DNA from: a virus
Reading direction: 5' to 3' (one strand)
DNA length: 62,730 bases
IMG/VR virus record: IMGVR_UViG_3300028829_003283
Coordinates: 1-62,730 of that record
The notes under the pieces: model-generated
Seen by the model: only the letters and a program-made list of their open reading frames with translations
What the model was told of the DNA's origin: nothing
Database searches by the model: none
Made by a program: the position numbers and the translations under genes
Shown here: positions 1 to 62,730 of the stretch, piece after piece
How positions within the stretch are numbered: position 1 is the stretch's first letter
How the letters are laid out: each line of letters starts with the position of its first letter

Positions 1-31
1 ATGAATAGAACTTTGGTGGTGAGGTGAACAA

Positions 32-142
32 ATGAATGAGATAATTATAAATCAGCAAATGTTGAAAGAGATAGAAGTAACAATAGTATTCCTATTAGTG
101 TATATGATACTATGGTATGTATGGTCAGATAAGGAACTCTAA
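32..142 (+). CDS. small single-pass membrane protein (36 aa)
   Basis: Short open frame starting MNEIIINQQM, with one hydrophobic segment at about residues 14-29 (TIVFLLVYMILWYVW) and a short charged tail. An intrinsic terminator follows 28 bp after the stop, so this is the last gene of an operon that begins left of the window; the first 27 bases probably encode the end of the preceding gene. No family is recognised. Tiny membrane proteins are common among phage early genes. Confidence 0.5.
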   Translation: MNEIIINQQMLKEIEVTIVFLLVYMILWYVWSDKEL

Positions 143-176
143 CCCACAGATACCCACTCTAACCTACAGAATCCCC
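136..176 (+). repeat. 20-bp tandem direct repeat
   Basis: Two adjacent copies of ACTCTAACCYACAGAWWCCC (136-155 and 156-175) differ at a few positions. A partial third copy (TTCCCCATTCTACAGAAT) lies around 207-225. The second copy supplies the 5' arm of the terminator that follows. Confidence 0.6.
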
Positions 177-197
177 AGATATAAGGGGATTTTTTTT
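170..197 (+). terminator. intrinsic terminator
   Basis: The arms AATCCCC and GGGGAT form a stem around an AT-rich loop and are followed by a run of T (191-197). It closes the operon ending at 142. Confidence 0.8.
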
Positions 198-648
198 ATG
201 CTCCATTATTCCCCATTCTACAGAATAGCTGAATGAATCCCTATCGTAGAAGATAATCCTACATATTCTCTCTGAAGGAAGGGGAATCGGAGAGTTACCC
301 ACGAAAATCGGTTCATTTCTCCCATTTTCTACCACATTCTCCCACTTTCTATTAAACTACAACTCTCCACCCAATAGTCAATTAAGTGTCTACCAATAAT
401 GGGAAAACACCAAGCTAAGGGCATGAGAGTGTACCAATAAAGGAATTCCCTCACAATCCCCATTAATGGCAAACATAGGGGGATATCAGGGCATGGAGGG
501 AAAGTATAGTAGAAATGGAGGTGACCCTTACGAATATTCTTGCGGAAAGCAAAATTTTTATCGGGAAAGTTTTCAACAGCTGAGTTGCGTATTTATACTC
601 AATTTTGGGGGTGAAAAAGTTATCCACATGGCATTGTTCATAACTTTA

Positions 649-684
649 TTTGGATATATCAGCATAATTTCGTATCTTAATGGT
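649..684 (+). promoter_or_regulatory. Bacteroidetes-type promoter
   Basis: TTTG at 649-652 and TATCTTAA at 673-680, with 24 bp between the starts of the two elements, which is the spacing used throughout the window. No TTAACA boxes are present upstream. Confidence 0.55.
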
Positions 685-693
685 GGTAGCTTG

Positions 694-762
694 ATGAAAA
701 AAAACCCAATAAGACGTACCGTCCAAGGTAAATATACGAAATTTGGCCGACATATGTGTTAA
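694..762 (+). CDS. possible 22-aa basic peptide
   Basis: The frame starts MKKNPIRRTVQGK just downstream of a promoter-like sequence and is strongly basic. It is too short to judge by composition. It is listed because the promoter position fits its start. Confidence 0.25.
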   Translation: MKKNPIRRTVQGKYTKFGRHMC

Positions 763-867
763 ATTAATGTTAAATTATCCAAAAATGGGTGATTTTGGGT
801 GAAAAAGTGGGGGTAAAGGGGGCTGAGATGGAGTACACTGTGTAAAATAACAATAAAATGGGTAGAA

Positions 868-930
868 TTAACACTAATTTAACACTAAAAGCTTGTTTTT
901 CTCACCTAAATACACGATATTAGTACTGTA
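868..930 (+). promoter_or_regulatory. TTAACA-class early promoter P1
   Basis: TTAACA boxes begin at 868 and 879. The -33 element CTTG is at 892-895 and the -7 element GATATTAG at 916-923, followed by the conserved start region TACTGTAAGATTGAG. It precedes the gene at 947. Confidence 0.75.
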
Positions 931-946
931 AGATTGAGAAAGAGAT

Positions 947-1231
947 ATGAGAAATTTGATTAATGGATATGAAATTGCCACCCAACCCAAAGAGTTGGTG
1001 AAAGAACTTGGTGGTAGGGGAGAGTATAGAGCAGTAACAAAGTGTAGGGCAGGATTCCCCACTATCTACGATATAGGAACGTTCGATAATCCCCTAATGG
1101 CATTCAATAGGGTTCTCCCTAAAGCATTACTTAACCTCCAATACAAGCCCACTGGGTGTGATTATTGGTTGTGCCTCTACGCTCGGAAAGGAACTAAGGT
1201 AGTGGTGGTGGATGAAAGCTTGGTGAATTAA
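947..1231 (+). CDS. hypothetical early protein (94 aa)
   Basis: The protein is 94 residues, soluble and mixed-charge, with no membrane segment or motif that I recognise. The ATG follows the leader of promoter P1 (GATTGAGAAAGAGAT then ATG), which fixes the start. It is the first gene of a run of small frames up to 2139, so immediate-early expression is likely. Confidence 0.8.
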   Translation: MRNLINGYEIATQPKELVKELGGRGEYRAVTKCRAGFPTIYDIGTFDNPLMAFNRVLPKALLNLQYKPTGCDYWLCLYARKGTKVVVVDESLVN

Positions 1232-1287
1232 AAAAGAAATAGCTAAATAGTAATAGTAACAATACATAGTATAGTAATAGTAGTAGT

Positions 1288-1449
1288 ATGAATAGAAACA
1301 ATAAGTATCAGAATGGGTATCTCCCCAAAATCCAATATTGGATGCGTAAATGGAATGAAGCAATGCAGGATGATAACATTGAACTCGCAGTAAGGGCAGA
1401 GCATAAGGTGGAGTACTTCACCCAAAGGCAGGAGCAGGTATACGGATAA
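1288..1449 (+). CDS. hypothetical small protein (53 aa)
   Basis: The 53-codon frame starts MNRNNKYQNGYLPK and is rich in Q, E, W and R. It may form a short helical protein (around WMRKWNEAMQDDNIELAVRA). The start follows a low-complexity TAGTAATAG tract at about 1247-1287. No family is recognised. Confidence 0.55.
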   Translation: MNRNNKYQNGYLPKIQYWMRKWNEAMQDDNIELAVRAEHKVEYFTQRQEQVYG

Positions 1450-1536
1450 GGTAAACCCTACTCCCTCTAAATGAGAGTAAGGGGGTGGGGGGCATTTTAA
1501 CGTAACCCACTGGGAATCAACACGTTACACCCACGC

Positions 1537-1568
1537 TTAGGCAATTTTCATGCGGAGCCTGGTTTTTC
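1537..1568 (+). terminator. weak terminator-like hairpin
   Basis: AGGC and GCCT arms enclose a 13-14 base loop and are followed by GGTTTTT. The stem is short, so termination would be partial at best. Confidence 0.3.
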
Positions 1569-1660
1569 TCTCTAGGTAAAACCTGTCTGAAGTGGTATAT
1601 AGTATATACAGTAGTTTTTATTATAGCTAATACTAATACTTATTCTAAAGGAGATTTCCG

Positions 1661-1813
1661 ATGAAACATTATATTCAAAAGAAGTTATCTGTAATAGTAA
1701 GATGTTTTAATTGCAATCACAAATGGGAAGTGGATGGGTTACTACACCTATATAGATGTCCTGAGTGTACTATGGAAGCAGAGGGTGATGAAGATACATT
1801 TAAAAGAAAATAG
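1661..1813 (+). CDS. small zinc-ribbon-like protein (50 aa)
   Basis: The protein carries two CxxC knuckles, CFNC near residues 15-18 and CPEC near residues 33-36, separated by about 14 residues, as in rubredoxin-like zinc ribbons. A good Shine-Dalgarno (AAAGGAG) lies 7 bases before the ATG, which is unusual for this genome. It probably binds zinc; its partner is unknown. Confidence 0.65.
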   Translation: MKHYIQKKLSVIVRCFNCNHKWEVDGLLHLYRCPECTMEAEGDEDTFKRK

Positions 1814-1815
1814 AT

Positions 1816-1905
1816 ATGAAGTGGATATGTAAAGTACATCGATACCTTATGTGGTTGGAGGAGCAGAGAATCAAAGCAATGATTTATTGTGGTAGAGGCT
1901 GGTAA
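1816..1905 (+). CDS. possible 29-aa peptide
   Basis: Short frame MKWICKVHRYLMWLEEQ lying tightly between the zinc-ribbon gene and the gene at 1906, with 2 and 0 bases of spacing. The compact layout suggests translation, but the length allows no stronger statement. Confidence 0.4.
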   Translation: MKWICKVHRYLMWLEEQRIKAMIYCGRGW

Positions 1906-2139
1906 ATGACCGATTTGGAATGGGGTGCACTCAAGCGGATGGGTGAGGCTGGGTTTAAGTGGGGTGGTATGCACTTCCAGTATCTTCGTTACTCCAATGG
2001 GGTAGTCCTAACCCATCAGCAGTATAAGCGTATTCCTAAAGAAAAGATATTCTATTCTGATTCAGAGATAGATAAGGATATAAGGAGTAGGTTAAAAATA
2101 TTGTATGATAAGTACTATTCTATACACTATACTCAGTAA
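1906..2139 (+). CDS. hypothetical protein (77 aa)
   Basis: The 77-residue protein is basic, with aromatic residues in the middle (GFKWGGMHFQYLRYSNG) and a charged C-terminal helix. It begins directly after the previous stop codon. No family is recognised. Confidence 0.65.
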   Translation: MTDLEWGALKRMGEAGFKWGGMHFQYLRYSNGVVLTHQQYKRIPKEKIFYSDSEIDKDIRSRLKILYDKYYSIHYTQ

Positions 2140-2193
2140 TACTAATATCTTTACTATTATTATTTTGGCTTCACCACCACAATTCCCAAAGAT

Positions 2194-2256
2194 TTAACAT
2201 TCTTTTAACATATAGATTATAACTATATCAGATTTATTTCGTATATTAGTAGTGTA
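2194..2256 (+). promoter_or_regulatory. TTAACA-class early promoter P2
   Basis: TTAACA boxes begin at 2194 and 2205. The -33 element is degenerate (TATA near 2218) and the -7 element is TATATTAG at 2242-2249, followed by TAGTGTAATAAATGAG. It drives the small-gene operon 2289-3641. Confidence 0.7.
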
Positions 2257-2288
2257 ATAAATGAGATGAACTAAATACAATTTATAAA

Positions 2289-2435
2289 ATGAACGAAATG
2301 ATTACTATTGGGCAAGCCCTCTGTGTAGGTATCATTGTTATGATTCCTATTATTGGTTACATTGTTAACCTCCAACGCGATGTTGAATTGTTGGAAGAAA
2401 CTTTGGATGTGTATATGAATGAATTAAATAAGTAA
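2289..2435 (+). CDS. small membrane protein (48 aa)
   Basis: MNEMITIGQALCVGIIVMIPIIGYIV forms one N-terminal transmembrane helix and is followed by a charged amphipathic tail (LQRDVELLEETLDV). It is the first gene after promoter P2 and is separated by 2 bp from the next frame. Confidence 0.65.
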   Translation: MNEMITIGQALCVGIIVMIPIIGYIVNLQRDVELLEETLDVYMNELNK

Positions 2436-2437
2436 AT

Positions 2438-2698
2438 ATGAAGTTAGAACATATTGAGGATTTGGTCAACAACTGGCCTACCAAATACAAAGAAGGTTTT
2501 ACCAACCTTGAGATTACGAACATTGTTAACACCATCAAAGTGGATAGCAATTTCTCACATGAGAAGTTCGATAACGCAATGATGGGTAATACCTGTATGG
2601 TAAGGGAAGGTCAAGCGGTAATGTATCATTGTGATGTTATCAAAGGAATCCAATGTGGAATTGAGGATAGAAATCTAAATGTGTTGGAATGGGATTGA
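2438..2698 (+). CDS. hypothetical protein (86 aa)
   Basis: Soluble acidic protein of 86 residues with no motif that I recognise. Its last 10 bases overlap the start of the next gene in another frame, which suggests translational coupling within the P2 operon. Confidence 0.75.
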   Translation: MKLEHIEDLVNNWPTKYKEGFTNLEITNIVNTIKVDSNFSHEKFDNAMMGNTCMVREGQAVMYHCDVIKGIQCGIEDRNLNVLEWD

Positions 2699-2889
2699 AA
2701 CAAATCGTAAAAGAGTGGATTAGAGATGGGTACGAACCCCATACCAATCCATTGGTATCCAAACGTTTGGTTCTCAAAAACCTCAAACAGATTTTGGAAT
2801 TGTTAGAAGATGATTGTCCCCATATGGCAGCCGAACGAATCAAATGGTTGATGGGTGATATTGAACTATATAAAAAAGAAAACAAATAA
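2689..2889 (+). CDS. hypothetical helical protein (66 aa)
   Basis: Predominantly helical, charged protein of 66 residues (LVLKNLKQILELLEDD, then AAERIKWLMGDIELYKKEN). The frame overlaps the preceding gene by 10 bases. No family is recognised. Confidence 0.75.
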   Translation: MGLKQIVKEWIRDGYEPHTNPLVSKRLVLKNLKQILELLEDDCPHMAAERIKWLMGDIELYKKENK

Positions 2890-2900
2890 AAACAAATAAT

Positions 2901-3071
2901 ATGAAAAAGTTTATGAAATGGATGCCGGTAGCAATCGCACTTATTGCGTTGTTGTATTCGGTTAGTTTAGGAATGATGGGTTACATCAAAGAAGCGTTAT
3001 ACTCTTCACATTGGCCTGTAACTCTTTTGGTTTTTTACTTGGTAATTGATAAAATTAGAAATAAGGAATGA
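2901..3071 (+). CDS. small two-helix membrane protein (56 aa)
   Basis: Starts MKKFMKWMPVAIALIALLYS and contains two hydrophobic segments, about residues 8-26 and 39-50, with a basic tail (DKIRNKE). It overlaps the next frame by ATGA, as do the following two genes, so the set is translated as a chain. Confidence 0.65.
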   Translation: MKKFMKWMPVAIALIALLYSVSLGMMGYIKEALYSSHWPVTLLVFYLVIDKIRNKE

Positions 3072-3151
3072 GTACTACAATGTGGGTAGTGGGCGGTATC
3101 ATTTTTATCGTTTATATGTATTTTACTATTTGGAACATTAACAACGGATGA
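3068..3151 (+). CDS. 27-aa membrane peptide
   Basis: MSTTMWVVGGIIFIVYMYFT is a single transmembrane segment with almost nothing outside the membrane. ATGA overlaps on both sides support translation in spite of its size. Confidence 0.5.
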   Translation: MSTTMWVVGGIIFIVYMYFTIWNINNG

Positions 3152-3309
3152 ATTCTTTCTGGAGATTATGGGCAAAGGCATTGGGTGAGAAGGTGGGGGA
3201 ATCTAACAAAGAAGCCGATAAGGTTGCTTTGTTTAGAACCTTCATCATCTTCCAAGCTATTATTACCAACATTCTTATCTCTATTAACATAATCATAAAT
3301 TGGATATGA
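3148..3309 (+). CDS. small membrane protein (53 aa)
   Basis: A charged amphipathic N-terminal half (WRLWAKALGEKVGESNKE) is followed by a C-terminal hydrophobic helix (FIIFQAIITNILISINIIIN). It is coupled by ATGA to both neighbours. Membrane anchoring is likely; the target is unknown. Confidence 0.6.
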   Translation: MNSFWRLWAKALGEKVGESNKEADKVALFRTFIIFQAIITNILISINIIINWI

Positions 3310-3641
3310 AATACGACCCGAACAACGAACTGACTGAGGAAGAGATGGAAGCTCTGAGTGAGGATGAGTTCTTTGAGTACTTAGATACCAAAGCAGAATA
3401 CCTTAAAGGATTTACCAAACCATTAGGGGAGTACCATACTAAGAGGTACGCATCTCTGACCGCATCCCATCTCAATAGACCAATGACTGATACCGAATAC
3501 AAATCTGCGAAGAAGATTGGTAAGGAAGGGGATAAGGAGAACCAACAAAAGATTGTTGATAAGATGATTGAGAAGGGATGGGAAGAACCAGATAAGCGGG
3601 TTGAGAATGTAAAGACACATCGTTCCCAATGGTTCGATTAG
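3306..3641 (+). CDS. hypothetical charged protein (111 aa)
   Basis: Strongly charged soluble protein with an acidic start (NNELTEEEMEALSEDEFFEY) and a lysine-rich second half. I place the start at 3306 because it makes an ATGA overlap with the upstream gene like the rest of the operon; an ATG two codons earlier (3300) is possible. Last gene of the P2 operon. Confidence 0.75.
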   Translation: MKYDPNNELTEEEMEALSEDEFFEYLDTKAEYLKGFTKPLGEYHTKRYASLTASHLNRPMTDTEYKSAKKIGKEGDKENQQKIVDKMIEKGWEEPDKRVENVKTHRSQWFD

Positions 3642-3690
3642 ATAGAATAAATTTTCTCAAAATTTTTCTAAATTTCACACATTGAGAGAT

Positions 3691-4125
3691 ATGGAATGGA
3701 GTTGTAATAAATGTGGTACTACTGATACCAATCTGAGATACCCATCGGGTAAGATGAAAAAGTGTATGAACTGTCAACGTTGGTATAACGTAACAGTCAA
3801 TTCAAAACGGAAACGTAAGTATAAGAAGGGGCCCGAGCTGAACATCACCGAAGAGGAGTTCCTACAATGGTGTACCTCTCAAAAATGTAAATGTGATTAT
3901 TGTGGAATCAAAGAAGTTGATTTGAAGAACGCGGGATTGTTATCTTCTATTGGATTACCCGTCTATGCGTTGGGTATCGATAGGATTAATTCGGATAGGG
4001 GGTACGAATTAGATAACATTGTGTTCTGTTGTTATGCGTGTAACAAAGCAAAGGGTGATGTGTTTTCATACGATGAAATGAAACTGATTGGGGAATCCAT
4101 TTCAAAGGTTTGGGGGGAACGATAG
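3691..4125 (+). CDS. HNH endonuclease
   Basis: An N-terminal zinc knuckle pair (CNKCGTTDTN and CMNCQRWYN) precedes a C-terminal HNH/ββα-metal domain. This domain has CDYCG, then ALGIDRINSDRGYELDN, and then CCYACNKAKGD, the pattern of free-standing phage HNH nucleases with paired zinc-binding cysteines. The ID..N.. block supplies the usual catalytic strand, with D replacing the first H. No intron or split gene is seen around it. The start at 3691 is the first ATG; a TTG nine bases upstream is in frame. Target site unknown. Confidence 0.8.
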   Translation: MEWSCNKCGTTDTNLRYPSGKMKKCMNCQRWYNVTVNSKRKRKYKKGPELNITEEEFLQWCTSQKCKCDYCGIKEVDLKNAGLLSSIGLPVYALGIDRINSDRGYELDNIVFCCYACNKAKGDVFSYDEMKLIGESISKVWGER

Positions 4126-4126
4126 T

Positions 4127-4189
4127 TTAACATTTTCTTAACATACAACATTTGGTAGTGTAAATAATCTTCACTATATTAGTACTGTA
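4127..4189 (+). promoter_or_regulatory. TTAACA-class early promoter P3
   Basis: TTAACA boxes begin at 4127 and 4138. TTTG is at 4151-4154 and TATATTAG at 4175-4182, followed by TACTGTAAGATTAAGAG. It drives the genes at 4210 and 4553. Confidence 0.8.
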
Positions 4190-4209
4190 AGATTAAGAGA
4201 TAAAAAGAT

Positions 4210-4542
4210 ATGATGTTTCAAAACGTAATCCCCGTCCAAACGATTGAAGAGTTCAAAACTCAGCTGGTTGGACAAATTAATGAGTATTGGCAAGATAACT
4301 ACCCAAGCCTAAAGATTCCGAACATAGAAATCAAAACGGGTCATAAGTTCTATAAGATTATTGTTGGAACTTCTGTTTGGGGATTCATCGCTCGAAAAGG
4401 TTTCATTCACAAAGGTGTTGAATTGAAGAAGGGTGATTTGATGAAACCCGCCGGATGGGCTACCGCCGCTAAACATCCTCGTGGAAATGTGATTGATGGA
4501 ACGGCTGTGTATGGAGCATACGGTCCTACTTACCTTTGTTAA
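4210..4542 (+). CDS. conserved phage protein of unknown function (110 aa)
   Basis: The C-terminal half (GFIARKGFIHKGVELKKGD, then LMKPAGWATAAKHPRGNVIDG) matches a small conserved protein that I recall from many T4-like marine phages, where it has no assigned function. A compact β-rich fold is likely. It is the first gene after promoter P3; two consecutive ATG codons are available and the first is used here. Confidence 0.75.
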   Translation: MMFQNVIPVQTIEEFKTQLVGQINEYWQDNYPSLKIPNIEIKTGHKFYKIIVGTSVWGFIARKGFIHKGVELKKGDLMKPAGWATAAKHPRGNVIDGTAVYGAYGPTYLC

Positions 4543-4552
4543 TAGTTAGAAT

Positions 4553-4873
4553 ATGGATATAGAGAAACCGAAGGTGACCAAACCGTGGTCGAAAGAAATG
4601 TATGAGTGGAACGATTTCGTTGCTACTCTGATGAAAGGTGAAATCAAAGTTCAGATTGAGAACAACAAAGATGATTGGGATACCCTAAACAAGCTGATGG
4701 TTCTGTGTGGTGGTGTTCGTTATGGACATGGGTTCTCTACTGAGGATTTGTACGAAGGTTGTTTAGGTGAAGTTGAGATGGCTCCGAACTATTGGTTGAA
4801 CGATGAGTGGGATTACGCTGTTAAGGAAGGTGTTGTTAACGATTGTGTAAAGATTAAATTTGTTGGATACTAA
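4553..4873 (+). CDS. hypothetical protein (106 aa)
   Basis: Soluble acidic protein with many W and Y residues and no recognised motif. It is cotranscribed with the gene at 4210. The stop codon lies at the -33 element of the next promoter. Confidence 0.75.
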   Translation: MDIEKPKVTKPWSKEMYEWNDFVATLMKGEIKVQIENNKDDWDTLNKLMVLCGGVRYGHGFSTEDLYEGCLGEVEMAPNYWLNDEWDYAVKEGVVNDCVKIKFVGY

Positions 4874-4911
4874 TTTGGATATGTAACAAATATGTTGTAT
4901 ATTTGTGACTA
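4874..4911 (+). promoter_or_regulatory. Bacteroidetes-type promoter
   Basis: TTTG at 4874-4877 and a perfect TATATTTG at 4898-4905 (24 bp between starts), with no TTAACA boxes. The ATG at 4914 lies at about the expected transcription start, so the leader is a few bases or absent. Confidence 0.75.
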
Positions 4912-4913
4912 AT

Positions 4914-5072
4914 ATGACAAATGTAAAAGCATTCGTACCCGAATACGAAGAAATAATCAAATGGGATAAGGAGAGAATCATCAAACGTTATAAGAACGTT
5001 GAGATATTCATAGGTAATAGTGACAGTATAAAATATATCAATAAAGTATTAATTAATCGTAATAACAAATGA
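4914..5072 (+). CDS. hypothetical small basic protein (52 aa)
   Basis: 52 residues, basic (IKWDKERIIKRYKNVEIF), soluble. It is followed by an ATGA overlap with the next gene. The start is almost on top of the predicted transcription start, which implies a very short leader. Confidence 0.6.
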   Translation: MTNVKAFVPEYEEIIKWDKERIIKRYKNVEIFIGNSDSIKYINKVLINRNNK

Positions 5073-5428
5073 AGTTAGATTTTAGAACCAGAACCACATT
5101 CTGGCAAACCTTTGTATCAAAACCAATCACATTGGATTGTGAACTATTCCGTAAAACCACCCCCGCGTTCGAAGGGGAAACCGAAGAAGAGTTCTATTGG
5201 TTTATTCAGGAAAACCTACAGAGCTGGGAAGCTGAAGAATTTATTGATAACAACTCTGAAGTGTTGGGCGATATCGCCGATGAACTATACGATACCTTTG
5301 TAGAGTATCCAGGCGAACTGATGTTTGATTCTCGTGAGAAAAGTGAAGATATTGTAATAGAAGGTGGTAAAATTAATCCTGAATGGGTTAAGTATAACGG
5401 ATTTGAATCAACATATAACGACGATTAA
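5069..5428 (+). CDS. hypothetical acidic protein (119 aa)
   Basis: Acidic protein (EGETEEEFYWFIQENLQSWE) with no known motif. It overlaps the upstream gene by ATGA and is separated from the gene at 5431 by 2 bp. Another, shorter frame within it (5112-5303) is a shadow. Confidence 0.75.
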   Translation: MKLDFRTRTTFWQTFVSKPITLDCELFRKTTPAFEGETEEEFYWFIQENLQSWEAEEFIDNNSEVLGDIADELYDTFVEYPGELMFDSREKSEDIVIEGGKINPEWVKYNGFESTYNDD

Positions 5429-5430
5429 TT

Positions 5431-5976
5431 ATGGCGAATCACGTATCGACTTGGTTGGAGGTAACCTCCGATGAACCTCAAGTATATCAAACCTTAAAAA
5501 AGTGGTTTGATGGTAAGGACTATACTGAGCTGGGAAACACCATGTTTTTGTACAATACCTTATACAACAATGGTGAAGAGAGTGAATACGATAGAGAGCT
5601 ATATAGCAATCGTATGGGCGCTAAATGGGTATATACGGATAATGTAGAGGCTGATGAGGATACCTTCCAAATGAATACAGTATCCGCTTGGTACTTTATA
5701 GAAAACGCAATTGAGAGAATGGGTTCTCTATTATCTGAATTAGATGAGAATCTTCTAATTGAGTTTACGTTTCAAGATGAATCGCTTGACCCAATCGGTG
5801 GTGGTGGTTGGTATAAAGGTGAAATTCTTTCATTTGATAAAGAGTATGAATGGCCAGATGAAGAGGCTGATGATTACGATGAACAGATGGATGATTTGTG
5901 GGAGAATGTGGAAGAGGTTTGTAATGATTTGAAAGTCGAAGCAGTATCCGAATTGATTGACTCATTTGATAGTTAA
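5431..5976 (+). CDS. Api92/YubB-like ferredoxin-fold protein (181 aa)
   Basis: Starts MANHVSTWLEVTSDEP and has the conserved core GAKWVYTDN followed by an SAWYFIENAIERM segment. This pattern resembles the YubB/Api92 ferredoxin-like domain found on phages and plasmids. The C-terminus is very acidic (DEEADDYDEQMDDLWENVEE). No catalytic function is known for the family. The assignment is by pattern memory and is tentative. Confidence 0.7.
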   Translation: MANHVSTWLEVTSDEPQVYQTLKKWFDGKDYTELGNTMFLYNTLYNNGEESEYDRELYSNRMGAKWVYTDNVEADEDTFQMNTVSAWYFIENAIERMGSLLSELDENLLIEFTFQDESLDPIGGGGWYKGEILSFDKEYEWPDEEADDYDEQMDDLWENVEEVCNDLKVEAVSELIDSFDS

Positions 5977-5978
5977 AT

Positions 5979-6857
5979 ATGCAGTTAGTAGATACAGTAG
6001 GTAATACACCACTATTGAAGTTCCCACTTGATGGTGGAACAATATGGGGTAAGGCAGAGTTTGTGAATCCTGGTGGTTCAGTTAAAGATAGACCAGTAGC
6101 ATATATTCTCAAGCAGGCACTATGTGATGGTACATTAAAGAAAGGTGATACCATCATTGAAGCAACCTCTGGTAATATGGGAATCTCACTATCTATGTTT
6201 TGTGCTAATATGGGATTCAATTGTATTATTGTAATGCCATCCAATATGAGTACCGAGCGTAAAGTTATGATGAAATCATTTGGGGCAAAACTAATTGAAG
6301 TTGATGCTGGTGATTTTGACGGTGCTATTGAGTTGAGAGATAAGATGGCAAAGGAGAATGGCTATTTTAACTTTAACCAATTCCACAACAAACTCAACAT
6401 TGCATCACATTGGTACACTACTGGATTTGAGATTTGTAGAGATATAGAATTTGGTACTCAGGTCGATGCGTTCGTAGCTGGTACAGGTACTGGTGGTACT
6501 ATTATGGGAGCTGGTAAGTTCCTTAAACAAATGTACGATGATTGTAAGTTAGTAGCATTGGAGCCAGCAGAATCACCTGTTATGTCTGGTGGTTGCCCTG
6601 GTCTGCATGGTATTCAGGGTATTGGTGATGGTAGTAAGTTTCTAGTTGATTTAGATATCTTAGATAGAATCGAAATCGTATCCACCCAAGAAGCAAAAGA
6701 TAAGGCAAAAGAATTGGCAAAAGAATTTGGATTATTCATTGGATTTTCCGCTGCTGCTAACTATCTTGTAGCTGAACGATTGGTTAAGGAAGGGTATGCG
6801 AAAAACGTTGTTACGATTCTATGTGATAGAGGAGAACGCTACTTCAGTTGTATGTAA
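5979..6857 (+). CDS. cysK: cysteine synthase (O-acetylserine sulfhydrylase)
   Basis: PLP-dependent β-replacement enzyme making cysteine from O-acetylserine and sulfide. All family signatures are present. These are NPGGSVKDRP with the PLP lysine at residue 36, TSGNMGIS near 63-70 (substrate loop), and the phosphate-binding GTGTGGT near 168. GIQGIGDG, GFSAAANY and the CDRGERY C-terminal signature are also present. At 292 residues it is close to the usual 300-310. The active site looks intact, so activity is expected. It lies 2 bp after the upstream gene, in a phage early operon; it may supply cysteine or sulfur during infection. CysK and CysM cannot be told apart by eye. Confidence 0.93.
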   Translation: MQLVDTVGNTPLLKFPLDGGTIWGKAEFVNPGGSVKDRPVAYILKQALCDGTLKKGDTIIEATSGNMGISLSMFCANMGFNCIIVMPSNMSTERKVMMKSFGAKLIEVDAGDFDGAIELRDKMAKENGYFNFNQFHNKLNIASHWYTTGFEICRDIEFGTQVDAFVAGTGTGGTIMGAGKFLKQMYDDCKLVALEPAESPVMSGGCPGLHGIQGIGDGSKFLVDLDILDRIEIVSTQEAKDKAKELAKEFGLFIGFSAAANYLVAERLVKEGYAKNVVTILCDRGERYFSCM

Positions 6858-6861
6858 TCTT

Positions 6862-6923
6862 TTAACAAATTTTAACATTTTAGATTTGGATAACCATCTA
6901 TTATTCCGTATCTTTACTATGTA
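6862..6923 (+). promoter_or_regulatory. TTAACA-class early promoter P4
   Basis: TTAACA boxes begin at 6862 and 6872. TTTG is at 6885-6888 and TATCTTTA at 6909-6916, followed by CTATGTAAAGAAAG. It drives the small gene at 6945. Confidence 0.8.
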
Positions 6924-6944
6924 AAGAAAGTTAATTGATAAGAG

Positions 6945-7073
6945 ATGCTAAATTTGTTCACTAAAGATTGTTTAACGCTAGTCGATGTTGTCATCGGTTA
7001 TATTGTAATTGAAATTCTATTTTCTGTATTACAATTTATGTATAAATCCATAAACATTAAGAAGCTAAATTAA
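6945..7073 (+). CDS. small membrane protein (42 aa)
   Basis: MLNLFTKDCLTLVDVVIGYIVIEILFS contains one long hydrophobic helix at about residues 11-32 and a basic tail (KSINIKKLN). It is monocistronic between promoters P4 and P5. Confidence 0.6.
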   Translation: MLNLFTKDCLTLVDVVIGYIVIEILFSVLQFMYKSINIKKLN

Positions 7074-7131
7074 TGTTAATTTAACATTAGAATTTGGATA
7101 GTAAGGATTCCTTTCGTATATTTACACTGTA
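7070..7131 (+). promoter_or_regulatory. TTAACA-class early promoter P5
   Basis: A degenerate box TTAATG at 7070 and TTAACA at 7081 lie 11 bp apart. TTTG is at 7093-7096 and TATATTTA at 7117-7124, followed by CACTGTAACGATTGAG. It drives the genes at 7169 and 7382. Confidence 0.78.
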
Positions 7132-7168
7132 ACGATTGAGAGAAACAAAGAAAACCCCCACAGAAACG

Positions 7169-7369
7169 ATGATGAACGTTGACCCTCAGATTAAGAAGAT
7201 GGTATTGGCCTGGCCGACCGATGTGAAATTGAACTCCATTAGGGAACTGGTCGATGAAGGTAAGTTAGGAATGGCACTCCAACTTTCTCAGATTATGTTG
7301 GATGCTCCGATGAAAGATGGTGGTGTTCCCTCCGAACTGATTCAGGACGCAATGATGGGTTCTAACTGA
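7169..7369 (+). CDS. hypothetical protein (66 aa)
   Basis: 66 residues from MMNVDPQIKKMV, helical, methionine-rich. The ATG at 7169 is preferred over an in-frame TTG at 7136, which falls in the promoter's conserved start region (GATTGAGA). No family is recognised. Confidence 0.7.
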   Translation: MMNVDPQIKKMVLAWPTDVKLNSIRELVDEGKLGMALQLSQIMLDAPMKDGGVPSELIQDAMMGSN

Positions 7370-7381
7370 AAAACAAACGAT

Positions 7382-7666
7382 ATGGATTTTAACGATTTGA
7401 CTTTTAAGGATAATGGTGGGGGGCAACTCCAAGCAAAGGTGGAGTTTGCTAATGGTAACGTACTCTCTGTGATGGCTGGTGCTGGTATGTACTGCACTCC
7501 GCGAGAGAATCTCAATTCACCAGATGAGTTCTCCGCTTTTGAGATTGGTATCTTCGGACCAGATGGTGATTGGGCAACTCAGAACTTCTTTCCCAATTGT
7601 GGTGATGATGTTATGGGTTGGCAATCGCGGGAAGAGATTAACTCAATTATTGAAATGATTGGGTAA
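7382..7666 (+). CDS. hypothetical protein (94 aa)
   Basis: β-rich, glycine-rich acidic protein (KVEFANGNVLSVMAGAG; FEIGIFGPDGDW) with no family that I recognise. It is the second gene after promoter P5 and the last before the tRNA array. Confidence 0.75.
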   Translation: MDFNDLTFKDNGGGQLQAKVEFANGNVLSVMAGAGMYCTPRENLNSPDEFSAFEIGIFGPDGDWATQNFFPNCGDDVMGWQSREEINSIIEMIG

Positions 7667-7677
7667 TGAATAAGAAT

Positions 7678-7763
7678 GGCCGGATGGTGGAAGTGGTAGA
7701 CACGACAGACTTAAAATCTGTTTCGCCGAACGGTGAGTGTGGGTTCGAGTCCCACTCCGGCTA
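7678..7763 (+). tRNA. tRNA-Leu (TAA)
   Basis: 7-bp acceptor GGCCGGA/TCCGGCT (first pair G-T), anticodon stem ACAGA/TCTGT with loop CTTAAAA (anticodon TAA), long class II variable arm, and T-arm GTGGG TTCGAGT CCCAC. Discriminator A. CCA is not encoded. Confidence 0.96.
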
Positions 7764-7789
7764 CTATAAATAATACAACAATATCTATT

Positions 7790-7924
7790 ATGCTTTATGT
7801 ACAATATACGATGATTGGTTTGGTAAGTATCGCATTAGGTTATATGCTTTATGAAATGGTTAAGACTTTCTACTATGAAATAAGAGAATCAATCCGAACT
7901 AATCGAAACAACCGAAGGTGGTGA
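7790..7924 (+). CDS. small membrane protein (44 aa)
   Basis: MLYVQYTMIGLVSIALGYMLYE is one transmembrane helix, followed by a basic tail (SIRTNRNNRRW). I start it at 7790; a longer version would start inside the tRNA-Leu gene. It lies between two tRNA genes. Confidence 0.55.
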   Translation: MLYVQYTMIGLVSIALGYMLYEMVKTFYYEIRESIRTNRNNRRW

Positions 7925-7934
7925 TATAATAAAT

Positions 7935-8008
7935 GCACCCGTAGCTCAGCTGGATAGAGCAACGCACTTCTAATGCGTAGGTCATAGGTTCGAATCCTAT
8001 CGGGTGTA
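7935..8008 (+). tRNA. tRNA-Arg (TCT)
   Basis: Acceptor GCACCCG/CGGGTGT, anticodon stem ACGCA/TGCGT with loop CTTCTAA (anticodon TCT, reads AGA), T-arm ATAGG TTCGAAT CCTAT. Discriminator A; no encoded CCA. Confidence 0.96.
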
Positions 8009-8021
8009 CAAAATTTCTTAT

Positions 8022-8097
8022 GGTGTTTATAGCTCAATCGGTTAGAGCGCTGGCTTGTGGAGCCTGAGGTTGTGAGTTCGATTCTCACTAAACACCC
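8022..8097 (+). tRNA. tRNA-His (GTG)
   Basis: Acceptor GGTGTTT/AAACACC, anticodon GTG in loop TTGTGGA, T-arm GTGAG TTCGATT CTCAC. Discriminator C73 is typical of bacterial tRNA-His. The anticodon stem has one T-T mismatch. It is the only cluster member without U34. Confidence 0.93.
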
Positions 8098-8170
8098 ATT
8101 GAGTTCTTTGACTTATCGGATTTTTTTTGCGAGTTCTGCACCTCTACAGATTAAAAGGTGTTTTCAACAT

Positions 8171-8244
8171 GGGAATGTAGCTCAGTTGGTTAGAGCAGGA
8201 CTCTTATACAGTCAAGGTCATGGGTTCAAGTCCCGTCATTCCTA
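8171..8244 (+). tRNA. tRNA-Ile (TAT)
   Basis: Acceptor GGGAATG/CATTCCT, D-arm GCTC/GAGC, anticodon loop CTTATAC giving TAT (reads AUA), T-arm ATGGG TTCAAGT CCCGT. The anticodon stem GGACT/AGTCA has a G27-A43 mismatch. Most bacteria read AUA with a lysidine-modified CAT anticodon, so the genomically encoded TAT is notable. Confidence 0.85.
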
Positions 8245-8249
8245 CAACC

Positions 8250-8323
8250 GACCTCTTAGCTCAGCTGGTTAGAGCATCTCACTTTTAATGAGAGGGTCCT
8301 GGGTTCGAGTCCCAGAGGGGTTA
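8250..8323 (+). tRNA. tRNA-Lys (TTT)
   Basis: Acceptor GACCTCT/AGGGGTT (two wobble pairs), anticodon stem TCTCA/TGAGA with loop CTTTTAA (anticodon TTT), T-arm CTGGG TTCGAGT CCCAG. Discriminator A. Confidence 0.95.
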
Positions 8324-8326
8324 CTT

Positions 8327-8406
8327 GCCGATGTGGTGGAATTGGTAGACACGCTAGTTTTAGGCACTAGTTCTTCGGAGTGAGAGTTCGAGTCTCTCCA
8401 TCGGTA
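8327..8406 (+). tRNA. tRNA-Leu (TAG)
   Basis: Acceptor GCCGATG/CATCGGT, anticodon stem CTAGT/ACTAG with loop TTTAGGC (anticodon TAG, reads CUA), class II variable arm, T-arm GAGAG TTCGAGT CTCTC. It lies 3 bp after tRNA-Lys. Confidence 0.95.
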
Positions 8407-8411
8407 CATAT

Positions 8412-8486
8412 GCATCCTTAGCTCAGTTGGTTCAGAGCATCTCGTTTACACCGAGAAGGTCGTTGGTTCGAACCCAACAGGATGTA
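8412..8486 (+). tRNA. tRNA-Val (TAC)
   Basis: Acceptor GCATCCT/AGGATGT, anticodon stem TCTCG/CGAGA with loop TTTACAC (anticodon TAC), T-arm GTTGG TTCGAAC CCAAC. The D-loop has one extra base. Confidence 0.95.
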
Positions 8487-8504
8487 CTTCACTAAATAAA
8501 TTTC

Positions 8505-8516
8505 AATATTTATATA
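8505..8516 (+). promoter_or_regulatory. TATTTATA-class (putative late) promoter
   Basis: AATATTTATATA with the core TATTTATA at 8507-8514, 31 bp before the gene at 8546 and with no TTTG element at -33. The same core recurs in front of several late genes. Confidence 0.5.
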
Positions 8517-8545
8517 ATAGTAATAATACTAATAAACAATAATTT

Positions 8546-8824
8546 ATGAATTACAAAATCGCAAGAAGATTGTACCAAGCTTTGGAAGCAAAGTACACAG
8601 CAGAGATAATGGATGCGAGAGCACGATTATCAGTTTACTTCGAATCCTCTGTAGGAATCGGAGAACACCCACAACTTACTGAAGAGATTGACAACTTAGT
8701 TGACCAACTCGCAAACGCAACGGATAAATTGGAAACACTTTCTAACAACTTCTCAAAGGAGTATGGTAGTGATATTCCAACTACAGTCGTTGACAATGAA
8801 AAGAAGGAGTTGATTAACGGGTAG
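8546..8824 (+). CDS. hypothetical coiled protein (92 aa)
   Basis: Helical throughout (AEIMDARARLSVYFE; LVDQLANATDKLETLSNNF), acidic and soluble. It sits inside the tRNA cluster behind a TATTTATA motif. No family is recognised. Confidence 0.7.
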   Translation: MNYKIARRLYQALEAKYTAEIMDARARLSVYFESSVGIGEHPQLTEEIDNLVDQLANATDKLETLSNNFSKEYGSDIPTTVVDNEKKELING

Positions 8825-8841
8825 GGTGAGTACGACTCATC

Positions 8842-8926
8842 GGAAGATTGGCAGAGAGGTCGATTGCACTGGTCTTGAAAACCAGCGTACAGCAATGTAC
8901 CGTAGGTTCGAATCCTACATCTTCCG
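8842..8926 (+). tRNA. tRNA-Ser (TGA)
   Basis: Acceptor GGAAGAT/ATCTTCC, anticodon stem CTGGT/ACCAG with loop CTTGAAA (anticodon TGA), class II variable arm, T-arm GTAGG TTCGAAT CCTAC. Discriminator G, as in tRNA-Ser. Confidence 0.96.
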
Positions 8927-8963
8927 CAAAGGTTATCGTTCTTTACATAAAAAAGGAAAAGCT

Positions 8964-9227
8964 ATGGAAATAACATCATTTATTTTAGGTGTATGTGCAG
9001 CTATCACATTGTTGGTGGTTGTGGGTACGTTTGTGAATTACCTGAGTGTTAAATCACTTAAAGAGCAGATTGATAATATCGATAAAACAATAGTCGATAT
9101 TGAACGTGAACTCTACACAATAGTGGATGAGTTGAACAAAGAACTTCATAATGAAGTTGATGAAGTGTACAGAACAGTTGATTCCAGATTTGATAAGTTT
9201 GAGAATCGAATAAATCCGAATGGATAA
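8964..9227 (+). CDS. membrane-anchored coiled-coil protein (87 aa)
   Basis: N-terminal transmembrane helix (ITSFILGVCAAITLLVVVGTF) is followed by a coiled coil (about residues 30-80) rich in D, E and L (IDNIDKTIVDIERELYTIVD). I start it at 8964, after an AAAGGAAAAG ribosome-binding-like tract, because the longer frame from 8826 runs through the tRNA-Ser gene. Topology resembles small phage membrane spacers; the function is unknown. Confidence 0.7.
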   Translation: MEITSFILGVCAAITLLVVVGTFVNYLSVKSLKEQIDNIDKTIVDIERELYTIVDELNKELHNEVDEVYRTVDSRFDKFENRINPNG

Positions 9228-9275
9228 TAATTAACCCTAAGAACGATAACCTTAACTTAAAAAATCCAAAATATA

Positions 9276-9313
9276 TTTGGAAGTTTGAAAAAACTTTTGT
9301 ATATTTGTAGAAG
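9276..9313 (+). promoter_or_regulatory. Bacteroidetes-type promoter of the large ncRNA
   Basis: TTTG at 9276-9279 and a perfect TATATTTG at 9300-9307, 24 bp between starts. Predicted transcription start is about 9313-9315. No reading frame follows; a structured RNA does. Confidence 0.8.
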
Positions 9314-9728
9314 TTCTTTGAAATAATAGAGGCACCTGAAGTATTGGCCATATGAATGGTGAGTATATGACCGAATAATCCCTAACGGAAGAAGGGGATA
9401 AGGTAAACCTGACACTGAACACGTTTCAGTTCAATTGCTCAAGGGAGTGATTGAGTTCCGACAGGAAAGAAGGTGGTAAGTTAGGAAAGAATCAAACAAC
9501 CGATTCTTCCAAGAGCATTGTAAGTACCCGAAAGGAAATCTTACTTTATGACCGAATAATCCCATAATGGGGGATAAGGTACGACTAAAGCTGTTGTGGC
9601 GCTACAACGAGATTAACCATCTTGAGTAGAACTCGAAATAATAGTAGAGTTAGTTGGTATGCGGTAGATAAAACCATAAACTAACTTTTCAGAATTGGTA
9701 TATTCTGATATACGTTCCTCTATTTTTT
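9313..9728 (+). ncRNA. large structured non-coding RNA (about 415 nt)
   Basis: No plausible protein frame exists here. The ends pair: AATAGAGGCAC (9325-9335) with GTTCCTCTATT (9714-9724), one mismatch, followed by a T-run. Inside, I can draw many local helices. They include CCTG/CAGG enclosing two hairpins (9408-9475), GGAAAGAATC/GATTCTTCC (about 9484-9510), and GTAAG/CTTAC with a GAAA tetraloop (about 9520-9544). GTTGT/ACAAC (about 9593-9608), GTTAG..GGT/ACC..CTAAC (about 9649-9685) and TCAGAAT/ATTCTGA (about 9689-9709) complete the set. One module, TATGACCGAATAATCCC paired with GGGATAAGGT, occurs twice (9366-9405 and 9547-9581). It has its own promoter and sits beside tRNAs, the context of the GOLLD and ROOL RNAs of phages, although it is shorter and I do not recognise its sequence. 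Confidence 0.8.
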
Positions 9729-9739
9729 TCAAAGTAATA

Positions 9740-9777
9740 TTTGGATAATTAAAAAATGTTTTGTATATTTACAATCG
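9740..9777 (+). promoter_or_regulatory. Bacteroidetes-type promoter, leaderless gene
   Basis: TTTG at 9740-9743 and TATATTTA at 9764-9771, 24 bp between starts. The predicted transcription start (about 9777-9779) coincides with the ATG at 9778. It probably also transcribes the two tRNA-like elements. Confidence 0.75.
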
Positions 9778-10032
9778 ATGAAATGGGATACGGTACATAT
9801 TAGTGATAAGATACACTTTCTGAAGGATGTGATGGATAACTCCACACAGGACACAGAGCACGATATGCACATTGTAAACGCATTAATTACAGGTTCTCAC
9901 AACACCTTTAGTGGTGATATGGGATTTGAAATACAAATACATCATATGAATTATATGAGAGAGTTATGGGATAATCACATCGTTACTCAAAAAGATAGTT
10001 CAGTGATTAACAAACTGCGAGAGAAGAGTTAA
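9778..10032 (+). CDS. hypothetical protein (84 aa), probably leaderless
   Basis: 84 residues, histidine- and methionine-rich (DTEHDMHIVNALITGSHN; IHHMNYMRELWDNH), with no assigned family. Its ATG lies at the predicted transcription start, so translation would be leaderless or start at an internal ATG (9829). The last 16 bases are also the 5' part of the first tRNA-like element. Confidence 0.6.
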   Translation: MKWDTVHISDKIHFLKDVMDNSTQDTEHDMHIVNALITGSHNTFSGDMGFEIQIHHMNYMRELWDNHIVTQKDSSVINKLREKS

Positions 10033-10087
10033 GAGAAACTCGCTACACATCCAGTGTAGAGAAGTTGGGGCAGTTCCAACCTTTCGC
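10017..10087 (+). ncRNA. tRNA-Gly(UCC)-like cloverleaf, copy 1
   Basis: 71 nt with exact tRNA connectivity. The acceptor is GCGAGAG/CTTTCGC (7 bp), then a 2-nt linker. The D-like arm is GAGTT AAGAGA AACTC, followed by one base. The anticodon-like arm is CTACA with loop CATCCAG, giving UCC at 34-36. A 4-nt variable region precedes the T-like arm GTTGG GGCAGTT CCAAC. U follows at position 73. GlyRS identity features (G1-C72, C2-G71, U73, C35, C36) are present. The D-loop GG and the T-loop TTC are absent, and position 33 is A, not U. The RNA overlaps the end of the upstream gene. Confidence 0.8.
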
Positions 10088-10093
10088 TCAACT

Positions 10094-10164
10094 GCGGGAA
10101 AAGAGTTAAGAGAAACTCGCCGTACTTCCAGTACGGAGATGGTGGGGCAGTTCCACCTTCCCGC
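10094..10164 (+). ncRNA. tRNA-Gly(UCC)-like cloverleaf, copy 2
   Basis: Second 71-nt unit, 77 nt downstream of the first. The acceptor is GCGGGAA/TTCCCGC and the D-like arm is identical to copy 1. The anticodon-like arm is CCGTA with loop CTTCCAG (UCC, with U33), and the T-like arm is GGTGG GGCAGTT CCACC, followed by U73. Acceptor, anticodon-like and T-like stems differ from copy 1 by compensating changes, whereas loop sequences are kept. Both units are flanked by AACT and TCAA. CCA is not encoded, as in the canonical tRNAs here. Confidence 0.82.
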
Positions 10165-10185
10165 TCAAATTTTAATTCATACGAA

Positions 10186-10344
10186 ATGACCGCAGAAGAA
10201 GAAATTGAAGAAATCCTAATCGAAGCAGATGCTGTGGGATTACGTTCTGAAGTAATGGAATGGGCACGTAAAGAGATGGATAAGAATCCAAAAATGCGTA
10301 GAGTAGATGCATATCAACAGGCATACTATGAATGGGTAAAATGA
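10186..10344 (+). CDS. hypothetical acidic protein (52 aa)
   Basis: MTAEEEIEEILIEADAVGLR begins an acidic, fully helical protein of 52 residues with the end AYQQAYYEWVK. It overlaps the next gene by ATGA and starts 21 bp after the second tRNA-like element. Confidence 0.7.
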   Translation: MTAEEEIEEILIEADAVGLRSEVMEWARKEMDKNPKMRRVDAYQQAYYEWVK

Positions 10345-10520
10345 ATCCATCAGATAAAGAAGTAGAACAAGCAATTGATAGAACACAAATTCTCTATAAC
10401 TCAATTGTGGAGAATGTTGTACGTCATAGTGTATATAAGCTGGATAAGGGGTTTGCTAAACACATAGATACTGCGTTAGAATCTCTTTCAAAAGCAAACA
10501 CAATTATAAGTAATGTATAG
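10341..10520 (+). CDS. hypothetical helical protein (59 aa)
   Basis: 59 residues from MNPSDKEVEQAID, helical and soluble. I choose the ATG in the ATGA overlap; an ATG three codons upstream is possible. It overlaps the cytidylyltransferase gene by 8 bases. Confidence 0.7.
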   Translation: MNPSDKEVEQAIDRTQILYNSIVENVVRHSVYKLDKGFAKHIDTALESLSKANTIISNV

Positions 10521-10914
10521 TAAAGGGATGTTAGCTGGTAACTTTGATGTGATACATCCTGGTTACATTAAGATGTTTAAAGAATGTAAAGAGGTGTGTG
10601 ATAGGTTGATAGTATTCCTACATACAGACCCATCCATTGAGCGACCAGATAAACTCAAACCCATATTGAGTGTGGATGAAAGAGTAGAAGTTTTAGAATC
10701 GTTGCGGTATGTTGATGATATACAAACATATACATATGAGAATGAGTTGTATAAGTTGATTGAACTTAACTCTCCTGATATTAGATTCTTAGGTGATGAT
10801 TACAAAGGTAAGACTTATACTGGCTACGAACTGAATACACCCATCCACTATCTAAATCGAAATCACGGTTGGAGTACCACCAAATTTAAAACCCTAATTG
10901 CACAATCACTATGA
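10513..10914 (+). CDS. cytidylyltransferase-like nucleotidyltransferase (133 aa)
   Basis: Small Rossmann-type nucleotidyltransferase of the TagD/HldE class. The nucleotide-binding signature is GNFDVIHPGYIKM (residues 9-21), with the family HxGH altered to HPGY. DPSIERPDKLKPILSVDER gives the substrate loop and ER pair, and WSTTKFK near the C-terminus matches the STT-R motif. Length (133) fits a single domain. The known family transfers CMP or AMP to phosphorylated alcohols or sugars; the substrate here is unknown. It overlaps the next gene by ATGA and shares an operon with methylglyoxal and thymidylate synthases. Confidence 0.85.
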   Translation: MYSKGMLAGNFDVIHPGYIKMFKECKEVCDRLIVFLHTDPSIERPDKLKPILSVDERVEVLESLRYVDDIQTYTYENELYKLIELNSPDIRFLGDDYKGKTYTGYELNTPIHYLNRNHGWSTTKFKTLIAQSL

Positions 10915-11282
10915 AGTTAGCAGTAATCGCACATGACGGTAAGAAGGCAGATATGGTATCGTTCGTAATGAAACGATTACCATTCTTCAAACGTAAGGAT
11001 GTACAGCTCGTAGGAACTGGTACTACTGGTACTATGATTATCCATGCAGGTCTAAAGGTGGAGAGAGTAGCATCAGGCCCAATGGGTGGTGATGCAGAAA
11101 TTGGTGCGATGGTGACCAGAGGTGAGATTGATGGGGTAATCTTCTTTAGAGACCCATTAGATAAACACCCGCACGATGTAGATATCTCAATGTTGATGAG
11201 GTTGTGTGATGTACACGAAGTACCATTAGCTACCAATTACAAATCAGCACATATTATGATTAAGTATTTTGAAAAAAAATGA
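10911..11282 (+). CDS. mgsA: methylglyoxal synthase
   Basis: Lyase converting dihydroxyacetone phosphate to methylglyoxal and phosphate. The family signature runs through the whole protein: IAHDGKK (H8, D9, K12), GTGTTG (35-40), and SGPMGGD (55-61) with the catalytic Asp at 61. IFFRDPL (77-83) and HPHDVD (86-91), with H88 and D91 matching the active-site His and Asp of the bacterial enzymes, complete it. At 123 residues it lacks the C-terminal extension of the 152-residue E. coli enzyme, but no active-site segment is missing. ATGA overlaps on both sides place it in one operon with the cytidylyltransferase and ThyA. Confidence 0.93.
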   Translation: MKLAVIAHDGKKADMVSFVMKRLPFFKRKDVQLVGTGTTGTMIIHAGLKVERVASGPMGGDAEIGAMVTRGEIDGVIFFRDPLDKHPHDVDISMLMRLCDVHEVPLATNYKSAHIMIKYFEKK

Positions 11283-12166
11283 ATAAATTAGATAAACAAT
11301 ATCAAGAACTACTAATGACCATACTTGAGTATGGGGTAGATAAATCAGATAGGACTGGTACAGGTACTAAGTCCATCTTTGGTTATACCATCCGACACAA
11401 TATGGAAGATGGGTTTCCTCTACTAACCACAAAGAAGATGGCAGTCAAAACTATGATGACTGAGTTGAAGTGGTTTTTAAAAGGGGATACCAACATCAAA
11501 TATTTGGTAGATAACGGATGTAACATTTGGAATGGTGATGCCTACAAAAACTACATTGATAAGTTACCAGGAGATACGGATGTTTTTGATATTCTCAAAA
11601 GAGATGAGTTTATTGAAAAAATCAAAACCGATGATGAGTTCTCAAAGAAGTGGGGTGAGTTAGGTCGTATCTACGGAGCGCAGTGGAGAGATTGGGAAGG
11701 GTTTGACCAGATGGGTAATCTAATCAACCAACTAAAGAAAAATCCTGATTCAAGACGATTGATGGTTAGTGCGTGGAATGTTCCAGAGATTCAGTTCGTA
11801 GTACTACCACCATGCCATTACGGATTCCAATGTTATGTTGCCGATGGTAAACTATCTCTGATGTGGAACCAGCGTTCGGTAGATACGTTCTTAGGATTAC
11901 CATTCAACATCGCATCGTATGGTACACTACTCCTGTTACTATGTGAAGAAACTGGATATCGTCCTGGTCATTTGATTGGTAACTTAGGGGATGTACATCT
12001 TTACAACAACCACTTAGAACAAGCCAAAGAACAACTCAGTAGAGATGGGTCAGATACACTACCCGATATCGTATTGGATAATATTGATGTTCTCAATGGT
12101 GAGTTTGATTACACCATCTTAGGATACTCACCAAGCCCCGCAATCAAAGCACCATTAAGTAATTGA
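11279..12166 (+). CDS. thyA: thymidylate synthase
   Basis: Folate-dependent enzyme making dTMP from dUMP. DRTGTGT near residue 25, the catalytic cysteine C179 in LPPCHYGFQCY, WNQRSVDTFLGLPFNI, and the C-terminal GDVHLYNNH and YSPSPAIKAPLSN are all family hallmarks. The length of 295 is typical, with an insertion near residues 95-130. A complete enzyme supporting phage DNA synthesis. It overlaps mgsA by ATGA. Confidence 0.97.
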   Translation: MNKLDKQYQELLMTILEYGVDKSDRTGTGTKSIFGYTIRHNMEDGFPLLTTKKMAVKTMMTELKWFLKGDTNIKYLVDNGCNIWNGDAYKNYIDKLPGDTDVFDILKRDEFIEKIKTDDEFSKKWGELGRIYGAQWRDWEGFDQMGNLINQLKKNPDSRRLMVSAWNVPEIQFVVLPPCHYGFQCYVADGKLSLMWNQRSVDTFLGLPFNIASYGTLLLLLCEETGYRPGHLIGNLGDVHLYNNHLEQAKEQLSRDGSDTLPDIVLDNIDVLNGEFDYTILGYSPSPAIKAPLSN

Positions 12167-12168
12167 GT

Positions 12169-12354
12169 ATGATTACATATCTATTGATAGGTACACTTGT
12201 TATGTTTATTACAGAACGAATTGTAATGAAGTACAATGAGGATCCTGAGTTTAGTTTTACAATGTTAAATCGATTCGCTGGAATCGTACTCTGGCCGCTC
12301 GCATTAATTCTTATTGTTGGTGGATTCCTCATAGGATTCTTTGGAAGAGACTAA
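12169..12354 (+). CDS. small two-helix membrane protein (61 aa)
   Basis: Two hydrophobic segments (ITYLLIGTLVMFITERIV and FAGIVLWPLALILIVGGFLIGF) are separated by a polar loop. The first ATG is at 12169, just after the thyA stop; an upstream TTG overlaps that stop. It ends immediately before the terminator/promoter element. Confidence 0.6.
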   Translation: MITYLLIGTLVMFITERIVMKYNEDPEFSFTMLNRFAGIVLWPLALILIVGGFLIGFFGRD

Positions 12355-12357
12355 CAT

Positions 12358-12420
12358 TTAACAATTTTTTAACATAGGGGGCTTGTATAAGTCCCCTTTT
12401 TTTTGTACTTTAGTCCTGTA
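12358..12420 (+). promoter_or_regulatory. TTAACA-class promoter P6 fused with a terminator
   Basis: TTAACA boxes begin at 12358 and 12369. The -33 CTTG (12382-12385) lies inside the 3' part of the 5' arm and loop of a terminator hairpin. The -7 TACTTTAG is at 12406-12413, right after the T-run. The start region is TCCTGTAATCATTGAGAG. It drives the gene at 12439. Confidence 0.8.
12377..12404 (+). terminator. intrinsic terminator overlapping promoter P6
   Basis: GGGGGCTT (12377-12384), tetraloop GTAT, AAGTCCCC (12389-12396), then eight T. It ends the thyA operon while containing the -33 element of the next promoter. Confidence 0.85.
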
Positions 12421-12438
12421 ATCATTGAGAGATACACT

Positions 12439-12636
12439 ATGAAAAACTATCAAGCAATTCTAATAGCAGTTGGTGGAATTACACTAACTCTACTGACCGG
12501 TAATGGTACAATTCAGAACTACATCGCATTTGCGGGTGAACTCAACGAAATGACGTTCGCATGTGTTGGTATGATGTTAGGTTTGGTGGGGTTAGCGGCA
12601 ATTGACTACCGCAAACTACTTAAAGGCTTGTTTTAA
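12439..12636 (+). CDS. small membrane protein (65 aa)
   Basis: Two hydrophobic helices (AILIAVGGITLTLLTGN and FACVGMMLGLVGLAAI) and a short basic end (YRKLLKGLF). The ATG at 12439 follows the promoter's conserved leader; the longer in-frame start at 12403 lies inside the promoter. Monocistronic. Confidence 0.65.
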   Translation: MKNYQAILIAVGGITLTLLTGNGTIQNYIAFAGELNEMTFACVGMMLGLVGLAAIDYRKLLKGLF

Positions 12637-12660
12637 GTTGTTGATAACTTGTTTATAAGT

Positions 12661-12722
12661 TTAACACTTTTTAACATTTATGGCTTGGAATTGTGGTAAA
12701 TGTTCACTATTTTAGTACTGTA
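12661..12722 (+). promoter_or_regulatory. TTAACA-class early promoter P7
   Basis: TTAACA boxes begin at 12661 and 12671. CTTG is at 12684-12687 and TATTTTAG at 12708-12715, followed by TACTGTAATGATTGGG. It drives the gene at 12750. Confidence 0.8.
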
Positions 12723-12749
12723 ATGATTGGGAAAGATAAAACAAAAGAT

Positions 12750-14894
12750 ATGAGAGATAACACTAAGTATTCATCTTATTGGTTGCGAGATGGCCTATTT
12801 GATGATGATGATACGACTACAGAAGTCGAATCTAAACATTCTAATCTGATGGCTCTTGCCTCTTATAAGAAGGCTATTGGAAACTTCGTTAACATTGTTA
12901 CCAACGATAACATCCCTGTTACATTTGATGTGCGTGGGGATAATTCTTACACCGATGGTAGTTCGGTAACCATCTCAGCTAAGATGGATGATAAGGATTT
13001 TGATTCTACGGTGGGGTTGGCATTGCACGAAGGTTCTCATATCAAACTCACCGACTTCAATACTCTTCAAAAGATTCGTTCAAATGATATTGGATTGAGT
13101 TATGATTACTACCAACAATTGGCTGATAAGCATTATGGTGGTGATATTTATCAAACTCAAAATTGGGTAAATGGTTTAGTTAAGGATTTACTCAATGTGA
13201 TTGAGGACCGCCGGATTGATAACTACATTTATCAATCATCACCTGGCTACAAAGGTTACTACCACGCGATGTACGATAAGTACTTCAACGCTAAGATTAT
13301 TGATAAGGGATTGACCTCATCTGAGTATCGTACTGAGGATTGGGAATCTTATATGTTCCGTATCATCAACATCACCAACGCTAATCGTGATTTGGATGCA
13401 CTGAATCAACTGCGTGGTGTGTGGAATCTGATGGATTTGGGTAACATTGAACGACTCACTTCCACTCAGAAGTGTTTGGATTTGGCTGTTGAAATCTTCC
13501 AATTGGTTGAGAACTCACTTCCACCAACTGAACAACCTGAGCAAGATTGTGATGGAGATGGTGAGGGTGATGGTCAATCCGATGAGAATCAGCAAGAGAC
13601 CGGAGAAGGTTCTGGTGGAGGTGGTGATAACTCCGAAACCAATGGTACTGATAATACCGAAGGTGGTGGGGGTGACCCAAAGGATGGTTCTGATGGTGTA
13701 GATGATACCGATGGAGATGCAGATGGTGATGATGTGAAGAGTGGTCGTTCTTCTTACAACCCCACTGGGGCTGGTGGTGATGGTTCTAACAACCAACCTA
13801 CCGATACAAAGAGTGATGGCGACGGTGAACTATCAGACCGCCAGAAATCTCAGCTTGAGAAGGCCATTGAGAAGCAAAAGAAGTTTCAGAATGGTGATAC
13901 TACCAAAAAGAAGGTTTCTAAGAATGAGGCAACTAAGTTGGATTCTCTGAGTAAGGCTGGTATTGAGGAAAAGTTGGCTGGTAAGGATTACCAATCTGGT
14001 CGCTACTACAGAGTTGATAAGCAGACTCCCGTGATGATTGTTCGAAACTTCAGTAAGAACCTCGTCGATAGTGGTATTTTGGATATGACAGGTTCTTATT
14101 GGACTGCTCGTAATGAAGAAGCTGTTCGTAAGGGAGTTGTATTGGGTACTGTTCTTGGTAAGAAGTTGAAACTTCGTAGTGAGGAACGTTCATTGGTTAC
14201 TCCTCGAATGAAGAATGGTCGAATCTCTGGTCGATTGTTGCATGAGTTGGGTATGGGTAATACTCAAATCTTCGACCAGACTATCATTAACAAACACAAC
14301 CCCGCCTTTGTTCACATCTCTATCGATGCTAGTTCTTCGATGGGTGGTAAGAAGTGGACCAACACCCAAACGGCTGCGGTGGCTATCGCTAAGGCGGCTT
14401 CAATGACCAACAATCTTGATGTGGTGATTTCTTATCGCTCGATTCAATGTGGGGCTGGTAACCACCGAAACGTTCAACCACTTATGTTGATTGCATACGA
14501 TTCTCGTAAAGATAAGTTCTCTAAGGTTCAGCAGTTGTTCGAATACCTTAACCCGTGTGGGACTACTCCTGAGGGGTTGTGTTTCGAATCTATTTTGAAT
14601 GAGATTACCAACACTAACAAAGGTGTTGATAGTTACTTCATCAACTTCTCTGATGGTTATCCTGGCTTCTCTAACAACGATATGGATTATGGTGGTACTG
14701 AGGCTGTTAACCACACAGCGACTCAGGTGAAGAAAATTCAACAGGCGGGTATCAAAGTTCTTTCTTACTTTGTTTACGATAACTACGATAGTGGGGTTGA
14801 AAACTTCCAACGGATGTATGGTAAATCAGCAACTTCAGTTGATACCACCAATCTAATGGCTCTCACCAAAACTTTGAACAAATTGTTCCAATAA
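12750..14894 (+). CDS. CobT-like metallopeptidase/VWA protein (714 aa)
   Basis: Partner of the AAA protein at 15297. The N-terminal third holds an HExxH-type site (HEGSH, residues 93-97), as in the putative metallopeptidase domain of VWA proteins. Residues about 265-365 are a very acidic, glycine-rich linker. The C-terminal third is a von Willebrand A domain with a complete MIDAS: DASSS (526-530), CGTTPEG, and FSDGYPG. CobT of the cobaltochelatase and other VWA partners of MoxR ATPases share this order. Here, cobalt chelation is unlikely because no other cobalamin gene is present. The start at 12750 is preferred over 12693, which lies in the promoter. Confidence 0.85.
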   Translation: MRDNTKYSSYWLRDGLFDDDDTTTEVESKHSNLMALASYKKAIGNFVNIVTNDNIPVTFDVRGDNSYTDGSSVTISAKMDDKDFDSTVGLALHEGSHIKLTDFNTLQKIRSNDIGLSYDYYQQLADKHYGGDIYQTQNWVNGLVKDLLNVIEDRRIDNYIYQSSPGYKGYYHAMYDKYFNAKIIDKGLTSSEYRTEDWESYMFRIINITNANRDLDALNQLRGVWNLMDLGNIERLTSTQKCLDLAVEIFQLVENSLPPTEQPEQDCDGDGEGDGQSDENQQETGEGSGGGGDNSETNGTDNTEGGGGDPKDGSDGVDDTDGDADGDDVKSGRSSYNPTGAGGDGSNNQPTDTKSDGDGELSDRQKSQLEKAIEKQKKFQNGDTTKKKVSKNEATKLDSLSKAGIEEKLAGKDYQSGRYYRVDKQTPVMIVRNFSKNLVDSGILDMTGSYWTARNEEAVRKGVVLGTVLGKKLKLRSEERSLVTPRMKNGRISGRLLHELGMGNTQIFDQTIINKHNPAFVHISIDASSSMGGKKWTNTQTAAVAIAKAASMTNNLDVVISYRSIQCGAGNHRNVQPLMLIAYDSRKDKFSKVQQLFEYLNPCGTTPEGLCFESILNEITNTNKGVDSYFINFSDGYPGFSNNDMDYGGTEAVNHTATQVKKIQQAGIKVLSYFVYDNYDSGVENFQRMYGKSATSVDTTNLMALTKTLNKLFQ

Positions 14895-14898
14895 TCAT

Positions 14899-14960
14899 TT
14901 AACAATTTGATAACATTAAAAGCTTGTGTAATCCAAAATATTTCGTATCTTTACTATGTA
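14899..14960 (+). promoter_or_regulatory. TTAACA-class early promoter P8
   Basis: TTAACA at 14899 and the near-copy ATAACA at 14910. CTTG is at 14923-14926 and TATCTTTA at 14946-14953, followed by CTATGTAATGATTGAG. It drives the gene at 14992. Confidence 0.78.
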
Positions 14961-14991
14961 ATGATTGAGATGATTAACGAATTGAATTGAT

Positions 14992-15204
14992 ATGGCGAAA
15001 GCAAGAAAGACACTTGAGGTAGTAACGATGTTGGAGTGGGCCAATGGCCAGTTGGCCTATGAGGGTCACGGACAAGGCCATAAGGCTGGTATTTGTACTA
15101 TGATTGAAAGAATCCTTATGGATGCTGGGTGTTATAATGGGTATAATTACCTCATTACTTCCGGCGATGGTTATGAGTATACTCGGCAATACTATGGGAT
15201 TTAA
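14992..15204 (+). CDS. hypothetical protein (70 aa)
   Basis: 70-residue glycine/tyrosine-rich soluble protein (MLEWANGQLAYEGHGQGHK). It sits alone between the VWA protein and the AAA ATPase with its own promoter. It may act with that pair, but nothing in the sequence shows how. Confidence 0.7.
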   Translation: MAKARKTLEVVTMLEWANGQLAYEGHGQGHKAGICTMIERILMDAGCYNGYNYLITSGDGYEYTRQYYGI

Positions 15205-15263
15205 CGATTTGTTAACATTAGAAATTTGGAATATTAAAAAATAAGTGGTACTTTAGTACTGTA
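15201..15263 (+). promoter_or_regulatory. TTAACA-class early promoter P9
   Basis: Boxes TTAACG at 15201 and TTAACA at 15212. TTTG is at 15225-15228 and TACTTTAG at 15249-15256, followed by TACTGTAAGATTAAGAG. It drives the gene at 15297. Confidence 0.8.
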
Positions 15264-15296
15264 AGATTAAGAGTTAAACATTAAAACAGAGTTATT

Positions 15297-16568
15297 ATGA
15301 AATCACAGCGATTTGTTTATTTGAAGGTTGAGCGAGATATCGACAACCAATTGGTTCTGGTCGATTCGGCTGGTAAGAAGTTTTTAGTTCCTTCAATCAA
15401 TGAGAAGGGAACATCATTGTATAAGCGTGCTGTTTCGGCCGCTAACAATCCCACTAAGTATTGTTTCAAAGTTCGTGTAAAGGGAAATCTATCCGAAGGT
15501 TCTGTTGAGTACGGACGGAATCCTGGTGAGAATTTCAATGGGGCTGAGCCCGTTACCAACTTTAACCGACCAAATGGTGGGTTGGAACAATACGAAATGA
15601 AGGTTACTCCTCAGGCAGAAGTTGCTGAAAAGCCCGTTGAAGAGAATGTTCTCAACTTCATTCACAATGAATCTGAAGGTTTGAAACCACAGATGTTGTT
15701 TATGAATCCATTGAAGTGGAAGTATCTTATCCGTAACATCATTCGTGGTAAGAACATTATGATGACCGGACCGGCTGGTTGTGGTAAAACGATGGCTGCT
15801 AAAGCAGCGGCTAATTCGATTGAGGGTTACACTATGGAAATCTTCAATTTGGGTTCAACGCAAGACCCCCGAGCAACGCTAATCGGTAATACTCAGTTCG
15901 ATACTAAGAAAGGTACTGTGTTCTCTCCTTCACCATTTGTGAAGGCGATTCAGACTCCAAACACCGTGATTGTGTTGGATGAAATCTCCCGAGCTCACCC
16001 TGAGGCCCACAACATTCTGATGAGTGTTTTGGATGCCGGGCAACGTTACTTACGTTTGGATGAGGCGGCTGATTCGCCTGTAGTGAAGGTGGCTGATGGA
16101 GTTTCTTTCATCGCTTCCGCTAACATCGGTAATGAATACACTTCGACTCGTCAACTTGACCGAGCCATTGTTGACCGATTCACTATCATCGAAATGGATA
16201 CTCTGACCGCTGATGAGGAATCTTCTCTTCTTCAGATGATGTATCCTTCGGTTGATAACGGAGTTCTCTCCAATGTGGCTCAAATCACTTCAATGACTCG
16301 AAACGATTTGAAGAAAGAAACTCCGACTATCTCAAACGCACTTTCGACTCGTTCTGCGGTTGAGATTGGTTCACTTCTCTACGATGGGTTCTCTCTCGCT
16401 GAGGCTGCTGAAATTACCATCTACCCATTGTTCGATGATGCAGGTGGGGCTCAATCAGAACGAACGTTCATTAAGCAGTACGTTCAGAAGTATGTTGGTT
16501 CAACCGATGAGGAAAACCTCTTCAACGTTGACTCTGAGCAAGATGTTGATGTTTCAAATCCTTTCTAA
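15297..16568 (+). CDS. MoxR/CobS-like AAA+ ATPase (423 aa)
   Basis: Walker A TGPAGCGKT (residues 157-165, lysine 164), Walker B IVLDEIS (D228, E229), sensor-1 region ASANIGNEYT, and the arginine-finger region LDRAIVDRFT identify a MoxR-type AAA+ ATPase. CobS-like proteins are widespread in T4-like marine phages. About 130 residues before the AAA core form a separate β-rich domain. MoxR ATPases work with VWA proteins, and that partner lies two genes upstream. Both genes have their own TTAACA promoter, so they are probably expressed together early. Confidence 0.9.
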   Translation: MKSQRFVYLKVERDIDNQLVLVDSAGKKFLVPSINEKGTSLYKRAVSAANNPTKYCFKVRVKGNLSEGSVEYGRNPGENFNGAEPVTNFNRPNGGLEQYEMKVTPQAEVAEKPVEENVLNFIHNESEGLKPQMLFMNPLKWKYLIRNIIRGKNIMMTGPAGCGKTMAAKAAANSIEGYTMEIFNLGSTQDPRATLIGNTQFDTKKGTVFSPSPFVKAIQTPNTVIVLDEISRAHPEAHNILMSVLDAGQRYLRLDEAADSPVVKVADGVSFIASANIGNEYTSTRQLDRAIVDRFTIIEMDTLTADEESSLLQMMYPSVDNGVLSNVAQITSMTRNDLKKETPTISNALSTRSAVEIGSLLYDGFSLAEAAEITIYPLFDDAGGAQSERTFIKQYVQKYVGSTDEENLFNVDSEQDVDVSNPF

Positions 16569-16579
16569 AAACAATGTTT

Positions 16580-16625
16580 AACTCTGAGATATCCCCCGAA
16601 AGGGGGAATCTCTTACCTCAGAGTT
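16580..16625 (+). other. nested hairpin between genes
   Basis: AACTCTGAG (16580-16588) pairs with CTCAGAGTT (16617-16625), enclosing CCCCC GAAA GGGGG. GAGAT/ATCTC offers an alternative stem. No T-run follows, so it may be an RNA 3'-end stabiliser or a processing site. Its 3' arm overlaps the -33 element of the next promoter. Confidence 0.6.
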
Positions 16626-16661
16626 TGGATATAATAGATATTTTTTGTATATTTAAAATAA
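16624..16661 (+). promoter_or_regulatory. Bacteroidetes-type promoter
   Basis: TTTG at 16624-16627 and TATATTTA at 16648-16655, 24 bp between starts. It drives the operon beginning at 16666, whose ATG is about 5 bases after the predicted transcription start. Confidence 0.75.
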
Positions 16662-16665
16662 AACT

Positions 16666-16977
16666 ATGAAAAACAATATTGAAGTTTGTAAAATGGTTAT
16701 CGAAGTCCTTAACGAAGATGGGTTCTTTGAAAACGAATGGATTGATGAAAACAAATTCCGGCCACGTTTCTACAAAGCCGCAGAAAAGGTTGAGTGTGAT
16801 GATACAGAAACCTTGGTAAACACACTAATGGCTTTAGCAGAACAGGTCTCTAAGGATATCATTCGAGAAAACGTAGATACCACATTGAATGAGTTGACCA
16901 AAAAGGGACTTGTGAAATCCGTTGTAATGGATAACGGACAAATTGGGTATGAACTAAACACTAACAACAATGAGTAA
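16666..16977 (+). CDS. hypothetical protein (103 aa)
   Basis: Helical acidic protein of 103 residues with a winged-helix-like end (LNELTKKGLVKSVVMDNGQIGYEL), a pattern often seen in small DNA-binding or phage early proteins; this resemblance is weak. It overlaps the next gene by 8 bases. Confidence 0.75.
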   Translation: MKNNIEVCKMVIEVLNEDGFFENEWIDENKFRPRFYKAAEKVECDDTETLVNTLMALAEQVSKDIIRENVDTTLNELTKKGLVKSVVMDNGQIGYELNTNNNE

Positions 16978-17383
16978 AGAAGAACTACACGATGAAAATC
17001 TTATTCCAGATAATTACTGGTCTGAGTTAAGTGAAGAGGAACGTGCAGCGATGGCTAAAGCTATCGATGAGGCTGAAGAGCAGTTCCTTCAGAATCCTGA
17101 AGAATGGGATGAGATGGATGAGGCATACTATGAGAGTATGCGTGACCGATTTGAAAAGGGGCCAGATGAGATTGGCCCTCGACAATTTAAAACCTATATG
17201 AATCGGAACATACCGATTTGGGTTTTTATAATGCCAGCTGGACGTCAGCATGATGGTGAGAACTTTGTAAGTTACTACCATGTGATTGCTGAGGATATGC
17301 AGAATGGTGAAGTAAATGGTGATTACGCACTGCTTACAGAGCAAGAATTAGAATCTAAGTATAACATTAAGTATAACGTTTAA
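16970..17383 (+). CDS. hypothetical acidic protein (137 aa)
   Basis: The first 75 residues are very acidic (EEERAAMAKAIDEAEEQFL; EEWDEMDEAYYESM), followed by a β-rich half (IPIWVFIMPAGRQHDGENF). No family is recognised. Overlap with the upstream frame suggests coupling. Confidence 0.75.
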   Translation: MSKEELHDENLIPDNYWSELSEEERAAMAKAIDEAEEQFLQNPEEWDEMDEAYYESMRDRFEKGPDEIGPRQFKTYMNRNIPIWVFIMPAGRQHDGENFVSYYHVIAEDMQNGEVNGDYALLTEQELESKYNIKYNV

Positions 17384-17393
17384 AATTAAAATT

Positions 17394-17594
17394 ATGAAGT
17401 ATTACAAAGCAAAAGTAAAAGTTATCACACAGGATGACAAAGGTAGACAAAAGAAGAACGTAGAAGAGTATTTGGTAAACGCTGTTTCTGTAACAGATGC
17501 TGAAACTAAAGTTCACGAAGAGTTCAAAAACGATTCCGTAGAGTTTGAAGTGGCTTCGGTGATTGAGACTAAGATTCTAAAAGTTATCGAATAA
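17394..17594 (+). CDS. DUF4494 family protein (66 aa)
   Basis: The sequence MKYYKAKVKVITQDDKGRQK, then VEEYLVNAVSVTDAETKVH and VEFEVASVIETKILKVIE matches the DUF4494 family, small proteins found mainly in Bacteroidetes and their phages. Function unknown. Its presence supports the host assignment. Confidence 0.85.
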   Translation: MKYYKAKVKVITQDDKGRQKKNVEEYLVNAVSVTDAETKVHEEFKNDSVEFEVASVIETKILKVIE

Positions 17595-17600
17595 CGGAAT

Positions 17601-17894
17601 ATGGAACTTGATAAGAAGGTGTTTAAGCGATTAAAGAATAAAGTTCTAAAGAAGTACCCAACCGCATCCACTCAGATGACTGCAGATGGTAGGTACTTTG
17701 TTTCAGATGGTACAGATAATCTATTGCTTGAGGAGTATATGATACCACCACAATCTACTGTGACTGCGGCTTGGTATTGGATGGCGGAAACGATGCGTGT
17801 AAATCAGAACATTGAACGTACACACCCCAATCGAATGGATGTGGGTTCATTTGAAAGAAAGTTCAACAGAATTTCTCAAAGAAACAGGCGTTAA
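17601..17894 (+). CDS. hypothetical basic protein (97 aa)
   Basis: 97 residues, basic, with a conserved-looking core DGRYFVSDGTDNLLLEEYM and an arginine-rich end (RKFNRISQRNRR). No family is recognised. Last gene before a TATTTATT motif. Confidence 0.75.
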   Translation: MELDKKVFKRLKNKVLKKYPTASTQMTADGRYFVSDGTDNLLLEEYMIPPQSTVTAAWYWMAETMRVNQNIERTHPNRMDVGSFERKFNRISQRNRR

Positions 17895-17917
17895 TGTAGT
17901 TTCATTAAACTTTATTT

Positions 17918-17928
17918 TATATTTATTG
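17918..17928 (+). promoter_or_regulatory. TATTTATA-class motif (imperfect)
   Basis: TATATTTATTG, one mismatch from the TATTTATA core, 32 bp upstream of the gene at 17960 in an AT-rich gap. Confidence 0.35.
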
Positions 17929-17959
17929 ATAACAAGTTAAATAAATCAAATACTGTATA

Positions 17960-18253
17960 ATGAAGAATCATTCAGGAAAGCCGAGAGGTAGAGTTAATAT
18001 GGGCGGAGCGACCCATGCCAAAGATAGAGACCGTTTAAAAAGTTTAGGTAAACACTATAATTCAATTGACTTTGAAGTAAGTGATTCAATTACAGAAGCA
18101 AACTACAAAGATAAATCACAACCAATCGGAACATTGGTTATTGGTAATCGTAATGTAGATTTGACGTGGTCTGAGTGTACTAAGTTAATGCAAACACTTT
18201 CAGATGCACAGCTGATTCACAGACGAAAAATTCAAATGGGTTTGTTTAGGTAA
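17960..18253 (+). CDS. hypothetical protein (97 aa)
   Basis: A basic N-terminus (NHSGKPRGRVNMGGATHAKD) is followed by a small β/α domain (IGTLVIGNRNVDLTWSECTK). No family is assigned. It is followed after 11 bp by the gene at 18265. Confidence 0.75.
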   Translation: MKNHSGKPRGRVNMGGATHAKDRDRLKSLGKHYNSIDFEVSDSITEANYKDKSQPIGTLVIGNRNVDLTWSECTKLMQTLSDAQLIHRRKIQMGLFR

Positions 18254-18264
18254 ACAAACTATAA

Positions 18265-18675
18265 ATGAAAGCATCGGATTTATTCAAAGAATTGGGGTTA
18301 GGAGATGATGAGTTAAACGAAGCACGTGAGTGGGTTAACTACAAACACTTCGCAGAAACAGTACCAGATATACTCCAACTAAGTGAATACGTCGATACAA
18401 TCTATAAGCAAGTTGTTGAAAAAGATGCTAAACCACATAAGTGGTTTTCTGAACGCTATATGGTAGAGCGCTACCTAACATCTAATGTAGTGGTAGATGG
18501 TGAGTATCTAAATAATCTAATCACCAGAGTTGGTAAGATTAAGGAGCGTACAAGCCATCTACCACACATTGATAACTTCCTAACTCTTATTTCAGATACA
18601 GTTAGTACAAATCGTAAGGCACTCCCCAAAGAATGTCTGTTGTTTCTAAATGAATTATATAAAGGAAACCTATAA
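18265..18675 (+). CDS. hypothetical helical protein (136 aa)
   Basis: Largely helical 136-residue protein starting MKASDLFKELGLGDDELNEA. No known motif. It is in a run of four closely spaced genes, 17960-19292. Confidence 0.75.
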   Translation: MKASDLFKELGLGDDELNEAREWVNYKHFAETVPDILQLSEYVDTIYKQVVEKDAKPHKWFSERYMVERYLTSNVVVDGEYLNNLITRVGKIKERTSHLPHIDNFLTLISDTVSTNRKALPKECLLFLNELYKGNL

Positions 18676-18687
18676 AACCAACTATTT

Positions 18688-18891
18688 ATGAATAGGATGA
18701 GTTTACATTACATAGATGAACCATATAGAGTTGAGATAGTTAATATACTATCTTCCACCGATTCGGAAGAGAATCGACTTCAACAGCTCAAACTTTATCT
18801 AATAAGTACACCATACTTCAAACACTTCACCAGTGAACCATCTTGGTTGACTCGTGAAATTTACAACGATTTCAAAAAGGAAAGGAGATGA
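18688..18891 (+). CDS. hypothetical protein (67 aa)
   Basis: 67 residues, helical, with a basic end (YNDFKKERR). It overlaps the next gene by ATGA. No family is recognised. Confidence 0.7.
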   Translation: MNRMSLHYIDEPYRVEIVNILSSTDSEENRLQQLKLYLISTPYFKHFTSEPSWLTREIYNDFKKERR

Positions 18892-19292
18892 GAATGGCTA
18901 ATTCAGATTACTGGGATGAGGGTGAGTTCAACTTCTTTAGTTCATTAGAGGATGTAGATAAGTTATTATATCTATATGATTTAATGATTGGAGAGTTCGC
19001 TTATGAATATGAAGGTAAGGGTGGTGATTATTTTGAGTTTGAACTTGAAGATGATATGCCCGAACCTAAAGAACGGATAGATGTTCAAATGGAATTCATC
19101 AGAGAAGATGGGTATGATACTATCGTACTTACTGGTGGGAGCTTGTTTCCTTTAGAAAAGGTTGCTAGAGATTTAATGATGAATGGTATGATTCTTATGG
19201 ACCGCCAGGTTGAGTTTACCAATTATGAGCCGTGGGAAGTAAAACTATCTCACAGACTTGTGGGTAGTGGTAACCCAATATCACTTAACTGA
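18888..19292 (+). CDS. hypothetical acidic protein (134 aa)
   Basis: Acidic N-terminal part (GGDYFEFELEDDMPEPKERI) and a mixed C-terminal part (FIREDGYDTIVLTGGSLFPLE). No family is recognised. A short CTGACA/TGTCAG hairpin overlaps its stop (19289-19303), without a T-run. Confidence 0.7.
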   Translation: MRMANSDYWDEGEFNFFSSLEDVDKLLYLYDLMIGEFAYEYEGKGGDYFEFELEDDMPEPKERIDVQMEFIREDGYDTIVLTGGSLFPLEKVARDLMMNGMILMDRQVEFTNYEPWEVKLSHRLVGSGNPISLN

Positions 19293-19369
19293 CAAAATGT
19301 CAGTATCTAACTGACGTTATTTCCAATTTTACTCAATGGTATGGTATTCGTAATATAGAGTACGAATCT

Positions 19370-19377
19370 TATTTATA
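19370..19377 (+). promoter_or_regulatory. TATTTATA-class (putative late) promoter
   Basis: Core TATTTATA, 22 bp before the hsp20 ATG, with no -33 TTTG at the right distance. Confidence 0.45.
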
Positions 19378-19399
19378 AAACCAAAAGGAGTAATACACT

Positions 19400-19741
19400 A
19401 TGTTTTTACAATTTAACAAAGCTATGTTTGACATGTTTGATGTACCATATGAAAATATCAAAACCACACAACGAAGTACTATGAAAATCGATGGAGATGA
19501 TTTCACTATGAAATTTGATGTTCCTGGATTCTCTAAAAAGGATTTCAATATCACTGTAGAGGATTCTGTACTAACCATTGAAGGTTCGACTGAGGATAGG
19601 GAGTTCTTTAAGAGCTATCGCATTCAGGAGGATTGGGATGTTGCTAGAGCCGAAGCAACCGTTAAGAATGGTGTTTTGAATATCACCTTCCCAAAGAAGG
19701 AGGAGAAGAAAGCCAAAACCATTGAGGTTACAATTAAGTGA
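19400..19741 (+). CDS. hsp20: Hsp20 small heat-shock protein
   Basis: α-crystallin-domain chaperone that holds unfolding proteins. MKFDVPGFSKKDFNITVED and VLTIEG give the first β-strands, and NGVLNITFPK carries the G-x-L family signature before a lysine-rich tail. At 113 residues it has a short N-terminal arm, as in the Hsp20 proteins of T4-like cyanophages. A clear Shine-Dalgarno (AAGGAG) precedes the ATG. Confidence 0.93.
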   Translation: MFLQFNKAMFDMFDVPYENIKTTQRSTMKIDGDDFTMKFDVPGFSKKDFNITVEDSVLTIEGSTEDREFFKSYRIQEDWDVARAEATVKNGVLNITFPKKEEKKAKTIEVTIK

Positions 19742-19929
19742 TTGTATGTAAGGAGTTTCTAAACGTATCGGATAAGTTATGGGTGATACAACGCAAAATT
19801 AGAATAGACCAGAATCCGATTGTAAGTAGCTGGCGCAGCCATTTACGTTCAGATAAGGTTTTTAAGAAAGAGCCATTTTATTATTTTTGCGAAGAAGTTT
19901 TGGATGTTGAACCGATAGAAGAAACTTAA
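19738..19929 (+). CDS. hypothetical protein (63 aa), GTG start
   Basis: The frame begins with GTG overlapping the hsp20 stop (GTGA) and encodes a 63-residue basic-then-acidic protein (WVIQRKIRIDQNPIVSSWRS; EEVLDVEPIEET). Translational coupling to hsp20 is likely. Confidence 0.6.
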   Translation: MIVCKEFLNVSDKLWVIQRKIRIDQNPIVSSWRSHLRSDKVFKKEPFYYFCEEVLDVEPIEET

Positions 19930-19988
19930 CAATTATTTAACAAAGGGGACTTGTATTAGTCCCCTTTTTTTTGTACTTTTACATAGTA
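19926..19988 (+). promoter_or_regulatory. TTAACA-class promoter P10 fused with a terminator
   Basis: TTAACA boxes begin at 19926 and 19937. CTTG (19950-19953) lies within the terminator hairpin and TACTTTTA is at 19974-19981 after the T-run. It drives the uvsE gene and is built like P6. Confidence 0.8.
19945..19972 (+). terminator. intrinsic terminator overlapping promoter P10
   Basis: GGGGACT (19945-19951), loop TGTATT, AGTCCCC (19958-19964), then eight T. It ends the hsp20 transcript. Confidence 0.85.
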
Positions 19989-20004
19989 AAACAAAACAAC
20001 AGAT

Positions 20005-20907
20005 ATGGGACACTTAGGATATGCGTGTATCAATATGACGCTAGGTAAAAAAGGTATTACTACCAATCGTAGTATGATTAAACGAACCTTCTTACAAAAA
20101 GGTATTCCCTATGCTTCTGAACTCAGTATTCAGAACGTAAGGGATTTGATTGAGATTATCAAATGGAATGAGCAGAACGATGTTAAGTTCTTTCGTATGA
20201 GTTCCAATGTATTTCCGTGGAGTTCGGAGTATCCACTATCATCACTACCACATTATGACCGTATCAAAAACTTATTGGCTGGTGCTGGTAATTTGGTGGA
20301 TAAGTATGGTCATCGTATCACATCCCATCCTGGCCCATTCAATGTGCTAGTATCACCCAATGAGAACGTAGTTAAGAACACTATTACAGACCTTTCGATA
20401 CATGGTGAGGTCTTTGATATGATGGGTCTATCTCGTACTCCCTACAACAAGCTGAACATTCATTGTAATGGTGTGTATGGTGATAAGATATCTGCTATGG
20501 ATAGATTCTGTAAGAACTTTGAGAGGTTGCCCGAATCAGTTCAGACTCGTTTGACTGTAGAGAATGATGATAAAGCATCTATGTACTCAGTAAAAGATTT
20601 GATGTACATTCACGAACGAATTGGTATTCCTATTGTGTTTGACTACCATCACCACAAATTTTGTACGGGTGGCTTGACTGAAGAAGAAGCTCTCAAACTT
20701 GCTGCTAGTACTTGGGGTGATATCAAACCAGTTGTTCATTACTCTGAGAGTAAAGCATTACATGAGAACAATGAATCTATTAAACCACAAGCACATTCAG
20801 ATTACATCTCTGAAACAATTAATACATATGGTTTAGATGTTGATATAATGATAGAAGCTAAAGCTAAAGAACTGACCCTTTTGGAGTATCGAAAGGTCAG
20901 CGCATAA
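20005..20907 (+). CDS. uvsE: UV DNA-damage endonuclease (UvsE/UVDE)
   Basis: TIM-barrel repair nuclease that nicks next to UV photoproducts. LGYACINMTLG at the start, FFRMSSNVFPW, RITSHPGPFNVL, NIHCNGVYGDKISAMDRF, LTVENDDK and VFDYHHHKF all match the UvdE family and contain the metal-binding His, Asp and Glu residues. At 300 residues it is full length. Its own TTAACA promoter and terminator set it apart as an independently expressed early gene. Confidence 0.94.
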   Translation: MGHLGYACINMTLGKKGITTNRSMIKRTFLQKGIPYASELSIQNVRDLIEIIKWNEQNDVKFFRMSSNVFPWSSEYPLSSLPHYDRIKNLLAGAGNLVDKYGHRITSHPGPFNVLVSPNENVVKNTITDLSIHGEVFDMMGLSRTPYNKLNIHCNGVYGDKISAMDRFCKNFERLPESVQTRLTVENDDKASMYSVKDLMYIHERIGIPIVFDYHHHKFCTGGLTEEEALKLAASTWGDIKPVVHYSESKALHENNESIKPQAHSDYISETINTYGLDVDIMIEAKAKELTLLEYRKVSA

Positions 20908-20951
20908 TTGTGGGGTTAGGCTTGTTTTAGAATTAATTCTAAATATTTCAA

Positions 20952-20959
20952 TATTTATA
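20952..20959 (+). promoter_or_regulatory. TATTTATA-class motif next to a terminator
   Basis: AATATTTATATT with the TATTTATA core, 9 bp upstream of a terminator hairpin and 83 bp before the gene at 21043. Confidence 0.4.
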
Positions 20960-20967
20960 TTAGGAGT

Positions 20968-20996
20968 ATGGGGTTGTTTACAACCTCATTCTTTTT
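20968..20996 (+). terminator. intrinsic terminator
   Basis: ATGGGGTTG, loop TTTA, CAACCTCAT (one G-T pair), followed by TCTTTTT. It separates uvsE from the late region. Confidence 0.75.
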
Positions 20997-21042
20997 AAAT
21001 GATTTTAAATAAATACAGTTCAAGAAACTTATAAAACGTGAT

Positions 21043-22083
21043 ATGAAGAAATTTTTTTCAAAAAAGTTTGGATTTGGTGTATTGATGATAATCTCAACGT
21101 TATCATTAGCATCAACCGCCGCATACTACTCTGTATTTGGTTTGAGTTCGTTGTTCGCTGGTGCCCGTACTGAGGTGATTATTATGGCAACAGCGCTTGA
21201 GGTATCAAAGTTGATTGTAGCATCATACCTACACAACAATTGGAAGAAGATTGGTGTGTTGCTAAGAACATACCTAACTATTGGTGTGGGTGTATTGATG
21301 TTAATCACATCAGCTGGAATCTATGGATTTCTAACTTCGGCATATCAGACAACAGCAGACCAGTTAACAATTGTAGAGAAGCAAACGAATGTGATTCAAC
21401 TAAAGAGAGATAGGTTCTCAGAATCATTAGATGGATATTCAATAGAACGAACACAGCTCAACGAATCAATCACAGAACTAACAAAAGGATTATCTAATAA
21501 TACCATTCAGTACAAAGATAGAGAGACTGGTGAAATCATCACCACTACCTCATCATCTACACGTAGAGTGTTGAGTGCACAATTAGATGATATGAAGCTT
21601 CAACGAAATGATGTATCTATGAAGATGGAAGCACTTACAGATTCGATTACAAAATTGGATTTACAGATTTTAGATTTAGAATCCAACAACGAAGTTGCTG
21701 CTGAGATTGGACCACTTAGATATATGTCTGAGATTACAAATAAACCAATGGGTGTTATTGTAAACTGGTTTACCCTACTCATTGTATTTGTGTTCGACCC
21801 AATGGCTATAGCTATGGTTATTGCGGTAAACAAATTTATTGCTATAGATGAAGATGAAACACCACCCAATCGGAGTAAAAGATTAAGTGACTGGGAATCT
21901 CAGATTAAAAAGAACGAAGAGATTCTTGCCACAAAGAAAACAGCATCAGAAGATAATATAACTAAAGAAGAGTTCATGCAGAAACTAAATGATGTGGAAA
22001 AAACAATCAAGCAAAAAGAGAGTAAGAAAACGAAGATGTATGGTTCAGTATCTAAACCATATTCGGATGTTGTAAAAAGTTGA
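21043..22083 (+). CDS. membrane protein with central coiled coil (346 aa)
   Basis: Hydrophobic segments at about residues 9-30, 40-60, 68-95 and 235-260 flank a long coiled coil (about 100-220), and a lysine-rich cytoplasmic-like tail follows. A segment FDPMAIAMVIAVNKF in the last helix recurs, as far as I recall, in membrane proteins of other large marine phages. It could sit in the cell envelope or the virion; no enzymatic motif is seen. Confidence 0.75.
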   Translation: MKKFFSKKFGFGVLMIISTLSLASTAAYYSVFGLSSLFAGARTEVIIMATALEVSKLIVASYLHNNWKKIGVLLRTYLTIGVGVLMLITSAGIYGFLTSAYQTTADQLTIVEKQTNVIQLKRDRFSESLDGYSIERTQLNESITELTKGLSNNTIQYKDRETGEIITTTSSSTRRVLSAQLDDMKLQRNDVSMKMEALTDSITKLDLQILDLESNNEVAAEIGPLRYMSEITNKPMGVIVNWFTLLIVFVFDPMAIAMVIAVNKFIAIDEDETPPNRSKRLSDWESQIKKNEEILATKKTASEDNITKEEFMQKLNDVEKTIKQKESKKTKMYGSVSKPYSDVVKS

Positions 22084-22090
22084 GCTACAA

Positions 22091-22128
22091 TTTGGTTAAT
22101 TGAATATTATTTCGTATATTTGATTAAT
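22091..22128 (+). promoter_or_regulatory. Bacteroidetes-type promoter
   Basis: TTTG at 22091-22094 and a perfect TATATTTG at 22115-22122, 24 bp between starts. It drives clpP and groES. Confidence 0.78.
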
Positions 22129-22162
22129 CAATAAGTATAAAACAAGTTATAAATAGAAGTAT

Positions 22163-22804
22163 ATGAGTGATTTATATAATGAGGGAACTACTACAACGGA
22201 TAATTCAACAAAACCATTGTATGTAGATGAAGCTACGAAAGATAATGAGAAGTGGTTTCAGGAGTTCAGAGAGTTTGATTATGGTATCGATATTAACAAT
22301 AATGTTATACTCATACAGGACGAGGTAGCTATGGGGTTGTTGTTCGATGTAGTATCGAAGGTAAGGCTACTTAGAAAGATTAATTCAGAATTAAAAGCAA
22401 TTACACTACTCTTAAATTCACCTGGTGGTGATGTTGTAGAAACGCTAGGGTTAATCGACTATATGAGAACCCTAAAAGAAAACGATGGTATTGTAACTAA
22501 TATTGTATGTAGGGGTTCGGCAATGTCGGCAGCAGCTCTATTGTTAGCAGCTGGAACTGGTCTTAGGGCAGCATCTAAACACTCTAAGATTATGGTACAT
22601 CAACTTTCATCATTTAGTGCCGGCAAACTATCTGATATAAAATCAAACGCAAAGTTTGCCGAACAGCTCGAAGATGATTGTAATTCAATTATGGAAGAGT
22701 GTACAAAAAAAGATAAGAAGTGGTGGGAAGAGAATCAGCAAAACGATTACTTCCTGTCAGCACAAGATGCATTAGAATTAGGTATAATAGATAAAATAGT
22801 TTAA
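22163..22804 (+). CDS. clpP: ClpP-like serine protease
   Basis: Self-compartmentalising peptidase. LNSPGGDV marks the oxyanion region, CRGSAMSAAALLLAAG holds the catalytic Ser122, MVHQLSS holds His146, and the DYFLSAQDALELGIID end is typical of ClpP. The Asp of the triad lies near the KKDKKWW segment. At 213 residues it is full length. It is followed 3 bp later by groES, a chaperone pairing seen in other phages. It could degrade host proteins with the host ClpX/ClpA or, as in some phages, serve capsid maturation. Confidence 0.92.
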   Translation: MSDLYNEGTTTTDNSTKPLYVDEATKDNEKWFQEFREFDYGIDINNNVILIQDEVAMGLLFDVVSKVRLLRKINSELKAITLLLNSPGGDVVETLGLIDYMRTLKENDGIVTNIVCRGSAMSAAALLLAAGTGLRAASKHSKIMVHQLSSFSAGKLSDIKSNAKFAEQLEDDCNSIMEECTKKDKKWWEENQQNDYFLSAQDALELGIIDKIV

Positions 22805-22807
22805 GTT

Positions 22808-23104
22808 ATGGAATACAATTACAAACCGTTAGGCGATAGAGTAGTAGTAGAAATCGTTAAAAGACACGATGAGAAAACAAAAGGTGGTTTATACAAACCA
22901 TCAGGTTCAGATACCACAATGATGGGTACAGTAGTTTCCGTTGGAAGCGGGTTATTTACACATTCTGGTGCTAAAATCCCTATGATGACAAAAGTAGGAG
23001 ATACAGTTCTATTAGAAGGAACTGGATTCAAACATAAGAATGGTGGTAAAACTTATCACATTTATAGAGAGAGTGAGTTCTTATCTATATTAGATGAAGT
23101 ATAA
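22808..23104 (+). CDS. groES: GroES-like co-chaperonin
   Basis: Starts YKPLGDRVVVEIVKRHDEK, followed by TKGGLYKPSG (mobile loop), GTVVSVGSG and KVGDTVLLEGTG, the standard Cpn10 pattern. At 98 residues it is the usual length. Presumably it forms a lid for host GroEL, as T4 gp31 does for capsid protein folding. No phage GroEL is seen in the window. Confidence 0.93.
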   Translation: MEYNYKPLGDRVVVEIVKRHDEKTKGGLYKPSGSDTTMMGTVVSVGSGLFTHSGAKIPMMTKVGDTVLLEGTGFKHKNGGKTYHIYRESEFLSILDEV

Positions 23105-23186
23105 GTATCTGATAATCAATCAGTTACACTATCACTATCATCACAACACATTGATACTCAATTACTTAACAAATAAAAAATAAACG

Positions 23187-23960
23187 ATGGTACATATTTT
23201 AGATGAAAATCAAATTAAAGAGAATTACGATAAGTTTCGTAAACTAATCAATCAAACATTTACAGGTGAGAGGTTAGAAGCTCTTAACAAGATGTACGAC
23301 CATCTTGAAGATAGAATCATCCTTACTCCTGCCTCATCAACCGAACACTTCCACAACGCATTTGCTGGTGGATATATTGACCACGTATTGAGAGTTACTC
23401 TAAACGCAGTTAAGGTATTCGATTTGCATACTGAGTTAGGAATCGGTGATGGTGGGTACGATAAGGAAACCATAATCTTTACAGCCCTCCACCACGACTT
23501 AGGTAAAGTTGGTAACGCTGATGAGAGTTGGTACATCCCAAATGACTCGCAATGGCATGTTGAAAATCAAGGAAAGATTTACAAAACAAATCCGTCAATG
23601 CATTGGATGAATCTAAACGATAGAACGTTTTGGATGCTGAACCACTTTGGAGTTAAAATCTCAGAAGTTGAGTACTTAGGTATTAAATTAACCGATGGGT
23701 TGTATGATGATAGCAATAAAGAATACTATATTGCATACAATAAAGATAACGCATTAAAGACTGGGTTACCATTTGTAATGCACCAAGCTGATATTATGGC
23801 TGCTAGATTCGAAAACGAACGCTGGATGAAGATGAAGCAGGGTGAGGTTACAACAAAGAATGTAGGTGGACGGCCAACTAAGAAAGCAAAATTAGAAAAC
23901 GTAAAGATGCCAGAAAAGATTGATTTTAAATCTATCTTTGGTGAAGTGGAGGAAGCATAA
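23187..23960 (+). CDS. HD-domain phosphohydrolase (257 aa)
   Basis: The HD metal site is visible: GGYIDHVLRV (first His), then FTALHHDLGKVG (HHD motif), and later a conserved HQADIMAARFE. Such proteins hydrolyse nucleotides or nucleic-acid phosphates, and relatives are common in T4-like marine phages. The C-terminus is lysine-rich (GGRPTKKAKLENVKMPEK). It ends in a TAATG overlap with the next gene. Substrate unknown. Confidence 0.82.
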   Translation: MVHILDENQIKENYDKFRKLINQTFTGERLEALNKMYDHLEDRIILTPASSTEHFHNAFAGGYIDHVLRVTLNAVKVFDLHTELGIGDGGYDKETIIFTALHHDLGKVGNADESWYIPNDSQWHVENQGKIYKTNPSMHWMNLNDRTFWMLNHFGVKISEVEYLGIKLTDGLYDDSNKEYYIAYNKDNALKTGLPFVMHQADIMAARFENERWMKMKQGEVTTKNVGGRPTKKAKLENVKMPEKIDFKSIFGEVEEA

Positions 23961-24256
23961 TGATAGTAGCATTAATCTTAACATCAATTGTATTAATAGC
24001 ACAATTTTATGTTATTTGGAATCTTATGCGTAAGGTAGAGAAATTAGAAGATGGAATAGATGAATCAGATACTACGCTGGTTTCTATGTTTTCTAAGTTA
24101 AAAAAAGCATATAGTAGAATGCAAGATGTTGATAGATTAGGCTCTTTTGAGGCTGATGATGAAAGTGGTTTTATTTTTGATGAAATAAAAACCATCCTAA
24201 GTGAATTAAATGATGAATATGATTTAGATGGCGAAGCGAAGGCGGAAGAGAAGTAA
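23960..24256 (+). CDS. membrane-anchored acidic protein (98 aa)
   Basis: One N-terminal transmembrane helix (IVALILTSIVLIAQFYVIW) is followed by an acidic coiled region (VEKLEDGIDESDTTLVSM; EIKTILSELNDEYDLDGE). Its last 29 bases overlap the start of the sigma gene in another frame. Confidence 0.75.
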   Translation: MIVALILTSIVLIAQFYVIWNLMRKVEKLEDGIDESDTTLVSMFSKLKKAYSRMQDVDRLGSFEADDESGFIFDEIKTILSELNDEYDLDGEAKAEEK

Positions 24257-24950
24257 AAGATACTTTACAAAAATAACAGAAATTGCAATTAACGCGTATA
24301 ATGGGTGTGAGGACCAGCAGTTAAAGAATAAAATCTATAACAGGTTCATTCACTACCCATTTGATAAACTCGCAGAGAACGTAATTCATACTTACAAAAC
24401 TTATTATTTCAATGTACCATATGAAGATGTAAAGGCAAACGTTGTTGCATTTTTAAATGAGAAAATTCATAAGTTCAATGGAGATAATGGTAGGGCGTTT
24501 TCTTATTTTACTGTAGTAGCAAGAAACTATTTGTTCAATGAGAACAATGCAAACTATGCTAGGATGAAAGCGAGAGAAGAAGTTTCTGCCATTGATACAT
24601 CTCGAAATATTGTTAATGAGGTAGTAGACCAGAACAATAAAGAATCTAAATCAGATTTTATAGACCATTATACACAATACATTGACTATCACCTGTATGA
24701 GATTTTTTTAAAAGATAGAGATAGGGCCATTGCAGATTCTATAAATGAACTATTTAAAAATCGAAATGATTTGTATTCGTATAATAAGAAAGCACTCTAC
24801 ATACTTATTAGAGAACGAACTGGTGTACACACTCAATACATAACAAAGGTAGTTGGTAAGCTAAAGATAATTTATGTAGAGTTGTACTCAGAGTACAATA
24901 AGAAAGGTCATTTAGACCTTAAATACAAACTAAAAGGTAGTGATGGATAA
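24228..24950 (+). CDS. 55: late-transcription sigma factor (T4 gp55-like)
   Basis: Region 2-like segment KIHKFNGDNGRAFSYFTVVARNYLF is typical of σ70-family region 2 and T4 gp55. A C-terminal helix-turn-helix-like part (LIRERTGVHTQYITKVVGK) resembles region 4. The basic start MAKRRRKRSKRYFTK is unusual. At 240 residues it is somewhat longer than T4 gp55 (185). It should direct host RNA polymerase to phage late promoters, possibly the TATTTATA sites. It overlaps both neighbours, at the head of the baseplate genes. Confidence 0.85.
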   Translation: MAKRRRKRSKRYFTKITEIAINAYNGCEDQQLKNKIYNRFIHYPFDKLAENVIHTYKTYYFNVPYEDVKANVVAFLNEKIHKFNGDNGRAFSYFTVVARNYLFNENNANYARMKAREEVSAIDTSRNIVNEVVDQNNKESKSDFIDHYTQYIDYHLYEIFLKDRDRAIADSINELFKNRNDLYSYNKKALYILIRERTGVHTQYITKVVGKLKIIYVELYSEYNKKGHLDLKYKLKGSDG

Positions 24951-25308
24951 AGATACTGAATTATTTAAAGGTAAAACCTTCTCTGATATAATGTCAGATG
25001 TATACAGTAACTCTAAGAAAAAAGATAGGCAGTTAAAGCTACTTATTGCTCAATTAGAACCATTGGTAAAGAATCTGCAAGATGCTACTGTGATTGTTCC
25101 GTTGATAAAAGAGTATATGGAAGTATCCATTAGAAACGATGAGCAGATTGTAAAACTTGCGGCTATTGTTCAACGTATGATGAAAGAAGCTAATTCAGGT
25201 GAAGGTGGTGGTTTGGGATTAACGGATGAGGAAAAGAAAGAGTTAATCAAAAACGCAGAAGCCATTGATAATACAATTGATTCCTTAAAAGAAGATGGGG
25301 ATGTGTAA
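24943..25308 (+). CDS. hypothetical helical protein (121 aa)
   Basis: All-helical protein (DIMSDVYSNSKKKDRQLKLL; VIVPLIKEYMEVSIRNDEQ; VKLAAIVQRMM), start ATG inside the end of the sigma gene. The position suggests a late-transcription partner (gp33-like) or an assembly factor, but I cannot assign either from sequence. Confidence 0.75.
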   Translation: MDKDTELFKGKTFSDIMSDVYSNSKKKDRQLKLLIAQLEPLVKNLQDATVIVPLIKEYMEVSIRNDEQIVKLAAIVQRMMKEANSGEGGGLGLTDEEKKELIKNAEAIDNTIDSLKEDGDV

Positions 25309-26300
25309 TGGCAGTAATAACTGGCACAGTTAAAAGGATAGAATTATCGGATTCGAATCCAAACGATGTATACGCTATACAGGTCTACATACCTGGAAAT
25401 GTAAACAATCAGATAAAGGCATATCCATACGATTTATCTATACAGAAAATACCACTTATTGGTGAAACTGTAGTTCTAATTCAAGGTTCAAGTACGACCT
25501 CAAACCCATCACAACGTCGTCAAAGTACAACGTATTACTACCTTAACCCAATATCACTACAAAAGAATGTACATTCAAACGCACTTCCCGGTAGTAATGC
25601 ACTAATAAGTAGTACTAAAACAGCAGCTAAATTTGTAGCAACTTCTACTGGTGTGCCGGGTATCGGAGGTAGCACTGATTCTGAGCTTGGTGATGGTTTC
25701 GTAGAAAGAACAGATGTAGCATCACTTCAACCATTTATTGGAGATGTACTACTTCAAGGTAGATTCGGGCACTCTATGAGGTTTGGATTTACACCAAAAC
25801 CTAAAAAAACATCTGAGACTCCGTCTTGGACGGCCTCAAAGCCAGAGGACCCAATTACTATTATTGCTAATGGAAGAAAGAGTGGTGGTGGGTATAACAA
25901 ATTTATTATTGAAGATATCAATGATGATTTATCATCGATGTGGTTTACATCAACACAGAAGGTGGAGCTGAAACCAGCTCAGAAAAAATTGGGTGATGGT
26001 GTCAAACAACAATCACAATTTGCAGACCCAACTATAGTAATGAACTCAGATAGGTTATTCTTTAACGCAAAGAGTGAGAGAGTAATCATAGCCGGTAAGC
26101 AGGATATTGTAAATGCAACTCCAACTTGGCAAATGGAGATGGATAAGTTCTTTACACTTATGGAGGATTTGGTTAGTGAGTTGGTAGATTTAACTTCAGC
26201 AAAAGCTACATACACCACTGGTGTTGGTCCAACTGGACCTGCTACAAATGCAGCTAAAGTTAAAAAGATTTTTGATGAACTAAAAAAGATGAAACAATAA
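25308..26300 (+). CDS. 5: gp5-like baseplate spike protein (330 aa)
   Basis: An N-terminal OB-fold (GTVKRIELSDSNPNDVYAIQ; VYIPG) is followed by a conserved block GDVLLQGRFGHSMRFG that T4-like marine phages carry in their gp5-type hub/spike protein. No lysozyme domain is seen. The C-terminus is helical rather than a β-helix needle. It starts with TAATG overlap and opens the baseplate operon. Confidence 0.78.
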   Translation: MAVITGTVKRIELSDSNPNDVYAIQVYIPGNVNNQIKAYPYDLSIQKIPLIGETVVLIQGSSTTSNPSQRRQSTTYYYLNPISLQKNVHSNALPGSNALISSTKTAAKFVATSTGVPGIGGSTDSELGDGFVERTDVASLQPFIGDVLLQGRFGHSMRFGFTPKPKKTSETPSWTASKPEDPITIIANGRKSGGGYNKFIIEDINDDLSSMWFTSTQKVELKPAQKKLGDGVKQQSQFADPTIVMNSDRLFFNAKSERVIIAGKQDIVNATPTWQMEMDKFFTLMEDLVSELVDLTSAKATYTTGVGPTGPATNAAKVKKIFDELKKMKQ

Positions 26301-26301
26301 T

Positions 26302-26910
26302 ATGCCCGCACTATGGCCTGCATTTATACCAACTGTTGGTGGGTATTTAAACAACCCATCTAAAGGTAAAACGGAAGAGGAGACTGCTGAAAAGATTGCA
26401 TCCGAATATCACAAAGCAGTTAAGACGGCACAAACAACACTCCATGCCAACCTACCATTGGTTCAAGTACCATATGCTGGAATTAAGATGGGTATACTAA
26501 AAACCCTAAACGATATAAAGGATTCTGAAGGGAAACCACAACTACGACATTTCACAGACTGGGCAAACGCAACATCACAATATTGGTTGGCAACTACGAT
26601 GTCACCTGTACCATTTCATCCAGTAAATATGGCATCATCGACTGGTACTGCTGGAGTGCCGGTTCCAATAACACACATAATAAACAATGGGGGTGTTGTA
26701 CCAGCACTTAAAGTTGACTTACTTAAAGCATTTCAGCATGAACCATCGAGAACTCCATATGGGATACCATTTGCTCAAAAATTGGTAACGGCATTTTCAA
26801 ATCATCTTAAAACTGTCGGTGGGTTACAAACGGAATTTGTTACGAGTGGTACTCCAGTAACGCCAGTCCCACTTGGACCAATACCACAACCTTGGATTGG
26901 CATGGTGTAA
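26302..26910 (+). CDS. putative virion structural protein (202 aa)
   Basis: Proline- and glycine-rich protein (MPALWPAFIPTVGGYLNN; TPVTPVPLGPIPQPWIGMV) located between spike and gp25. The location implies a baseplate or spike-tip role; no specific motif is recognised. Confidence 0.7.
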   Translation: MPALWPAFIPTVGGYLNNPSKGKTEEETAEKIASEYHKAVKTAQTTLHANLPLVQVPYAGIKMGILKTLNDIKDSEGKPQLRHFTDWANATSQYWLATTMSPVPFHPVNMASSTGTAGVPVPITHIINNGGVVPALKVDLLKAFQHEPSRTPYGIPFAQKLVTAFSNHLKTVGGLQTEFVTSGTPVTPVPLGPIPQPWIGMV

Positions 26911-26925
26911 AACAAAACAATTTGA

Positions 26926-26933
26926 TATTTATA
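26926..26933 (+). promoter_or_regulatory. TATTTATA-class (putative late) promoter
   Basis: Core TATTTATA, 15 bp before the ATG at 26949. Confidence 0.5.
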
Positions 26934-26948
26934 ATAAAAGCAGAAACT

Positions 26949-27422
26949 ATGAAGGCAAAAGATTTAGCACAACTATTAGAAGTAATTATCCGTAAGGTAG
27001 TTCGTGAAGAACTCAAACCAATATTATCTGAAGTTAAACGGACTTCTAAGCCAATTGTAAAAGAAACCAAGTCTAAACCTAAAAAGGTTAAAGACCCATT
27101 AGATATAAACATATCCGATATCTTAAAAGAAGAACGCACAACTACACCACCTAAAGCAAAAACATTTGTTAAGAATTCGATGTTAAACGATATGTTAAAC
27201 GAAACAATGAACGATGGTGAGTGGAGAAATATAGATGCTCAGTTTGATTCGAATCAGGCACAAGCATGGAGTGGTAGAGAAACTACATCAGTACTACCAA
27301 CAGAAGATATCGATGGTAGACCTATTGATACATCTAATCCTGAAGTATCCAATGTGATGGGTGCTATAACAAAAGATTATTCTCAATTGATGAAAGCAAT
27401 TGATAAGAAAAAGGGTAGATAA
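26949..27422 (+). CDS. hypothetical structural-region protein (157 aa)
   Basis: Starts MKAKDLAQLLEVIIRKVVRE, an amphipathic N-terminal helix, then a lysine/proline-rich linker. A repeated MLNDMLNETMNDGEW stretch lies in the middle. A longer in-frame start at 26892 is rejected because it would cross the TATTTATA site. The helix-then-linker design fits an assembly or head-associated protein. Confidence 0.7.
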   Translation: MKAKDLAQLLEVIIRKVVREELKPILSEVKRTSKPIVKETKSKPKKVKDPLDINISDILKEERTTTPPKAKTFVKNSMLNDMLNETMNDGEWRNIDAQFDSNQAQAWSGRETTSVLPTEDIDGRPIDTSNPEVSNVMGAITKDYSQLMKAIDKKKGR

Positions 27423-27425
27423 CAA

Positions 27426-27863
27426 ATGGCTAAACAACGGAAAGAATATTTTTACAATCCGATAGATTTTAAACCAGATGTGGCGGTTGGTATCAAACTC
27501 CCATTTGGTAAAAAGAATGGATTATTCGCTCAGAGTTATACTACTGAAGAGCAGGCAGTATCCAATCTAAAAAATTTATTGTTAACCAAAAAGGGTGAAC
27601 GACCGTTTCAACCCGAGTTTGGTTCTGATGTATATACTCTGTTGTTTGAAAACATAAATGCAGATGTCGAAACCAAACTCACAGATACACTCAGAGAGGA
27701 TATCAATTTTTGGTTACCATATATAATTATTGATGATATAGTAGTTGAAGCAAACTTTGATAGTAATCGAGTTAGAATTCAGTTGAGTTTTAAAGTTACT
27801 GAGCAAGGAGCGAATCGACAGATAATACTATATGTAGATTCAGCGGGAACTGAAATAGAATAA
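27426..27863 (+). CDS. 25: baseplate wedge protein gp25
   Basis: The GPW/gp25 family pattern is clear: AVSNLKNLLLTKKGERPFQPEFGSDVYTLLFE, with the invariant glutamate/arginine region, then a short β-sheet end. Length 145 is typical. It joins gp6 in the baseplate wedge and nucleates the sheath. The gp6 gene follows. Confidence 0.92.
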   Translation: MAKQRKEYFYNPIDFKPDVAVGIKLPFGKKNGLFAQSYTTEEQAVSNLKNLLLTKKGERPFQPEFGSDVYTLLFENINADVETKLTDTLREDINFWLPYIIIDDIVVEANFDSNRVRIQLSFKVTEQGANRQIILYVDSAGTEIE

Positions 27864-27873
27864 GGTTTGAATT

Positions 27874-29814
27874 ATGGCTAAGAAAGTAAAATCGGATTTA
27901 GTACAAAAGGACGTATCTCTATTAGGTAGAGATTTTGGTGAGTTTAGAAAAAACTTAATTGAGTTTTCTAAGAACTACTTCCCAAACACGTACAATGATT
28001 TTAATGAATCATCACCGGGTATGATGTTTATGGAAATGGCATCATATGTTGGGGATGTATTATCATTCTATACAGATACGCAATTAAGGGAATCGCTACT
28101 AACAACAGCTGAAGAGAACTCAAATTTATTCAACATTGTTAGTAGTATGGGATATACCCCTAAAAATGTAGTACCCGCATCAGTAACGTTGGATGTATAT
28201 CAACTAGTACCCGCTAAAGGAAGTGGTGATGATGTAAAACCTGATTTTGATTATGCAATGATTGTAAATAGTGGTATGATTGTAGGTTCAACAGATTTTT
28301 CTGAAGTGGAATTTACAACAATATCACAAATTGATTTTGCATTTTCATCCTCATTCAATCCGACTGAAGTATCGGTATATCAGATAGATGAGAACACAAA
28401 TGAGCCAGTATATTATTTGTTGAAAAAAAGTACTAAGGCGACAAGTGGTAAGGAAATAGAAAAAGAATTTCCATTCGGAGCTCCAAAAATATATGATAAA
28501 ATTAAAATTGTCGATGAGAATATTGTAAGAGTAAAAAGTATCTACGATGATGATAACGATAAATGGACTAAAGTACCATACTTAGCACAAGATACAGTGT
28601 TTGAGCAAATAGATAACAATGAAGATAATTCTATTGAGTATTCATCACATCAAGGTGATACACCATATCTTTTAGATTTGAATAGAGTACCTAAGAGGTA
28701 CATTACTAGATTTGAAGATAATGGGGTTTTAGTTATACAATTTGGAGCAGGTATATCTGCTAACGCCGATGAAGAGTTAATACCAAATGCGGATAATGTG
28801 GGTTCTTCTTTGTATACTGAGCACCAAAATTTAGATACATCATTAGACCCTTCAAATTTTCTGTATACAAAAACATATGGAGCAGCCCCAGCTAACACAA
28901 CACTTACTGTAAAGTACGTTGTTGGTAATGGTGTGGTAGATAACGTACCTGCTAAAGACTTGACCAATGTACTGGGAAGCACCACAACATTAAAAAATGA
29001 AATAAATCTAAATTCAGATGTTGTCAACTTCATAAAAAGTTCATTGGCGTGTACCAATCCTGAGCCGGCTGTGGGTGGTAAAACAACAGAAGGACAAGAT
29101 GCTATCAAACAAAATGCTATGGCATTTTTTGGAGCCCAAAATAGAACTGTGACCAGAGAAGATTATGTGATGAGGTGTTACGCACTTCCTCCACAATTCG
29201 GTTCTATAGCAAAAGCATATGTTGTACAGGATTATCAGATAGAGAATAGTAAGTTAGATGGTGAACCGATTAGTACAGAAATTCCAAACCCATTGGCAAT
29301 AAATCTATACACATTGGGATATGATAATAACAAAAACCTATCTAAGTTAAATCCTGCTACAAAATACAACTTAAAAAATTACATAGCGTATCACAGATTA
29401 CTTACAGATGCTGTAAATATTAAAGATGCGTATATTGTAAATATTGGTATTGATTTTGAAATCATTGTACTTCCTGAATATAATTCAAACGAAGTACTAC
29501 TCAGAGCTATAAATAGAATGAGAGAGTATTTCAATATTGAAAATTGGAGAATTAATGAACCAATCAACCTATCAAATGTATACATAGAATTAGATAAAGT
29601 AGAAGGGGTACAGACTGTAGTCCGACCTAGTAAGAATGGAGTAGGTGGTTTACAAATTTACAATAAATTTAATGGTAACTATGCACCAAACAAATATAGT
29701 TTACTTACAGCTACTAAGAATGGTATTATCTACCCACCTAAAGACCCTTCTATTTTTGAAGTAAAATTTTTAGACTCGGATATACGAGGACAGGTTATAA
29801 CGCAATCATTCTAA
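27874..29814 (+). CDS. 6: baseplate wedge protein gp6
   Basis: Baseplate-J/gp6-type protein of 646 residues. The N-terminus LIEFSKNYFPNTYNDFNESS followed by PGMMFMEMASYVGDVLSFYTD is a hallmark of T4 gp6. The middle AFFGAQNRTVTREDYVMRCY matches its central domain. It forms the wedge ring with gp7, gp25 and gp53 relatives. Confidence 0.9.
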   Translation: MAKKVKSDLVQKDVSLLGRDFGEFRKNLIEFSKNYFPNTYNDFNESSPGMMFMEMASYVGDVLSFYTDTQLRESLLTTAEENSNLFNIVSSMGYTPKNVVPASVTLDVYQLVPAKGSGDDVKPDFDYAMIVNSGMIVGSTDFSEVEFTTISQIDFAFSSSFNPTEVSVYQIDENTNEPVYYLLKKSTKATSGKEIEKEFPFGAPKIYDKIKIVDENIVRVKSIYDDDNDKWTKVPYLAQDTVFEQIDNNEDNSIEYSSHQGDTPYLLDLNRVPKRYITRFEDNGVLVIQFGAGISANADEELIPNADNVGSSLYTEHQNLDTSLDPSNFLYTKTYGAAPANTTLTVKYVVGNGVVDNVPAKDLTNVLGSTTTLKNEINLNSDVVNFIKSSLACTNPEPAVGGKTTEGQDAIKQNAMAFFGAQNRTVTREDYVMRCYALPPQFGSIAKAYVVQDYQIENSKLDGEPISTEIPNPLAINLYTLGYDNNKNLSKLNPATKYNLKNYIAYHRLLTDAVNIKDAYIVNIGIDFEIIVLPEYNSNEVLLRAINRMREYFNIENWRINEPINLSNVYIELDKVEGVQTVVRPSKNGVGGLQIYNKFNGNYAPNKYSLLTATKNGIIYPPKDPSIFEVKFLDSDIRGQVITQSF

Positions 29815-29827
29815 ATGAGGATACAAT

Positions 29828-31846
29828 ATGATTTACAGAATATACGGACATAAAGATTCTACAATCTACGAACCAAGCACTCGTAAGGCACAAAATACTG
29901 GAAAAGATGAAATTTTAGAAGTAACTAAATTTTTTGATGAGCTTGGTGGTGGTTTTACTGGGAACAGCCGAATCCTTACGCAGTTCGATATAGCCGAATT
30001 ATCACAATCTATAGTTAGTGGTGATGTAACTGGTTCAGAGTTTAGATTAAACTTAACATCTACTGAAGAGATAGAAATTCCAGCTGAATATACATTAGAA
30101 ATATATCCAGTATCACAAAGTTGGAATGAAGGATTGGGTCAATTTTATGATACACCAATAAACACATCCGGTGTAAGTTGGGAACGTAGAAACTCAGTAA
30201 CACTGTGGGATGTTGAAAATACCAAAGTGTTCAATGGTACAATACCAAGTAGAATACCAGATAAGGGTATCGTGTTGTATGAAGGGTTCGACGATGGTAT
30301 TGGTAGTGCGTTTTTAACAGAATCCATAAACGATATATTTGGAAACGAGCCGTCTTTAATACATGAAAATAGTAAGTTAACGATATCCGCATCTAATTTT
30401 TCGGGAACAACATTAGTATTCCCAGCTGAATTATCAGCTAGTGTTGAATATGGTATTCAGTTTCAAGTAGATCCTGGAGATTTTGATGATATAGTTTTTA
30501 GAATCAAAGACCCAAATGGAGTATTGAAAACTGAAGAAGATTATGAAGATTTGGTTGGAAACATTACGACAGCATCCACACAATCATTCACAATCCTAGC
30601 AGATGCTACTGGTCAACATGAGTTGAGGTTTACATTTTTTGATGGGCAAGATAATGGTACAACCACTAAAGGATTTTTTGATGAAATCTATGTACATCAA
30701 AAAGGTGATGGTTTAATTGTATGGGAAACATTTACACAGAATAAGGGTGAGTTTGTTTTACGAAATGTAGTAAAAGAAACATTAGATGCCGATGTTAGAA
30801 TGTTCGCTTCAGAATCTAAACTAAATCTATACTCCAACAATGGTGGCGGAGATGCATCATATATAGCTGATTTAACATCAGGTTCAACTTACTATGTATC
30901 GGCATCTTTAACACCAACCGACTTTTCTAAAATAGATTTTACGTTATACGACCCGAATGGTTTAAAAACCAGAGAAGGTATAGAAAATCTCACATCATCA
31001 TTTACAACAAATGCTGTACAAGCAATCGAATACACACCATCGTTTAGTGGTAATCACATTTTTGCATATACATACTACAATCCAGATGGTACGCCGGCTA
31101 GTGGTTCGCTAGACAATTTTAAAATCGAATACTCAGGTTCATTACCAATATCAGAAGTTTCTGAGGCCGGATATCAAATTCAAGCTGGTGGTGGAACCTG
31201 GTACACCTCATCATACAACGGAACGGAGTATGAGCAAGTATTTACACGATATAACAAAAACCTAAATGTTGAAGTTACTGAGTATGTCAACGATTGGTTG
31301 AGTGGTAATAGAGAAAACAATGGGTTTATAATAAAACGACCAGTAGCGCAGGAAAGCGGTTCTATACGCTATGGTTCATCTAAGTTTTTCTCAAACGATA
31401 CACATACAATATATGTACCTACATTAGAAGTTAGATGGGATGATAGCTCATTTGTAACGGGTTCTTTAGATGAGTTGATAGCGGATGATATAACTGTATA
31501 CGTTAAGAATCTAAACAGCGAATATAAAGAATCATCTAAGGCTAAGATACGGATTGTTGGTAGAGAAACATATCCACAACGAACATTTATAGATTCAAAC
31601 CCATATACTACAATTAAATATTTGCCCGAAACTACTTATTACCAGGTGAGGGATGTTGAAACAAATCAAGTATTAATTCCATACAATACAAACTACACAA
31701 AAGTGAGTTGTGATTCAACTGGAAACTATTTTGATTTTTGGTTCGATACACTTCAACCAGAAAGATACTACCAATTTGAATTCAGAGTGGATAGGTCTGG
31801 TTTAAAAGAATATTTCGATGGGTTCGTATTTAAAGTAATTAGATAA
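29828..31846 (+). CDS. virion structural protein with two jelly-roll-like modules (672 aa)
   Basis: The N-terminus IYRIYGHKDSTIYEPSTRKA and ILTQFDIAELSQSI resembles DNRLRE-like structural proteins of marine T4-like phages. Two internal modules (about residues 150-290 and 300-450) share the plan of short β-strands ending in DNFKIEYSGSLP-like or FFDEIYVHQKG sequences, as in carbohydrate-binding jelly rolls. It overlaps the next gene by one base. Probably part of the baseplate periphery. Confidence 0.7.
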   Translation: MIYRIYGHKDSTIYEPSTRKAQNTGKDEILEVTKFFDELGGGFTGNSRILTQFDIAELSQSIVSGDVTGSEFRLNLTSTEEIEIPAEYTLEIYPVSQSWNEGLGQFYDTPINTSGVSWERRNSVTLWDVENTKVFNGTIPSRIPDKGIVLYEGFDDGIGSAFLTESINDIFGNEPSLIHENSKLTISASNFSGTTLVFPAELSASVEYGIQFQVDPGDFDDIVFRIKDPNGVLKTEEDYEDLVGNITTASTQSFTILADATGQHELRFTFFDGQDNGTTTKGFFDEIYVHQKGDGLIVWETFTQNKGEFVLRNVVKETLDADVRMFASESKLNLYSNNGGGDASYIADLTSGSTYYVSASLTPTDFSKIDFTLYDPNGLKTREGIENLTSSFTTNAVQAIEYTPSFSGNHIFAYTYYNPDGTPASGSLDNFKIEYSGSLPISEVSEAGYQIQAGGGTWYTSSYNGTEYEQVFTRYNKNLNVEVTEYVNDWLSGNRENNGFIIKRPVAQESGSIRYGSSKFFSNDTHTIYVPTLEVRWDDSSFVTGSLDELIADDITVYVKNLNSEYKESSKAKIRIVGRETYPQRTFIDSNPYTTIKYLPETTYYQVRDVETNQVLIPYNTNYTKVSCDSTGNYFDFWFDTLQPERYYQFEFRVDRSGLKEYFDGFVFKVIR

Positions 31847-33114
31847 TGGCGGAAAAGAATACAGATAGTGTTGAAGGTAACTTGAATCGGAGAGAGATTA
31901 AACGTAACTCATCGAATCAAATTGTATCCTATACTCTCAAAGAAAACTCAACTGATGAGTATGGCTATCACATTGTCCCTGCGACTCAAACTCATTATGA
32001 GAAAGAAACATATGCCAGAACAATTGATAGATTATCTAATGAGCTAACAAATGTACGTCCGAATATACCTATTGAAATAATAGAGCAGAAGTTCATATCA
32101 GAAAAGAAAATATATGTAAATTCAGTTCCAAACGATGTAGACGACCCGTTTGATGATTTGTTTAGTGGTAGGTACGAAATAACAGAAGATGCAGAAACAT
32201 ACGAGCGTAATAGAGATTACCATAGTGTGAACCCATCATATTATGATGCTGCAGAGTATGCTCGTCGTGATTTTGAGTTTAAAGGTTTCCGTAAAATATA
32301 TTGGGATAATACTATATATGGACCACCCTTAGATGAGAATGGGTATAGGATTACAAAAGAATTAATAGATAGTGGTAAGAGTATTCGATTAAAAACCACA
32401 ATTGGTGTGGGTAATGAAATCTCACCAAATAAGGATGTTGCTTTAAGATTGGCTTTCTTTAGAAAAAGACCACCATATGAACCAAGAGAAGAATTTGCAC
32501 AGGCGTACACTAATGTGGGGCCAGGTGAATACTTATACTTATCTACTACATATGATGTTCTTAATGAAGAAATGACGGAGGGTGACCTTTGGCAAGTTCA
32601 TGCACAGTGTGGTAATGCATCCGCAAACTTTTTTCAATATGGTGAGAAATCCATACTTACGGTAGAAGTATTTGATGGGGATAACCCAGTAGAAGAGGGT
32701 GATTATGGTGCATTCGATGTGGGTATAATTCCATTAAATCAACGTACACCAGCATCAACACTTCCTGAAAATCCAAAAGAAGTAGGGGATGACGGTGATG
32801 ATGGGGAGATTTTTGAAGAAGAGTTATCACGTAAGGAACAACGAAAAGAACGTAGAGCTGAACGTAAGGCAGACCGAAAAGCTCGTAGAGCCGAACGAAA
32901 AGAAAACAGACAAGAAAAGCGTGAAGATAGGCGTGAAGATAGACAGGAACGACGTTCAGAACGTAAAGAAGAGCGTAGTGAACGTAGAGAAGCACGGCAA
33001 GAGAATAGGCAGAATCGTAGAGAAGAACGAAAAGAGGGACGTGCTGACCGTAAAGAGGACCGTAAAGAACGCAGACAGAATCGTAGAAATCGTAGACGTA
33101 ATCGTAGACGTTAA
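31846..33114 (+). CDS. structural protein with extreme charged tail (422 aa)
   Basis: Residues 1-315 form an acidic, tyrosine-rich globular part. After an acidic spacer (VGDDGDDGEIFEEEL), about 95 C-terminal residues consist almost only of R, K, E, D, Q and N in repeats such as RREDRQERRSERKEE, ending NRRNRRRNRRR. The tail should be one long charged helix, or disordered, and could bind DNA or RNA. It starts on the last base of the previous stop codon. No known family for the globular part. Confidence 0.75.
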   Translation: MAEKNTDSVEGNLNRREIKRNSSNQIVSYTLKENSTDEYGYHIVPATQTHYEKETYARTIDRLSNELTNVRPNIPIEIIEQKFISEKKIYVNSVPNDVDDPFDDLFSGRYEITEDAETYERNRDYHSVNPSYYDAAEYARRDFEFKGFRKIYWDNTIYGPPLDENGYRITKELIDSGKSIRLKTTIGVGNEISPNKDVALRLAFFRKRPPYEPREEFAQAYTNVGPGEYLYLSTTYDVLNEEMTEGDLWQVHAQCGNASANFFQYGEKSILTVEVFDGDNPVEEGDYGAFDVGIIPLNQRTPASTLPENPKEVGDDGDDGEIFEEELSRKEQRKERRAERKADRKARRAERKENRQEKREDRREDRQERRSERKEERSERREARQENRQNRREERKEGRADRKEDRKERRQNRRNRRRNRRR

Positions 33115-33126
33115 TAGGGTGTAGAT

Positions 33127-36100
33127 ATGGCTATAAATAGATTTCAAAATCCAAACATATTGGTTGAAACGAAAGTTCCTGTATTAGGGGTGCAGACCTA
33201 TGAGTTAGTAGATGCTTCTAATCAAAGAACAAGTACAAAACCACTCCAACTCACCAATCGATACACATCTGGTACTAAGTTGGAAACTGAAAAACACATT
33301 TATTCAGCAGATGAACTAATACACTCAGCTGTTGAAGAATTAGATTATGATATTGATACAAGTGAAGAGGCATCTGAATTAAATCTGCTAGTTAGACCTG
33401 AGAACGATGTTAGACTGGCCGGAATAAAAAGTGGGTACTATTCAATTGTTTATAATTTTTTAAAAAGAAGAACTGGGACTTTAAAAATAGTAAACATCAA
33501 CTCGGATGGTACTGAAATAGAGGTCGAAGCCGATACCACATTAGTTGATATATTTTCTAAATATGGGCCAGGTGGTAAGTATATCGAAGATACACATCAA
33601 CCAAATCTTATTTTAAACTTTGGTGAAAACAAAATTCATACAATAACTGATATGAGTTTTGAAAACAATGAAAGAAATGGCGAGACGGTTTCCACTGTCA
33701 GTTTCCCTACAGATAAAGCTAATGGTAAAGATACATTTTTTGCACCATCTATTGAATCTGAAAATGAAAATCGATGGGTAGAATTCTACACATCTAGGAA
33801 ACGAACACCATCAAACGACTTGGTATATGAAACAACCGGCCGCAGTGCAAAATTTAATATAAGTTTTGATGAAAAAAATAAACCATACTATGAAATAGAA
33901 AAAAATATAAATGGTGAGGGTATATACTATTCAGAAAACGAAACATCTGAAGATAGGCAGTACAATATACCTATGGGACAATATTACGATATACCACCCA
34001 CTGCTGCAGGCAAAACTGGAAAGCGTAGACTCTCTTCTATAAAAAAATTCTCTAAAATACGTTACTACGATTCATCATTTAAAGTTAATCAAGTAAAGCG
34101 TGTTATTTTAAAACTGTACAAGCCATTAGAAGATGGGCTGTTACCATTAGATTGTAAAATTGATGAGGTACTTAGAGATTCATATATTGATAGAGTATTG
34201 GTATATGAAACTAAAAAGAATGTAGAAACAGAAAACTTCTCAGCACCAAACTTTAAAATTGATATGGGTAACTATGGTAAATCCACAGGTACCGATTTAA
34301 AAACTTGGAACGACTTATTAGATGCTAATTTAACAACATCACAAAGAATTGTTGATAAGTACATAAGTTCTTCTTTTGGTGGAGTTGATTTAAATGTAGA
34401 TTACACATACTTTGGTAACTTTGTAAAGTACTCTTCTGCTGTTGAGCGGGTGAATAATTTTAAGTATAAGTTAGAGTTGATAGAATCGTTCGATGCCAGA
34501 ATAAAACAATTAAATACTGTAAGTGGTTCTGAAGCATTAACAAATGTTTCACAATCAATCACTAGAAAGAACAAAGTTGTTAGTGGTATGGACGGGTGGG
34601 AACGGTGGATGTATAACGAATCCACAGGTTCACTATACACACACCACAGTTCATCGAACTACCCACTTACCCCTTGGCCAAAGCAACAACTATATCCACC
34701 TGTACAGTTTAGTGTAACATCATCAGAGGGTATAGCTCACCAAAAGGGGTTGATTGACTCGGCGAGTATATATGATTCCTTAAATGATGCAAGATTAACT
34801 AAAGTAATACCATCAGCGATAGTAGAAGATACATTAAATCAAGATTACATTCTATTCATCGATATGATTGGACATCATTTTGATATTACTTGGAGTTACA
34901 TAAATTCGCTAACATCAATTCATACTCGTGAAGAACACCCATATGATGGTATGCCAAACGAACTACTATATGATGTGGCCAAAACAATGGGATGGAAACT
35001 CACACAAGGTAAAGATAGGTCGGAGTTGTGGGAATTTGGATTAGGTACTGATAAATTTGGTAACGTAATCAATAGTGGTTCACTACGCTCTAAACCTCAT
35101 GAGCAGATAAACTATGAAGTTTGGAGGCGTATTGTAAACAACATCCCATACTTGTTAAAAACAAAAGGTAGCGCTAGAGCGGTTAAGGCATTGATATCAA
35201 CATATGGTATACCACAAACATTCCTCTCAATCAGAGAATATGGTGGGCCTGTAATTGAAACCGATGTTAGACCTTATTGGGAGCACGATAGATATGTTTA
35301 TCATTTAGAGTTAGAATCTTCGCTAACCAATGGACCCTTAGAGAGTGGTGCTCATGTAAAACTTCCTTGGGGTAAAATAGATGATGTGGATGATGATGGA
35401 TACATCAATGGCCAAAGTATAACACCTGATGTTGTAGAATTACAAATACAGCAAAACGTAGCTCAAAACACAACCATAATGCATAAAAACACTAATGGTA
35501 GACTCTTAATGTTAGACGAGATGTTGCCAGATTGGGCAGTTGTGTATGAGAGTACTTCAACAAGTGCAACGGCAACGCGTGGTAATATTCACTTATATCT
35601 AAATGGTACTCCATTAACTAACGCACCAATTAAATCAGCTAGTATTATGGATGTACCTCTTTTTGATTCCACAATGAGTACGTTGGTAGTTGAAAGAGAA
35701 GTTTCTACTGATGATATAACACAAGATAATAGTTACAAGCTACAATACAGAAGAAGCAACAAAGATAGAATTACTATAAGTCGTTCCGCAAGTATATCGG
35801 TAGATGGCGCTACCGAATCGGGATACAATGGTGCATGGACTGGTAGCCAAGCAAACGATTCCGCCAACATATTATATATCGGTAAACCCACCAATGGTCA
35901 AGAGGGTACAACACCAATCGTAGGTTTGCCTATAGAGGGTGCTATACAAGAAATTAGATATTGGGCAGAACCATTAAAAGATATTGTAATTGATGAACAC
36001 ACTTTATCAAGAGAAACATATCATGGTAATTCAGCAACATCATCTTTCTACGATTTAAAACTGCGTATTATTCCAGATTCTCAAGTCAAAAATTGGCCTG

Positions 36101-37788
36101 AGTATGATACGTTAGACTCTCTAAATAATTTTATATCCTCATCGCATCCCAATCAACGAATAACAGAAACTTCAGATGGAAGGGCTCTAAGAGCACACTT
36201 CATAGGAATGGAAAAAAATGATTTGAAAGGTGTAACTGAAGAATATTATACAAAAGTACCTTCGGCTGGCGCGAACAATATAATGAACAATAAAGTTAGA
36301 ATCGAAAATAACAAATTAACTGGCATTCTTGATTCAGAAAAGAAAAAAGAAAAATCACAATATGATACAGCACCTGTGGATTCAAATGTGGTTGGTGTTT
36401 ACTTATCGGCAACGCGTATGTATAATGAAGATACTTACAATCATACTGGATATTTTGATATCGATGATTACATTGGTAATCCTGATAGAAGGGAGGGGTT
36501 TACAGAACAAAACGAAGAATTGGATTATGTTCGAAGGGAAGTGTTTAGAAAATACTCAGCAAAGAATTTGATTAATACTACAATTGATATGTTAGCTAAG
36601 TATGATATGTCGGTGTTTGAACAGATTAGGCAAACTATTCCAGCGAGAGCGGATTATAATTCTGGTATTTTGATTGAGCCACATATTTTAGAGAGGCCTA
36701 AAGCAAAATCAAAAGTACAAGTTACACAAACCAGACCTGTTTATGAAACGGTTATTACTGCCACACGACCAATAACATCCACATATACAAACTATGAAAC
36801 TAGCATCACCGCATCGGATATATATAGTATATCGGCAGACCGTAGACAATACGATGCACTAATCGATGATACAGATGTGTACGCATTATCAGCCGAACGT
36901 ACTCAATACGATGCACTAATCGATGATACAACTGTATATAATTTAACTGCGGACCGTAGACAATACGATTCTTTAATTGATACTTCAGTACTACGAATTA
37001 TCACAGCTCAAAAAGATGATTTGGAGAATTTGGGAAATCCACAGATTAGAGATATGTACGCACCATCCACATATGAATACACAATTTTAAGCTATTCATC
37101 ATCAGCTGATATTGGGTTTGGTAATAATTGGACTACTGGTTCAAATGGGTATTGGAACTATAATGTGCTTGGAACAAATGTATCAGCAAGTAGAGAATCT
37201 AAATACGCACAGCGAAAGGTATATTTTTACGATACATCCTTATCAGCATCATTGAAGTTGAGTAATTCATCATCATTATTACCAGCTGAAGTATCTACAG
37301 ATGAGCTACCAATTGCAGTTCAAAATTTAAGATACTTGGGATGTAAGCTACGTTCAGACTCATTAACCACAAACTCATCAGATACACCAGATGGTAGACC
37401 GGTAATCGAAATATTTAAAGCAGACCCCAACGTATTAATCTACACATCCCAAACAGCTGAAGAGGGTAATTTGGATGTAGATACTGTGACTGGACTTACC
37501 ACGTTGGATGTAACTGAGCTAGCAGTAAATGAAGATATTCGATTTACTCGAATGCAAGAATACAAAGATGAAGTCAAAACGTTCAGACGTAAGTTAGAAA
37601 AATTGATTGAAATTGAAGATAATCGTTCAGCTGAATTTGATGCTAGATATAAAGTAGAATTAATTCGTCGTGAACGTGAGCTAGAAAGACGTGACGAGTT
37701 TAATATTTTGAATGGTGATTCTGTAGATAACGCACCACCAACAGACCCACCACCACCACCACAACCAATTAGTGCGACTGGTACATAA
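33127..37788 (+). CDS. giant baseplate wedge/tail protein (1553 aa)
   Basis: The middle contains YEVWRRIVNNIPYLLKTKG and SARAVKALISTYGIPQTFLS, a conserved tail-protein-I-like segment found in large marine phages. It is followed by a LamG/concanavalin-like region (about residues 720-960) with IEGAIQEIRYWAEPLKD. A 19-residue sequence is repeated three times (about residues 1236-1290). The end is a charged helix and a PTDPPPPPQP tail. Size and place suggest the gp7-like wedge component plus receptor-facing modules; this is inference. Confidence 0.75.
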   Translation: MAINRFQNPNILVETKVPVLGVQTYELVDASNQRTSTKPLQLTNRYTSGTKLETEKHIYSADELIHSAVEELDYDIDTSEEASELNLLVRPENDVRLAGIKSGYYSIVYNFLKRRTGTLKIVNINSDGTEIEVEADTTLVDIFSKYGPGGKYIEDTHQPNLILNFGENKIHTITDMSFENNERNGETVSTVSFPTDKANGKDTFFAPSIESENENRWVEFYTSRKRTPSNDLVYETTGRSAKFNISFDEKNKPYYEIEKNINGEGIYYSENETSEDRQYNIPMGQYYDIPPTAAGKTGKRRLSSIKKFSKIRYYDSSFKVNQVKRVILKLYKPLEDGLLPLDCKIDEVLRDSYIDRVLVYETKKNVETENFSAPNFKIDMGNYGKSTGTDLKTWNDLLDANLTTSQRIVDKYISSSFGGVDLNVDYTYFGNFVKYSSAVERVNNFKYKLELIESFDARIKQLNTVSGSEALTNVSQSITRKNKVVSGMDGWERWMYNESTGSLYTHHSSSNYPLTPWPKQQLYPPVQFSVTSSEGIAHQKGLIDSASIYDSLNDARLTKVIPSAIVEDTLNQDYILFIDMIGHHFDITWSYINSLTSIHTREEHPYDGMPNELLYDVAKTMGWKLTQGKDRSELWEFGLGTDKFGNVINSGSLRSKPHEQINYEVWRRIVNNIPYLLKTKGSARAVKALISTYGIPQTFLSIREYGGPVIETDVRPYWEHDRYVYHLELESSLTNGPLESGAHVKLPWGKIDDVDDDGYINGQSITPDVVELQIQQNVAQNTTIMHKNTNGRLLMLDEMLPDWAVVYESTSTSATATRGNIHLYLNGTPLTNAPIKSASIMDVPLFDSTMSTLVVEREVSTDDITQDNSYKLQYRRSNKDRITISRSASISVDGATESGYNGAWTGSQANDSANILYIGKPTNGQEGTTPIVGLPIEGAIQEIRYWAEPLKDIVIDEHTLSRETYHGNSATSSFYDLKLRIIPDSQVKNWPEYDTLDSLNNFISSSHPNQRITETSDGRALRAHFIGMEKNDLKGVTEEYYTKVPSAGANNIMNNKVRIENNKLTGILDSEKKKEKSQYDTAPVDSNVVGVYLSATRMYNEDTYNHTGYFDIDDYIGNPDRREGFTEQNEELDYVRREVFRKYSAKNLINTTIDMLAKYDMSVFEQIRQTIPARADYNSGILIEPHILERPKAKSKVQVTQTRPVYETVITATRPITSTYTNYETSITASDIYSISADRRQYDALIDDTDVYALSAERTQYDALIDDTTVYNLTADRRQYDSLIDTSVLRIITAQKDDLENLGNPQIRDMYAPSTYEYTILSYSSSADIGFGNNWTTGSNGYWNYNVLGTNVSASRESKYAQRKVYFYDTSLSASLKLSNSSSLLPAEVSTDELPIAVQNLRYLGCKLRSDSLTTNSSDTPDGRPVIEIFKADPNVLIYTSQTAEEGNLDVDTVTGLTTLDVTELAVNEDIRFTRMQEYKDEVKTFRRKLEKLIEIEDNRSAEFDARYKVELIRRERELERRDEFNILNGDSVDNAPPTDPPPPPQPISATGT
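36790..36990 (+). repeat. 57-bp in-frame triplication
   Basis: Three tandem 57-bp units encode variants of RRQYDALIDDT plus a tyrosine-containing linker; the word CAATACGAT starts at 36847, 36904 and 36961. DNA identity is high between the first two units and lower in the third. Confidence 0.8.
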
Positions 37789-37796
37789 TTATTATC

Positions 37797-38888
37797 ATGA
37801 GAACAGAGAAATCAAATAAAACAAATGTTGATAAGACGGTGGATTCATTGAATCAGCTGATTCAAACACGTTTAGAAGAGCGCTCGGCCAAACCACTCAT
37901 AACTTCTCCAGAAAAACCGATTGATGAATCTACTAAGTTAGATGAAGTTATCAAAACTCCAAAATCAATTATCGATACTGGTAAACCTTTAGAAGAAAAT
38001 AAAGTACTGGATACATTCGATAAGACCAGAGAAGAAGATGTGATTGAGTTATTGAAACCCAATACCATAGATTCACTCAGACCAGCAATCAGGCCCGTAG
38101 ATTCTAAAGGGTTACCAAACTCTGATAGACGTAGGTTATACAAAGAAGAGTTTGACCGTAGAAAATTAGATGATGCTCGTGGTGATGATTTAAAAGAAGC
38201 ATTTAATGATGAATTGGAGAGGAGACGTACATTTCAAAAAGAATTAGAACTTATGAAGTTAGAATTTGATTTGTATCTAAAAGAAACATATCCAGATATT
38301 GTTGGTGATAAAATTATAAAATCTGGTTCTGAGGTATTGGTCAAGCAAAAGTTAATCGCTGATAAAAAATTAAATGAGGATTCAAAAAATTCTATAAAGA
38401 AAAAGATGGTTACTCGTGTTGAAAGTGAAAAGTTAAGAAAACAAAAAGAAAACAGAATGCTCATTAATACACGTAGTAACGATGAAATTTCTACATTTTT
38501 AGAAGAAGAGATAATTATAGAACAACAGGAGAAAAAAAATAGGAATCCTGAAATTCGACAAATGAATACTGTTCAGAAACAAATAAAAGAAGTTAAGGAA
38601 ATGGAAATCAGAATGGGTAGACCTATAGTACCACATAGGGATATAGTCGAAAGTGAAGATTCTGATTTTGATAAAAACTCTTTAACTAAATCGAGCGATA
38701 TACTTATAAAGGGTGATGATAAAACATCTGAAGAAAATTATAAAGAACGTAGAGATTCATTAGAGCAATTAAGACAATCGCTCAATGATAGGGATGTAGA
38801 GGAAGATTTTGCTGTAAAACTTGATAAAGAAGATAGGCAAAAGGTGGATGATTTGGTAAAGGGTAAAAAAAGCCAAAACTTAATGTAA
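37797..38888 (+). CDS. highly charged coiled-coil protein (363 aa)
   Basis: Almost entirely charged and helical (RRRLYKEEFDRRKLDDARG; ELERRRTFQKELELMKLEF), without cysteine or hydrophobic segments. It follows the giant wedge protein by 8 bp. It could be a chaperone or scaffold for assembly of that protein; no family is recognised. Confidence 0.7.
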   Translation: MRTEKSNKTNVDKTVDSLNQLIQTRLEERSAKPLITSPEKPIDESTKLDEVIKTPKSIIDTGKPLEENKVLDTFDKTREEDVIELLKPNTIDSLRPAIRPVDSKGLPNSDRRRLYKEEFDRRKLDDARGDDLKEAFNDELERRRTFQKELELMKLEFDLYLKETYPDIVGDKIIKSGSEVLVKQKLIADKKLNEDSKNSIKKKMVTRVESEKLRKQKENRMLINTRSNDEISTFLEEEIIIEQQEKKNRNPEIRQMNTVQKQIKEVKEMEIRMGRPIVPHRDIVESEDSDFDKNSLTKSSDILIKGDDKTSEENYKERRDSLEQLRQSLNDRDVEEDFAVKLDKEDRQKVDDLVKGKKSQNLM

Positions 38889-38903
38889 AAAGTTTTTTCT
38901 TCA

Positions 38904-38911
38904 TATTTATA
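38904..38911 (+). promoter_or_regulatory. TATTTATA-class (putative late) promoter
   Basis: CATATTTATATAAG, 29 bp before the ATG at 38941 and with no TTTG element. Confidence 0.5.
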
Positions 38912-38940
38912 TAAGAAACAAATTGTAAAAGGGCAATAAT

Positions 38941-39606
38941 ATGGGATATTTAGATAATTCGTCGATAACTGTAGACGCTATCCTAACAAAAAAGGGTAGA
39001 GAGTTATTAGCAAAGGGCAGAGACTTCTTTGTTATCAGTCAATTCGCATTGGCAGATGATGAAGTAGATTACGAACTGTGGAATCCAGCACACCCGCTAG
39101 GTTCAGACTATTATGGAATCATAATTGAAAACATGCCAATCGTTGAGGCAGTAACAGATGAAAATTATTCATTAAGATATAAGTTGTTAACTTTACCAAA
39201 GAATACTATCCGAATTCCAATTATAAATTCAAACCCAAGCTCAATTACAATGGAAGAGGGTGGACAGACTCAGGTGGTAACAATAGAAACCAAAAATGGT
39301 GGAAATGAAACATTGGGTTACACCGTAACACTACTAAACTCCGATGCAGCTGATATCGTTGGTGATGGAAGTGGTATCGCAAACAATAGTGATGTTGTTG
39401 GTGCTAATGAAGATAGAAGAAGTGTTACTGTTAGTACAAATAGAACAGTAAGAATTAGAACTAAAGTACTGGCCGATAATACCGATATTTCAACTAAGTT
39501 GTTTGTTGTAGGTAATGAGACTGGTGGACGTACGGAAATTGATTTGACGGTTACAAACAACCCAGATATCTCAGTAGGTAACACATTAGATTCAACATTT
39601 GGATAA
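38941..39606 (+). CDS. conserved virion structural protein (221 aa)
   Basis: The N-terminal block MGYLDNSSITVDAILTKKGR followed by FALADDEVDYELWNPAHPLGSDYYG and IENMPIVEA is highly conserved in large marine phages as I recall it, within a structural cluster. The second half is an Ig-like β-sandwich (EEGGQTQVVTIETKNGGNE; VTLLNSDAADIVGDGSG). First gene of a three-gene tail cluster. Confidence 0.75.
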   Translation: MGYLDNSSITVDAILTKKGRELLAKGRDFFVISQFALADDEVDYELWNPAHPLGSDYYGIIIENMPIVEAVTDENYSLRYKLLTLPKNTIRIPIINSNPSSITMEEGGQTQVVTIETKNGGNETLGYTVTLLNSDAADIVGDGSGIANNSDVVGANEDRRSVTVSTNRTVRIRTKVLADNTDISTKLFVVGNETGGRTEIDLTVTNNPDISVGNTLDSTFG

Positions 39607-39624
39607 TTAAAAAGGGAATAGGAT

Positions 39625-40716
39625 ATGGCAATTTTACCAGCAGGTTCGTTTAATACATCAAAAAGAGTATACACGGCATTTAAAGTAGGGGATGTTGTAG
39701 AAGGTGGTGTAGAAAAAGTAACCAGAGGGTTGTGGAGTGGTAACGTAGGAACACTAACTACATTCTTTAGTTCATCAGCACAATCAGCTACTCAGAAAGA
39801 ATATTACTACGAAGTTTTCGATGGGATATCAACAGATTCCACATCTGAATCACAATTTTCAGTAACGTATGGCCATAATCAAGGTAGTGGTTCATTGGGC
39901 CAAAATGAGGATTCACCATCAAATGCCATCTATTCACAATACGCACAAATCCTACTACCAGATAATCAGAGAACATTCTCGTTCAATAGTGTATCCACAG
40001 AACACATATACGCTATCAACTTTAATAGAGCTAGGTTAAAAGATAGATTGGATCCTGGTAATTTTGAATTACATCTCGCTTCGTTAAATGGTGATGATGT
40101 AGCACGTAATAACGACCACACTGGTTCCAACGTAACAGTTGATGCTGATAACAATAAAGTTATTCAGTTGATTGATGATAGTGGTGATACCCAACAATCC
40201 GCAACACAAATCGGAAGGGTACATAATTTGGTATCAGGTTCAATCTTAAATGGTGTGTACTCACCAAAAACATATTACGGCCAGGTTTACCCTGAACAGG
40301 GTGTGATTGTAATGAACGCAGATACGTTAAATACAGATTTAGAGTTTAATACAGTAACTGGTTCAAATGTTAATGGTGATAACGCATTTAAATTGTTCAC
40401 ATCTATAAGTGGGGCAGCTGTTTTAGATTCAACTGAGTTTGGATTCGCCGCAAGAAACGAAGAGAGAGTTCAATCTACATTCTACTTTGTAAGAGCTAAG
40501 AACGGTGAATATAACTTCTCAAATAACCCATCATTTACGACTGGTTCGAATGGCGCGTTTTCTCAACCGACATTTACGAATAATCCAAAATCATATATTA
40601 CAACTGTTGGGTTGTATAATAGTTCACAAGAACTATTAGCAGTAGCTAAGTTATCACAACCAATTCTGAAATCATTCTCTAATGAAGTTCTGGTAAAAGT
40701 TAAACTTGATTTTTAA
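39625..40716 (+). CDS. virion structural protein (363 aa)
   Basis: Glycine/serine-rich β-structure protein. Its last about 110 residues (GVIVMNADTLN; GEYNFSNNPSF; YITTVGLYNSSQELLAVAKL; VKVKLDF) are homologous to the end of the next protein. Probably a tail or fibre-attachment protein; no enzyme motif is seen. Confidence 0.75.
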   Translation: MAILPAGSFNTSKRVYTAFKVGDVVEGGVEKVTRGLWSGNVGTLTTFFSSSAQSATQKEYYYEVFDGISTDSTSESQFSVTYGHNQGSGSLGQNEDSPSNAIYSQYAQILLPDNQRTFSFNSVSTEHIYAINFNRARLKDRLDPGNFELHLASLNGDDVARNNDHTGSNVTVDADNNKVIQLIDDSGDTQQSATQIGRVHNLVSGSILNGVYSPKTYYGQVYPEQGVIVMNADTLNTDLEFNTVTGSNVNGDNAFKLFTSISGAAVLDSTEFGFAARNEERVQSTFYFVRAKNGEYNFSNNPSFTTGSNGAFSQPTFTNNPKSYITTVGLYNSSQELLAVAKLSQPILKSFSNEVLVKVKLDF

Positions 40717-40734
40717 GAACGATAATGAATTATA

Positions 40735-42621
40735 ATGGCAGAAGCTTACAAACCAATCAATGGGGGTGGCGTACAACTAAGACCATTCAACACATATAAA
40801 CGATGGATTGTAGACCATGTGAACTATCGAAACGATTTGTATTCACATTCGGTCTTAAAAGGTATATCGCCAGAACATAGCGAAAAGATAAACGTTTCCG
40901 AGTCAATTGGACTTCCTGCTTATAGAGAAGTTGATGAGATTGATAATTCGAACTCCAACTCCACAACCTTTCTGAACTCAAAACATCAGAAGGTTGTGTG
41001 GTCTGGACTCAATCAAATGTTTTACAAACATAGAGCACGCAATGAGCATGATTTGTATGCGAGTGCATCTATATTTTCAATCCCACATAATAGGTTGGGA
41101 GATGGTGTTCGGCCTGAAAGTGTAATTATAACAGATACAAGTACTTCATCAAGTAACAATGATTTCTTACTTATAAAAGATTCTAAGTTAGATGAGTATC
41201 ATGGTAAGTTATACGATGATAATATAGATACTGGTTCATATGCACCCTATGGGAATCTGATAGGGTATTGGGGATTCAACGATGAAGTTGTACCGAGATA
41301 CGCTAAACTTGATAGGGTGGTTGAAGATAGAAGTGGTTACCTAAACGATGGTAAAGGTATAAACATAAACTATACACCGGGTATATACACAACCGGTGAT
41401 TACGAACTCCCATCTGGCACCAAAGCTACATTTGATGGTTCAACATCATATATTTTGGTAAACCACAATCGAAAATTAGATTTCTTTGAATCAGAAGATT
41501 ATTCTATATCTATGTGGTCTATCATACCACCATCTCAATCGGCTGATGAGTATAACTATAATTGGTTACTCTCAAAATCAGGAACTTACAGAGATTTCAC
41601 CGAAGATAAAAAACGTAAACAGGTGATGTACAACCGTAATATCGAAACTGATATATATCCATTTGATGTAAAGATAGGTAATCAGAATTTATTATCTGAT
41701 AGCGGTAAAATATTTGCATCAATATCAAATGGTGTATTAACGACTGAGGTTACATCAAGCACTAACCTAAACGATTCAATAGCACACCACGTTGTATTTA
41801 ACAAAACCGGCTCTAACTTAGAATTGTGGGTAGATGGTACACGAGAATCCATACAACCACTCAGAGGTAATATGAAAGGAATTCATAATAAATATGATAT
41901 GGTTATGGGTAGTAAGTTCTTATCCGATGGGTATGGTGAAGATACCAATGATGGGCTTGGTACATTTAGTGGTTCACTTGATGAAATCAGAATTTATAAT
42001 AAAGCACTAACACAGACGGAGATTGGGCTACTTTCTGATAATGATTATGTAACGGGTTCGGCGTATCAAACCTCACAGGTGGGTGAGATTTTTTATAAGC
42101 ATGGTATTGTGGTAGTATCAGACCCAAGACCATTATACAGATATGTACTCGTTGGGGGTACTGGTAATTGGGATTATGATAACTCAATAAATAATGGTTG
42201 GAATGTAAAGTACAAATCTACAAAAGAACTGCACGAAATAAACGTATTGTGTGAAGTTGGTTCAAATGAATTTAACATATCACAAAACCCAACATTGAAA
42301 AAAAATAATGATGTAAATGCATCGTTATTGAAGCCATTTGTAACGGGTTCTGATTTTAAACCATACTATACAACCATTGGTTTGTACAATCCAAATGGTG
42401 ATTTAATTGCAATTGGTAAATTAGCATCAGCGATTCAAAACAGAGATGATGTAGATATCACTATAAATGTTAGATTAGATTTGGATGGTGCATTCGGAGC
42501 ACCATCTACCGGCTCATTAGAACCAATAGGTAAACCTAAGACTGTTGTAGAAACTACAAACTCAAAAGGAAAGAAAACCTACATATGGGGTAAAACCGAT
42601 ATACCAAATATATCTATATAA
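40735..42621 (+). CDS. LamG-domain tail/fibre protein (628 aa)
   Basis: A laminin-G/concanavalin-like domain spans about residues 175-440: LIGYWGFND, TKATFDGSTSYILVNHN, SISMWSIIPP, HHVVFNKTGSNLELWVDGT and SGSLDEIRIYNKALTQTEI. This fold binds carbohydrate in many phage fibres. The C-terminal 110 residues share a module with the upstream gene (GIVVVSDPR; NEFNISQNPT; YTTIGLYNPNGDLIAIGKL). It likely contacts the host surface. Confidence 0.85.
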   Translation: MAEAYKPINGGGVQLRPFNTYKRWIVDHVNYRNDLYSHSVLKGISPEHSEKINVSESIGLPAYREVDEIDNSNSNSTTFLNSKHQKVVWSGLNQMFYKHRARNEHDLYASASIFSIPHNRLGDGVRPESVIITDTSTSSSNNDFLLIKDSKLDEYHGKLYDDNIDTGSYAPYGNLIGYWGFNDEVVPRYAKLDRVVEDRSGYLNDGKGININYTPGIYTTGDYELPSGTKATFDGSTSYILVNHNRKLDFFESEDYSISMWSIIPPSQSADEYNYNWLLSKSGTYRDFTEDKKRKQVMYNRNIETDIYPFDVKIGNQNLLSDSGKIFASISNGVLTTEVTSSTNLNDSIAHHVVFNKTGSNLELWVDGTRESIQPLRGNMKGIHNKYDMVMGSKFLSDGYGEDTNDGLGTFSGSLDEIRIYNKALTQTEIGLLSDNDYVTGSAYQTSQVGEIFYKHGIVVVSDPRPLYRYVLVGGTGNWDYDNSINNGWNVKYKSTKELHEINVLCEVGSNEFNISQNPTLKKNNDVNASLLKPFVTGSDFKPYYTTIGLYNPNGDLIAIGKLASAIQNRDDVDITINVRLDLDGAFGAPSTGSLEPIGKPKTVVETTNSKGKKTYIWGKTDIPNISI

Positions 42622-42631
42622 AAGAAAAGTT

Positions 42632-43054
42632 ATGGCAAAAGGAAATTGGTCTCACATTCAAAAGATGAAGGGTCATAAAAGTGGGTTGGAAACCCGAATT
42701 GATGAGCAACTTCAATCACAAGGTATTGATGGCGAATACGAACAACACGAAGTATCCTATACAATCCCAGCAACCACCCATTCTTATAAACCTGATTTTA
42801 GATTACCTAACAACATTTTTATAGAATCAAAGGGGTGGTTTCTGCCAGAAGATAGAAAAAAACACTTACTTATAAAAGAACAAAATCCTGATATGGATTT
42901 ACGATTTGTTTTACAATCCCCTAATGGTAAAATTTACAAAGGTTCAAAGACTACATATGCACAATGGTGTGAGAAGAATGGGTTTAAGTGGGCTAAGAAA
43001 GAAATACCGCAAGAATGGATTGATGAAAAATCATCTGTGAAATTTTTTGGATAA
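42632..43054 (+). CDS. T7-type endonuclease I (Holliday-junction resolvase)
   Basis: The 140-residue protein aligns with T7 gp3 without gaps in the active site: SGLE with E20, PDF with D55, ESKG with E65 and K67. These are the same residue numbers as the catalytic residues of the T7 enzyme. DRKKHLLIKEQNPDMDLRFV and the WCEKNGFKWAKKEIPQEWI end are also conserved. It cuts branched DNA before packaging. T4 uses a different resolvase (gp49), so this is a replacement. Confidence 0.95.
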   Translation: MAKGNWSHIQKMKGHKSGLETRIDEQLQSQGIDGEYEQHEVSYTIPATTHSYKPDFRLPNNIFIESKGWFLPEDRKKHLLIKEQNPDMDLRFVLQSPNGKIYKGSKTTYAQWCEKNGFKWAKKEIPQEWIDEKSSVKFFG

Positions 43055-43083
43055 TTAGAATATTATTCGTATATTAGTAGTTA
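43046..43083 (+). promoter_or_regulatory. Bacteroidetes-type promoter, leaderless primase gene
   Basis: TTTG at 43046-43049 and TATATTAG at 43070-43077, 24 bp between starts; the predicted start coincides with the ATG at 43083. It sits at the end of the endonuclease I gene and gives the replication genes a host-type promoter within the late region. Confidence 0.72.
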
Positions 43084-44015
43084 TGGAAGAAAGACTACTC
43101 TTACTACTAGAATCGGTTTTGGGTAAATCGAAAAAAACCTCTGGCGATAACTACGCGTTTTGGTCACCATTTGTAAATCACCACAAGCCTAAATTAGAGA
43201 TTAATATTAAGTTGAACTCTAATGGTGATAATCCATGGCATTGTTGGATATCTGATGAGAAGGGGAAATCAATCCGTTCTCTATTTAGAAAACTTAAAGT
43301 ATCTAAAGAGATTTGGGATGAGCATAATTCTATTTTCAGTAGAAAGTATAGATACAGAACTGATGTAACTACCGAAGAATCTAAGGTAGTTCAATTACCC
43401 AAAGAATATATTCCACTATGGAAAAAATCTAATTCTATTATCCGAAAGCATGCGTTACTATATTTAGAACGTAGGGGTATTACACCATCTGAAATATTGA
43501 AATATCAGATTGGGTATTGTGAGGATGGTTCGTATAAGAACAAAGTAATTGTACCATCGTATGATGAGAATGGGATGTTAAATTATTTTGTGGGTAGAAG
43601 TTTTTACGAAGGTGGAATCAAACATAAAAATGCAGATGTATCAAAAGATGTGGTTGGGTTTGAGATGATGGTTAATTGGGATTTACCAATTGTGATTTGT
43701 GAGGGTGTGTTTGATGCTATGGCAATTCGTATGAATGTAATTCCATTGTTTGGTAAATCACCACAAGTAGAACTACAGAAACGAATAATTGAAAAGAACG
43801 TAAAAAAAGTATACATCGCTCTTGATTCTGATGCGTTTAAGAACGCATTATCATTTGCAGAAAAGTTAATGAATACTGGAATTGATGTACATTTAGTTGA
43901 AATGGGAGATTCGGACCCATCTGAACTAGGGTTCGATAAAATATATAATAAAATTGAAAATACCGAATTACTTTCACTAAGAAAGTTGATGGAGTATAAG
44001 TTATTAGGTGTATGA
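43083..44015 (+). CDS. DNA primase (T4 gp61/DnaG-like, Toprim)
   Basis: Residues 1-95 look like the zinc-free N-terminal part of small phage primases. LERRGITPSEILKYQIGY then KNKVIVPSYDENGMLNYFVGR lead into a Toprim domain with the catalytic E in VICEGVFDAMAI and the DSD in YIALDSDAF. At 310 residues it is about the size of T4 gp61 (342). It overlaps the next gene by ATGA. It makes primers for lagging-strand synthesis. Confidence 0.88.
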   Translation: MEERLLLLLESVLGKSKKTSGDNYAFWSPFVNHHKPKLEINIKLNSNGDNPWHCWISDEKGKSIRSLFRKLKVSKEIWDEHNSIFSRKYRYRTDVTTEESKVVQLPKEYIPLWKKSNSIIRKHALLYLERRGITPSEILKYQIGYCEDGSYKNKVIVPSYDENGMLNYFVGRSFYEGGIKHKNADVSKDVVGFEMMVNWDLPIVICEGVFDAMAIRMNVIPLFGKSPQVELQKRIIEKNVKKVYIALDSDAFKNALSFAEKLMNTGIDVHLVEMGDSDPSELGFDKIYNKIENTELLSLRKLMEYKLLGV

Positions 44016-47000
44016 TTAAATCTAAGATAATTAAATACGATGGTGAGATAAAGAAAATCTACCATATTGCTGATGTTCACATTAGAAACTTAAAACGGCA
44101 TAAAGAGTATCGTGATGTGTTTTCCCATCTTTATGAGTATATTTCCACCACAAAGACGGAAGATTCCATCATTGTATTGTGTGGAGATATTGTTCACGCA
44201 AAAACGGATATGACGCCTGAGGTTATAGAAATGACACAAACATTTCTAAAGAGTTTATCCGATATGTTACCAACGATTGTGATTCCTGGTAACCACGATG
44301 CAAACCTCAACAACCCATCACGGTTGGATGCACTATCTCCGATTGTGAACGCATTGAATCACCCAAACCTACATTACCTCAGAGATAATGGTGTATGGAA
44401 AATGGGTGGAATTTCCTTTTCACACTCATCTGTTTTTAGTGATACGAAAGGAATCATACCTGCGGCTGATGTGCATGGGGATTACAAAATTGCACTATAT
44501 CACGCTCCTGTTGATAAGGTTAAAACAGAACATGGTTTTTCTATAGAGAACAAAAATGTATCCGTTGAATCATTTGATGGATACGATTTGGCGTTGTTGG
44601 GGGATATACACGTTCCAAACCAATCTCTTAATGATGAGGGTACAATTAAGTATTGTGGTTCTACTATAATGCAAAATCACTCTGAGGCAAAGTATCCTGA
44701 GCATGGTATTTTGGTATGGGATGTTGAATCAAAAACATCTGAGTTTGTTCCAATCCATAATGATTATGGTTATGTTACAATTGATGTAGAAGATGGTGAG
44801 ATTGTAGGAACTCCCACAATACCAAACAAACCTCGTATGAGAGTTAGGGTAAAGGATACATCTCAATCACAACTGAAAAAAATACTATCTGAGATTCGTG
44901 TGGGTAGAAAAGTGCAGGAAATCTCCATCCAAAAGGTAATCACAGATAAGAAAGATTATAGTGGTGGTTCGAATATCATCCTACAGAATGTGAGAGATGT
45001 TGGATTTCAAAACAGATTAATCGAAGATTTTCTATCGGATAGGTATGTGGTTGGAGATGAACACTTAGAGGTAATTCGTAACATAAACAAAGATATCAAT
45101 CAGAAGTTGGGAACATCGGTTGGGATGAAGAATGTTATATGGAAACCAAAATCATTTGAGTTCTCTAATATGTTTTCATATGGTAGTGATAACATCATTG
45201 ACTTCAGTCAGATGAAGGGGGCGTATGGTATCTTCGCACCAAACGCAAGTGGTAAATCATCTTTGTGGGACGCACTATCGTTCTGTATCTTTGATAAATG
45301 TTCACGTACCAACAAAGCAGTAGATGTACTAAATTATTCGAAATCTACCTTCAATTGTAAATTCAACTTTGAGATGAATGGTATTGATTACTTTATTGAA
45401 AGAGTTGGAAAGAAATCACCTAAGAGGGGAACTGTGAAGGTTGATGTAAACTTCTACCGAATCAACGAAGATGGTGATACTGAATCATTGAATGGGGAAG
45501 AGCGTAGAGATACCAACTCAATCATCAGACAGTACGTTGGTTCGTATGATGATTTCATCCTAACAGCGATGTCCAACCAATCCAATAGTAGTGGTTTCAT
45601 TGAGAAATCACAAAAGGAGAGAAAGGAACTTCTTGCTCAGTTCTTAGATATGGATGTGTTTGAGCAATTGTATCAAGTAGCAAACGAAGAGATTAGAGAA
45701 CTTAGTGCACTACTAAAGGATTACAAAAACCAAAACTTTACAGAAAAATTATCTGAATCTGAAGAGAGTTTGATTGAGAGTAAATCTGAGCTGGAAACAG
45801 TACAGAAGTTATTAGATAGGTACGTTGACCAGAGGAGTGAAACCACCGATGAAATCGAATCTTTGATAACTACATTGGTATCGGTTGATAGCGAGATATC
45901 CGATACAGATAAGTTGAAAGATAGATTGGGTTCATTAAACACTCAGTTACAGACTAAGGAGCAGGAGTGTGATGGTTATACGGATTCTTTAGGCGTAGCT
46001 CAATCCGAATTAGATTCTCTGAAAAAGAAGTTCAATACATTTAATTTGATTTCACTAAAGGAGAAGAAATTACAATACGATACATACTCTCAGCGAATGG
46101 TGGATATCGAATCTGAGGTTGATAATCTTACAAAAGAGATTGAACACAAACAAACCCACTTGGATGGTATTGGTTCACTTACGTTTGATGATGGGTGTGA
46201 ACATTGTGTAAAAAATAAAAACACCCCATTTGCTCAACAAGCACAAACATTAGAAACTGAGATAAGAGAGTTATCGAAAACTATCAAAATCAGAAAAGGT
46301 GAGTTGGAAGATGCAATGCTTGGTAAAGCAAAGTACGATGTAACATCAGTACTAAATGAGGTTGAGGGGATAAATACCCAAATAAAAAACTATGAATCAC
46401 AAATTGATAGGTTGGAGTTACAGTCCAAATCTTGCAATCTTGAATTGGTTCAACTGAAGAATGGAATCAGAAAAGTAGAATCCGATATTCAAAAATCTAT
46501 TGAACAAAAAGAATCAGTAGAGCATAATATAAAGGTACAAAAAGAAATTGATGATTCCAAAGAAAAGTTGAAAAAATTTGATGAGGTGATATCGAATATT
46601 AATGATGATATCATCAACATCAATGGTAATATCAGAATCGCAGAAAACACAATTCAGACCGTAAACGATTCGATTGATAAGTTGGCGAGTATGGAGCAGA
46701 AGTATGAGGGGTATGAGTACTATCTACAATGTGTAAAGCGAGATGGTATCCCATACCAATTGATTTCAGATATACTACCTAAGTTGGAAGTGGAAATAAA
46801 CAACATCTTACAACCTATCGTAGATTTCCAAATCCTACTTAATACGGATGGTAAGAACATCAATTCATACATTGCATATGGTGAGGAGGAGTTCTGGCCA
46901 TTGGAACTGACAAGTGGTATGGAGAAGTTCATTTCATCTGTAGCTATCAGAACGGCATTGGTAAATGTATCAAATTTACCTCGCCCAAACTTTATTGCAA

Positions 47001-47185
47001 TTGATGAGGGATTTGGTTCATTAGATAGTGATAACTTCAACTCACTATATTTATTGTTCGATTACTTAAAGAATCAATTTGATTTTATAGTAACCATATC
47101 ACACATAGATAAGACCAGAGATATGGTTGACCAAATTATAGATATTACAAAATTAGGTGGATTTTCATCTATTAGATATTTATAA
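44012..47185 (+). CDS. fused Mre11-Rad50 (T4 gp47-gp46, SbcD-SbcC) recombination nuclease
   Basis: One 1057-residue chain. Residues 1-330 are an Mre11/gp47 phosphoesterase: IADVHIRN (D21, H23), LCGDIVHAKTD, IPGNHDAN and LLGDIHVPN. From about residue 375 on it is Rad50/gp46. It has Walker A APNASGKSS (K415), a Q-loop region AMSNQSN, long coiled coils, a zinc-hook CEHC (C729, C732), a signature-like ELTSGMEKF, and Walker B FIAIDEGFGS (D998, E999). Both halves look complete, and no stop or start separates them. In T4 and bacteria these are separate genes. The order is reversed relative to bacterial sbcC-sbcD fusion expectations only in name; SbcD comes first, as in usual operons. Confidence 0.93.
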   Translation: MIKSKIIKYDGEIKKIYHIADVHIRNLKRHKEYRDVFSHLYEYISTTKTEDSIIVLCGDIVHAKTDMTPEVIEMTQTFLKSLSDMLPTIVIPGNHDANLNNPSRLDALSPIVNALNHPNLHYLRDNGVWKMGGISFSHSSVFSDTKGIIPAADVHGDYKIALYHAPVDKVKTEHGFSIENKNVSVESFDGYDLALLGDIHVPNQSLNDEGTIKYCGSTIMQNHSEAKYPEHGILVWDVESKTSEFVPIHNDYGYVTIDVEDGEIVGTPTIPNKPRMRVRVKDTSQSQLKKILSEIRVGRKVQEISIQKVITDKKDYSGGSNIILQNVRDVGFQNRLIEDFLSDRYVVGDEHLEVIRNINKDINQKLGTSVGMKNVIWKPKSFEFSNMFSYGSDNIIDFSQMKGAYGIFAPNASGKSSLWDALSFCIFDKCSRTNKAVDVLNYSKSTFNCKFNFEMNGIDYFIERVGKKSPKRGTVKVDVNFYRINEDGDTESLNGEERRDTNSIIRQYVGSYDDFILTAMSNQSNSSGFIEKSQKERKELLAQFLDMDVFEQLYQVANEEIRELSALLKDYKNQNFTEKLSESEESLIESKSELETVQKLLDRYVDQRSETTDEIESLITTLVSVDSEISDTDKLKDRLGSLNTQLQTKEQECDGYTDSLGVAQSELDSLKKKFNTFNLISLKEKKLQYDTYSQRMVDIESEVDNLTKEIEHKQTHLDGIGSLTFDDGCEHCVKNKNTPFAQQAQTLETEIRELSKTIKIRKGELEDAMLGKAKYDVTSVLNEVEGINTQIKNYESQIDRLELQSKSCNLELVQLKNGIRKVESDIQKSIEQKESVEHNIKVQKEIDDSKEKLKKFDEVISNINDDIININGNIRIAENTIQTVNDSIDKLASMEQKYEGYEYYLQCVKRDGIPYQLISDILPKLEVEINNILQPIVDFQILLNTDGKNINSYIAYGEEEFWPLELTSGMEKFISSVAIRTALVNVSNLPRPNFIAIDEGFGSLDSDNFNSLYLLFDYLKNQFDFIVTISHIDKTRDMVDQIIDITKLGGFSSIRYL
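47177..47184 (+). promoter_or_regulatory. TATTTATA-class (putative late) promoter
   Basis: Core TATTTATA formed by the last codons and stop of the fused recombination gene, 31 bp before the fibre gene at 47216, which also has a Shine-Dalgarno (AGGAGA). Confidence 0.45.
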
Positions 47186-47215
47186 TCATACAATAAAAAT
47201 GTATAGGAGAAATGG

Positions 47216-50200
47216 ATGTCCTTAGTTTATAAAAAATCGGTACGTGAGAATATAACGGATTTAAAAACATTCGTTGTTGATACGACACCAACATCAACAA
47301 AATACTTTAGAGTTTCTGATGTACCACAGGTTTTACAAAAAGGTAAGAATTTACTTAGAATCACTGCGCACCCAACTAATTTAGTTGAGGGTTCACAGAT
47401 TTATGTAGACGTTAGAGATTCAAATGGTAATCCAATCTACTATGAGATTCCAGATTATTTGGAAGATGATAAGAGTAGAGTAATATCTATTTGGATTTAT
47501 CACGATAAGGGTGAGGATAACACACCCAATGGTCAGGCGACTATTACATTAGCTGGAACAACAAACGTTAATTTAGATGGTTCTGTGTTGCCTGAGCGAG
47601 CTAGAAACAAAATAAACGTAAAATGGCAAGCTGTTGTAACAGTCGATAGGGATAGAAGTAATACATCCGATGTTGTATTTAGTTCGACAAATGTACCAGC
47701 GGTAGTTGTTTCTCAAAGTATAGAGGGTTACCAAAATCAAAACCAATCCAACGGGCAATTACAAAAAACCATACAGACGGGAACTGCAAGATATGTTTTC
47801 AGCCCCTATGGGCAGACTCCAGTTATTTTTACTTTAGATGGTAGTACATTTAATGATGAAATGGTTGGTGGTGATATTATACTCAATAACTATACAAACC
47901 CACCTACCCCCGTCGCATCAATTTCTAATCCTCTGAATGATACGTTTTTCAGTTCATCCATAAAGGAAGTAATACTTCCAAACGATAAGTATGTAAAGAC
48001 TGAAACAAATTACACAACTAAATTTCAAGATAGAGATGATTTGGTACACACATATCAAACTGTGCTGGAAGGGGATTATAAAGTTGAATATTTTACAACA
48101 GCATCAAATATTACGACTGAAAACCAAAGAAACTTTGTAAATCTATCTTTGAGTAATATAGACCCAATTGCGGGTGTAGTCGATAAAGTTAAGATACTTC
48201 AAAAATCAGATGGGTTATCAGGAGATTACGAACTATTAAATGAGGTTACAATACCATTTAGTTCTTCTGTTGAAATCAAAGTACCAATACCATCTAAGAA
48301 CCTTAACGACCCAAAAATACTAAAGCTACAATATTTAAACTCGGCTGGTACTATATCGAGAACCCAAACTATTACAGAACCATTTGTGTTTACAGGTGAA
48401 AATGTTTACATTGGTGGTAGTGAAAATATGATTAGTGGTTCTATTTTTGTATCAGATACAGTAGGTACTGGTATTGAGATAGGTGGTGCTAGTAGTGGAT
48501 TCTTACGTTCAGTTGGGTTCGAAGGCCAAATCTCAGCATCAGTAGGAAAAGCTCCTGGTGGATTCGTAATCTATAGTGGTTCTGGTAATCTTGTTATGGG
48601 TGATGATGTTCTCAACGGAGTTGGTATGCAATTCGTTGGTGATAACGATGATAGACACCTCATCTTTACAACCGATAATGGTGGTTTATTAGATGTTAAA
48701 ACTGATAAGTTCTTTATCGGAACAGATGATACTCAGTTTATTAGTGGTTCTAATTCAAACATTGAAATCAGTTCATCTCTATTTCACTTAGACCCTAAAA
48801 ACGAAACTTTGATAATTGGTGCTGGTACGGTTATCAACGCAGATTTATCGGTGAACCAACTGTTTACTCCCGCAACAATAAATGGAGAACAATCAAATAT
48901 AACCAATGCTAGTGCATCAATAACATCCGGTGGATTTGCAAGATTTGTATCTGCATCCATTGGTGGTTGGGATGTTACTACATCATCTATCGAAGGTTCT
49001 AATCTTATAATGAAACCTCAGGGTGTTCTACAAACAAAAGATTATATTCCAGATACCAAAGGATGGTTCATCTCAGCAGAGAATAATGGTGTTGCTGAAT
49101 TTGAAAACATAAAAATTCGTGGTACACTTAGAACAACTACGTTTGAAAAGGAATCGGTTAATGCGGTAGGTGGGCAGTTGTATGTAGCAAACTCTACTAC
49201 ACTAACTGGTTCCATTAGCGAGAGTATATCAGTAGAAGCAAATACTGGATTTACATCTTCAACTGCATTACCAGCATCCGCAGATGGATTCAATACTTTT
49301 GATGGCGGTGCTCGTCTTGAAGTTGATAGTACTGAGTACAAAATCACAGCAATTGATTACACCAATAAAACTTTCGAAATTACTGATACATCATTAGCCC
49401 TCCTAAGTCAATCTGTACAACTTAATTACACATCCAGTGAATCGCTGATTAAGAGTATATCCGCAGATGCTACTTATCTGTCATCATCAATACGACTGGA
49501 TACTGCTGTTTTTGCATCAGTAGGAAATACTCCGCTTAAATCTTCAGAAATATTTGTAAATTCAACACTAATATCATCAGACCCATCCAAACTAACCTCA
49601 TCTGATTTTGCGGGAGAATCTGGTGATGTAAGCATAACTGGCGTAACCTTTGGTCCAGGTGGTGATTCATCCACCACCGCCCTCTATAATAGTCAGGCAA
49701 ACAAGCTCGAGTTGGACTTAAAAGTACTTTCCCAAGTTCCCAACGGAACTGAGGTTACATTTAGCAACAATACAACAATTCAGACAAGTGCATACACGGG
49801 AACTGATATAATCACAGTGTCAGCCGGACATGAAGTACCATCTGATTTTCTAAGTGGTATAGTCACCTTCAACGATGGTGGGGGCGTAGACCAATACCCT
49901 ATTGCAGAAAGACTAACCTCAACTACACTAAGAGTTGATACATCGAGTAATGTTCCAAACACATCGGGTTCAGTTCAAAATGGCACCATAGTATACGATT
50001 ATGTGGAATCCATAATTAGAAGTATATCTAGCGGACCTCCAATTACAAACCGAACCCAATTTGATAACATATCACCATCTGCGAGCATACTTACTGTAGA
50101 TAACGTAAGTGGTTTTGTTGCTGATGAGATACTAACCCTAAAGAAAATAACAGATACAGGATTCGCTACAGAGTACGTTAAGGTGTTATCCACAGAGAGA

Positions 50201-51721
50201 ATAGATGCTGCCAGTGATAAAGACCAGTCGGGCTACCTAACAGTTGAGCGTGGATTTGGTAGCGGAAGTACTGGAGATACGGGTTCTCTTGGGGATTTGG
50301 CATCCGTTTCACAATCGTATGAAGGTGGGCAAGTAATCGTATCGACTGGTAGAGAGGGTACGGGTTATATCAGAATTAACGCAAACCCAAATGATACATC
50401 TACACCATACATTGATATAGTAGAAAGAACTGGTAGTGGATTGTATGATGTTGAGTTAAAAGCCAGATTGGGTGATTTGAGTGGATTAGATGGTACTGAT
50501 ATGGTTCTTGGTAAATCCAATCCTGGTTTTGGATTGGCAACTGATAATGTGTATCTACAAGGTGGTATATCCGCAAACTTTGGTGATATCGGTGGTTTTG
50601 GAATTAGCGCAACTACAATATCTTCATCAAACGATAATCTAATCCTAAGAGATAACGGGCAGATTACGGGTTCTGATGTTCTGTTTAGTGGTGGGACAAT
50701 TGGTGGATTTGAATTAGGTTCTACTCAAATAAACTCTACTAATGATAATTTGATTCTAAAATCAAATGGTGAAATCACAGCATCCGCAGCGAGTATTGAT
50801 GGAGATATTACGACCGATAATATCACAGCCACTGGTGGAACTATTGGTGGATTTACTCTAAGTAGTACTCAGATAAATTCTACCAACAATAATTTAATTT
50901 TAGAATCAAATGGTGAAATCACCGCAAATGCCGGTACGATTGGTGGGGTTGAAATAACAACTACTGGACTCGAATCCACAACAAATTTGGGTAGTCCAGA
51001 TAATTCTCCAGCATTCCAATTAACAGATAATGGTGTAATATCTGGCTCTAATCTATACATTAGAAAGATATTTGATGTGGGTGATGGGAATCAAACTGTT
51101 GCACTTATAGATACGGAAAATGGACTTATTGATGCTCGTAACTTGGGTAGACAAGTAGTATCAGATAGTACAGTATATACGAGGACAAATGTGGATGATG
51201 GAAGTACCTATCATACAGTAGCATCATACTACTTTCAATTACTACCTTATGAAAACGTATTATCTATGCAAGGTATTATGACAGCGTTCTCAAATAGTAC
51301 TAGCAACCGTATGCAGGCTAGAGCTCAAGTAACACTTTGGAGAATGGCAAATAGTGGTTCTGCTTCAGTTGACCACGCTGGTCTTGCGAACTCCCCATTT
51401 GATACTGAAGAAGAGACTAGTCTTATTGATACAAATTATGGTTGGGACCAGTGGACCTCCGATATCAGTAGCAATGCATTTGCCGCGACAACCACCACCA
51501 CCTCCACTGGTAACTCACGAGTTAGAATAAAAGATAACTCTGTAAAATACCAAATACCTTCAGAAGTGCAGGGAGAATTTATACGACTTGATTTAAGAAT
51601 CAGAGCCAACCTAATAGCAGGAAGTACATCGACGAGCGTGGGTATTCAGATGGCGGCGTTTAACGTAATATCAACTAGGGATTTGACTGCTAGTAGTCTT
51701 GGTGGTGATTTCACCAAATAA
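47216..51721 (+). CDS. long tail fibre/structural protein (1501 aa)
   Basis: The N-terminal 300 residues are β-rich and probably attach to the baseplate (SVRENITDLKTFVVDTTPTS). The rest is S/T/N/G-rich. Residues about 1110-1270 repeat the unit GTIGGFxLxSTQINSTN followed by NLILxSNGEITA, which is typical of trimeric fibre shafts. No peptidase or chaperone domain is obvious at the C-terminus. It starts right after the TATTTATA motif. Confidence 0.8.
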   Translation: MSLVYKKSVRENITDLKTFVVDTTPTSTKYFRVSDVPQVLQKGKNLLRITAHPTNLVEGSQIYVDVRDSNGNPIYYEIPDYLEDDKSRVISIWIYHDKGEDNTPNGQATITLAGTTNVNLDGSVLPERARNKINVKWQAVVTVDRDRSNTSDVVFSSTNVPAVVVSQSIEGYQNQNQSNGQLQKTIQTGTARYVFSPYGQTPVIFTLDGSTFNDEMVGGDIILNNYTNPPTPVASISNPLNDTFFSSSIKEVILPNDKYVKTETNYTTKFQDRDDLVHTYQTVLEGDYKVEYFTTASNITTENQRNFVNLSLSNIDPIAGVVDKVKILQKSDGLSGDYELLNEVTIPFSSSVEIKVPIPSKNLNDPKILKLQYLNSAGTISRTQTITEPFVFTGENVYIGGSENMISGSIFVSDTVGTGIEIGGASSGFLRSVGFEGQISASVGKAPGGFVIYSGSGNLVMGDDVLNGVGMQFVGDNDDRHLIFTTDNGGLLDVKTDKFFIGTDDTQFISGSNSNIEISSSLFHLDPKNETLIIGAGTVINADLSVNQLFTPATINGEQSNITNASASITSGGFARFVSASIGGWDVTTSSIEGSNLIMKPQGVLQTKDYIPDTKGWFISAENNGVAEFENIKIRGTLRTTTFEKESVNAVGGQLYVANSTTLTGSISESISVEANTGFTSSTALPASADGFNTFDGGARLEVDSTEYKITAIDYTNKTFEITDTSLALLSQSVQLNYTSSESLIKSISADATYLSSSIRLDTAVFASVGNTPLKSSEIFVNSTLISSDPSKLTSSDFAGESGDVSITGVTFGPGGDSSTTALYNSQANKLELDLKVLSQVPNGTEVTFSNNTTIQTSAYTGTDIITVSAGHEVPSDFLSGIVTFNDGGGVDQYPIAERLTSTTLRVDTSSNVPNTSGSVQNGTIVYDYVESIIRSISSGPPITNRTQFDNISPSASILTVDNVSGFVADEILTLKKITDTGFATEYVKVLSTERIDAASDKDQSGYLTVERGFGSGSTGDTGSLGDLASVSQSYEGGQVIVSTGREGTGYIRINANPNDTSTPYIDIVERTGSGLYDVELKARLGDLSGLDGTDMVLGKSNPGFGLATDNVYLQGGISANFGDIGGFGISATTISSSNDNLILRDNGQITGSDVLFSGGTIGGFELGSTQINSTNDNLILKSNGEITASAASIDGDITTDNITATGGTIGGFTLSSTQINSTNNNLILESNGEITANAGTIGGVEITTTGLESTTNLGSPDNSPAFQLTDNGVISGSNLYIRKIFDVGDGNQTVALIDTENGLIDARNLGRQVVSDSTVYTRTNVDDGSTYHTVASYYFQLLPYENVLSMQGIMTAFSNSTSNRMQARAQVTLWRMANSGSASVDHAGLANSPFDTEEETSLIDTNYGWDQWTSDISSNAFAATTTTTSTGNSRVRIKDNSVKYQIPSEVQGEFIRLDLRIRANLIAGSTSTSVGIQMAAFNVISTRDLTASSLGGDFTK
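50578..50960 (+). repeat. fibre-shaft coding repeats
   Basis: Imperfect in-frame repeats, roughly 117-144 bp each, encoding IGGF, then ST(Q/I)I(N/S)S(T/S)N and NLIL..NGEIT. Starts are near 50587, 50698 and 50842, with a degenerate unit after 50935. Confidence 0.75.
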
Positions 51722-51759
51722 TATTCAATGGAAAGCACCTAAATAGGATACTTATTATT

Positions 51760-54069
51760 ATGGGAAAACTAATCAAAGAATGGGTTAAGGAAATCTTAAC
51801 CGAAGATATCAAAAAAGAAGTGGTGGTTTACGCTGGTAGATTCCAACCATTTCATAAAGGACACTACGGAAGTTACCAACAACTTGTGAAAAAGTTTGGT
51901 AAAGATAATGTGTATATTGGTACATCCAATAAAACAGATAACATCAAATCACCTTTCAAATTTAAAGAAAAAAAGATGATTATGATGAAGATGTTCGGAG
52001 TACCATCGAACAAAATCATTGAGATTAAGAACCCATACGCTCCCAAAGAAATCCTAAATAAGTTTCCCGAAGATACTACAGCATTTGTAACTGTTGTCGG
52101 TGAAAAAGATAGATACAGATTGAAGGGTAAGTATTTCGAACCATATCATCCTGATAGAATCGAAAAGGGTTACAAAGATGCTGGATACGTTTTTGTAACT
52201 ACTGCTAGTGGTGGTGGGATGAGTGGTACAGAGGCAAGAAAACTTCTATCACAAGGAACTGATGCAGAAAAGGCTGCTGGATTCAAAAAGGTTTACGATG
52301 GTAAGTTTGATTCTAAAATTTACAAACTGATTACAACCAGACTTACAAAAATATTTGGAAAGGTAGAAGAGTTCCTATCTACATTTGATATGGAAGAACT
52401 CATTAACGAAGCATCCGCTACACCAGTAAGTGGTAAGGGTGTTGTAGATGATGGGCCTGGCTTCACATATGGAAACGCAAAAACATATAAGAAAATCGGA
52501 GATGATGCGGCTGCCGCATTGGGGTGGCAAGTTGTAGATTACATCTTAGGTACTGATGAAGATTCAATCTATGCAGATGGTGAAAGAGGTATAGATGATA
52601 AGTATCCAGTATCATACTTCCCATCTGGTATTGCTGGATTAGATGCACAATCCCAAAGATATACAGATTTGAGAGGTAATGCAGCATACAGAGCATGGGC
52701 TGATAAAATCAAAGGTGTTGCAACAATCGTAGGATATAAATTAGTTGACTTTTTAGATGCTGAGCAAGGTATTGAGGATACAAAAGATGCACCTGTAAAA
52801 GAACCTAAGTTCAACTTTACACAAGATGTAAAAACCGAACCTATGAGAGAGGGTTTGATTATGGAAGGTGGTGCATATGGTCATATGAATCACCCATTCG
52901 ATACAGAGATGAATCTAACATTTGGTGATTTGAAAACAATTATATCAAACGCATTAAATGGTAAGTTAGAGTTTGCCAGAGAGAAAACAGATGGACAGGC
53001 GCTTGCAATTAGTTGGAGAGATGATAAAGGATTAATCGCTGCGAGAAACAAAGGACACCTAAAGAATGCTGGTGAAAACGCATTGGATATTAGTGGAGTA
53101 GCGTCTAAGTTTCAAGGTAGAGGTGGGTTAACCGATGCATACAACTTCGCTATGAAGGATTTAAACTCAGCAATCAAAGGATTATCAAAAGCACAGAGGG
53201 ATAAGATATTCAAACAAGGTTCATCATTTATGAACATTGAGGTTATATATCCTACATCGGTAAATGTGATTCCATATGGACAACCACTTTTGATTTTCCA
53301 CGGAACAATGGATTATGATAGCGATGGAAAAGCGGTGGGAGCAGATACGGCTAGTGCAAGAATATTGGCAGGTATGATTAAACAAATCAATAAGGACGTG
53401 CAGAATAACTATACTATTCAAGGCCCGCCAGTAGTTCAACTCCCAAAATCGGAAGAGTTAACTAAGAAGCAATCAAAGTATTTCTCAGCACTAAACAAAG
53501 TTCAGAAAGAGTTCAAACTCAAAGATTCAAATGGAGTAGCTGATTACCACCAGGCTTGGTGGGAGCAATATGTTGATAAGAATTCACCATCTTCATTAGA
53601 TAACAAAACCAAAATGGGATTGGTAAAGAGATGGGCATTCTACGATAAATCATTCCGTTTGGATAAGAAGAACATTACCGATTCCGATACTTTGAATTGG
53701 GCTAAAAAAACGGAAAAGCAAGACCACGCTAAAATTGCAAAACAGAATCTTCGTAAGTTTGAAGATATCTTCTTAGGTGTAGGTGCTGATGTACTATCGT
53801 TTATGGGCTCTGCGTTGGCTGTAAATCCCGATAAAGCGCTTAGAACTATGAAATCAGAATTAGATAAAACTGTGAAAGCAGTTCAGAAAAGTGGTGATGT
53901 TAAGAAGATTACAAAACTCAAACTGGAATTGGAAAGATTAGCCGCTGTTGGTGGTAAAGATAAGATTGTACCAAACGAAGGAATTGTATTTGTTTACAAA
54001 GGAGATACCTATAAACTTACTGGTACATTCGCATCTTTGAATCAAATTTTAGGATTAATGTATTTTTAA
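51760..54069 (+). CDS. NMNAT-like adenylyltransferase fused to a ligase-like nucleotidyltransferase; virion polyprotein candidate (769 aa)
   Basis: Residues 1-16 (MGKLIKEWVKEILTED) resemble a T4 capsid-targeting sequence. Residues 20-200 are a nucleotidyltransferase with GRFQPFHKGH (H32, H35) and SGTEARKLL in place of the ISSTxxR motif. Residues 218-364 form a middle domain. Residues 370-769 carry a covalent-nucleotidyltransferase motif I, EKTDG (K409), then AARNKGHLKNAG and FMNIEVIYP, as in ATP-dependent nucleic-acid ligases; marine phages carry relatives of this domain (DUF6267, as I recall). T4-protease-like sites INE/A (217), MRE/G (364) and IME/G (369) fall exactly between the domains. 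Confidence 0.8.
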   Translation: MGKLIKEWVKEILTEDIKKEVVVYAGRFQPFHKGHYGSYQQLVKKFGKDNVYIGTSNKTDNIKSPFKFKEKKMIMMKMFGVPSNKIIEIKNPYAPKEILNKFPEDTTAFVTVVGEKDRYRLKGKYFEPYHPDRIEKGYKDAGYVFVTTASGGGMSGTEARKLLSQGTDAEKAAGFKKVYDGKFDSKIYKLITTRLTKIFGKVEEFLSTFDMEELINEASATPVSGKGVVDDGPGFTYGNAKTYKKIGDDAAAALGWQVVDYILGTDEDSIYADGERGIDDKYPVSYFPSGIAGLDAQSQRYTDLRGNAAYRAWADKIKGVATIVGYKLVDFLDAEQGIEDTKDAPVKEPKFNFTQDVKTEPMREGLIMEGGAYGHMNHPFDTEMNLTFGDLKTIISNALNGKLEFAREKTDGQALAISWRDDKGLIAARNKGHLKNAGENALDISGVASKFQGRGGLTDAYNFAMKDLNSAIKGLSKAQRDKIFKQGSSFMNIEVIYPTSVNVIPYGQPLLIFHGTMDYDSDGKAVGADTASARILAGMIKQINKDVQNNYTIQGPPVVQLPKSEELTKKQSKYFSALNKVQKEFKLKDSNGVADYHQAWWEQYVDKNSPSSLDNKTKMGLVKRWAFYDKSFRLDKKNITDSDTLNWAKKTEKQDHAKIAKQNLRKFEDIFLGVGADVLSFMGSALAVNPDKALRTMKSELDKTVKAVQKSGDVKKITKLKLELERLAAVGGKDKIVPNEGIVFVYKGDTYKLTGTFASLNQILGLMYF

Positions 54070-54080
54070 GATTTTTTCAA

Positions 54081-54088
54081 TATTTATA
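54081..54088 (+). promoter_or_regulatory. TATTTATA-class (putative late) promoter
   Basis: TCAATATTTATATAC, core at 54081-54088, 14 bp before the ATG at 54103. Confidence 0.5.
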
Positions 54089-54102
54089 TACAAAACTAAG
54101 TT

Positions 54103-54693
54103 ATGGCAAAATTAAAGAATATTAAAGCAGTTCAAGAAATGTTGGGAGGGGAACACAAAACCCAAACCAAAAAGACTGTATCGTTTGATAAAAAAGAAGT
54201 TAAACGAAGAGAAGTTGGAGAAACTTGGACTGATGATAAAGGTCAAAAGTGGGAACAACGAAATGGTTACAAAGTTAAAGTTGGGAAACTATCAGAACTT
54301 AGAGAAGAACTGAAGCAGTTTCCTAATTGTAAAGATGGGTGTGAATCGTACTTAGATCCTGGTCAAGCTGATTTAAAAATGAAAGCTATACATGGGATGT
54401 GTTTAAATTGTGTTGTGGATATGGAACATGAACTACAACTAAAAGGAGAATACAAAGAGTATGAGCGAAAAAAGTTACTCAATAATGCTGAGGCTTGGTT
54501 AAAGCAAGCTGAGGTTGAAAAAGAAATTTTGAAAAACACATTGAAGGCATCATTCGTTAATGAAGATGGTTCTATCGAAGAATGGGGAGAAGCCATGTCG
54601 GAAGAAGAACTTGTTCAGAAGATAGATGATGGGTTTGATAAGTTTAAAGAGAACTTTATAGATAAGCTAAAAAATGAATCAAACGCAGATTAA
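54103..54693 (+). CDS. virion-associated protein with possible zinc site (196 aa)
   Basis: A basic N-terminal half (GGEHKTQTKKTVSFDKKEVK) is followed by a cysteine cluster FPNCKDGCESYL and HGMCLNCVVDMEH (CxxxC and CxxC), then a long acidic helix. Zinc binding is plausible. It overlaps the next gene by 20 bases. Its place among head-associated genes suggests a structural or assembly role. Confidence 0.7.
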   Translation: MAKLKNIKAVQEMLGGEHKTQTKKTVSFDKKEVKRREVGETWTDDKGQKWEQRNGYKVKVGKLSELREELKQFPNCKDGCESYLDPGQADLKMKAIHGMCLNCVVDMEHELQLKGEYKEYERKKLLNNAEAWLKQAEVEKEILKNTLKASFVNEDGSIEEWGEAMSEEELVQKIDDGFDKFKENFIDKLKNESNAD

Positions 54694-55099
54694 AGAATTC
54701 TTAGAAGAAACATTTCAACAATACTCATCCAATGGTACACCACCAACGATGTGTGTTGAGTTCGTACTATCAGATTTGTACGAGCATCTTTGTACAGAAA
54801 ATCTTATGACCGAAGACCTTCGTAAGTGGTTTGGTAAAGGAAAAACAGGTACTGCTTCAGGTGGTGGTTGGGATAGATACGGAAGTGATGGTCAGAAGTT
54901 AGGTAAGTGTGGTGATGGTAAAAAAGGCGGTGCATATGCCGCTTGCCTATCCAAAGAAAAAGCAAATAAGTTAGGACCTAAAGGTAGGGCATCATTCGTA
55001 AGAAGAAAACGAGCCGACCAAAAAAAGAGTGGTGATACAAAAAAAGGTGGAAACCGAACCAAAGGTAAAGCACCAACGAATAGCAAGACAGGGGCATAA
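54674..55099 (+). CDS. DUF5872-like head-associated protein (141 aa)
   Basis: The amphipathic N-terminus MNQTQIKEFLEETFQQYSS resembles a capsid-targeting sequence. The C-terminal half, LRKWFGKGKTGTASGGGWDR, then GDGKKGGAYAACLSKEKANK and ASFVRRKRADQKKSGD, matches a conserved domain (DUF5872, as I recall) common in large marine phages and giant viruses. It is very basic and glycine-rich. Likely DNA-contacting internal or head protein. Confidence 0.75.
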   Translation: MNQTQIKEFLEETFQQYSSNGTPPTMCVEFVLSDLYEHLCTENLMTEDLRKWFGKGKTGTASGGGWDRYGSDGQKLGKCGDGKKGGAYAACLSKEKANKLGPKGRASFVRRKRADQKKSGDTKKGGNRTKGKAPTNSKTGA

Positions 55100-55101
55100 A
55101 A

Positions 55102-56976
55102 ATGGCAAATCCAAAACTGAATAAAAAAGTAAAATCTTTTTTAGACTCGTATCTAAAAGATACACCAAAAAACTCACCAGAACATCAACATGCGATAATG
55201 TTGATTCTGAGAGGAGCATTAACAGATGCTAACTTCCATAGTGAAGCTAGGCAGTTAGATAAGATGTTTCCAACGGCAAAGAAATCAAAGTATGTTGGTA
55301 CGGATATGGAAACTGTAATTGAAGATAAGGGTATCGATATCGCTAAGGCTGCTAAGTGGGATGGGTATGAAATCATCGATGCGTTCGTAGCATACACCAA
55401 TAATACAAAGTTGGATTCGTTAAAAGAAGGGTTCTACTCAGAGTATGTATCTGAATTCCTAAACGAAGTTGCAATGGGTGAGGATGAGAACGATCCTGAA
55501 GAAATTAAAGTAAACAACTATCAAACAAAATACTTCCACGTTTGTCCAGGCGCATCAAATCTATACAAAGATATAGAATCAAAAGGTGTTGATATGGATA
55601 TGGCTGAGAGAAGTGCAAGATTACAAGACGTACTTTACTTTGTAGAAGAACACATTCAGAGAGATGGGTATAAGCCAGAGCGTGATTATGTGATGGTGGC
55701 TAACAACTTGGCTGTTAACATAATGAAATTAGCTAAGATGATGGGTTTGGAAAAAGAACACTCATACATACAAGGACACGTTGATACAATCGAAAAGGTA
55801 GTAAAAGAAAAAGGCCTACAAGAAAGAATCTCAGAACTTACTGAAGATAATGTACCAACCGACCCATCAAAGTGGTCCTACTACAAATCACAAGCAAAAA
55901 AGAAGTTCGATGTGTATCCATCAGCATACGCAAACGCATGGGCAGCAAAACAATACAAAGATGCCGGCGGTGGTTGGAGAACAAAAAAAGAATCGGTAAG
56001 CGAAGGTAGATACGGAACGTTCGATAACAAAGAAGCAAAAATTGTAGATAAGGCATTAGATAAGGCATTTAAAAAATTCGAAACCTCATTAAAGAAAGCA
56101 CATGATGATTTTCAAAAAGCTGTAAAGCAATACACATACAAAGGTTCAAAGGCCGATATCGGAGGTAAATCAGGATTTCAAGATACAGAAGGTAGAGCAG
56201 CTATTGATTATTTCGCAGAAAAAGTTATCAAAAGTACATTAGGTGTGGATAAGTTTGGAAGCTATCGTACTGGTTGGATGACTGAAAGTGCAGTAAAGGA
56301 AGCTGCTGAAAGAGATTACAAAAAAGAGTACGAAAAGTACGGAAAATCTGAGAAAGCAAAGAAGTACAGGGCTGAATTAAATAAGTACAATAGAGAGAAA
56401 GGTACTTACGGTAATGGTGATGGTAAAGATGCATCTCACAAAGGTGGAAAGATTGCTGGATTCGAAGATGAATCTAAGAACAGAGGTAGACGAGAAAAGA
56501 GTAGATTGAAGAAAGAGTCTACACTTAATAGAGAAAATGTAGCAGAAGGTGTAATGAGTGAATTAGACCTGATGGCTAAGGAGGCAAAAGATTTTAAAGA
56601 TTTCCTAAAGGATGTATTCAGCGTTCCAGCATATAGAAAACATAAAGGTAAAAAAGATATAATGGATTTCTTATCAAAGTTCTATAAGGATGCTAGAAAC
56701 GAATCAATCAACGAAGAATACTACAAACAGGCATCAGAAGCAGCTGATGCTGCCAGAAAGTACGCTGAGAAGAAGGGGTATGAAATTGATGAAGATGATT
56801 GGCAATCTAAAATCGCAGCTGGTGGTAAGTATGGTAGATTAAGACCTGGTAAAGAAAAAACACATACGTTCAGTATCAGATTGTTAAAGAATGGAAAACC
56901 ACAAAGAAAGATGTTACAAGTATCTTTGTATGGAATGCCAAGTGGTAAGTACGAATTAACAACATACATTAACTGA
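55102..56976 (+). CDS. modular head-associated polyprotein candidate (624 aa)
   Basis: Several short modules are joined by linkers ending in E/G pairs: LKE/G (109/110), VSE/G (301/302) and VAE/G (482/483). The modules include a helical N-terminal part, a KWSYYKSQAKKKFDVYPSAY then ANAWAAKQYKDAGGGWR motif, and a basic segment KYRAELNKYNREKGTYGNGD then GKDASHKGG. These motifs recur in internal proteins of large marine phages. The linker pattern matches the (I/L)xE/G sites of T4 prohead protease, so cleavage into four pieces is plausible. Confidence 0.75.
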   Translation: MANPKLNKKVKSFLDSYLKDTPKNSPEHQHAIMLILRGALTDANFHSEARQLDKMFPTAKKSKYVGTDMETVIEDKGIDIAKAAKWDGYEIIDAFVAYTNNTKLDSLKEGFYSEYVSEFLNEVAMGEDENDPEEIKVNNYQTKYFHVCPGASNLYKDIESKGVDMDMAERSARLQDVLYFVEEHIQRDGYKPERDYVMVANNLAVNIMKLAKMMGLEKEHSYIQGHVDTIEKVVKEKGLQERISELTEDNVPTDPSKWSYYKSQAKKKFDVYPSAYANAWAAKQYKDAGGGWRTKKESVSEGRYGTFDNKEAKIVDKALDKAFKKFETSLKKAHDDFQKAVKQYTYKGSKADIGGKSGFQDTEGRAAIDYFAEKVIKSTLGVDKFGSYRTGWMTESAVKEAAERDYKKEYEKYGKSEKAKKYRAELNKYNREKGTYGNGDGKDASHKGGKIAGFEDESKNRGRREKSRLKKESTLNRENVAEGVMSELDLMAKEAKDFKDFLKDVFSVPAYRKHKGKKDIMDFLSKFYKDARNESINEEYYKQASEAADAARKYAEKKGYEIDEDDWQSKIAAGGKYGRLRPGKEKTHTFSIRLLKNGKPQRKMLQVSLYGMPSGKYELTTYIN

Positions 56977-56979
56977 TAA

Positions 56980-58323
56980 ATGGAACTGAGAACAGAGCTA
57001 ATAAAGTTCAGAATTGATACCGATACCGATACTATGGGTATCATTGAAGATGAGTGCTTACTTGCTTTTTCTCCCGATTCAACTGGAGTATTTGAGTTAG
57101 GCGATGATATTGAAAAGTTCTCAGGTCTATCTTTGAAGGATGCTAAAGCATATAATGAAACTCCAACAGATGCATACATTTATGGTCTACAAAATATAAT
57201 GAATGGTGGTAAAGACCTTTTTTTCTGGAATAATGGTAATCGATTAAAAGGTGCTGCTGATAAAAATGGAATGTGGCCTGCTTTGTTTGAACAACTATCA
57301 CATGAAGGTTCTCATTTAGCGAGAAAGCTTATGGTTCGTGCAATTGCTAAAAAATTAAACGTAAATACCAATAATGAAGATTGGATTAAGTACGATTATG
57401 GAAGTGGTGAGTATATGTGGCCTACGATGGGTGACCATAATGATGATAAGAATCCGATGATAGTGGTAAGTGAAGAGGAGTTTGTTACATTAGTTGGTCT
57501 TGTTGTTCAACAGATAACGCCACACTTTTTAGAAATGGCTAAAGACTATTTATCGGAATTAGAAAGTGTAAATATAAATGAAGATATTAATATGAACGAA
57601 GGTAAGTTTCCAGGAAGAAAAGGTGATTTCATCAAATGGAAGGGTGAATACTTTGATATAAAAAAGACCGCAGGTTCAACAGCGTATGTAAAATTTCCAC
57701 ATACGGTATCACATGCATTCTCACAAGTATGGGGTGATGAGGTGAAGCTTGGAAACGAAAAACACAAAGGTAAAAGGGTTTGGGTAATGGAACAGAAGTT
57801 AAACATCAACGAAGGTATAATGTACAATGTGGATGCTGGAATCGCACTACATAAGAATCCATACAGATATGGTTCTACTAAATTCTTTGAGTACTACAAC
57901 GATTTGAGAGCACTAAAGCTAGAGACTGTATCCAAAGATTTAGATATGTTTCTAAGTTCTGATATAGGTACGGTTGGGGTTTACGAAGGTAATGATGTAC
58001 TTTTAGATTTCCCAATGTTAGTAGAAGCCGAATATCAAGGTAAAAAAGTTGAACTTAACAAACCAAAGAGAGGTGGCTCCAAAAAGTTTCAGGTTTATGT
58101 AAAAGACCCTAAAACAGGAAATATCAGAAAAGTAGCATTTGGGGCAGATAGTGGTGGTGGTAAATTAGCAGTTAAGTTAAAAGACCCTAAAGCAAAAGCC
58201 GCATTCAAATCAAGACATAATTGTGAACAAACAAAGGATAAAACAACTGCCTCATACTGGAGTTGTAGATTACCTCGTTACGCAAAATCATTAGGTTTAA
58301 GTGGTGGTGGGCAGTGGTGGTAA
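56980..58323 (+). CDS. modular head-associated polyprotein candidate (447 aa)
   Basis: The first 200 residues form an all-helical domain with a conserved-looking QLSHEGSHLARKLMVR (an HExxH-like HEGSH occurs here). Linkers with MNE/G (207/208) and INE/G (278/279) separate a small β-domain (GDFIKWKGEYFDIKKTAGST) and a C-terminal part. The C-terminus, KKFQVYVKDPKTGNIRKVAF then HNCEQTKDKTTASYWSCRLP, is a basic module that recurs in large marine phages, with paired cysteines. Same architecture as the upstream protein. Confidence 0.72.
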   Translation: MELRTELIKFRIDTDTDTMGIIEDECLLAFSPDSTGVFELGDDIEKFSGLSLKDAKAYNETPTDAYIYGLQNIMNGGKDLFFWNNGNRLKGAADKNGMWPALFEQLSHEGSHLARKLMVRAIAKKLNVNTNNEDWIKYDYGSGEYMWPTMGDHNDDKNPMIVVSEEEFVTLVGLVVQQITPHFLEMAKDYLSELESVNINEDINMNEGKFPGRKGDFIKWKGEYFDIKKTAGSTAYVKFPHTVSHAFSQVWGDEVKLGNEKHKGKRVWVMEQKLNINEGIMYNVDAGIALHKNPYRYGSTKFFEYYNDLRALKLETVSKDLDMFLSSDIGTVGVYEGNDVLLDFPMLVEAEYQGKKVELNKPKRGGSKKFQVYVKDPKTGNIRKVAFGADSGGGKLAVKLKDPKAKAAFKSRHNCEQTKDKTTASYWSCRLPRYAKSLGLSGGGQWW

Positions 58324-58588
58324 TCCATATAATGAAGTAAGTAAAGGTAATAATACTTACATCAGAGAGTTCTCAGTAGATACCGATTCATCAGAGTTGG
58401 TTTGGCACAGAGATAAAGAAGATAGAGAGGTTACAATCCTAGGAGGTAGGGGTTGGAAGTTTCAATATGATGATGAACTTCCGTTTGAGCTAAAAGAGGG
58501 TGATACGATTCGTATTAACAAATTAGAGTATCACAGAATCATTAAAGGTGATACAAATCTCAAAATACGTTTATTGAAAATATTTTAA
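58301..58588 (+). CDS. cupin-like small protein (95 aa), GTG start
   Basis: VWHRDKEDREVTILGGRGW, then FELKEGDTIRINKLEYHRII, fits a compact cupin-like β-barrel with the H-x(n)-H spacing of metal-binding cupins. Relatives occur in many T4-like phages without known function. The frame has no ATG; GTG codons at 58301-58309, inside the end of the previous gene, must serve as start. Confidence 0.72.
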   Translation: MVVGSGGNPYNEVSKGNNTYIREFSVDTDSSELVWHRDKEDREVTILGGRGWKFQYDDELPFELKEGDTIRINKLEYHRIIKGDTNLKIRLLKIF

Positions 58589-58596
58589 TATTTATA
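58589..58596 (+). promoter_or_regulatory. TATTTATA-class (putative late) promoter
   Basis: TTAATATTTATATAC, core at 58589-58596, 42 bp before the gene at 58639. A short GACC/GGTC hairpin lies just downstream. Confidence 0.5.
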
Positions 58597-58638
58597 TACG
58601 ACCGTTGGTCAAAAATAGTTTAATTAAAAAGGTATATT

Positions 58639-58971
58639 ATGAATACATTGTTGGTAATTTTAGCATTAGTTGCTGTAGCTGCGGGTACATACGCAGTATT
58701 GTTGTACACAGGTAAAATCAAAGATGAAGATGGAGATTTTATTCCTGATGTAGTGGAAGATAAAGTGGAAGATATCAAAGAAGATATTACTGAAGTAAAG
58801 ACTGAGGTTAAGAGACGTGCTAAGAGAGTAAAAGAAGAAATTAAAGACGTAAAAGCCGCTGGTAAGAATCTTGTTAAGCAATCTAAAGATGTTGTAGAAG
58901 CTGCAAAAGGTGGAAACCGTAAAGGTAGACGGCCGTCAAACAGAAGAAAAAAACCAGCTGCTAAGAAATAA
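58639..58971 (+). CDS. membrane-anchored basic coiled-coil protein (110 aa)
   Basis: An N-terminal transmembrane helix (LLVILALVAVAAGTYAVLLY) is followed by a DEDGDFIPD segment, a heptad-like charged coiled coil, and a very basic tail (GRRPSNRRKKPAAKK). It is followed 8 bp later by another membrane protein; together they could form a spanin- or holin-like pair, but this is not shown by sequence. Confidence 0.7.
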   Translation: MNTLLVILALVAVAAGTYAVLLYTGKIKDEDGDFIPDVVEDKVEDIKEDITEVKTEVKRRAKRVKEEIKDVKAAGKNLVKQSKDVVEAAKGGNRKGRRPSNRRKKPAAKK

Positions 58972-58979
58972 ATTAGTGG

Positions 58980-59564
58980 ATGAAATCATATTTCGGAGAT
59001 ATACGAAATCTAATAATATTTGGTTTAATAGTAGTAATTCTATTGTTGAGGCAATGTTCTGGTGATGTAACTCCAACTGAACCTGTAACCATTACCAAAA
59101 CAGAAGTTAGGTATGATACGATTACAAATGAAGTTACGAAATATGTACCAAAAATAGTTACGAAGATAGAAACACAGATAGATACTCTGTTGGTATCGCA
59201 AGAGATTGATACATTATCCATATTAGAAGATTACTTCGCAACATATATCTACGAAGATTTTCAGAATTTGGATTCACTCAATCTAACCATAACTGATACG
59301 ATATCACAAAACAAAATCTTATCAAGAAAAATTGTATATGATTTAATCTATCCTACCGTAACTGTTACTGAAACCAGATACATAAACCAAAGAGAGTTTT
59401 ATGCTGGGTTTGGGTTAAGTGGTAGAACTGACCAATTCAACTATGCTGGTGGTCAGCTACTATACAGAACGAAAAACAAACAGGCGTTTGGGTTGGGTGT
59501 GGGTTTAAATCAAAATTTTGAGCCAGTTATTTCAACCCAATTCCTTTGGAAATTGGGAAAGTAA
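58980..59564 (+). CDS. membrane-anchored envelope-spanning protein (194 aa)
   Basis: An N-terminal hydrophobic helix (NLIIFGLIVVILLLRQCSGD; the cysteine lacks a proper lipobox) precedes a T/V-rich periplasmic segment. The C-terminus is β-barrel-like (FYAGFGLSGRTDQFNYAGGQ; LGVGLNQNFEPVISTQFLW). The plan of inner-membrane anchor plus outer-membrane-like end could suit a spanin. Bacteroidetes phages carry similar small proteins (DUF6808-like, as I recall). It overlaps the terminase gene by TAATG. Confidence 0.65.
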   Translation: MKSYFGDIRNLIIFGLIVVILLLRQCSGDVTPTEPVTITKTEVRYDTITNEVTKYVPKIVTKIETQIDTLLVSQEIDTLSILEDYFATYIYEDFQNLDSLNLTITDTISQNKILSRKIVYDLIYPTVTVTETRYINQREFYAGFGLSGRTDQFNYAGGQLLYRTKNKQAFGLGVGLNQNFEPVISTQFLWKLGK

Positions 59565-61135
59565 TGGCCAAAACAATAAAAGAACTTATTAGGGAAGAGT
59601 ACGTTAAATGTGCTAAAAACCCAGTTTACTTCTTTAAGAAGTATTGTTACATTCAACACCCAAAAAGAGGTAAGATTCTTTTTGATTTGTACCCCTTCCA
59701 AGAAGATGTTATGGGTGAGTTAGATGAACATCGTTACAATGTGATTCTTAAATCACGCCAGCTAGGTATCTCAACATTATCCGCAGGTTATTCTTTATGG
59801 ATGATGTTATTTCACGAAGATAAAAACATATTGGTAATTGCAACCAAACAAGAGGTAGCTAAAAATTTGGTTACCAAAGTAAGATATATGCATGAGAACC
59901 TACCCAGCTGGCTTAAAGGTGATACTGTAGAAGATAATAAACTATCTTTAAGATTAGGTAATGGTTCAACAATTAAAGCAACATCAGCAAGTGGTGATGC
60001 TGGTCGTTCTGAAGCATTATCAATGTTGATTATAGATGAGGGCGCATTTATCAAAGGTATTGATGAGATATGGGCATCGGCTCAATCTACATTATCAACG
60101 GGTGGTAAGGCAATCGTATTATCAACCCCAAATGGCGTTGGTAACTTCTTCCATAAAACTTGGTTAAAGGGTGAAGAGGGTGATGGTTGGAATCCAATCA
60201 AATTACATTGGACTGTACATCCTGAAAGAAATGATAAGTGGAGAGCAGAACAAACTCAACTATTGGGTGAGAAGATGGCAGCACAAGAGTGTGATTGTGA
60301 TTTTATCTCATCTGGTTACACAGTTGTAGATGGCCAACTATTAAAGTGGTTTGAAGAAACGCATGTGCAAGAACCTGTAGAGCAAAGAGGTTTCGATGGT
60401 AACTATTGGATGTGGCAACAACCCAATTATTCGAGAGATTATATTGTGGTGGCTGACGTTGCGAGAGGTGATGGAGCTGACTACTCAGCATTTCACGTTA
60501 TAGATGTGGAAGCTGTAGAGCAAGTTGCTGAGTACAGAGGTAAGATTGAAACCAAACACTATGGTAATATGTTGGTTAACGTTGCAACTGAGTGGAATGA
60601 TGCACTTCTTGTGATTGAGAACGCAAACATTGGTTGGGCTGTAATTCAAGAAGCAATTGATAGAAACTATACAAATCTATATTACTCATATAAGGAGTTT
60701 GGATATGTTGATGAAGATATCCACCTACAGAAAGCATATGATTTGAAAGATAAAGCACAAATGGTTCCTGGTTTTTCTATGACGAGTAGGACTCGACCAC
60801 TTGTTATATCCAAATTAGATACCTATATGAGAGAGCGAGTTCCAATCGTTCGTTCTAAAAGATTGATTGATGAGTTGTTCACATTTATTTGGAATGGTAG
60901 TAGAGCGGAAGCACAATCAGGTTACAATGATGATTTGGTAATGTCCTTCTGTACCGCACTATGGGTTAGAGATACTGCGTTGAAGTTACGACAGCAGGGA
61001 ATTGAACTAAACCGAAAAGCTCTATCAATGACCAGAAAGAATTCAGGTGTATTCAAAACAAACCCACAAGCGGCAAAAAGTAGCTGGCAAATGAGAACTG
61101 GTAGGGGTGATGAAGATATAAGTTGGTTACTTTGA
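59564..61135 (+). CDS. 17: terminase large subunit (gp17)
   Basis: DNA-packaging ATPase and nuclease. The ATPase domain has Walker A-like LKSRQLGIST (K63), Walker B MLIIDEGAF (D158, E159) and coupling motif VLSTPNG. The RNase H-like nuclease domain has VVADVARGDGADYSAF, VIENANIGW and GYNDDLVMSFC. At 523 residues it is a little shorter than T4 gp17 (610). The ATG at 59564 overlaps the upstream stop; an in-frame TTG at 59546 is not needed. A small subunit (gp16) is not evident. Confidence 0.96.
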   Translation: MAKTIKELIREEYVKCAKNPVYFFKKYCYIQHPKRGKILFDLYPFQEDVMGELDEHRYNVILKSRQLGISTLSAGYSLWMMLFHEDKNILVIATKQEVAKNLVTKVRYMHENLPSWLKGDTVEDNKLSLRLGNGSTIKATSASGDAGRSEALSMLIIDEGAFIKGIDEIWASAQSTLSTGGKAIVLSTPNGVGNFFHKTWLKGEEGDGWNPIKLHWTVHPERNDKWRAEQTQLLGEKMAAQECDCDFISSGYTVVDGQLLKWFEETHVQEPVEQRGFDGNYWMWQQPNYSRDYIVVADVARGDGADYSAFHVIDVEAVEQVAEYRGKIETKHYGNMLVNVATEWNDALLVIENANIGWAVIQEAIDRNYTNLYYSYKEFGYVDEDIHLQKAYDLKDKAQMVPGFSMTSRTRPLVISKLDTYMRERVPIVRSKRLIDELFTFIWNGSRAEAQSGYNDDLVMSFCTALWVRDTALKLRQQGIELNRKALSMTRKNSGVFKTNPQAAKSSWQMRTGRGDEDISWLL

Positions 61136-61173
61136 TTTGGATATTAAAAATAATTTTCGTATATTTATAGATT
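61136..61173 (+). promoter_or_regulatory. Bacteroidetes-type promoter before the portal gene
   Basis: TTTG at 61136-61139 and TATATTTA at 61160-61167, 24 bp between starts, in the 65-bp gap before the portal gene. Confidence 0.7.
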
Positions 61174-61200
61174 GTAATGGTATATAAAAGAATAAGATTA

Positions 61201-62730
61201 TGGCAGATACTACATTATTTGGTAGATTAAGGCGGTTGTTCTCAACTCAAGTCGTTGTACGTCGGGTTGGTAAAAACAAATTAAAAGTGGTTGATTCATC
61301 TCGACTGCAAGGTGATGGTAACCGCAGAGGTTCTGCGTACTACGATAGGTATGGTAGATTGCATGGTTCTAACTCAAGAAAGAATTGGCAAACATACAAT
61401 GAAAGATTCAACTACCATTCAAACAAACTTGAGTTGTACACCGATTATGAGGCGATGGATAAGGATTCAATCATCTCATCAATCTTAGATATCTACTCAG
61501 ATGAGTGCACACTAAAGAACGATATGGGTGATGTGATTCGAATCAACTCATCAGATGAGAAACTAAAGAAAACACTACACAACCTATTCTATGATGTATT
61601 GAATATTGAGTTCAATCTTTGGTCTTGGGTTAGAGGTATGAACAAATATGGTGATTACTATTTGTATTTGGATATCGATGATGATTTGGGTATCGTAAAC
61701 GTACAGCCATTATCAGCATATGAGACTAGAAGAGAAGAAGGATATGATTTAGATAATCCCTATTCAGTAAGATTTGAGGTTGAAGAACAAAACACAAATG
61801 CAATCTCACAAAGAAACAATACTAAGTTTTTAGAATCATTTCAAGTAGCTCACTTTAGATTACTTACAGATACAAACTTCTTACCATATGGACGTTCGCT
61901 GTTAGAAGGTGCAAGAAAGACTTGGAAGCAATTAACTCTTATGGAAGATGCTATGATGATTCATAGAATTATGAGAGCACCTGAAAAGAGGATTTTTAAA
62001 ATTGATATTGGTAACATCCCACCGGGTGAGGTTGACCAGTATATGCAAAACATTATCTCTCAAATGAAGAAAACTCCATATTTGGATGAATCGACTGGAG
62101 ACTACAATTTAAAATTCAACCTTCAAAATATGTTGGAAGATTATTATCTGCCAGTTCGTGGTGGACAAAGTGGTACTGAGATTGATTCTTTAAGTGGTAT
62201 GGAATTTACTGGTATTGATGATATCGAATACTTAAAAAATCGTATGATGGCAGCACTCAAAGTTCCAAAAGCATTTATTGGATATGAAGAGGGTGTTGAA
62301 GGTAAAGCAACATTAGCACAAGAGGATATTAGATTCGCACGTTCAGTTGAGAGAATCCAAAAGATTGTTCTTTCCGAACTAACAAAGATAGCAATTGTAC
62401 ACTTATATACACAAGGTTATACGGATGAGGAGTTGGTAAACTTTGAGTTAGAACTTACAAATCCATCCATCATCTATGAACAAGAGAAAGCAAATTTATG
62501 GTCTGAAAAAGTAAATCTCGTTAGAGATATGAAAGACCTAAAAATGGTATCACAGGAGTGGATGTACAAAAACATATTTAATATGAGTGAAGATGAGTGG
62601 ACCAAAGAGCAGTACAATGTTATTAGTGATTTGAAATTAGGATTCAGACACGAACAAATAGAAAACGAAGGAAACGACCCGGTTAAGACTGGAGAATCGT
62701 TTGGTACACCACATGATTTAGCAGCAATGA
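61201..62730 (+). CDS. 20: portal protein (gp20), 3' end beyond the window
   Basis: The frame starts MADTTLFGRLRRLFSTQV and stays open to the window edge (510 codons visible). NKLELYTDYEAMDKDSIISS, ILDIYSDECTLKN, then EDAMMIHRIMRAPEKRIFKI, PPGEVDQYMQNIISQMKKTP and LPVRGGQSGTEIDSLSGMEF are the conserved portal signature of T4-like phages. It forms the dodecameric DNA gate of the head and follows the terminase, as in T4-like genomes. About 10% of the length is probably missing. Confidence 0.95.

Follow-up and report, generated by a model that had tools for sequence, protein, structure and literature searches.

Two tandem tRNA-like units in the window, i.e. the whole 62.7 kb stretch of viral DNA that was analysed, belong to a family of undescribed altered glycine tRNAs, which covaries in its stems, keeps the identity elements of glycyl-tRNA synthetase (GlyRS), has lost decoding features and has a re-wired elbow, and which is genetically linked to the DNA-modification gene mom, often lying inside it. 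Each unit is probably a dedicated non-translating glycyl-tRNA giving glycine to Mom, with charging and transfer as predicted steps. We also consider aminoacyl-tRNA-dependent DNA modification fairly probable as the wider principle, in which the phage would have a tRNA set aside for the purpose, in some cases encoded within the gene of its partner enzyme; the host would glycylate this tRNA, which would act as donor for adenine hypermodification by Mom.

The window is part of the genome of a large marine phage whose terminase is T4-like; judged by this protein, Microcystis phage Mel-JY01 and Flavobacterium phage immuto are its closest cultured relatives, at 56% identity. The two units are located on the same strand as an array of ordinary tRNAs, about 1 kb downstream of it, and the features are as follows.

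7678..8927, plus strand: array of eight ordinary phage tRNAs, upstream of the units, none of them a glycine tRNA
10017..10088, plus strand: tRNA-Gly-like unit 1, with 7-bp acceptor, D-arm of 5 bp with AAGAGA, anticodon arm of 6 bp with ATCCA, T-arm of 5 bp with GGCAGTT, and U73; R2 78.7 bits
10031..10036, plus strand: D-loop AAGAGA of unit 1 (positions 15-20), A18 and G19 invariant across the family
10050..10052, plus strand: anticodon-like UCC of unit 1, C35 and C36 invariant
10069..10075, plus strand: T-loop GGCAGTT of unit 1 (G54 G55 C56 R57 G58)
10094..10165, plus strand: tRNA-Gly-like unit 2, plan as in unit 1, with loop TTCCA; R2 82.2 bits
10108..10113, plus strand: D-loop AAGAGA of unit 2
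10127..10129, plus strand: anticodon-like UCC of unit 2
10146..10152, plus strand: T-loop GGCAGTT of unit 2

Each unit is 72 nt long (71 nt and U73), with a start-to-start distance of 77 nt, and has the elongator-tRNA layout of 7-bp acceptor, D, anticodon and T arms, 4-nt variable loop and discriminator. Folded singly, units 1 and 2 formed the cloverleaf at -24.9 and -31.9 kcal/mol (z -4.2 and -4.35), and none of 200 shuffles was as good. The covariance model R2, built from Mom-embedded elements only and containing no sequences of the window clade, returned exactly two matches over the 62.7 kb, which were the two units (82.2 and 78.7 bits; E 2e-19 and 2e-18, rough values from a short calibration), and matched none of the eight normal tRNAs. 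The folds, the shuffle test and the R2 matches thus bear out the two tandem cloverleaf units proposed in the earlier note, with sequence and spacing as described there. Both were missed by ARAGORN and by the Rfam tRNA model (RF00005, even at E≤5), as had been anticipated for standard tRNA finders; Rfam has no family for them, and blastn against cultured phages returned no homologue. The anticodon-like arm does carry UCC, but the arm plan first assigned to it had to be revised to a 6-bp stem, in which 32-38 is a covarying Watson-Crick pair, and a 5-nt loop N33-N34-C35-C36-A37, with A at position 33 in unit 1 and U in unit 2.

Elsewhere in the window, a manA-RNA-like motif was present at 9366-9716 in two tandem copies (TATGACCGAATAATCCC ... 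GGGGATAAGGTA), 181 nt apart. The second copy scored 29 bits against Rfam manA (RF01745), under the gathering score of 55, and the motif was not found in the relatives L006, L008, L013 and L050 at E≤0.01. Metabolic genes flank the RNAs (5979-6857 and 10513-12166) and encode a PLP-dependent enzyme of the PALP family, cytidylyltransferase-like and MGS-like proteins, and thymidylate synthase.

Further copies were obtained by scanning IMG/VR with a first pattern of the three loops at fixed spacing, then with three relaxed patterns, in each of which one loop was unconstrained, and a broader one, plus one scan of GTDB genomes. The family comprises 98 distinct sequences, all 72 nt long, in viral contigs and in genomes of Planctomycetota and Elusimicrobia; the hosts look like Bacteroidota and Planctomycetota. 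The acceptor ends and U73 were fixed in most search patterns. C35 C36 were present in all matches of the scan with the anticodon left free, A18 G19 in all matches with the D-loop left free, and G55 C56 in all matches with the T-loop left free; as the part left free differed from scan to scan, the patterns alone do not explain this conservation. Chance matches of the scans were dropped on the basis of pairing (L001, L111, L114, L122, L123, L126, L128 and L131).

In the 53 non-redundant sequences, 98.5% of the cells were paired and 364 double changes were counted against 91 in shuffles, with both-sided changes somewhere in 18 of the 23 pairs; when partners were shifted by one column, pairing fell below 50%. 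The compensating stem changes earlier pointed out between the two units are therefore seen across homologues, which keep the stems, C35, C36 and U73. Loss of these features in related phages, which the earlier note had named as grounds for refutation, was thus not observed.

The bacterial GlyRS identity set as reviewed in PMC9976931, i.e. G1-C72, C2-G71, U73, C35 and C36, was present in all 98 sequences, the acceptor ends and U73 being imposed by most patterns and C35/C36 not imposed in one scan. From the (G10-Y25):G45 combination, G10 and Y25 were likewise found in all and G45 in 90, and the wobble base varied only within NCC. Decoding features were not kept along with these identity elements. 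No conserved U stands at position 33 (U33 in 46/98), and 32-38 is a standard pair (C-G, U-A, A-U or G-C) in 92/98, leaving an anticodon loop that is not 7 nt. A8 replaces U8 in 96/98, and tRNA models do not recognise the units as elongator tRNAs. CCA is encoded in 19 of the 98 elements, and in 17 of the 41 embedded copies.

The D-loop and T-loop are not canonical, as the earlier note had it (A18 and G55 in 98/98; 54/58 as G/G in 96 and T/A in two), but the elbow is substituted, not lost. On comparison of the sequences it is best described as re-wired, A18/G19 with G55/C56 replacing G18/G19 with U55/C56 (G19 and C56 being kept), and G54/G58 replacing T54/A58. Two elements outside the 98 are informative. 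L269 (1501-1573), found via Mom alone on a 175 kb Mom-bearing phage contig, combines G18/U55 with G54/G58 and seems to be a compensatory form of the swap, and in L272 A18/G55 goes with A54/A58; positions 18 and 55 thus seem to change as a pair. With A18/G55 for G18/U55, the re-wired elbow offers a natural test of how a tRNA is held together.

Intermediate forms, and other tRNAs with the same swap, were also observed. L061 (5896-5967) combines features of the family with those of ordinary tRNA-Gly(UCC), with U8 and A14 kept, an A18/G55 elbow and an ARAGORN call of tRNA-Gly, and L270-L271 are near-canonical like it. Phage tRNA arrays (L074 1-7459, L101 10818-13241) hold Cys, Lys and Glu tRNAs with A18/G55 beside normal-elbow tRNAs, and near-identical 17-tRNA arrays of two Planctomycetota genomes (L382, L383) have Gly(GCC) and Arg(GCG) tRNAs with A18/G55. 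Because of these arrays, the A18/G55 swap alone is no mark of Mom use, and an alternative elbow may be more widespread among mobile tRNA arrays.

Clustering of neighbour proteins revealed one gene recurring in 48 loci, nearly always right at the element. It encodes Mom (PF25680, above the curated cut-off, E down to 2e-41), and the structure predicted for the linked protein has a GNAT fold (pLDDT 91) with Mu Mom (8bv8) as the best PDB match. The element adjoins mom in 67 cases, at the 3′-end in 62 and at the 5′-end in five, always in the same frame (frame 0). The mom frame is open through the entire element in all of the 62 3′ cases, a statement that covers these elements and not all 67; in L079, where the element is 5′ of mom, a stop occurs at the third codon of the element. 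Since the frame is in phase and open through these 62 elements, the final part of mom in these phages also encodes the RNA. A protein-coding origin of the conserved sequence was rejected on two grounds, the covariation of the stems and the stop codons that interrupt the mom frame in about half of the free-standing elements.

Large phages carry free-standing elements, often paired and far from mom, as in G018 with elements at 104.3-104.5 kb and tandem mom genes at 33-34.5 kb, and in Planctomycetota loci no other tRNA lies near the element. In the Mom tree, embedded elements fall into at least four separate lineages and free-element genomes into two more (rows L059, L073 and L096, labelled embedded, were ignored because the protein there is not Mom). 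Because the linkage spans several Mom lineages, function is favoured over hitch-hiking. Two mom paralogues lie close together in the large marine phages G018, G023, G024, G026, G028, G030, G031, G034, G050 and G051, some of which have a third, more distant one.

Mom was present in 13 of the 16 element-bearing records of ≥100 kb, with two or three mom genes each, against 2 of 14 large cultured T4-like phages (Fisher p 7e-4, uncorrected for kinship), which were used as controls because the IMG/VR terminase relatives were too short as matched negatives. Among the Mom-less records, G021 shares its element with Mom-bearing G030 and G053 shares its elements with Mom-bearing G051; both may be fragments. 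One control of the 14 gave an R1 match, Aeromonas phage AS-yj, the one with a strong Mom, and the match is a mildly altered tRNA-Gly. All nine element-bearing bacterial genomes carried Mom, in numbers of about 1∶1.

Starting from Mom, an R1 match was found in 6 of 50 IMG/VR records picked by Mom homology, mostly fragments, and in five of the eight of ≥90 kb, comprising G104 and G106 at >60 bits, a weaker swapped-elbow match in G103, and two canonical tRNA-Gly; in several large Mom-bearing contigs the element was not found. Searching 392 Planctomycetota genomes by Mom alone returned, apart from three genomes already known, five new mom genes over the cut-off, and a tRNA-Gly-like element lies directly behind four of these five (L387, L391, L392, L400), L386 being the one with no element behind mom. 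The element of L387 begins 4 nt past the mom stop. The other three (L391, L392, L400 at 2083-2148) have a reduced 66-nt element in the mom 3′-end, with A-G in the D-loop, T-loop TGCGACC or TGCGAGC, an ACC-A loop and U73; positions 8-9 are missing and the anticodon loop has 6 nt. No such element was found in 13 cultured Mom phages including Mu, and a 16.9-bit match upstream of mom in Pseudomonas phage JD024 was rejected as chance, overlapping the com reading frame. As Mu does without it, the element is dispensable for Mom, and a Mom lacking the element presumably uses host Gly-tRNA or another donor.

For the phage of the window itself, the link to Mom is drawn by homology. No mom was present in the 62.7 kb fragment, nor in any of its nearest relatives, which are themselves fragments of at most 96 kb. 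In the fragments closest by element sequence (L002, L005, L006, L008, L009, L013-L016), the DNA upstream of the element amounts to about 10 kb or less, and longer relatives have mom about 70 kb upstream. The absence of mom in the window clade is uninformative for this reason, and the phage's own mom would be located in the missing part of its genome.

A donor pair is the simplest reading, because a glycine-adding GNAT is tied to a glycine-identity tRNA unfit for decoding. Aminoacyl-tRNA is used by other GNAT-fold enzymes, i.e. Fem ligases and L/F-transferase. Host GlyRS would charge the element RNA with glycine, the ribosome would use this RNA poorly, and Mom, as a GNAT-fold transferase, would move the glycyl group to adenine N6 in phage DNA. 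Direct acyl transfer would yield N6-glycyl-adenine, and Swinton and colleagues reportedly identified the Mu Mom product in 1983 as N6-carbamoylmethyl-adenine, a glycinamide. That the known product needs a rearrangement after simple aminoacyl transfer counts against the donor reading; the free amine of N6-glycyl-adenine could attack C6 via a five-membered ring to give the glycinamide, which would block host restriction. In large marine phages such as that of the window, free-standing RNAs, usually pairs, would act in trans; Planctomycetota and certain other phages have the RNA at the end of mom itself. A glycine donor outside translation had been among the roles suggested from the two units, and it has now gained a named and genetically linked acceptor system in Mom. 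If true, the coding frame of an enzyme would contain the tRNA on which that enzyme draws, and this would be, to our knowledge, the first tRNA with the job of modifying DNA.

The source of the Mom glycinamide has been a standing question ever since Mu DNA was first seen to carry the modification, and published statements name acyl-CoA donors, i.e. glycyl-CoA (PMC7824862) or acetyl-CoA (PMC11340752). A glycine-identity tRNA without decoding features, linked to or nested in mom in several lineages, points to glycyl-tRNA and makes this directly testable. No literature linking Mom with glycyl-tRNA was found, in a search without preprints and with few subscription papers.

The RNA might act as a regulator or processing signal of mom, for example by RNase P cleavage or charged-tRNA sensing, with the free copies as trans-acting relics or sponges. 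The 62 elements in frame inside the mom 3′-end and the tight regulation of mom expression in Mu would suit this role, which is nevertheless unlikely: the RNAs of large phages lie tens of kb from mom (in G018, mom at 33-34 kb and elements at 104 kb), the element may be either 5′ or 3′ of mom, and pure regulation needs neither GlyRS identity nor U73. Even less probable is a guide or substrate of Mom, by targeting or by modification of an adenine in the AAGAGA loop, with no glycine transfer. Invariant D-loop adenines and co-occurrence with Mom agree with it, but the exclusive glycine identity (C35, C36, G1-C72, C2-G71, U73) and the CCA encoded in embedded copies would stay unexplained. GlyRS identity without decoding features would also fit a decoy of GlyRS, T-box riboswitches, anticodon nucleases or glycyl-tRNA-acetylating toxins, and phage tRNAs with anticodon-loop changes escaping nucleases are known; the earlier note had proposed the first three targets, yet nothing found points to them, and as a decoy gives no reason for the Mom linkage or for a place inside mom in several lineages, we regard it as very improbable. 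A divergent but otherwise ordinary tRNA that reads glycine codons in translation, which the near-canonical L061 and L270-L271 and the wobble variation confined to NCC would allow, is hardly credible given the scattered U33, the Watson-Crick 32-38, A8, the altered elbow, and Planctomycetota loci with no other tRNA nearby.

Read as a glycine donor for Mom, the family can be placed beside known systems. Canonical bacterial tRNA-Gly(UCC) shares the cloverleaf, G1-C72, C2-G71, C35, C36, U73 and G10-Y25 with G45; the family differs in A8, A18/G55, G54/G58, the Watson-Crick 32-38 and absence of a U33 rule, and in being missed by ARAGORN and RF00005. Mom of phage Mu (PF25680, PDB 8bv8) belongs to the same protein family as the linked loci and produces glycinamide on adenine, whereas Mu and the other cultured Mom phages searched have no such RNA, and the donor is described as acyl-CoA. 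The CmoX/CmoY pathway to 5-carboxymethylcytosine glycine amide also puts glycine on phage DNA (PMC12783734), but by an ATP-dependent ligase with free glycine, on cytosine in place of adenine and with no tRNA. TacT, a GNAT toxin acetylating glycyl-tRNA-Gly, is a precedent for a GNAT reading glycyl-tRNA via U73 and G71 (PMC9976931), although it acetylates the charged glycine and has no DNA acceptor. The non-proteinogenic tRNA-Gly of Staphylococcus aureus, which serves the peptidoglycan bridge through Fem ligases, is likewise of glycine identity, acts outside translation and is used by GNAT-related aminoacyl-tRNA-dependent transferases (PMC9976931). It is chromosomal and near-canonical with the cell wall as acceptor, whereas the RNAs described here are phage-borne, with a re-wired elbow and a 5-nt anticodon loop, and are linked to a DNA-modifying enzyme.
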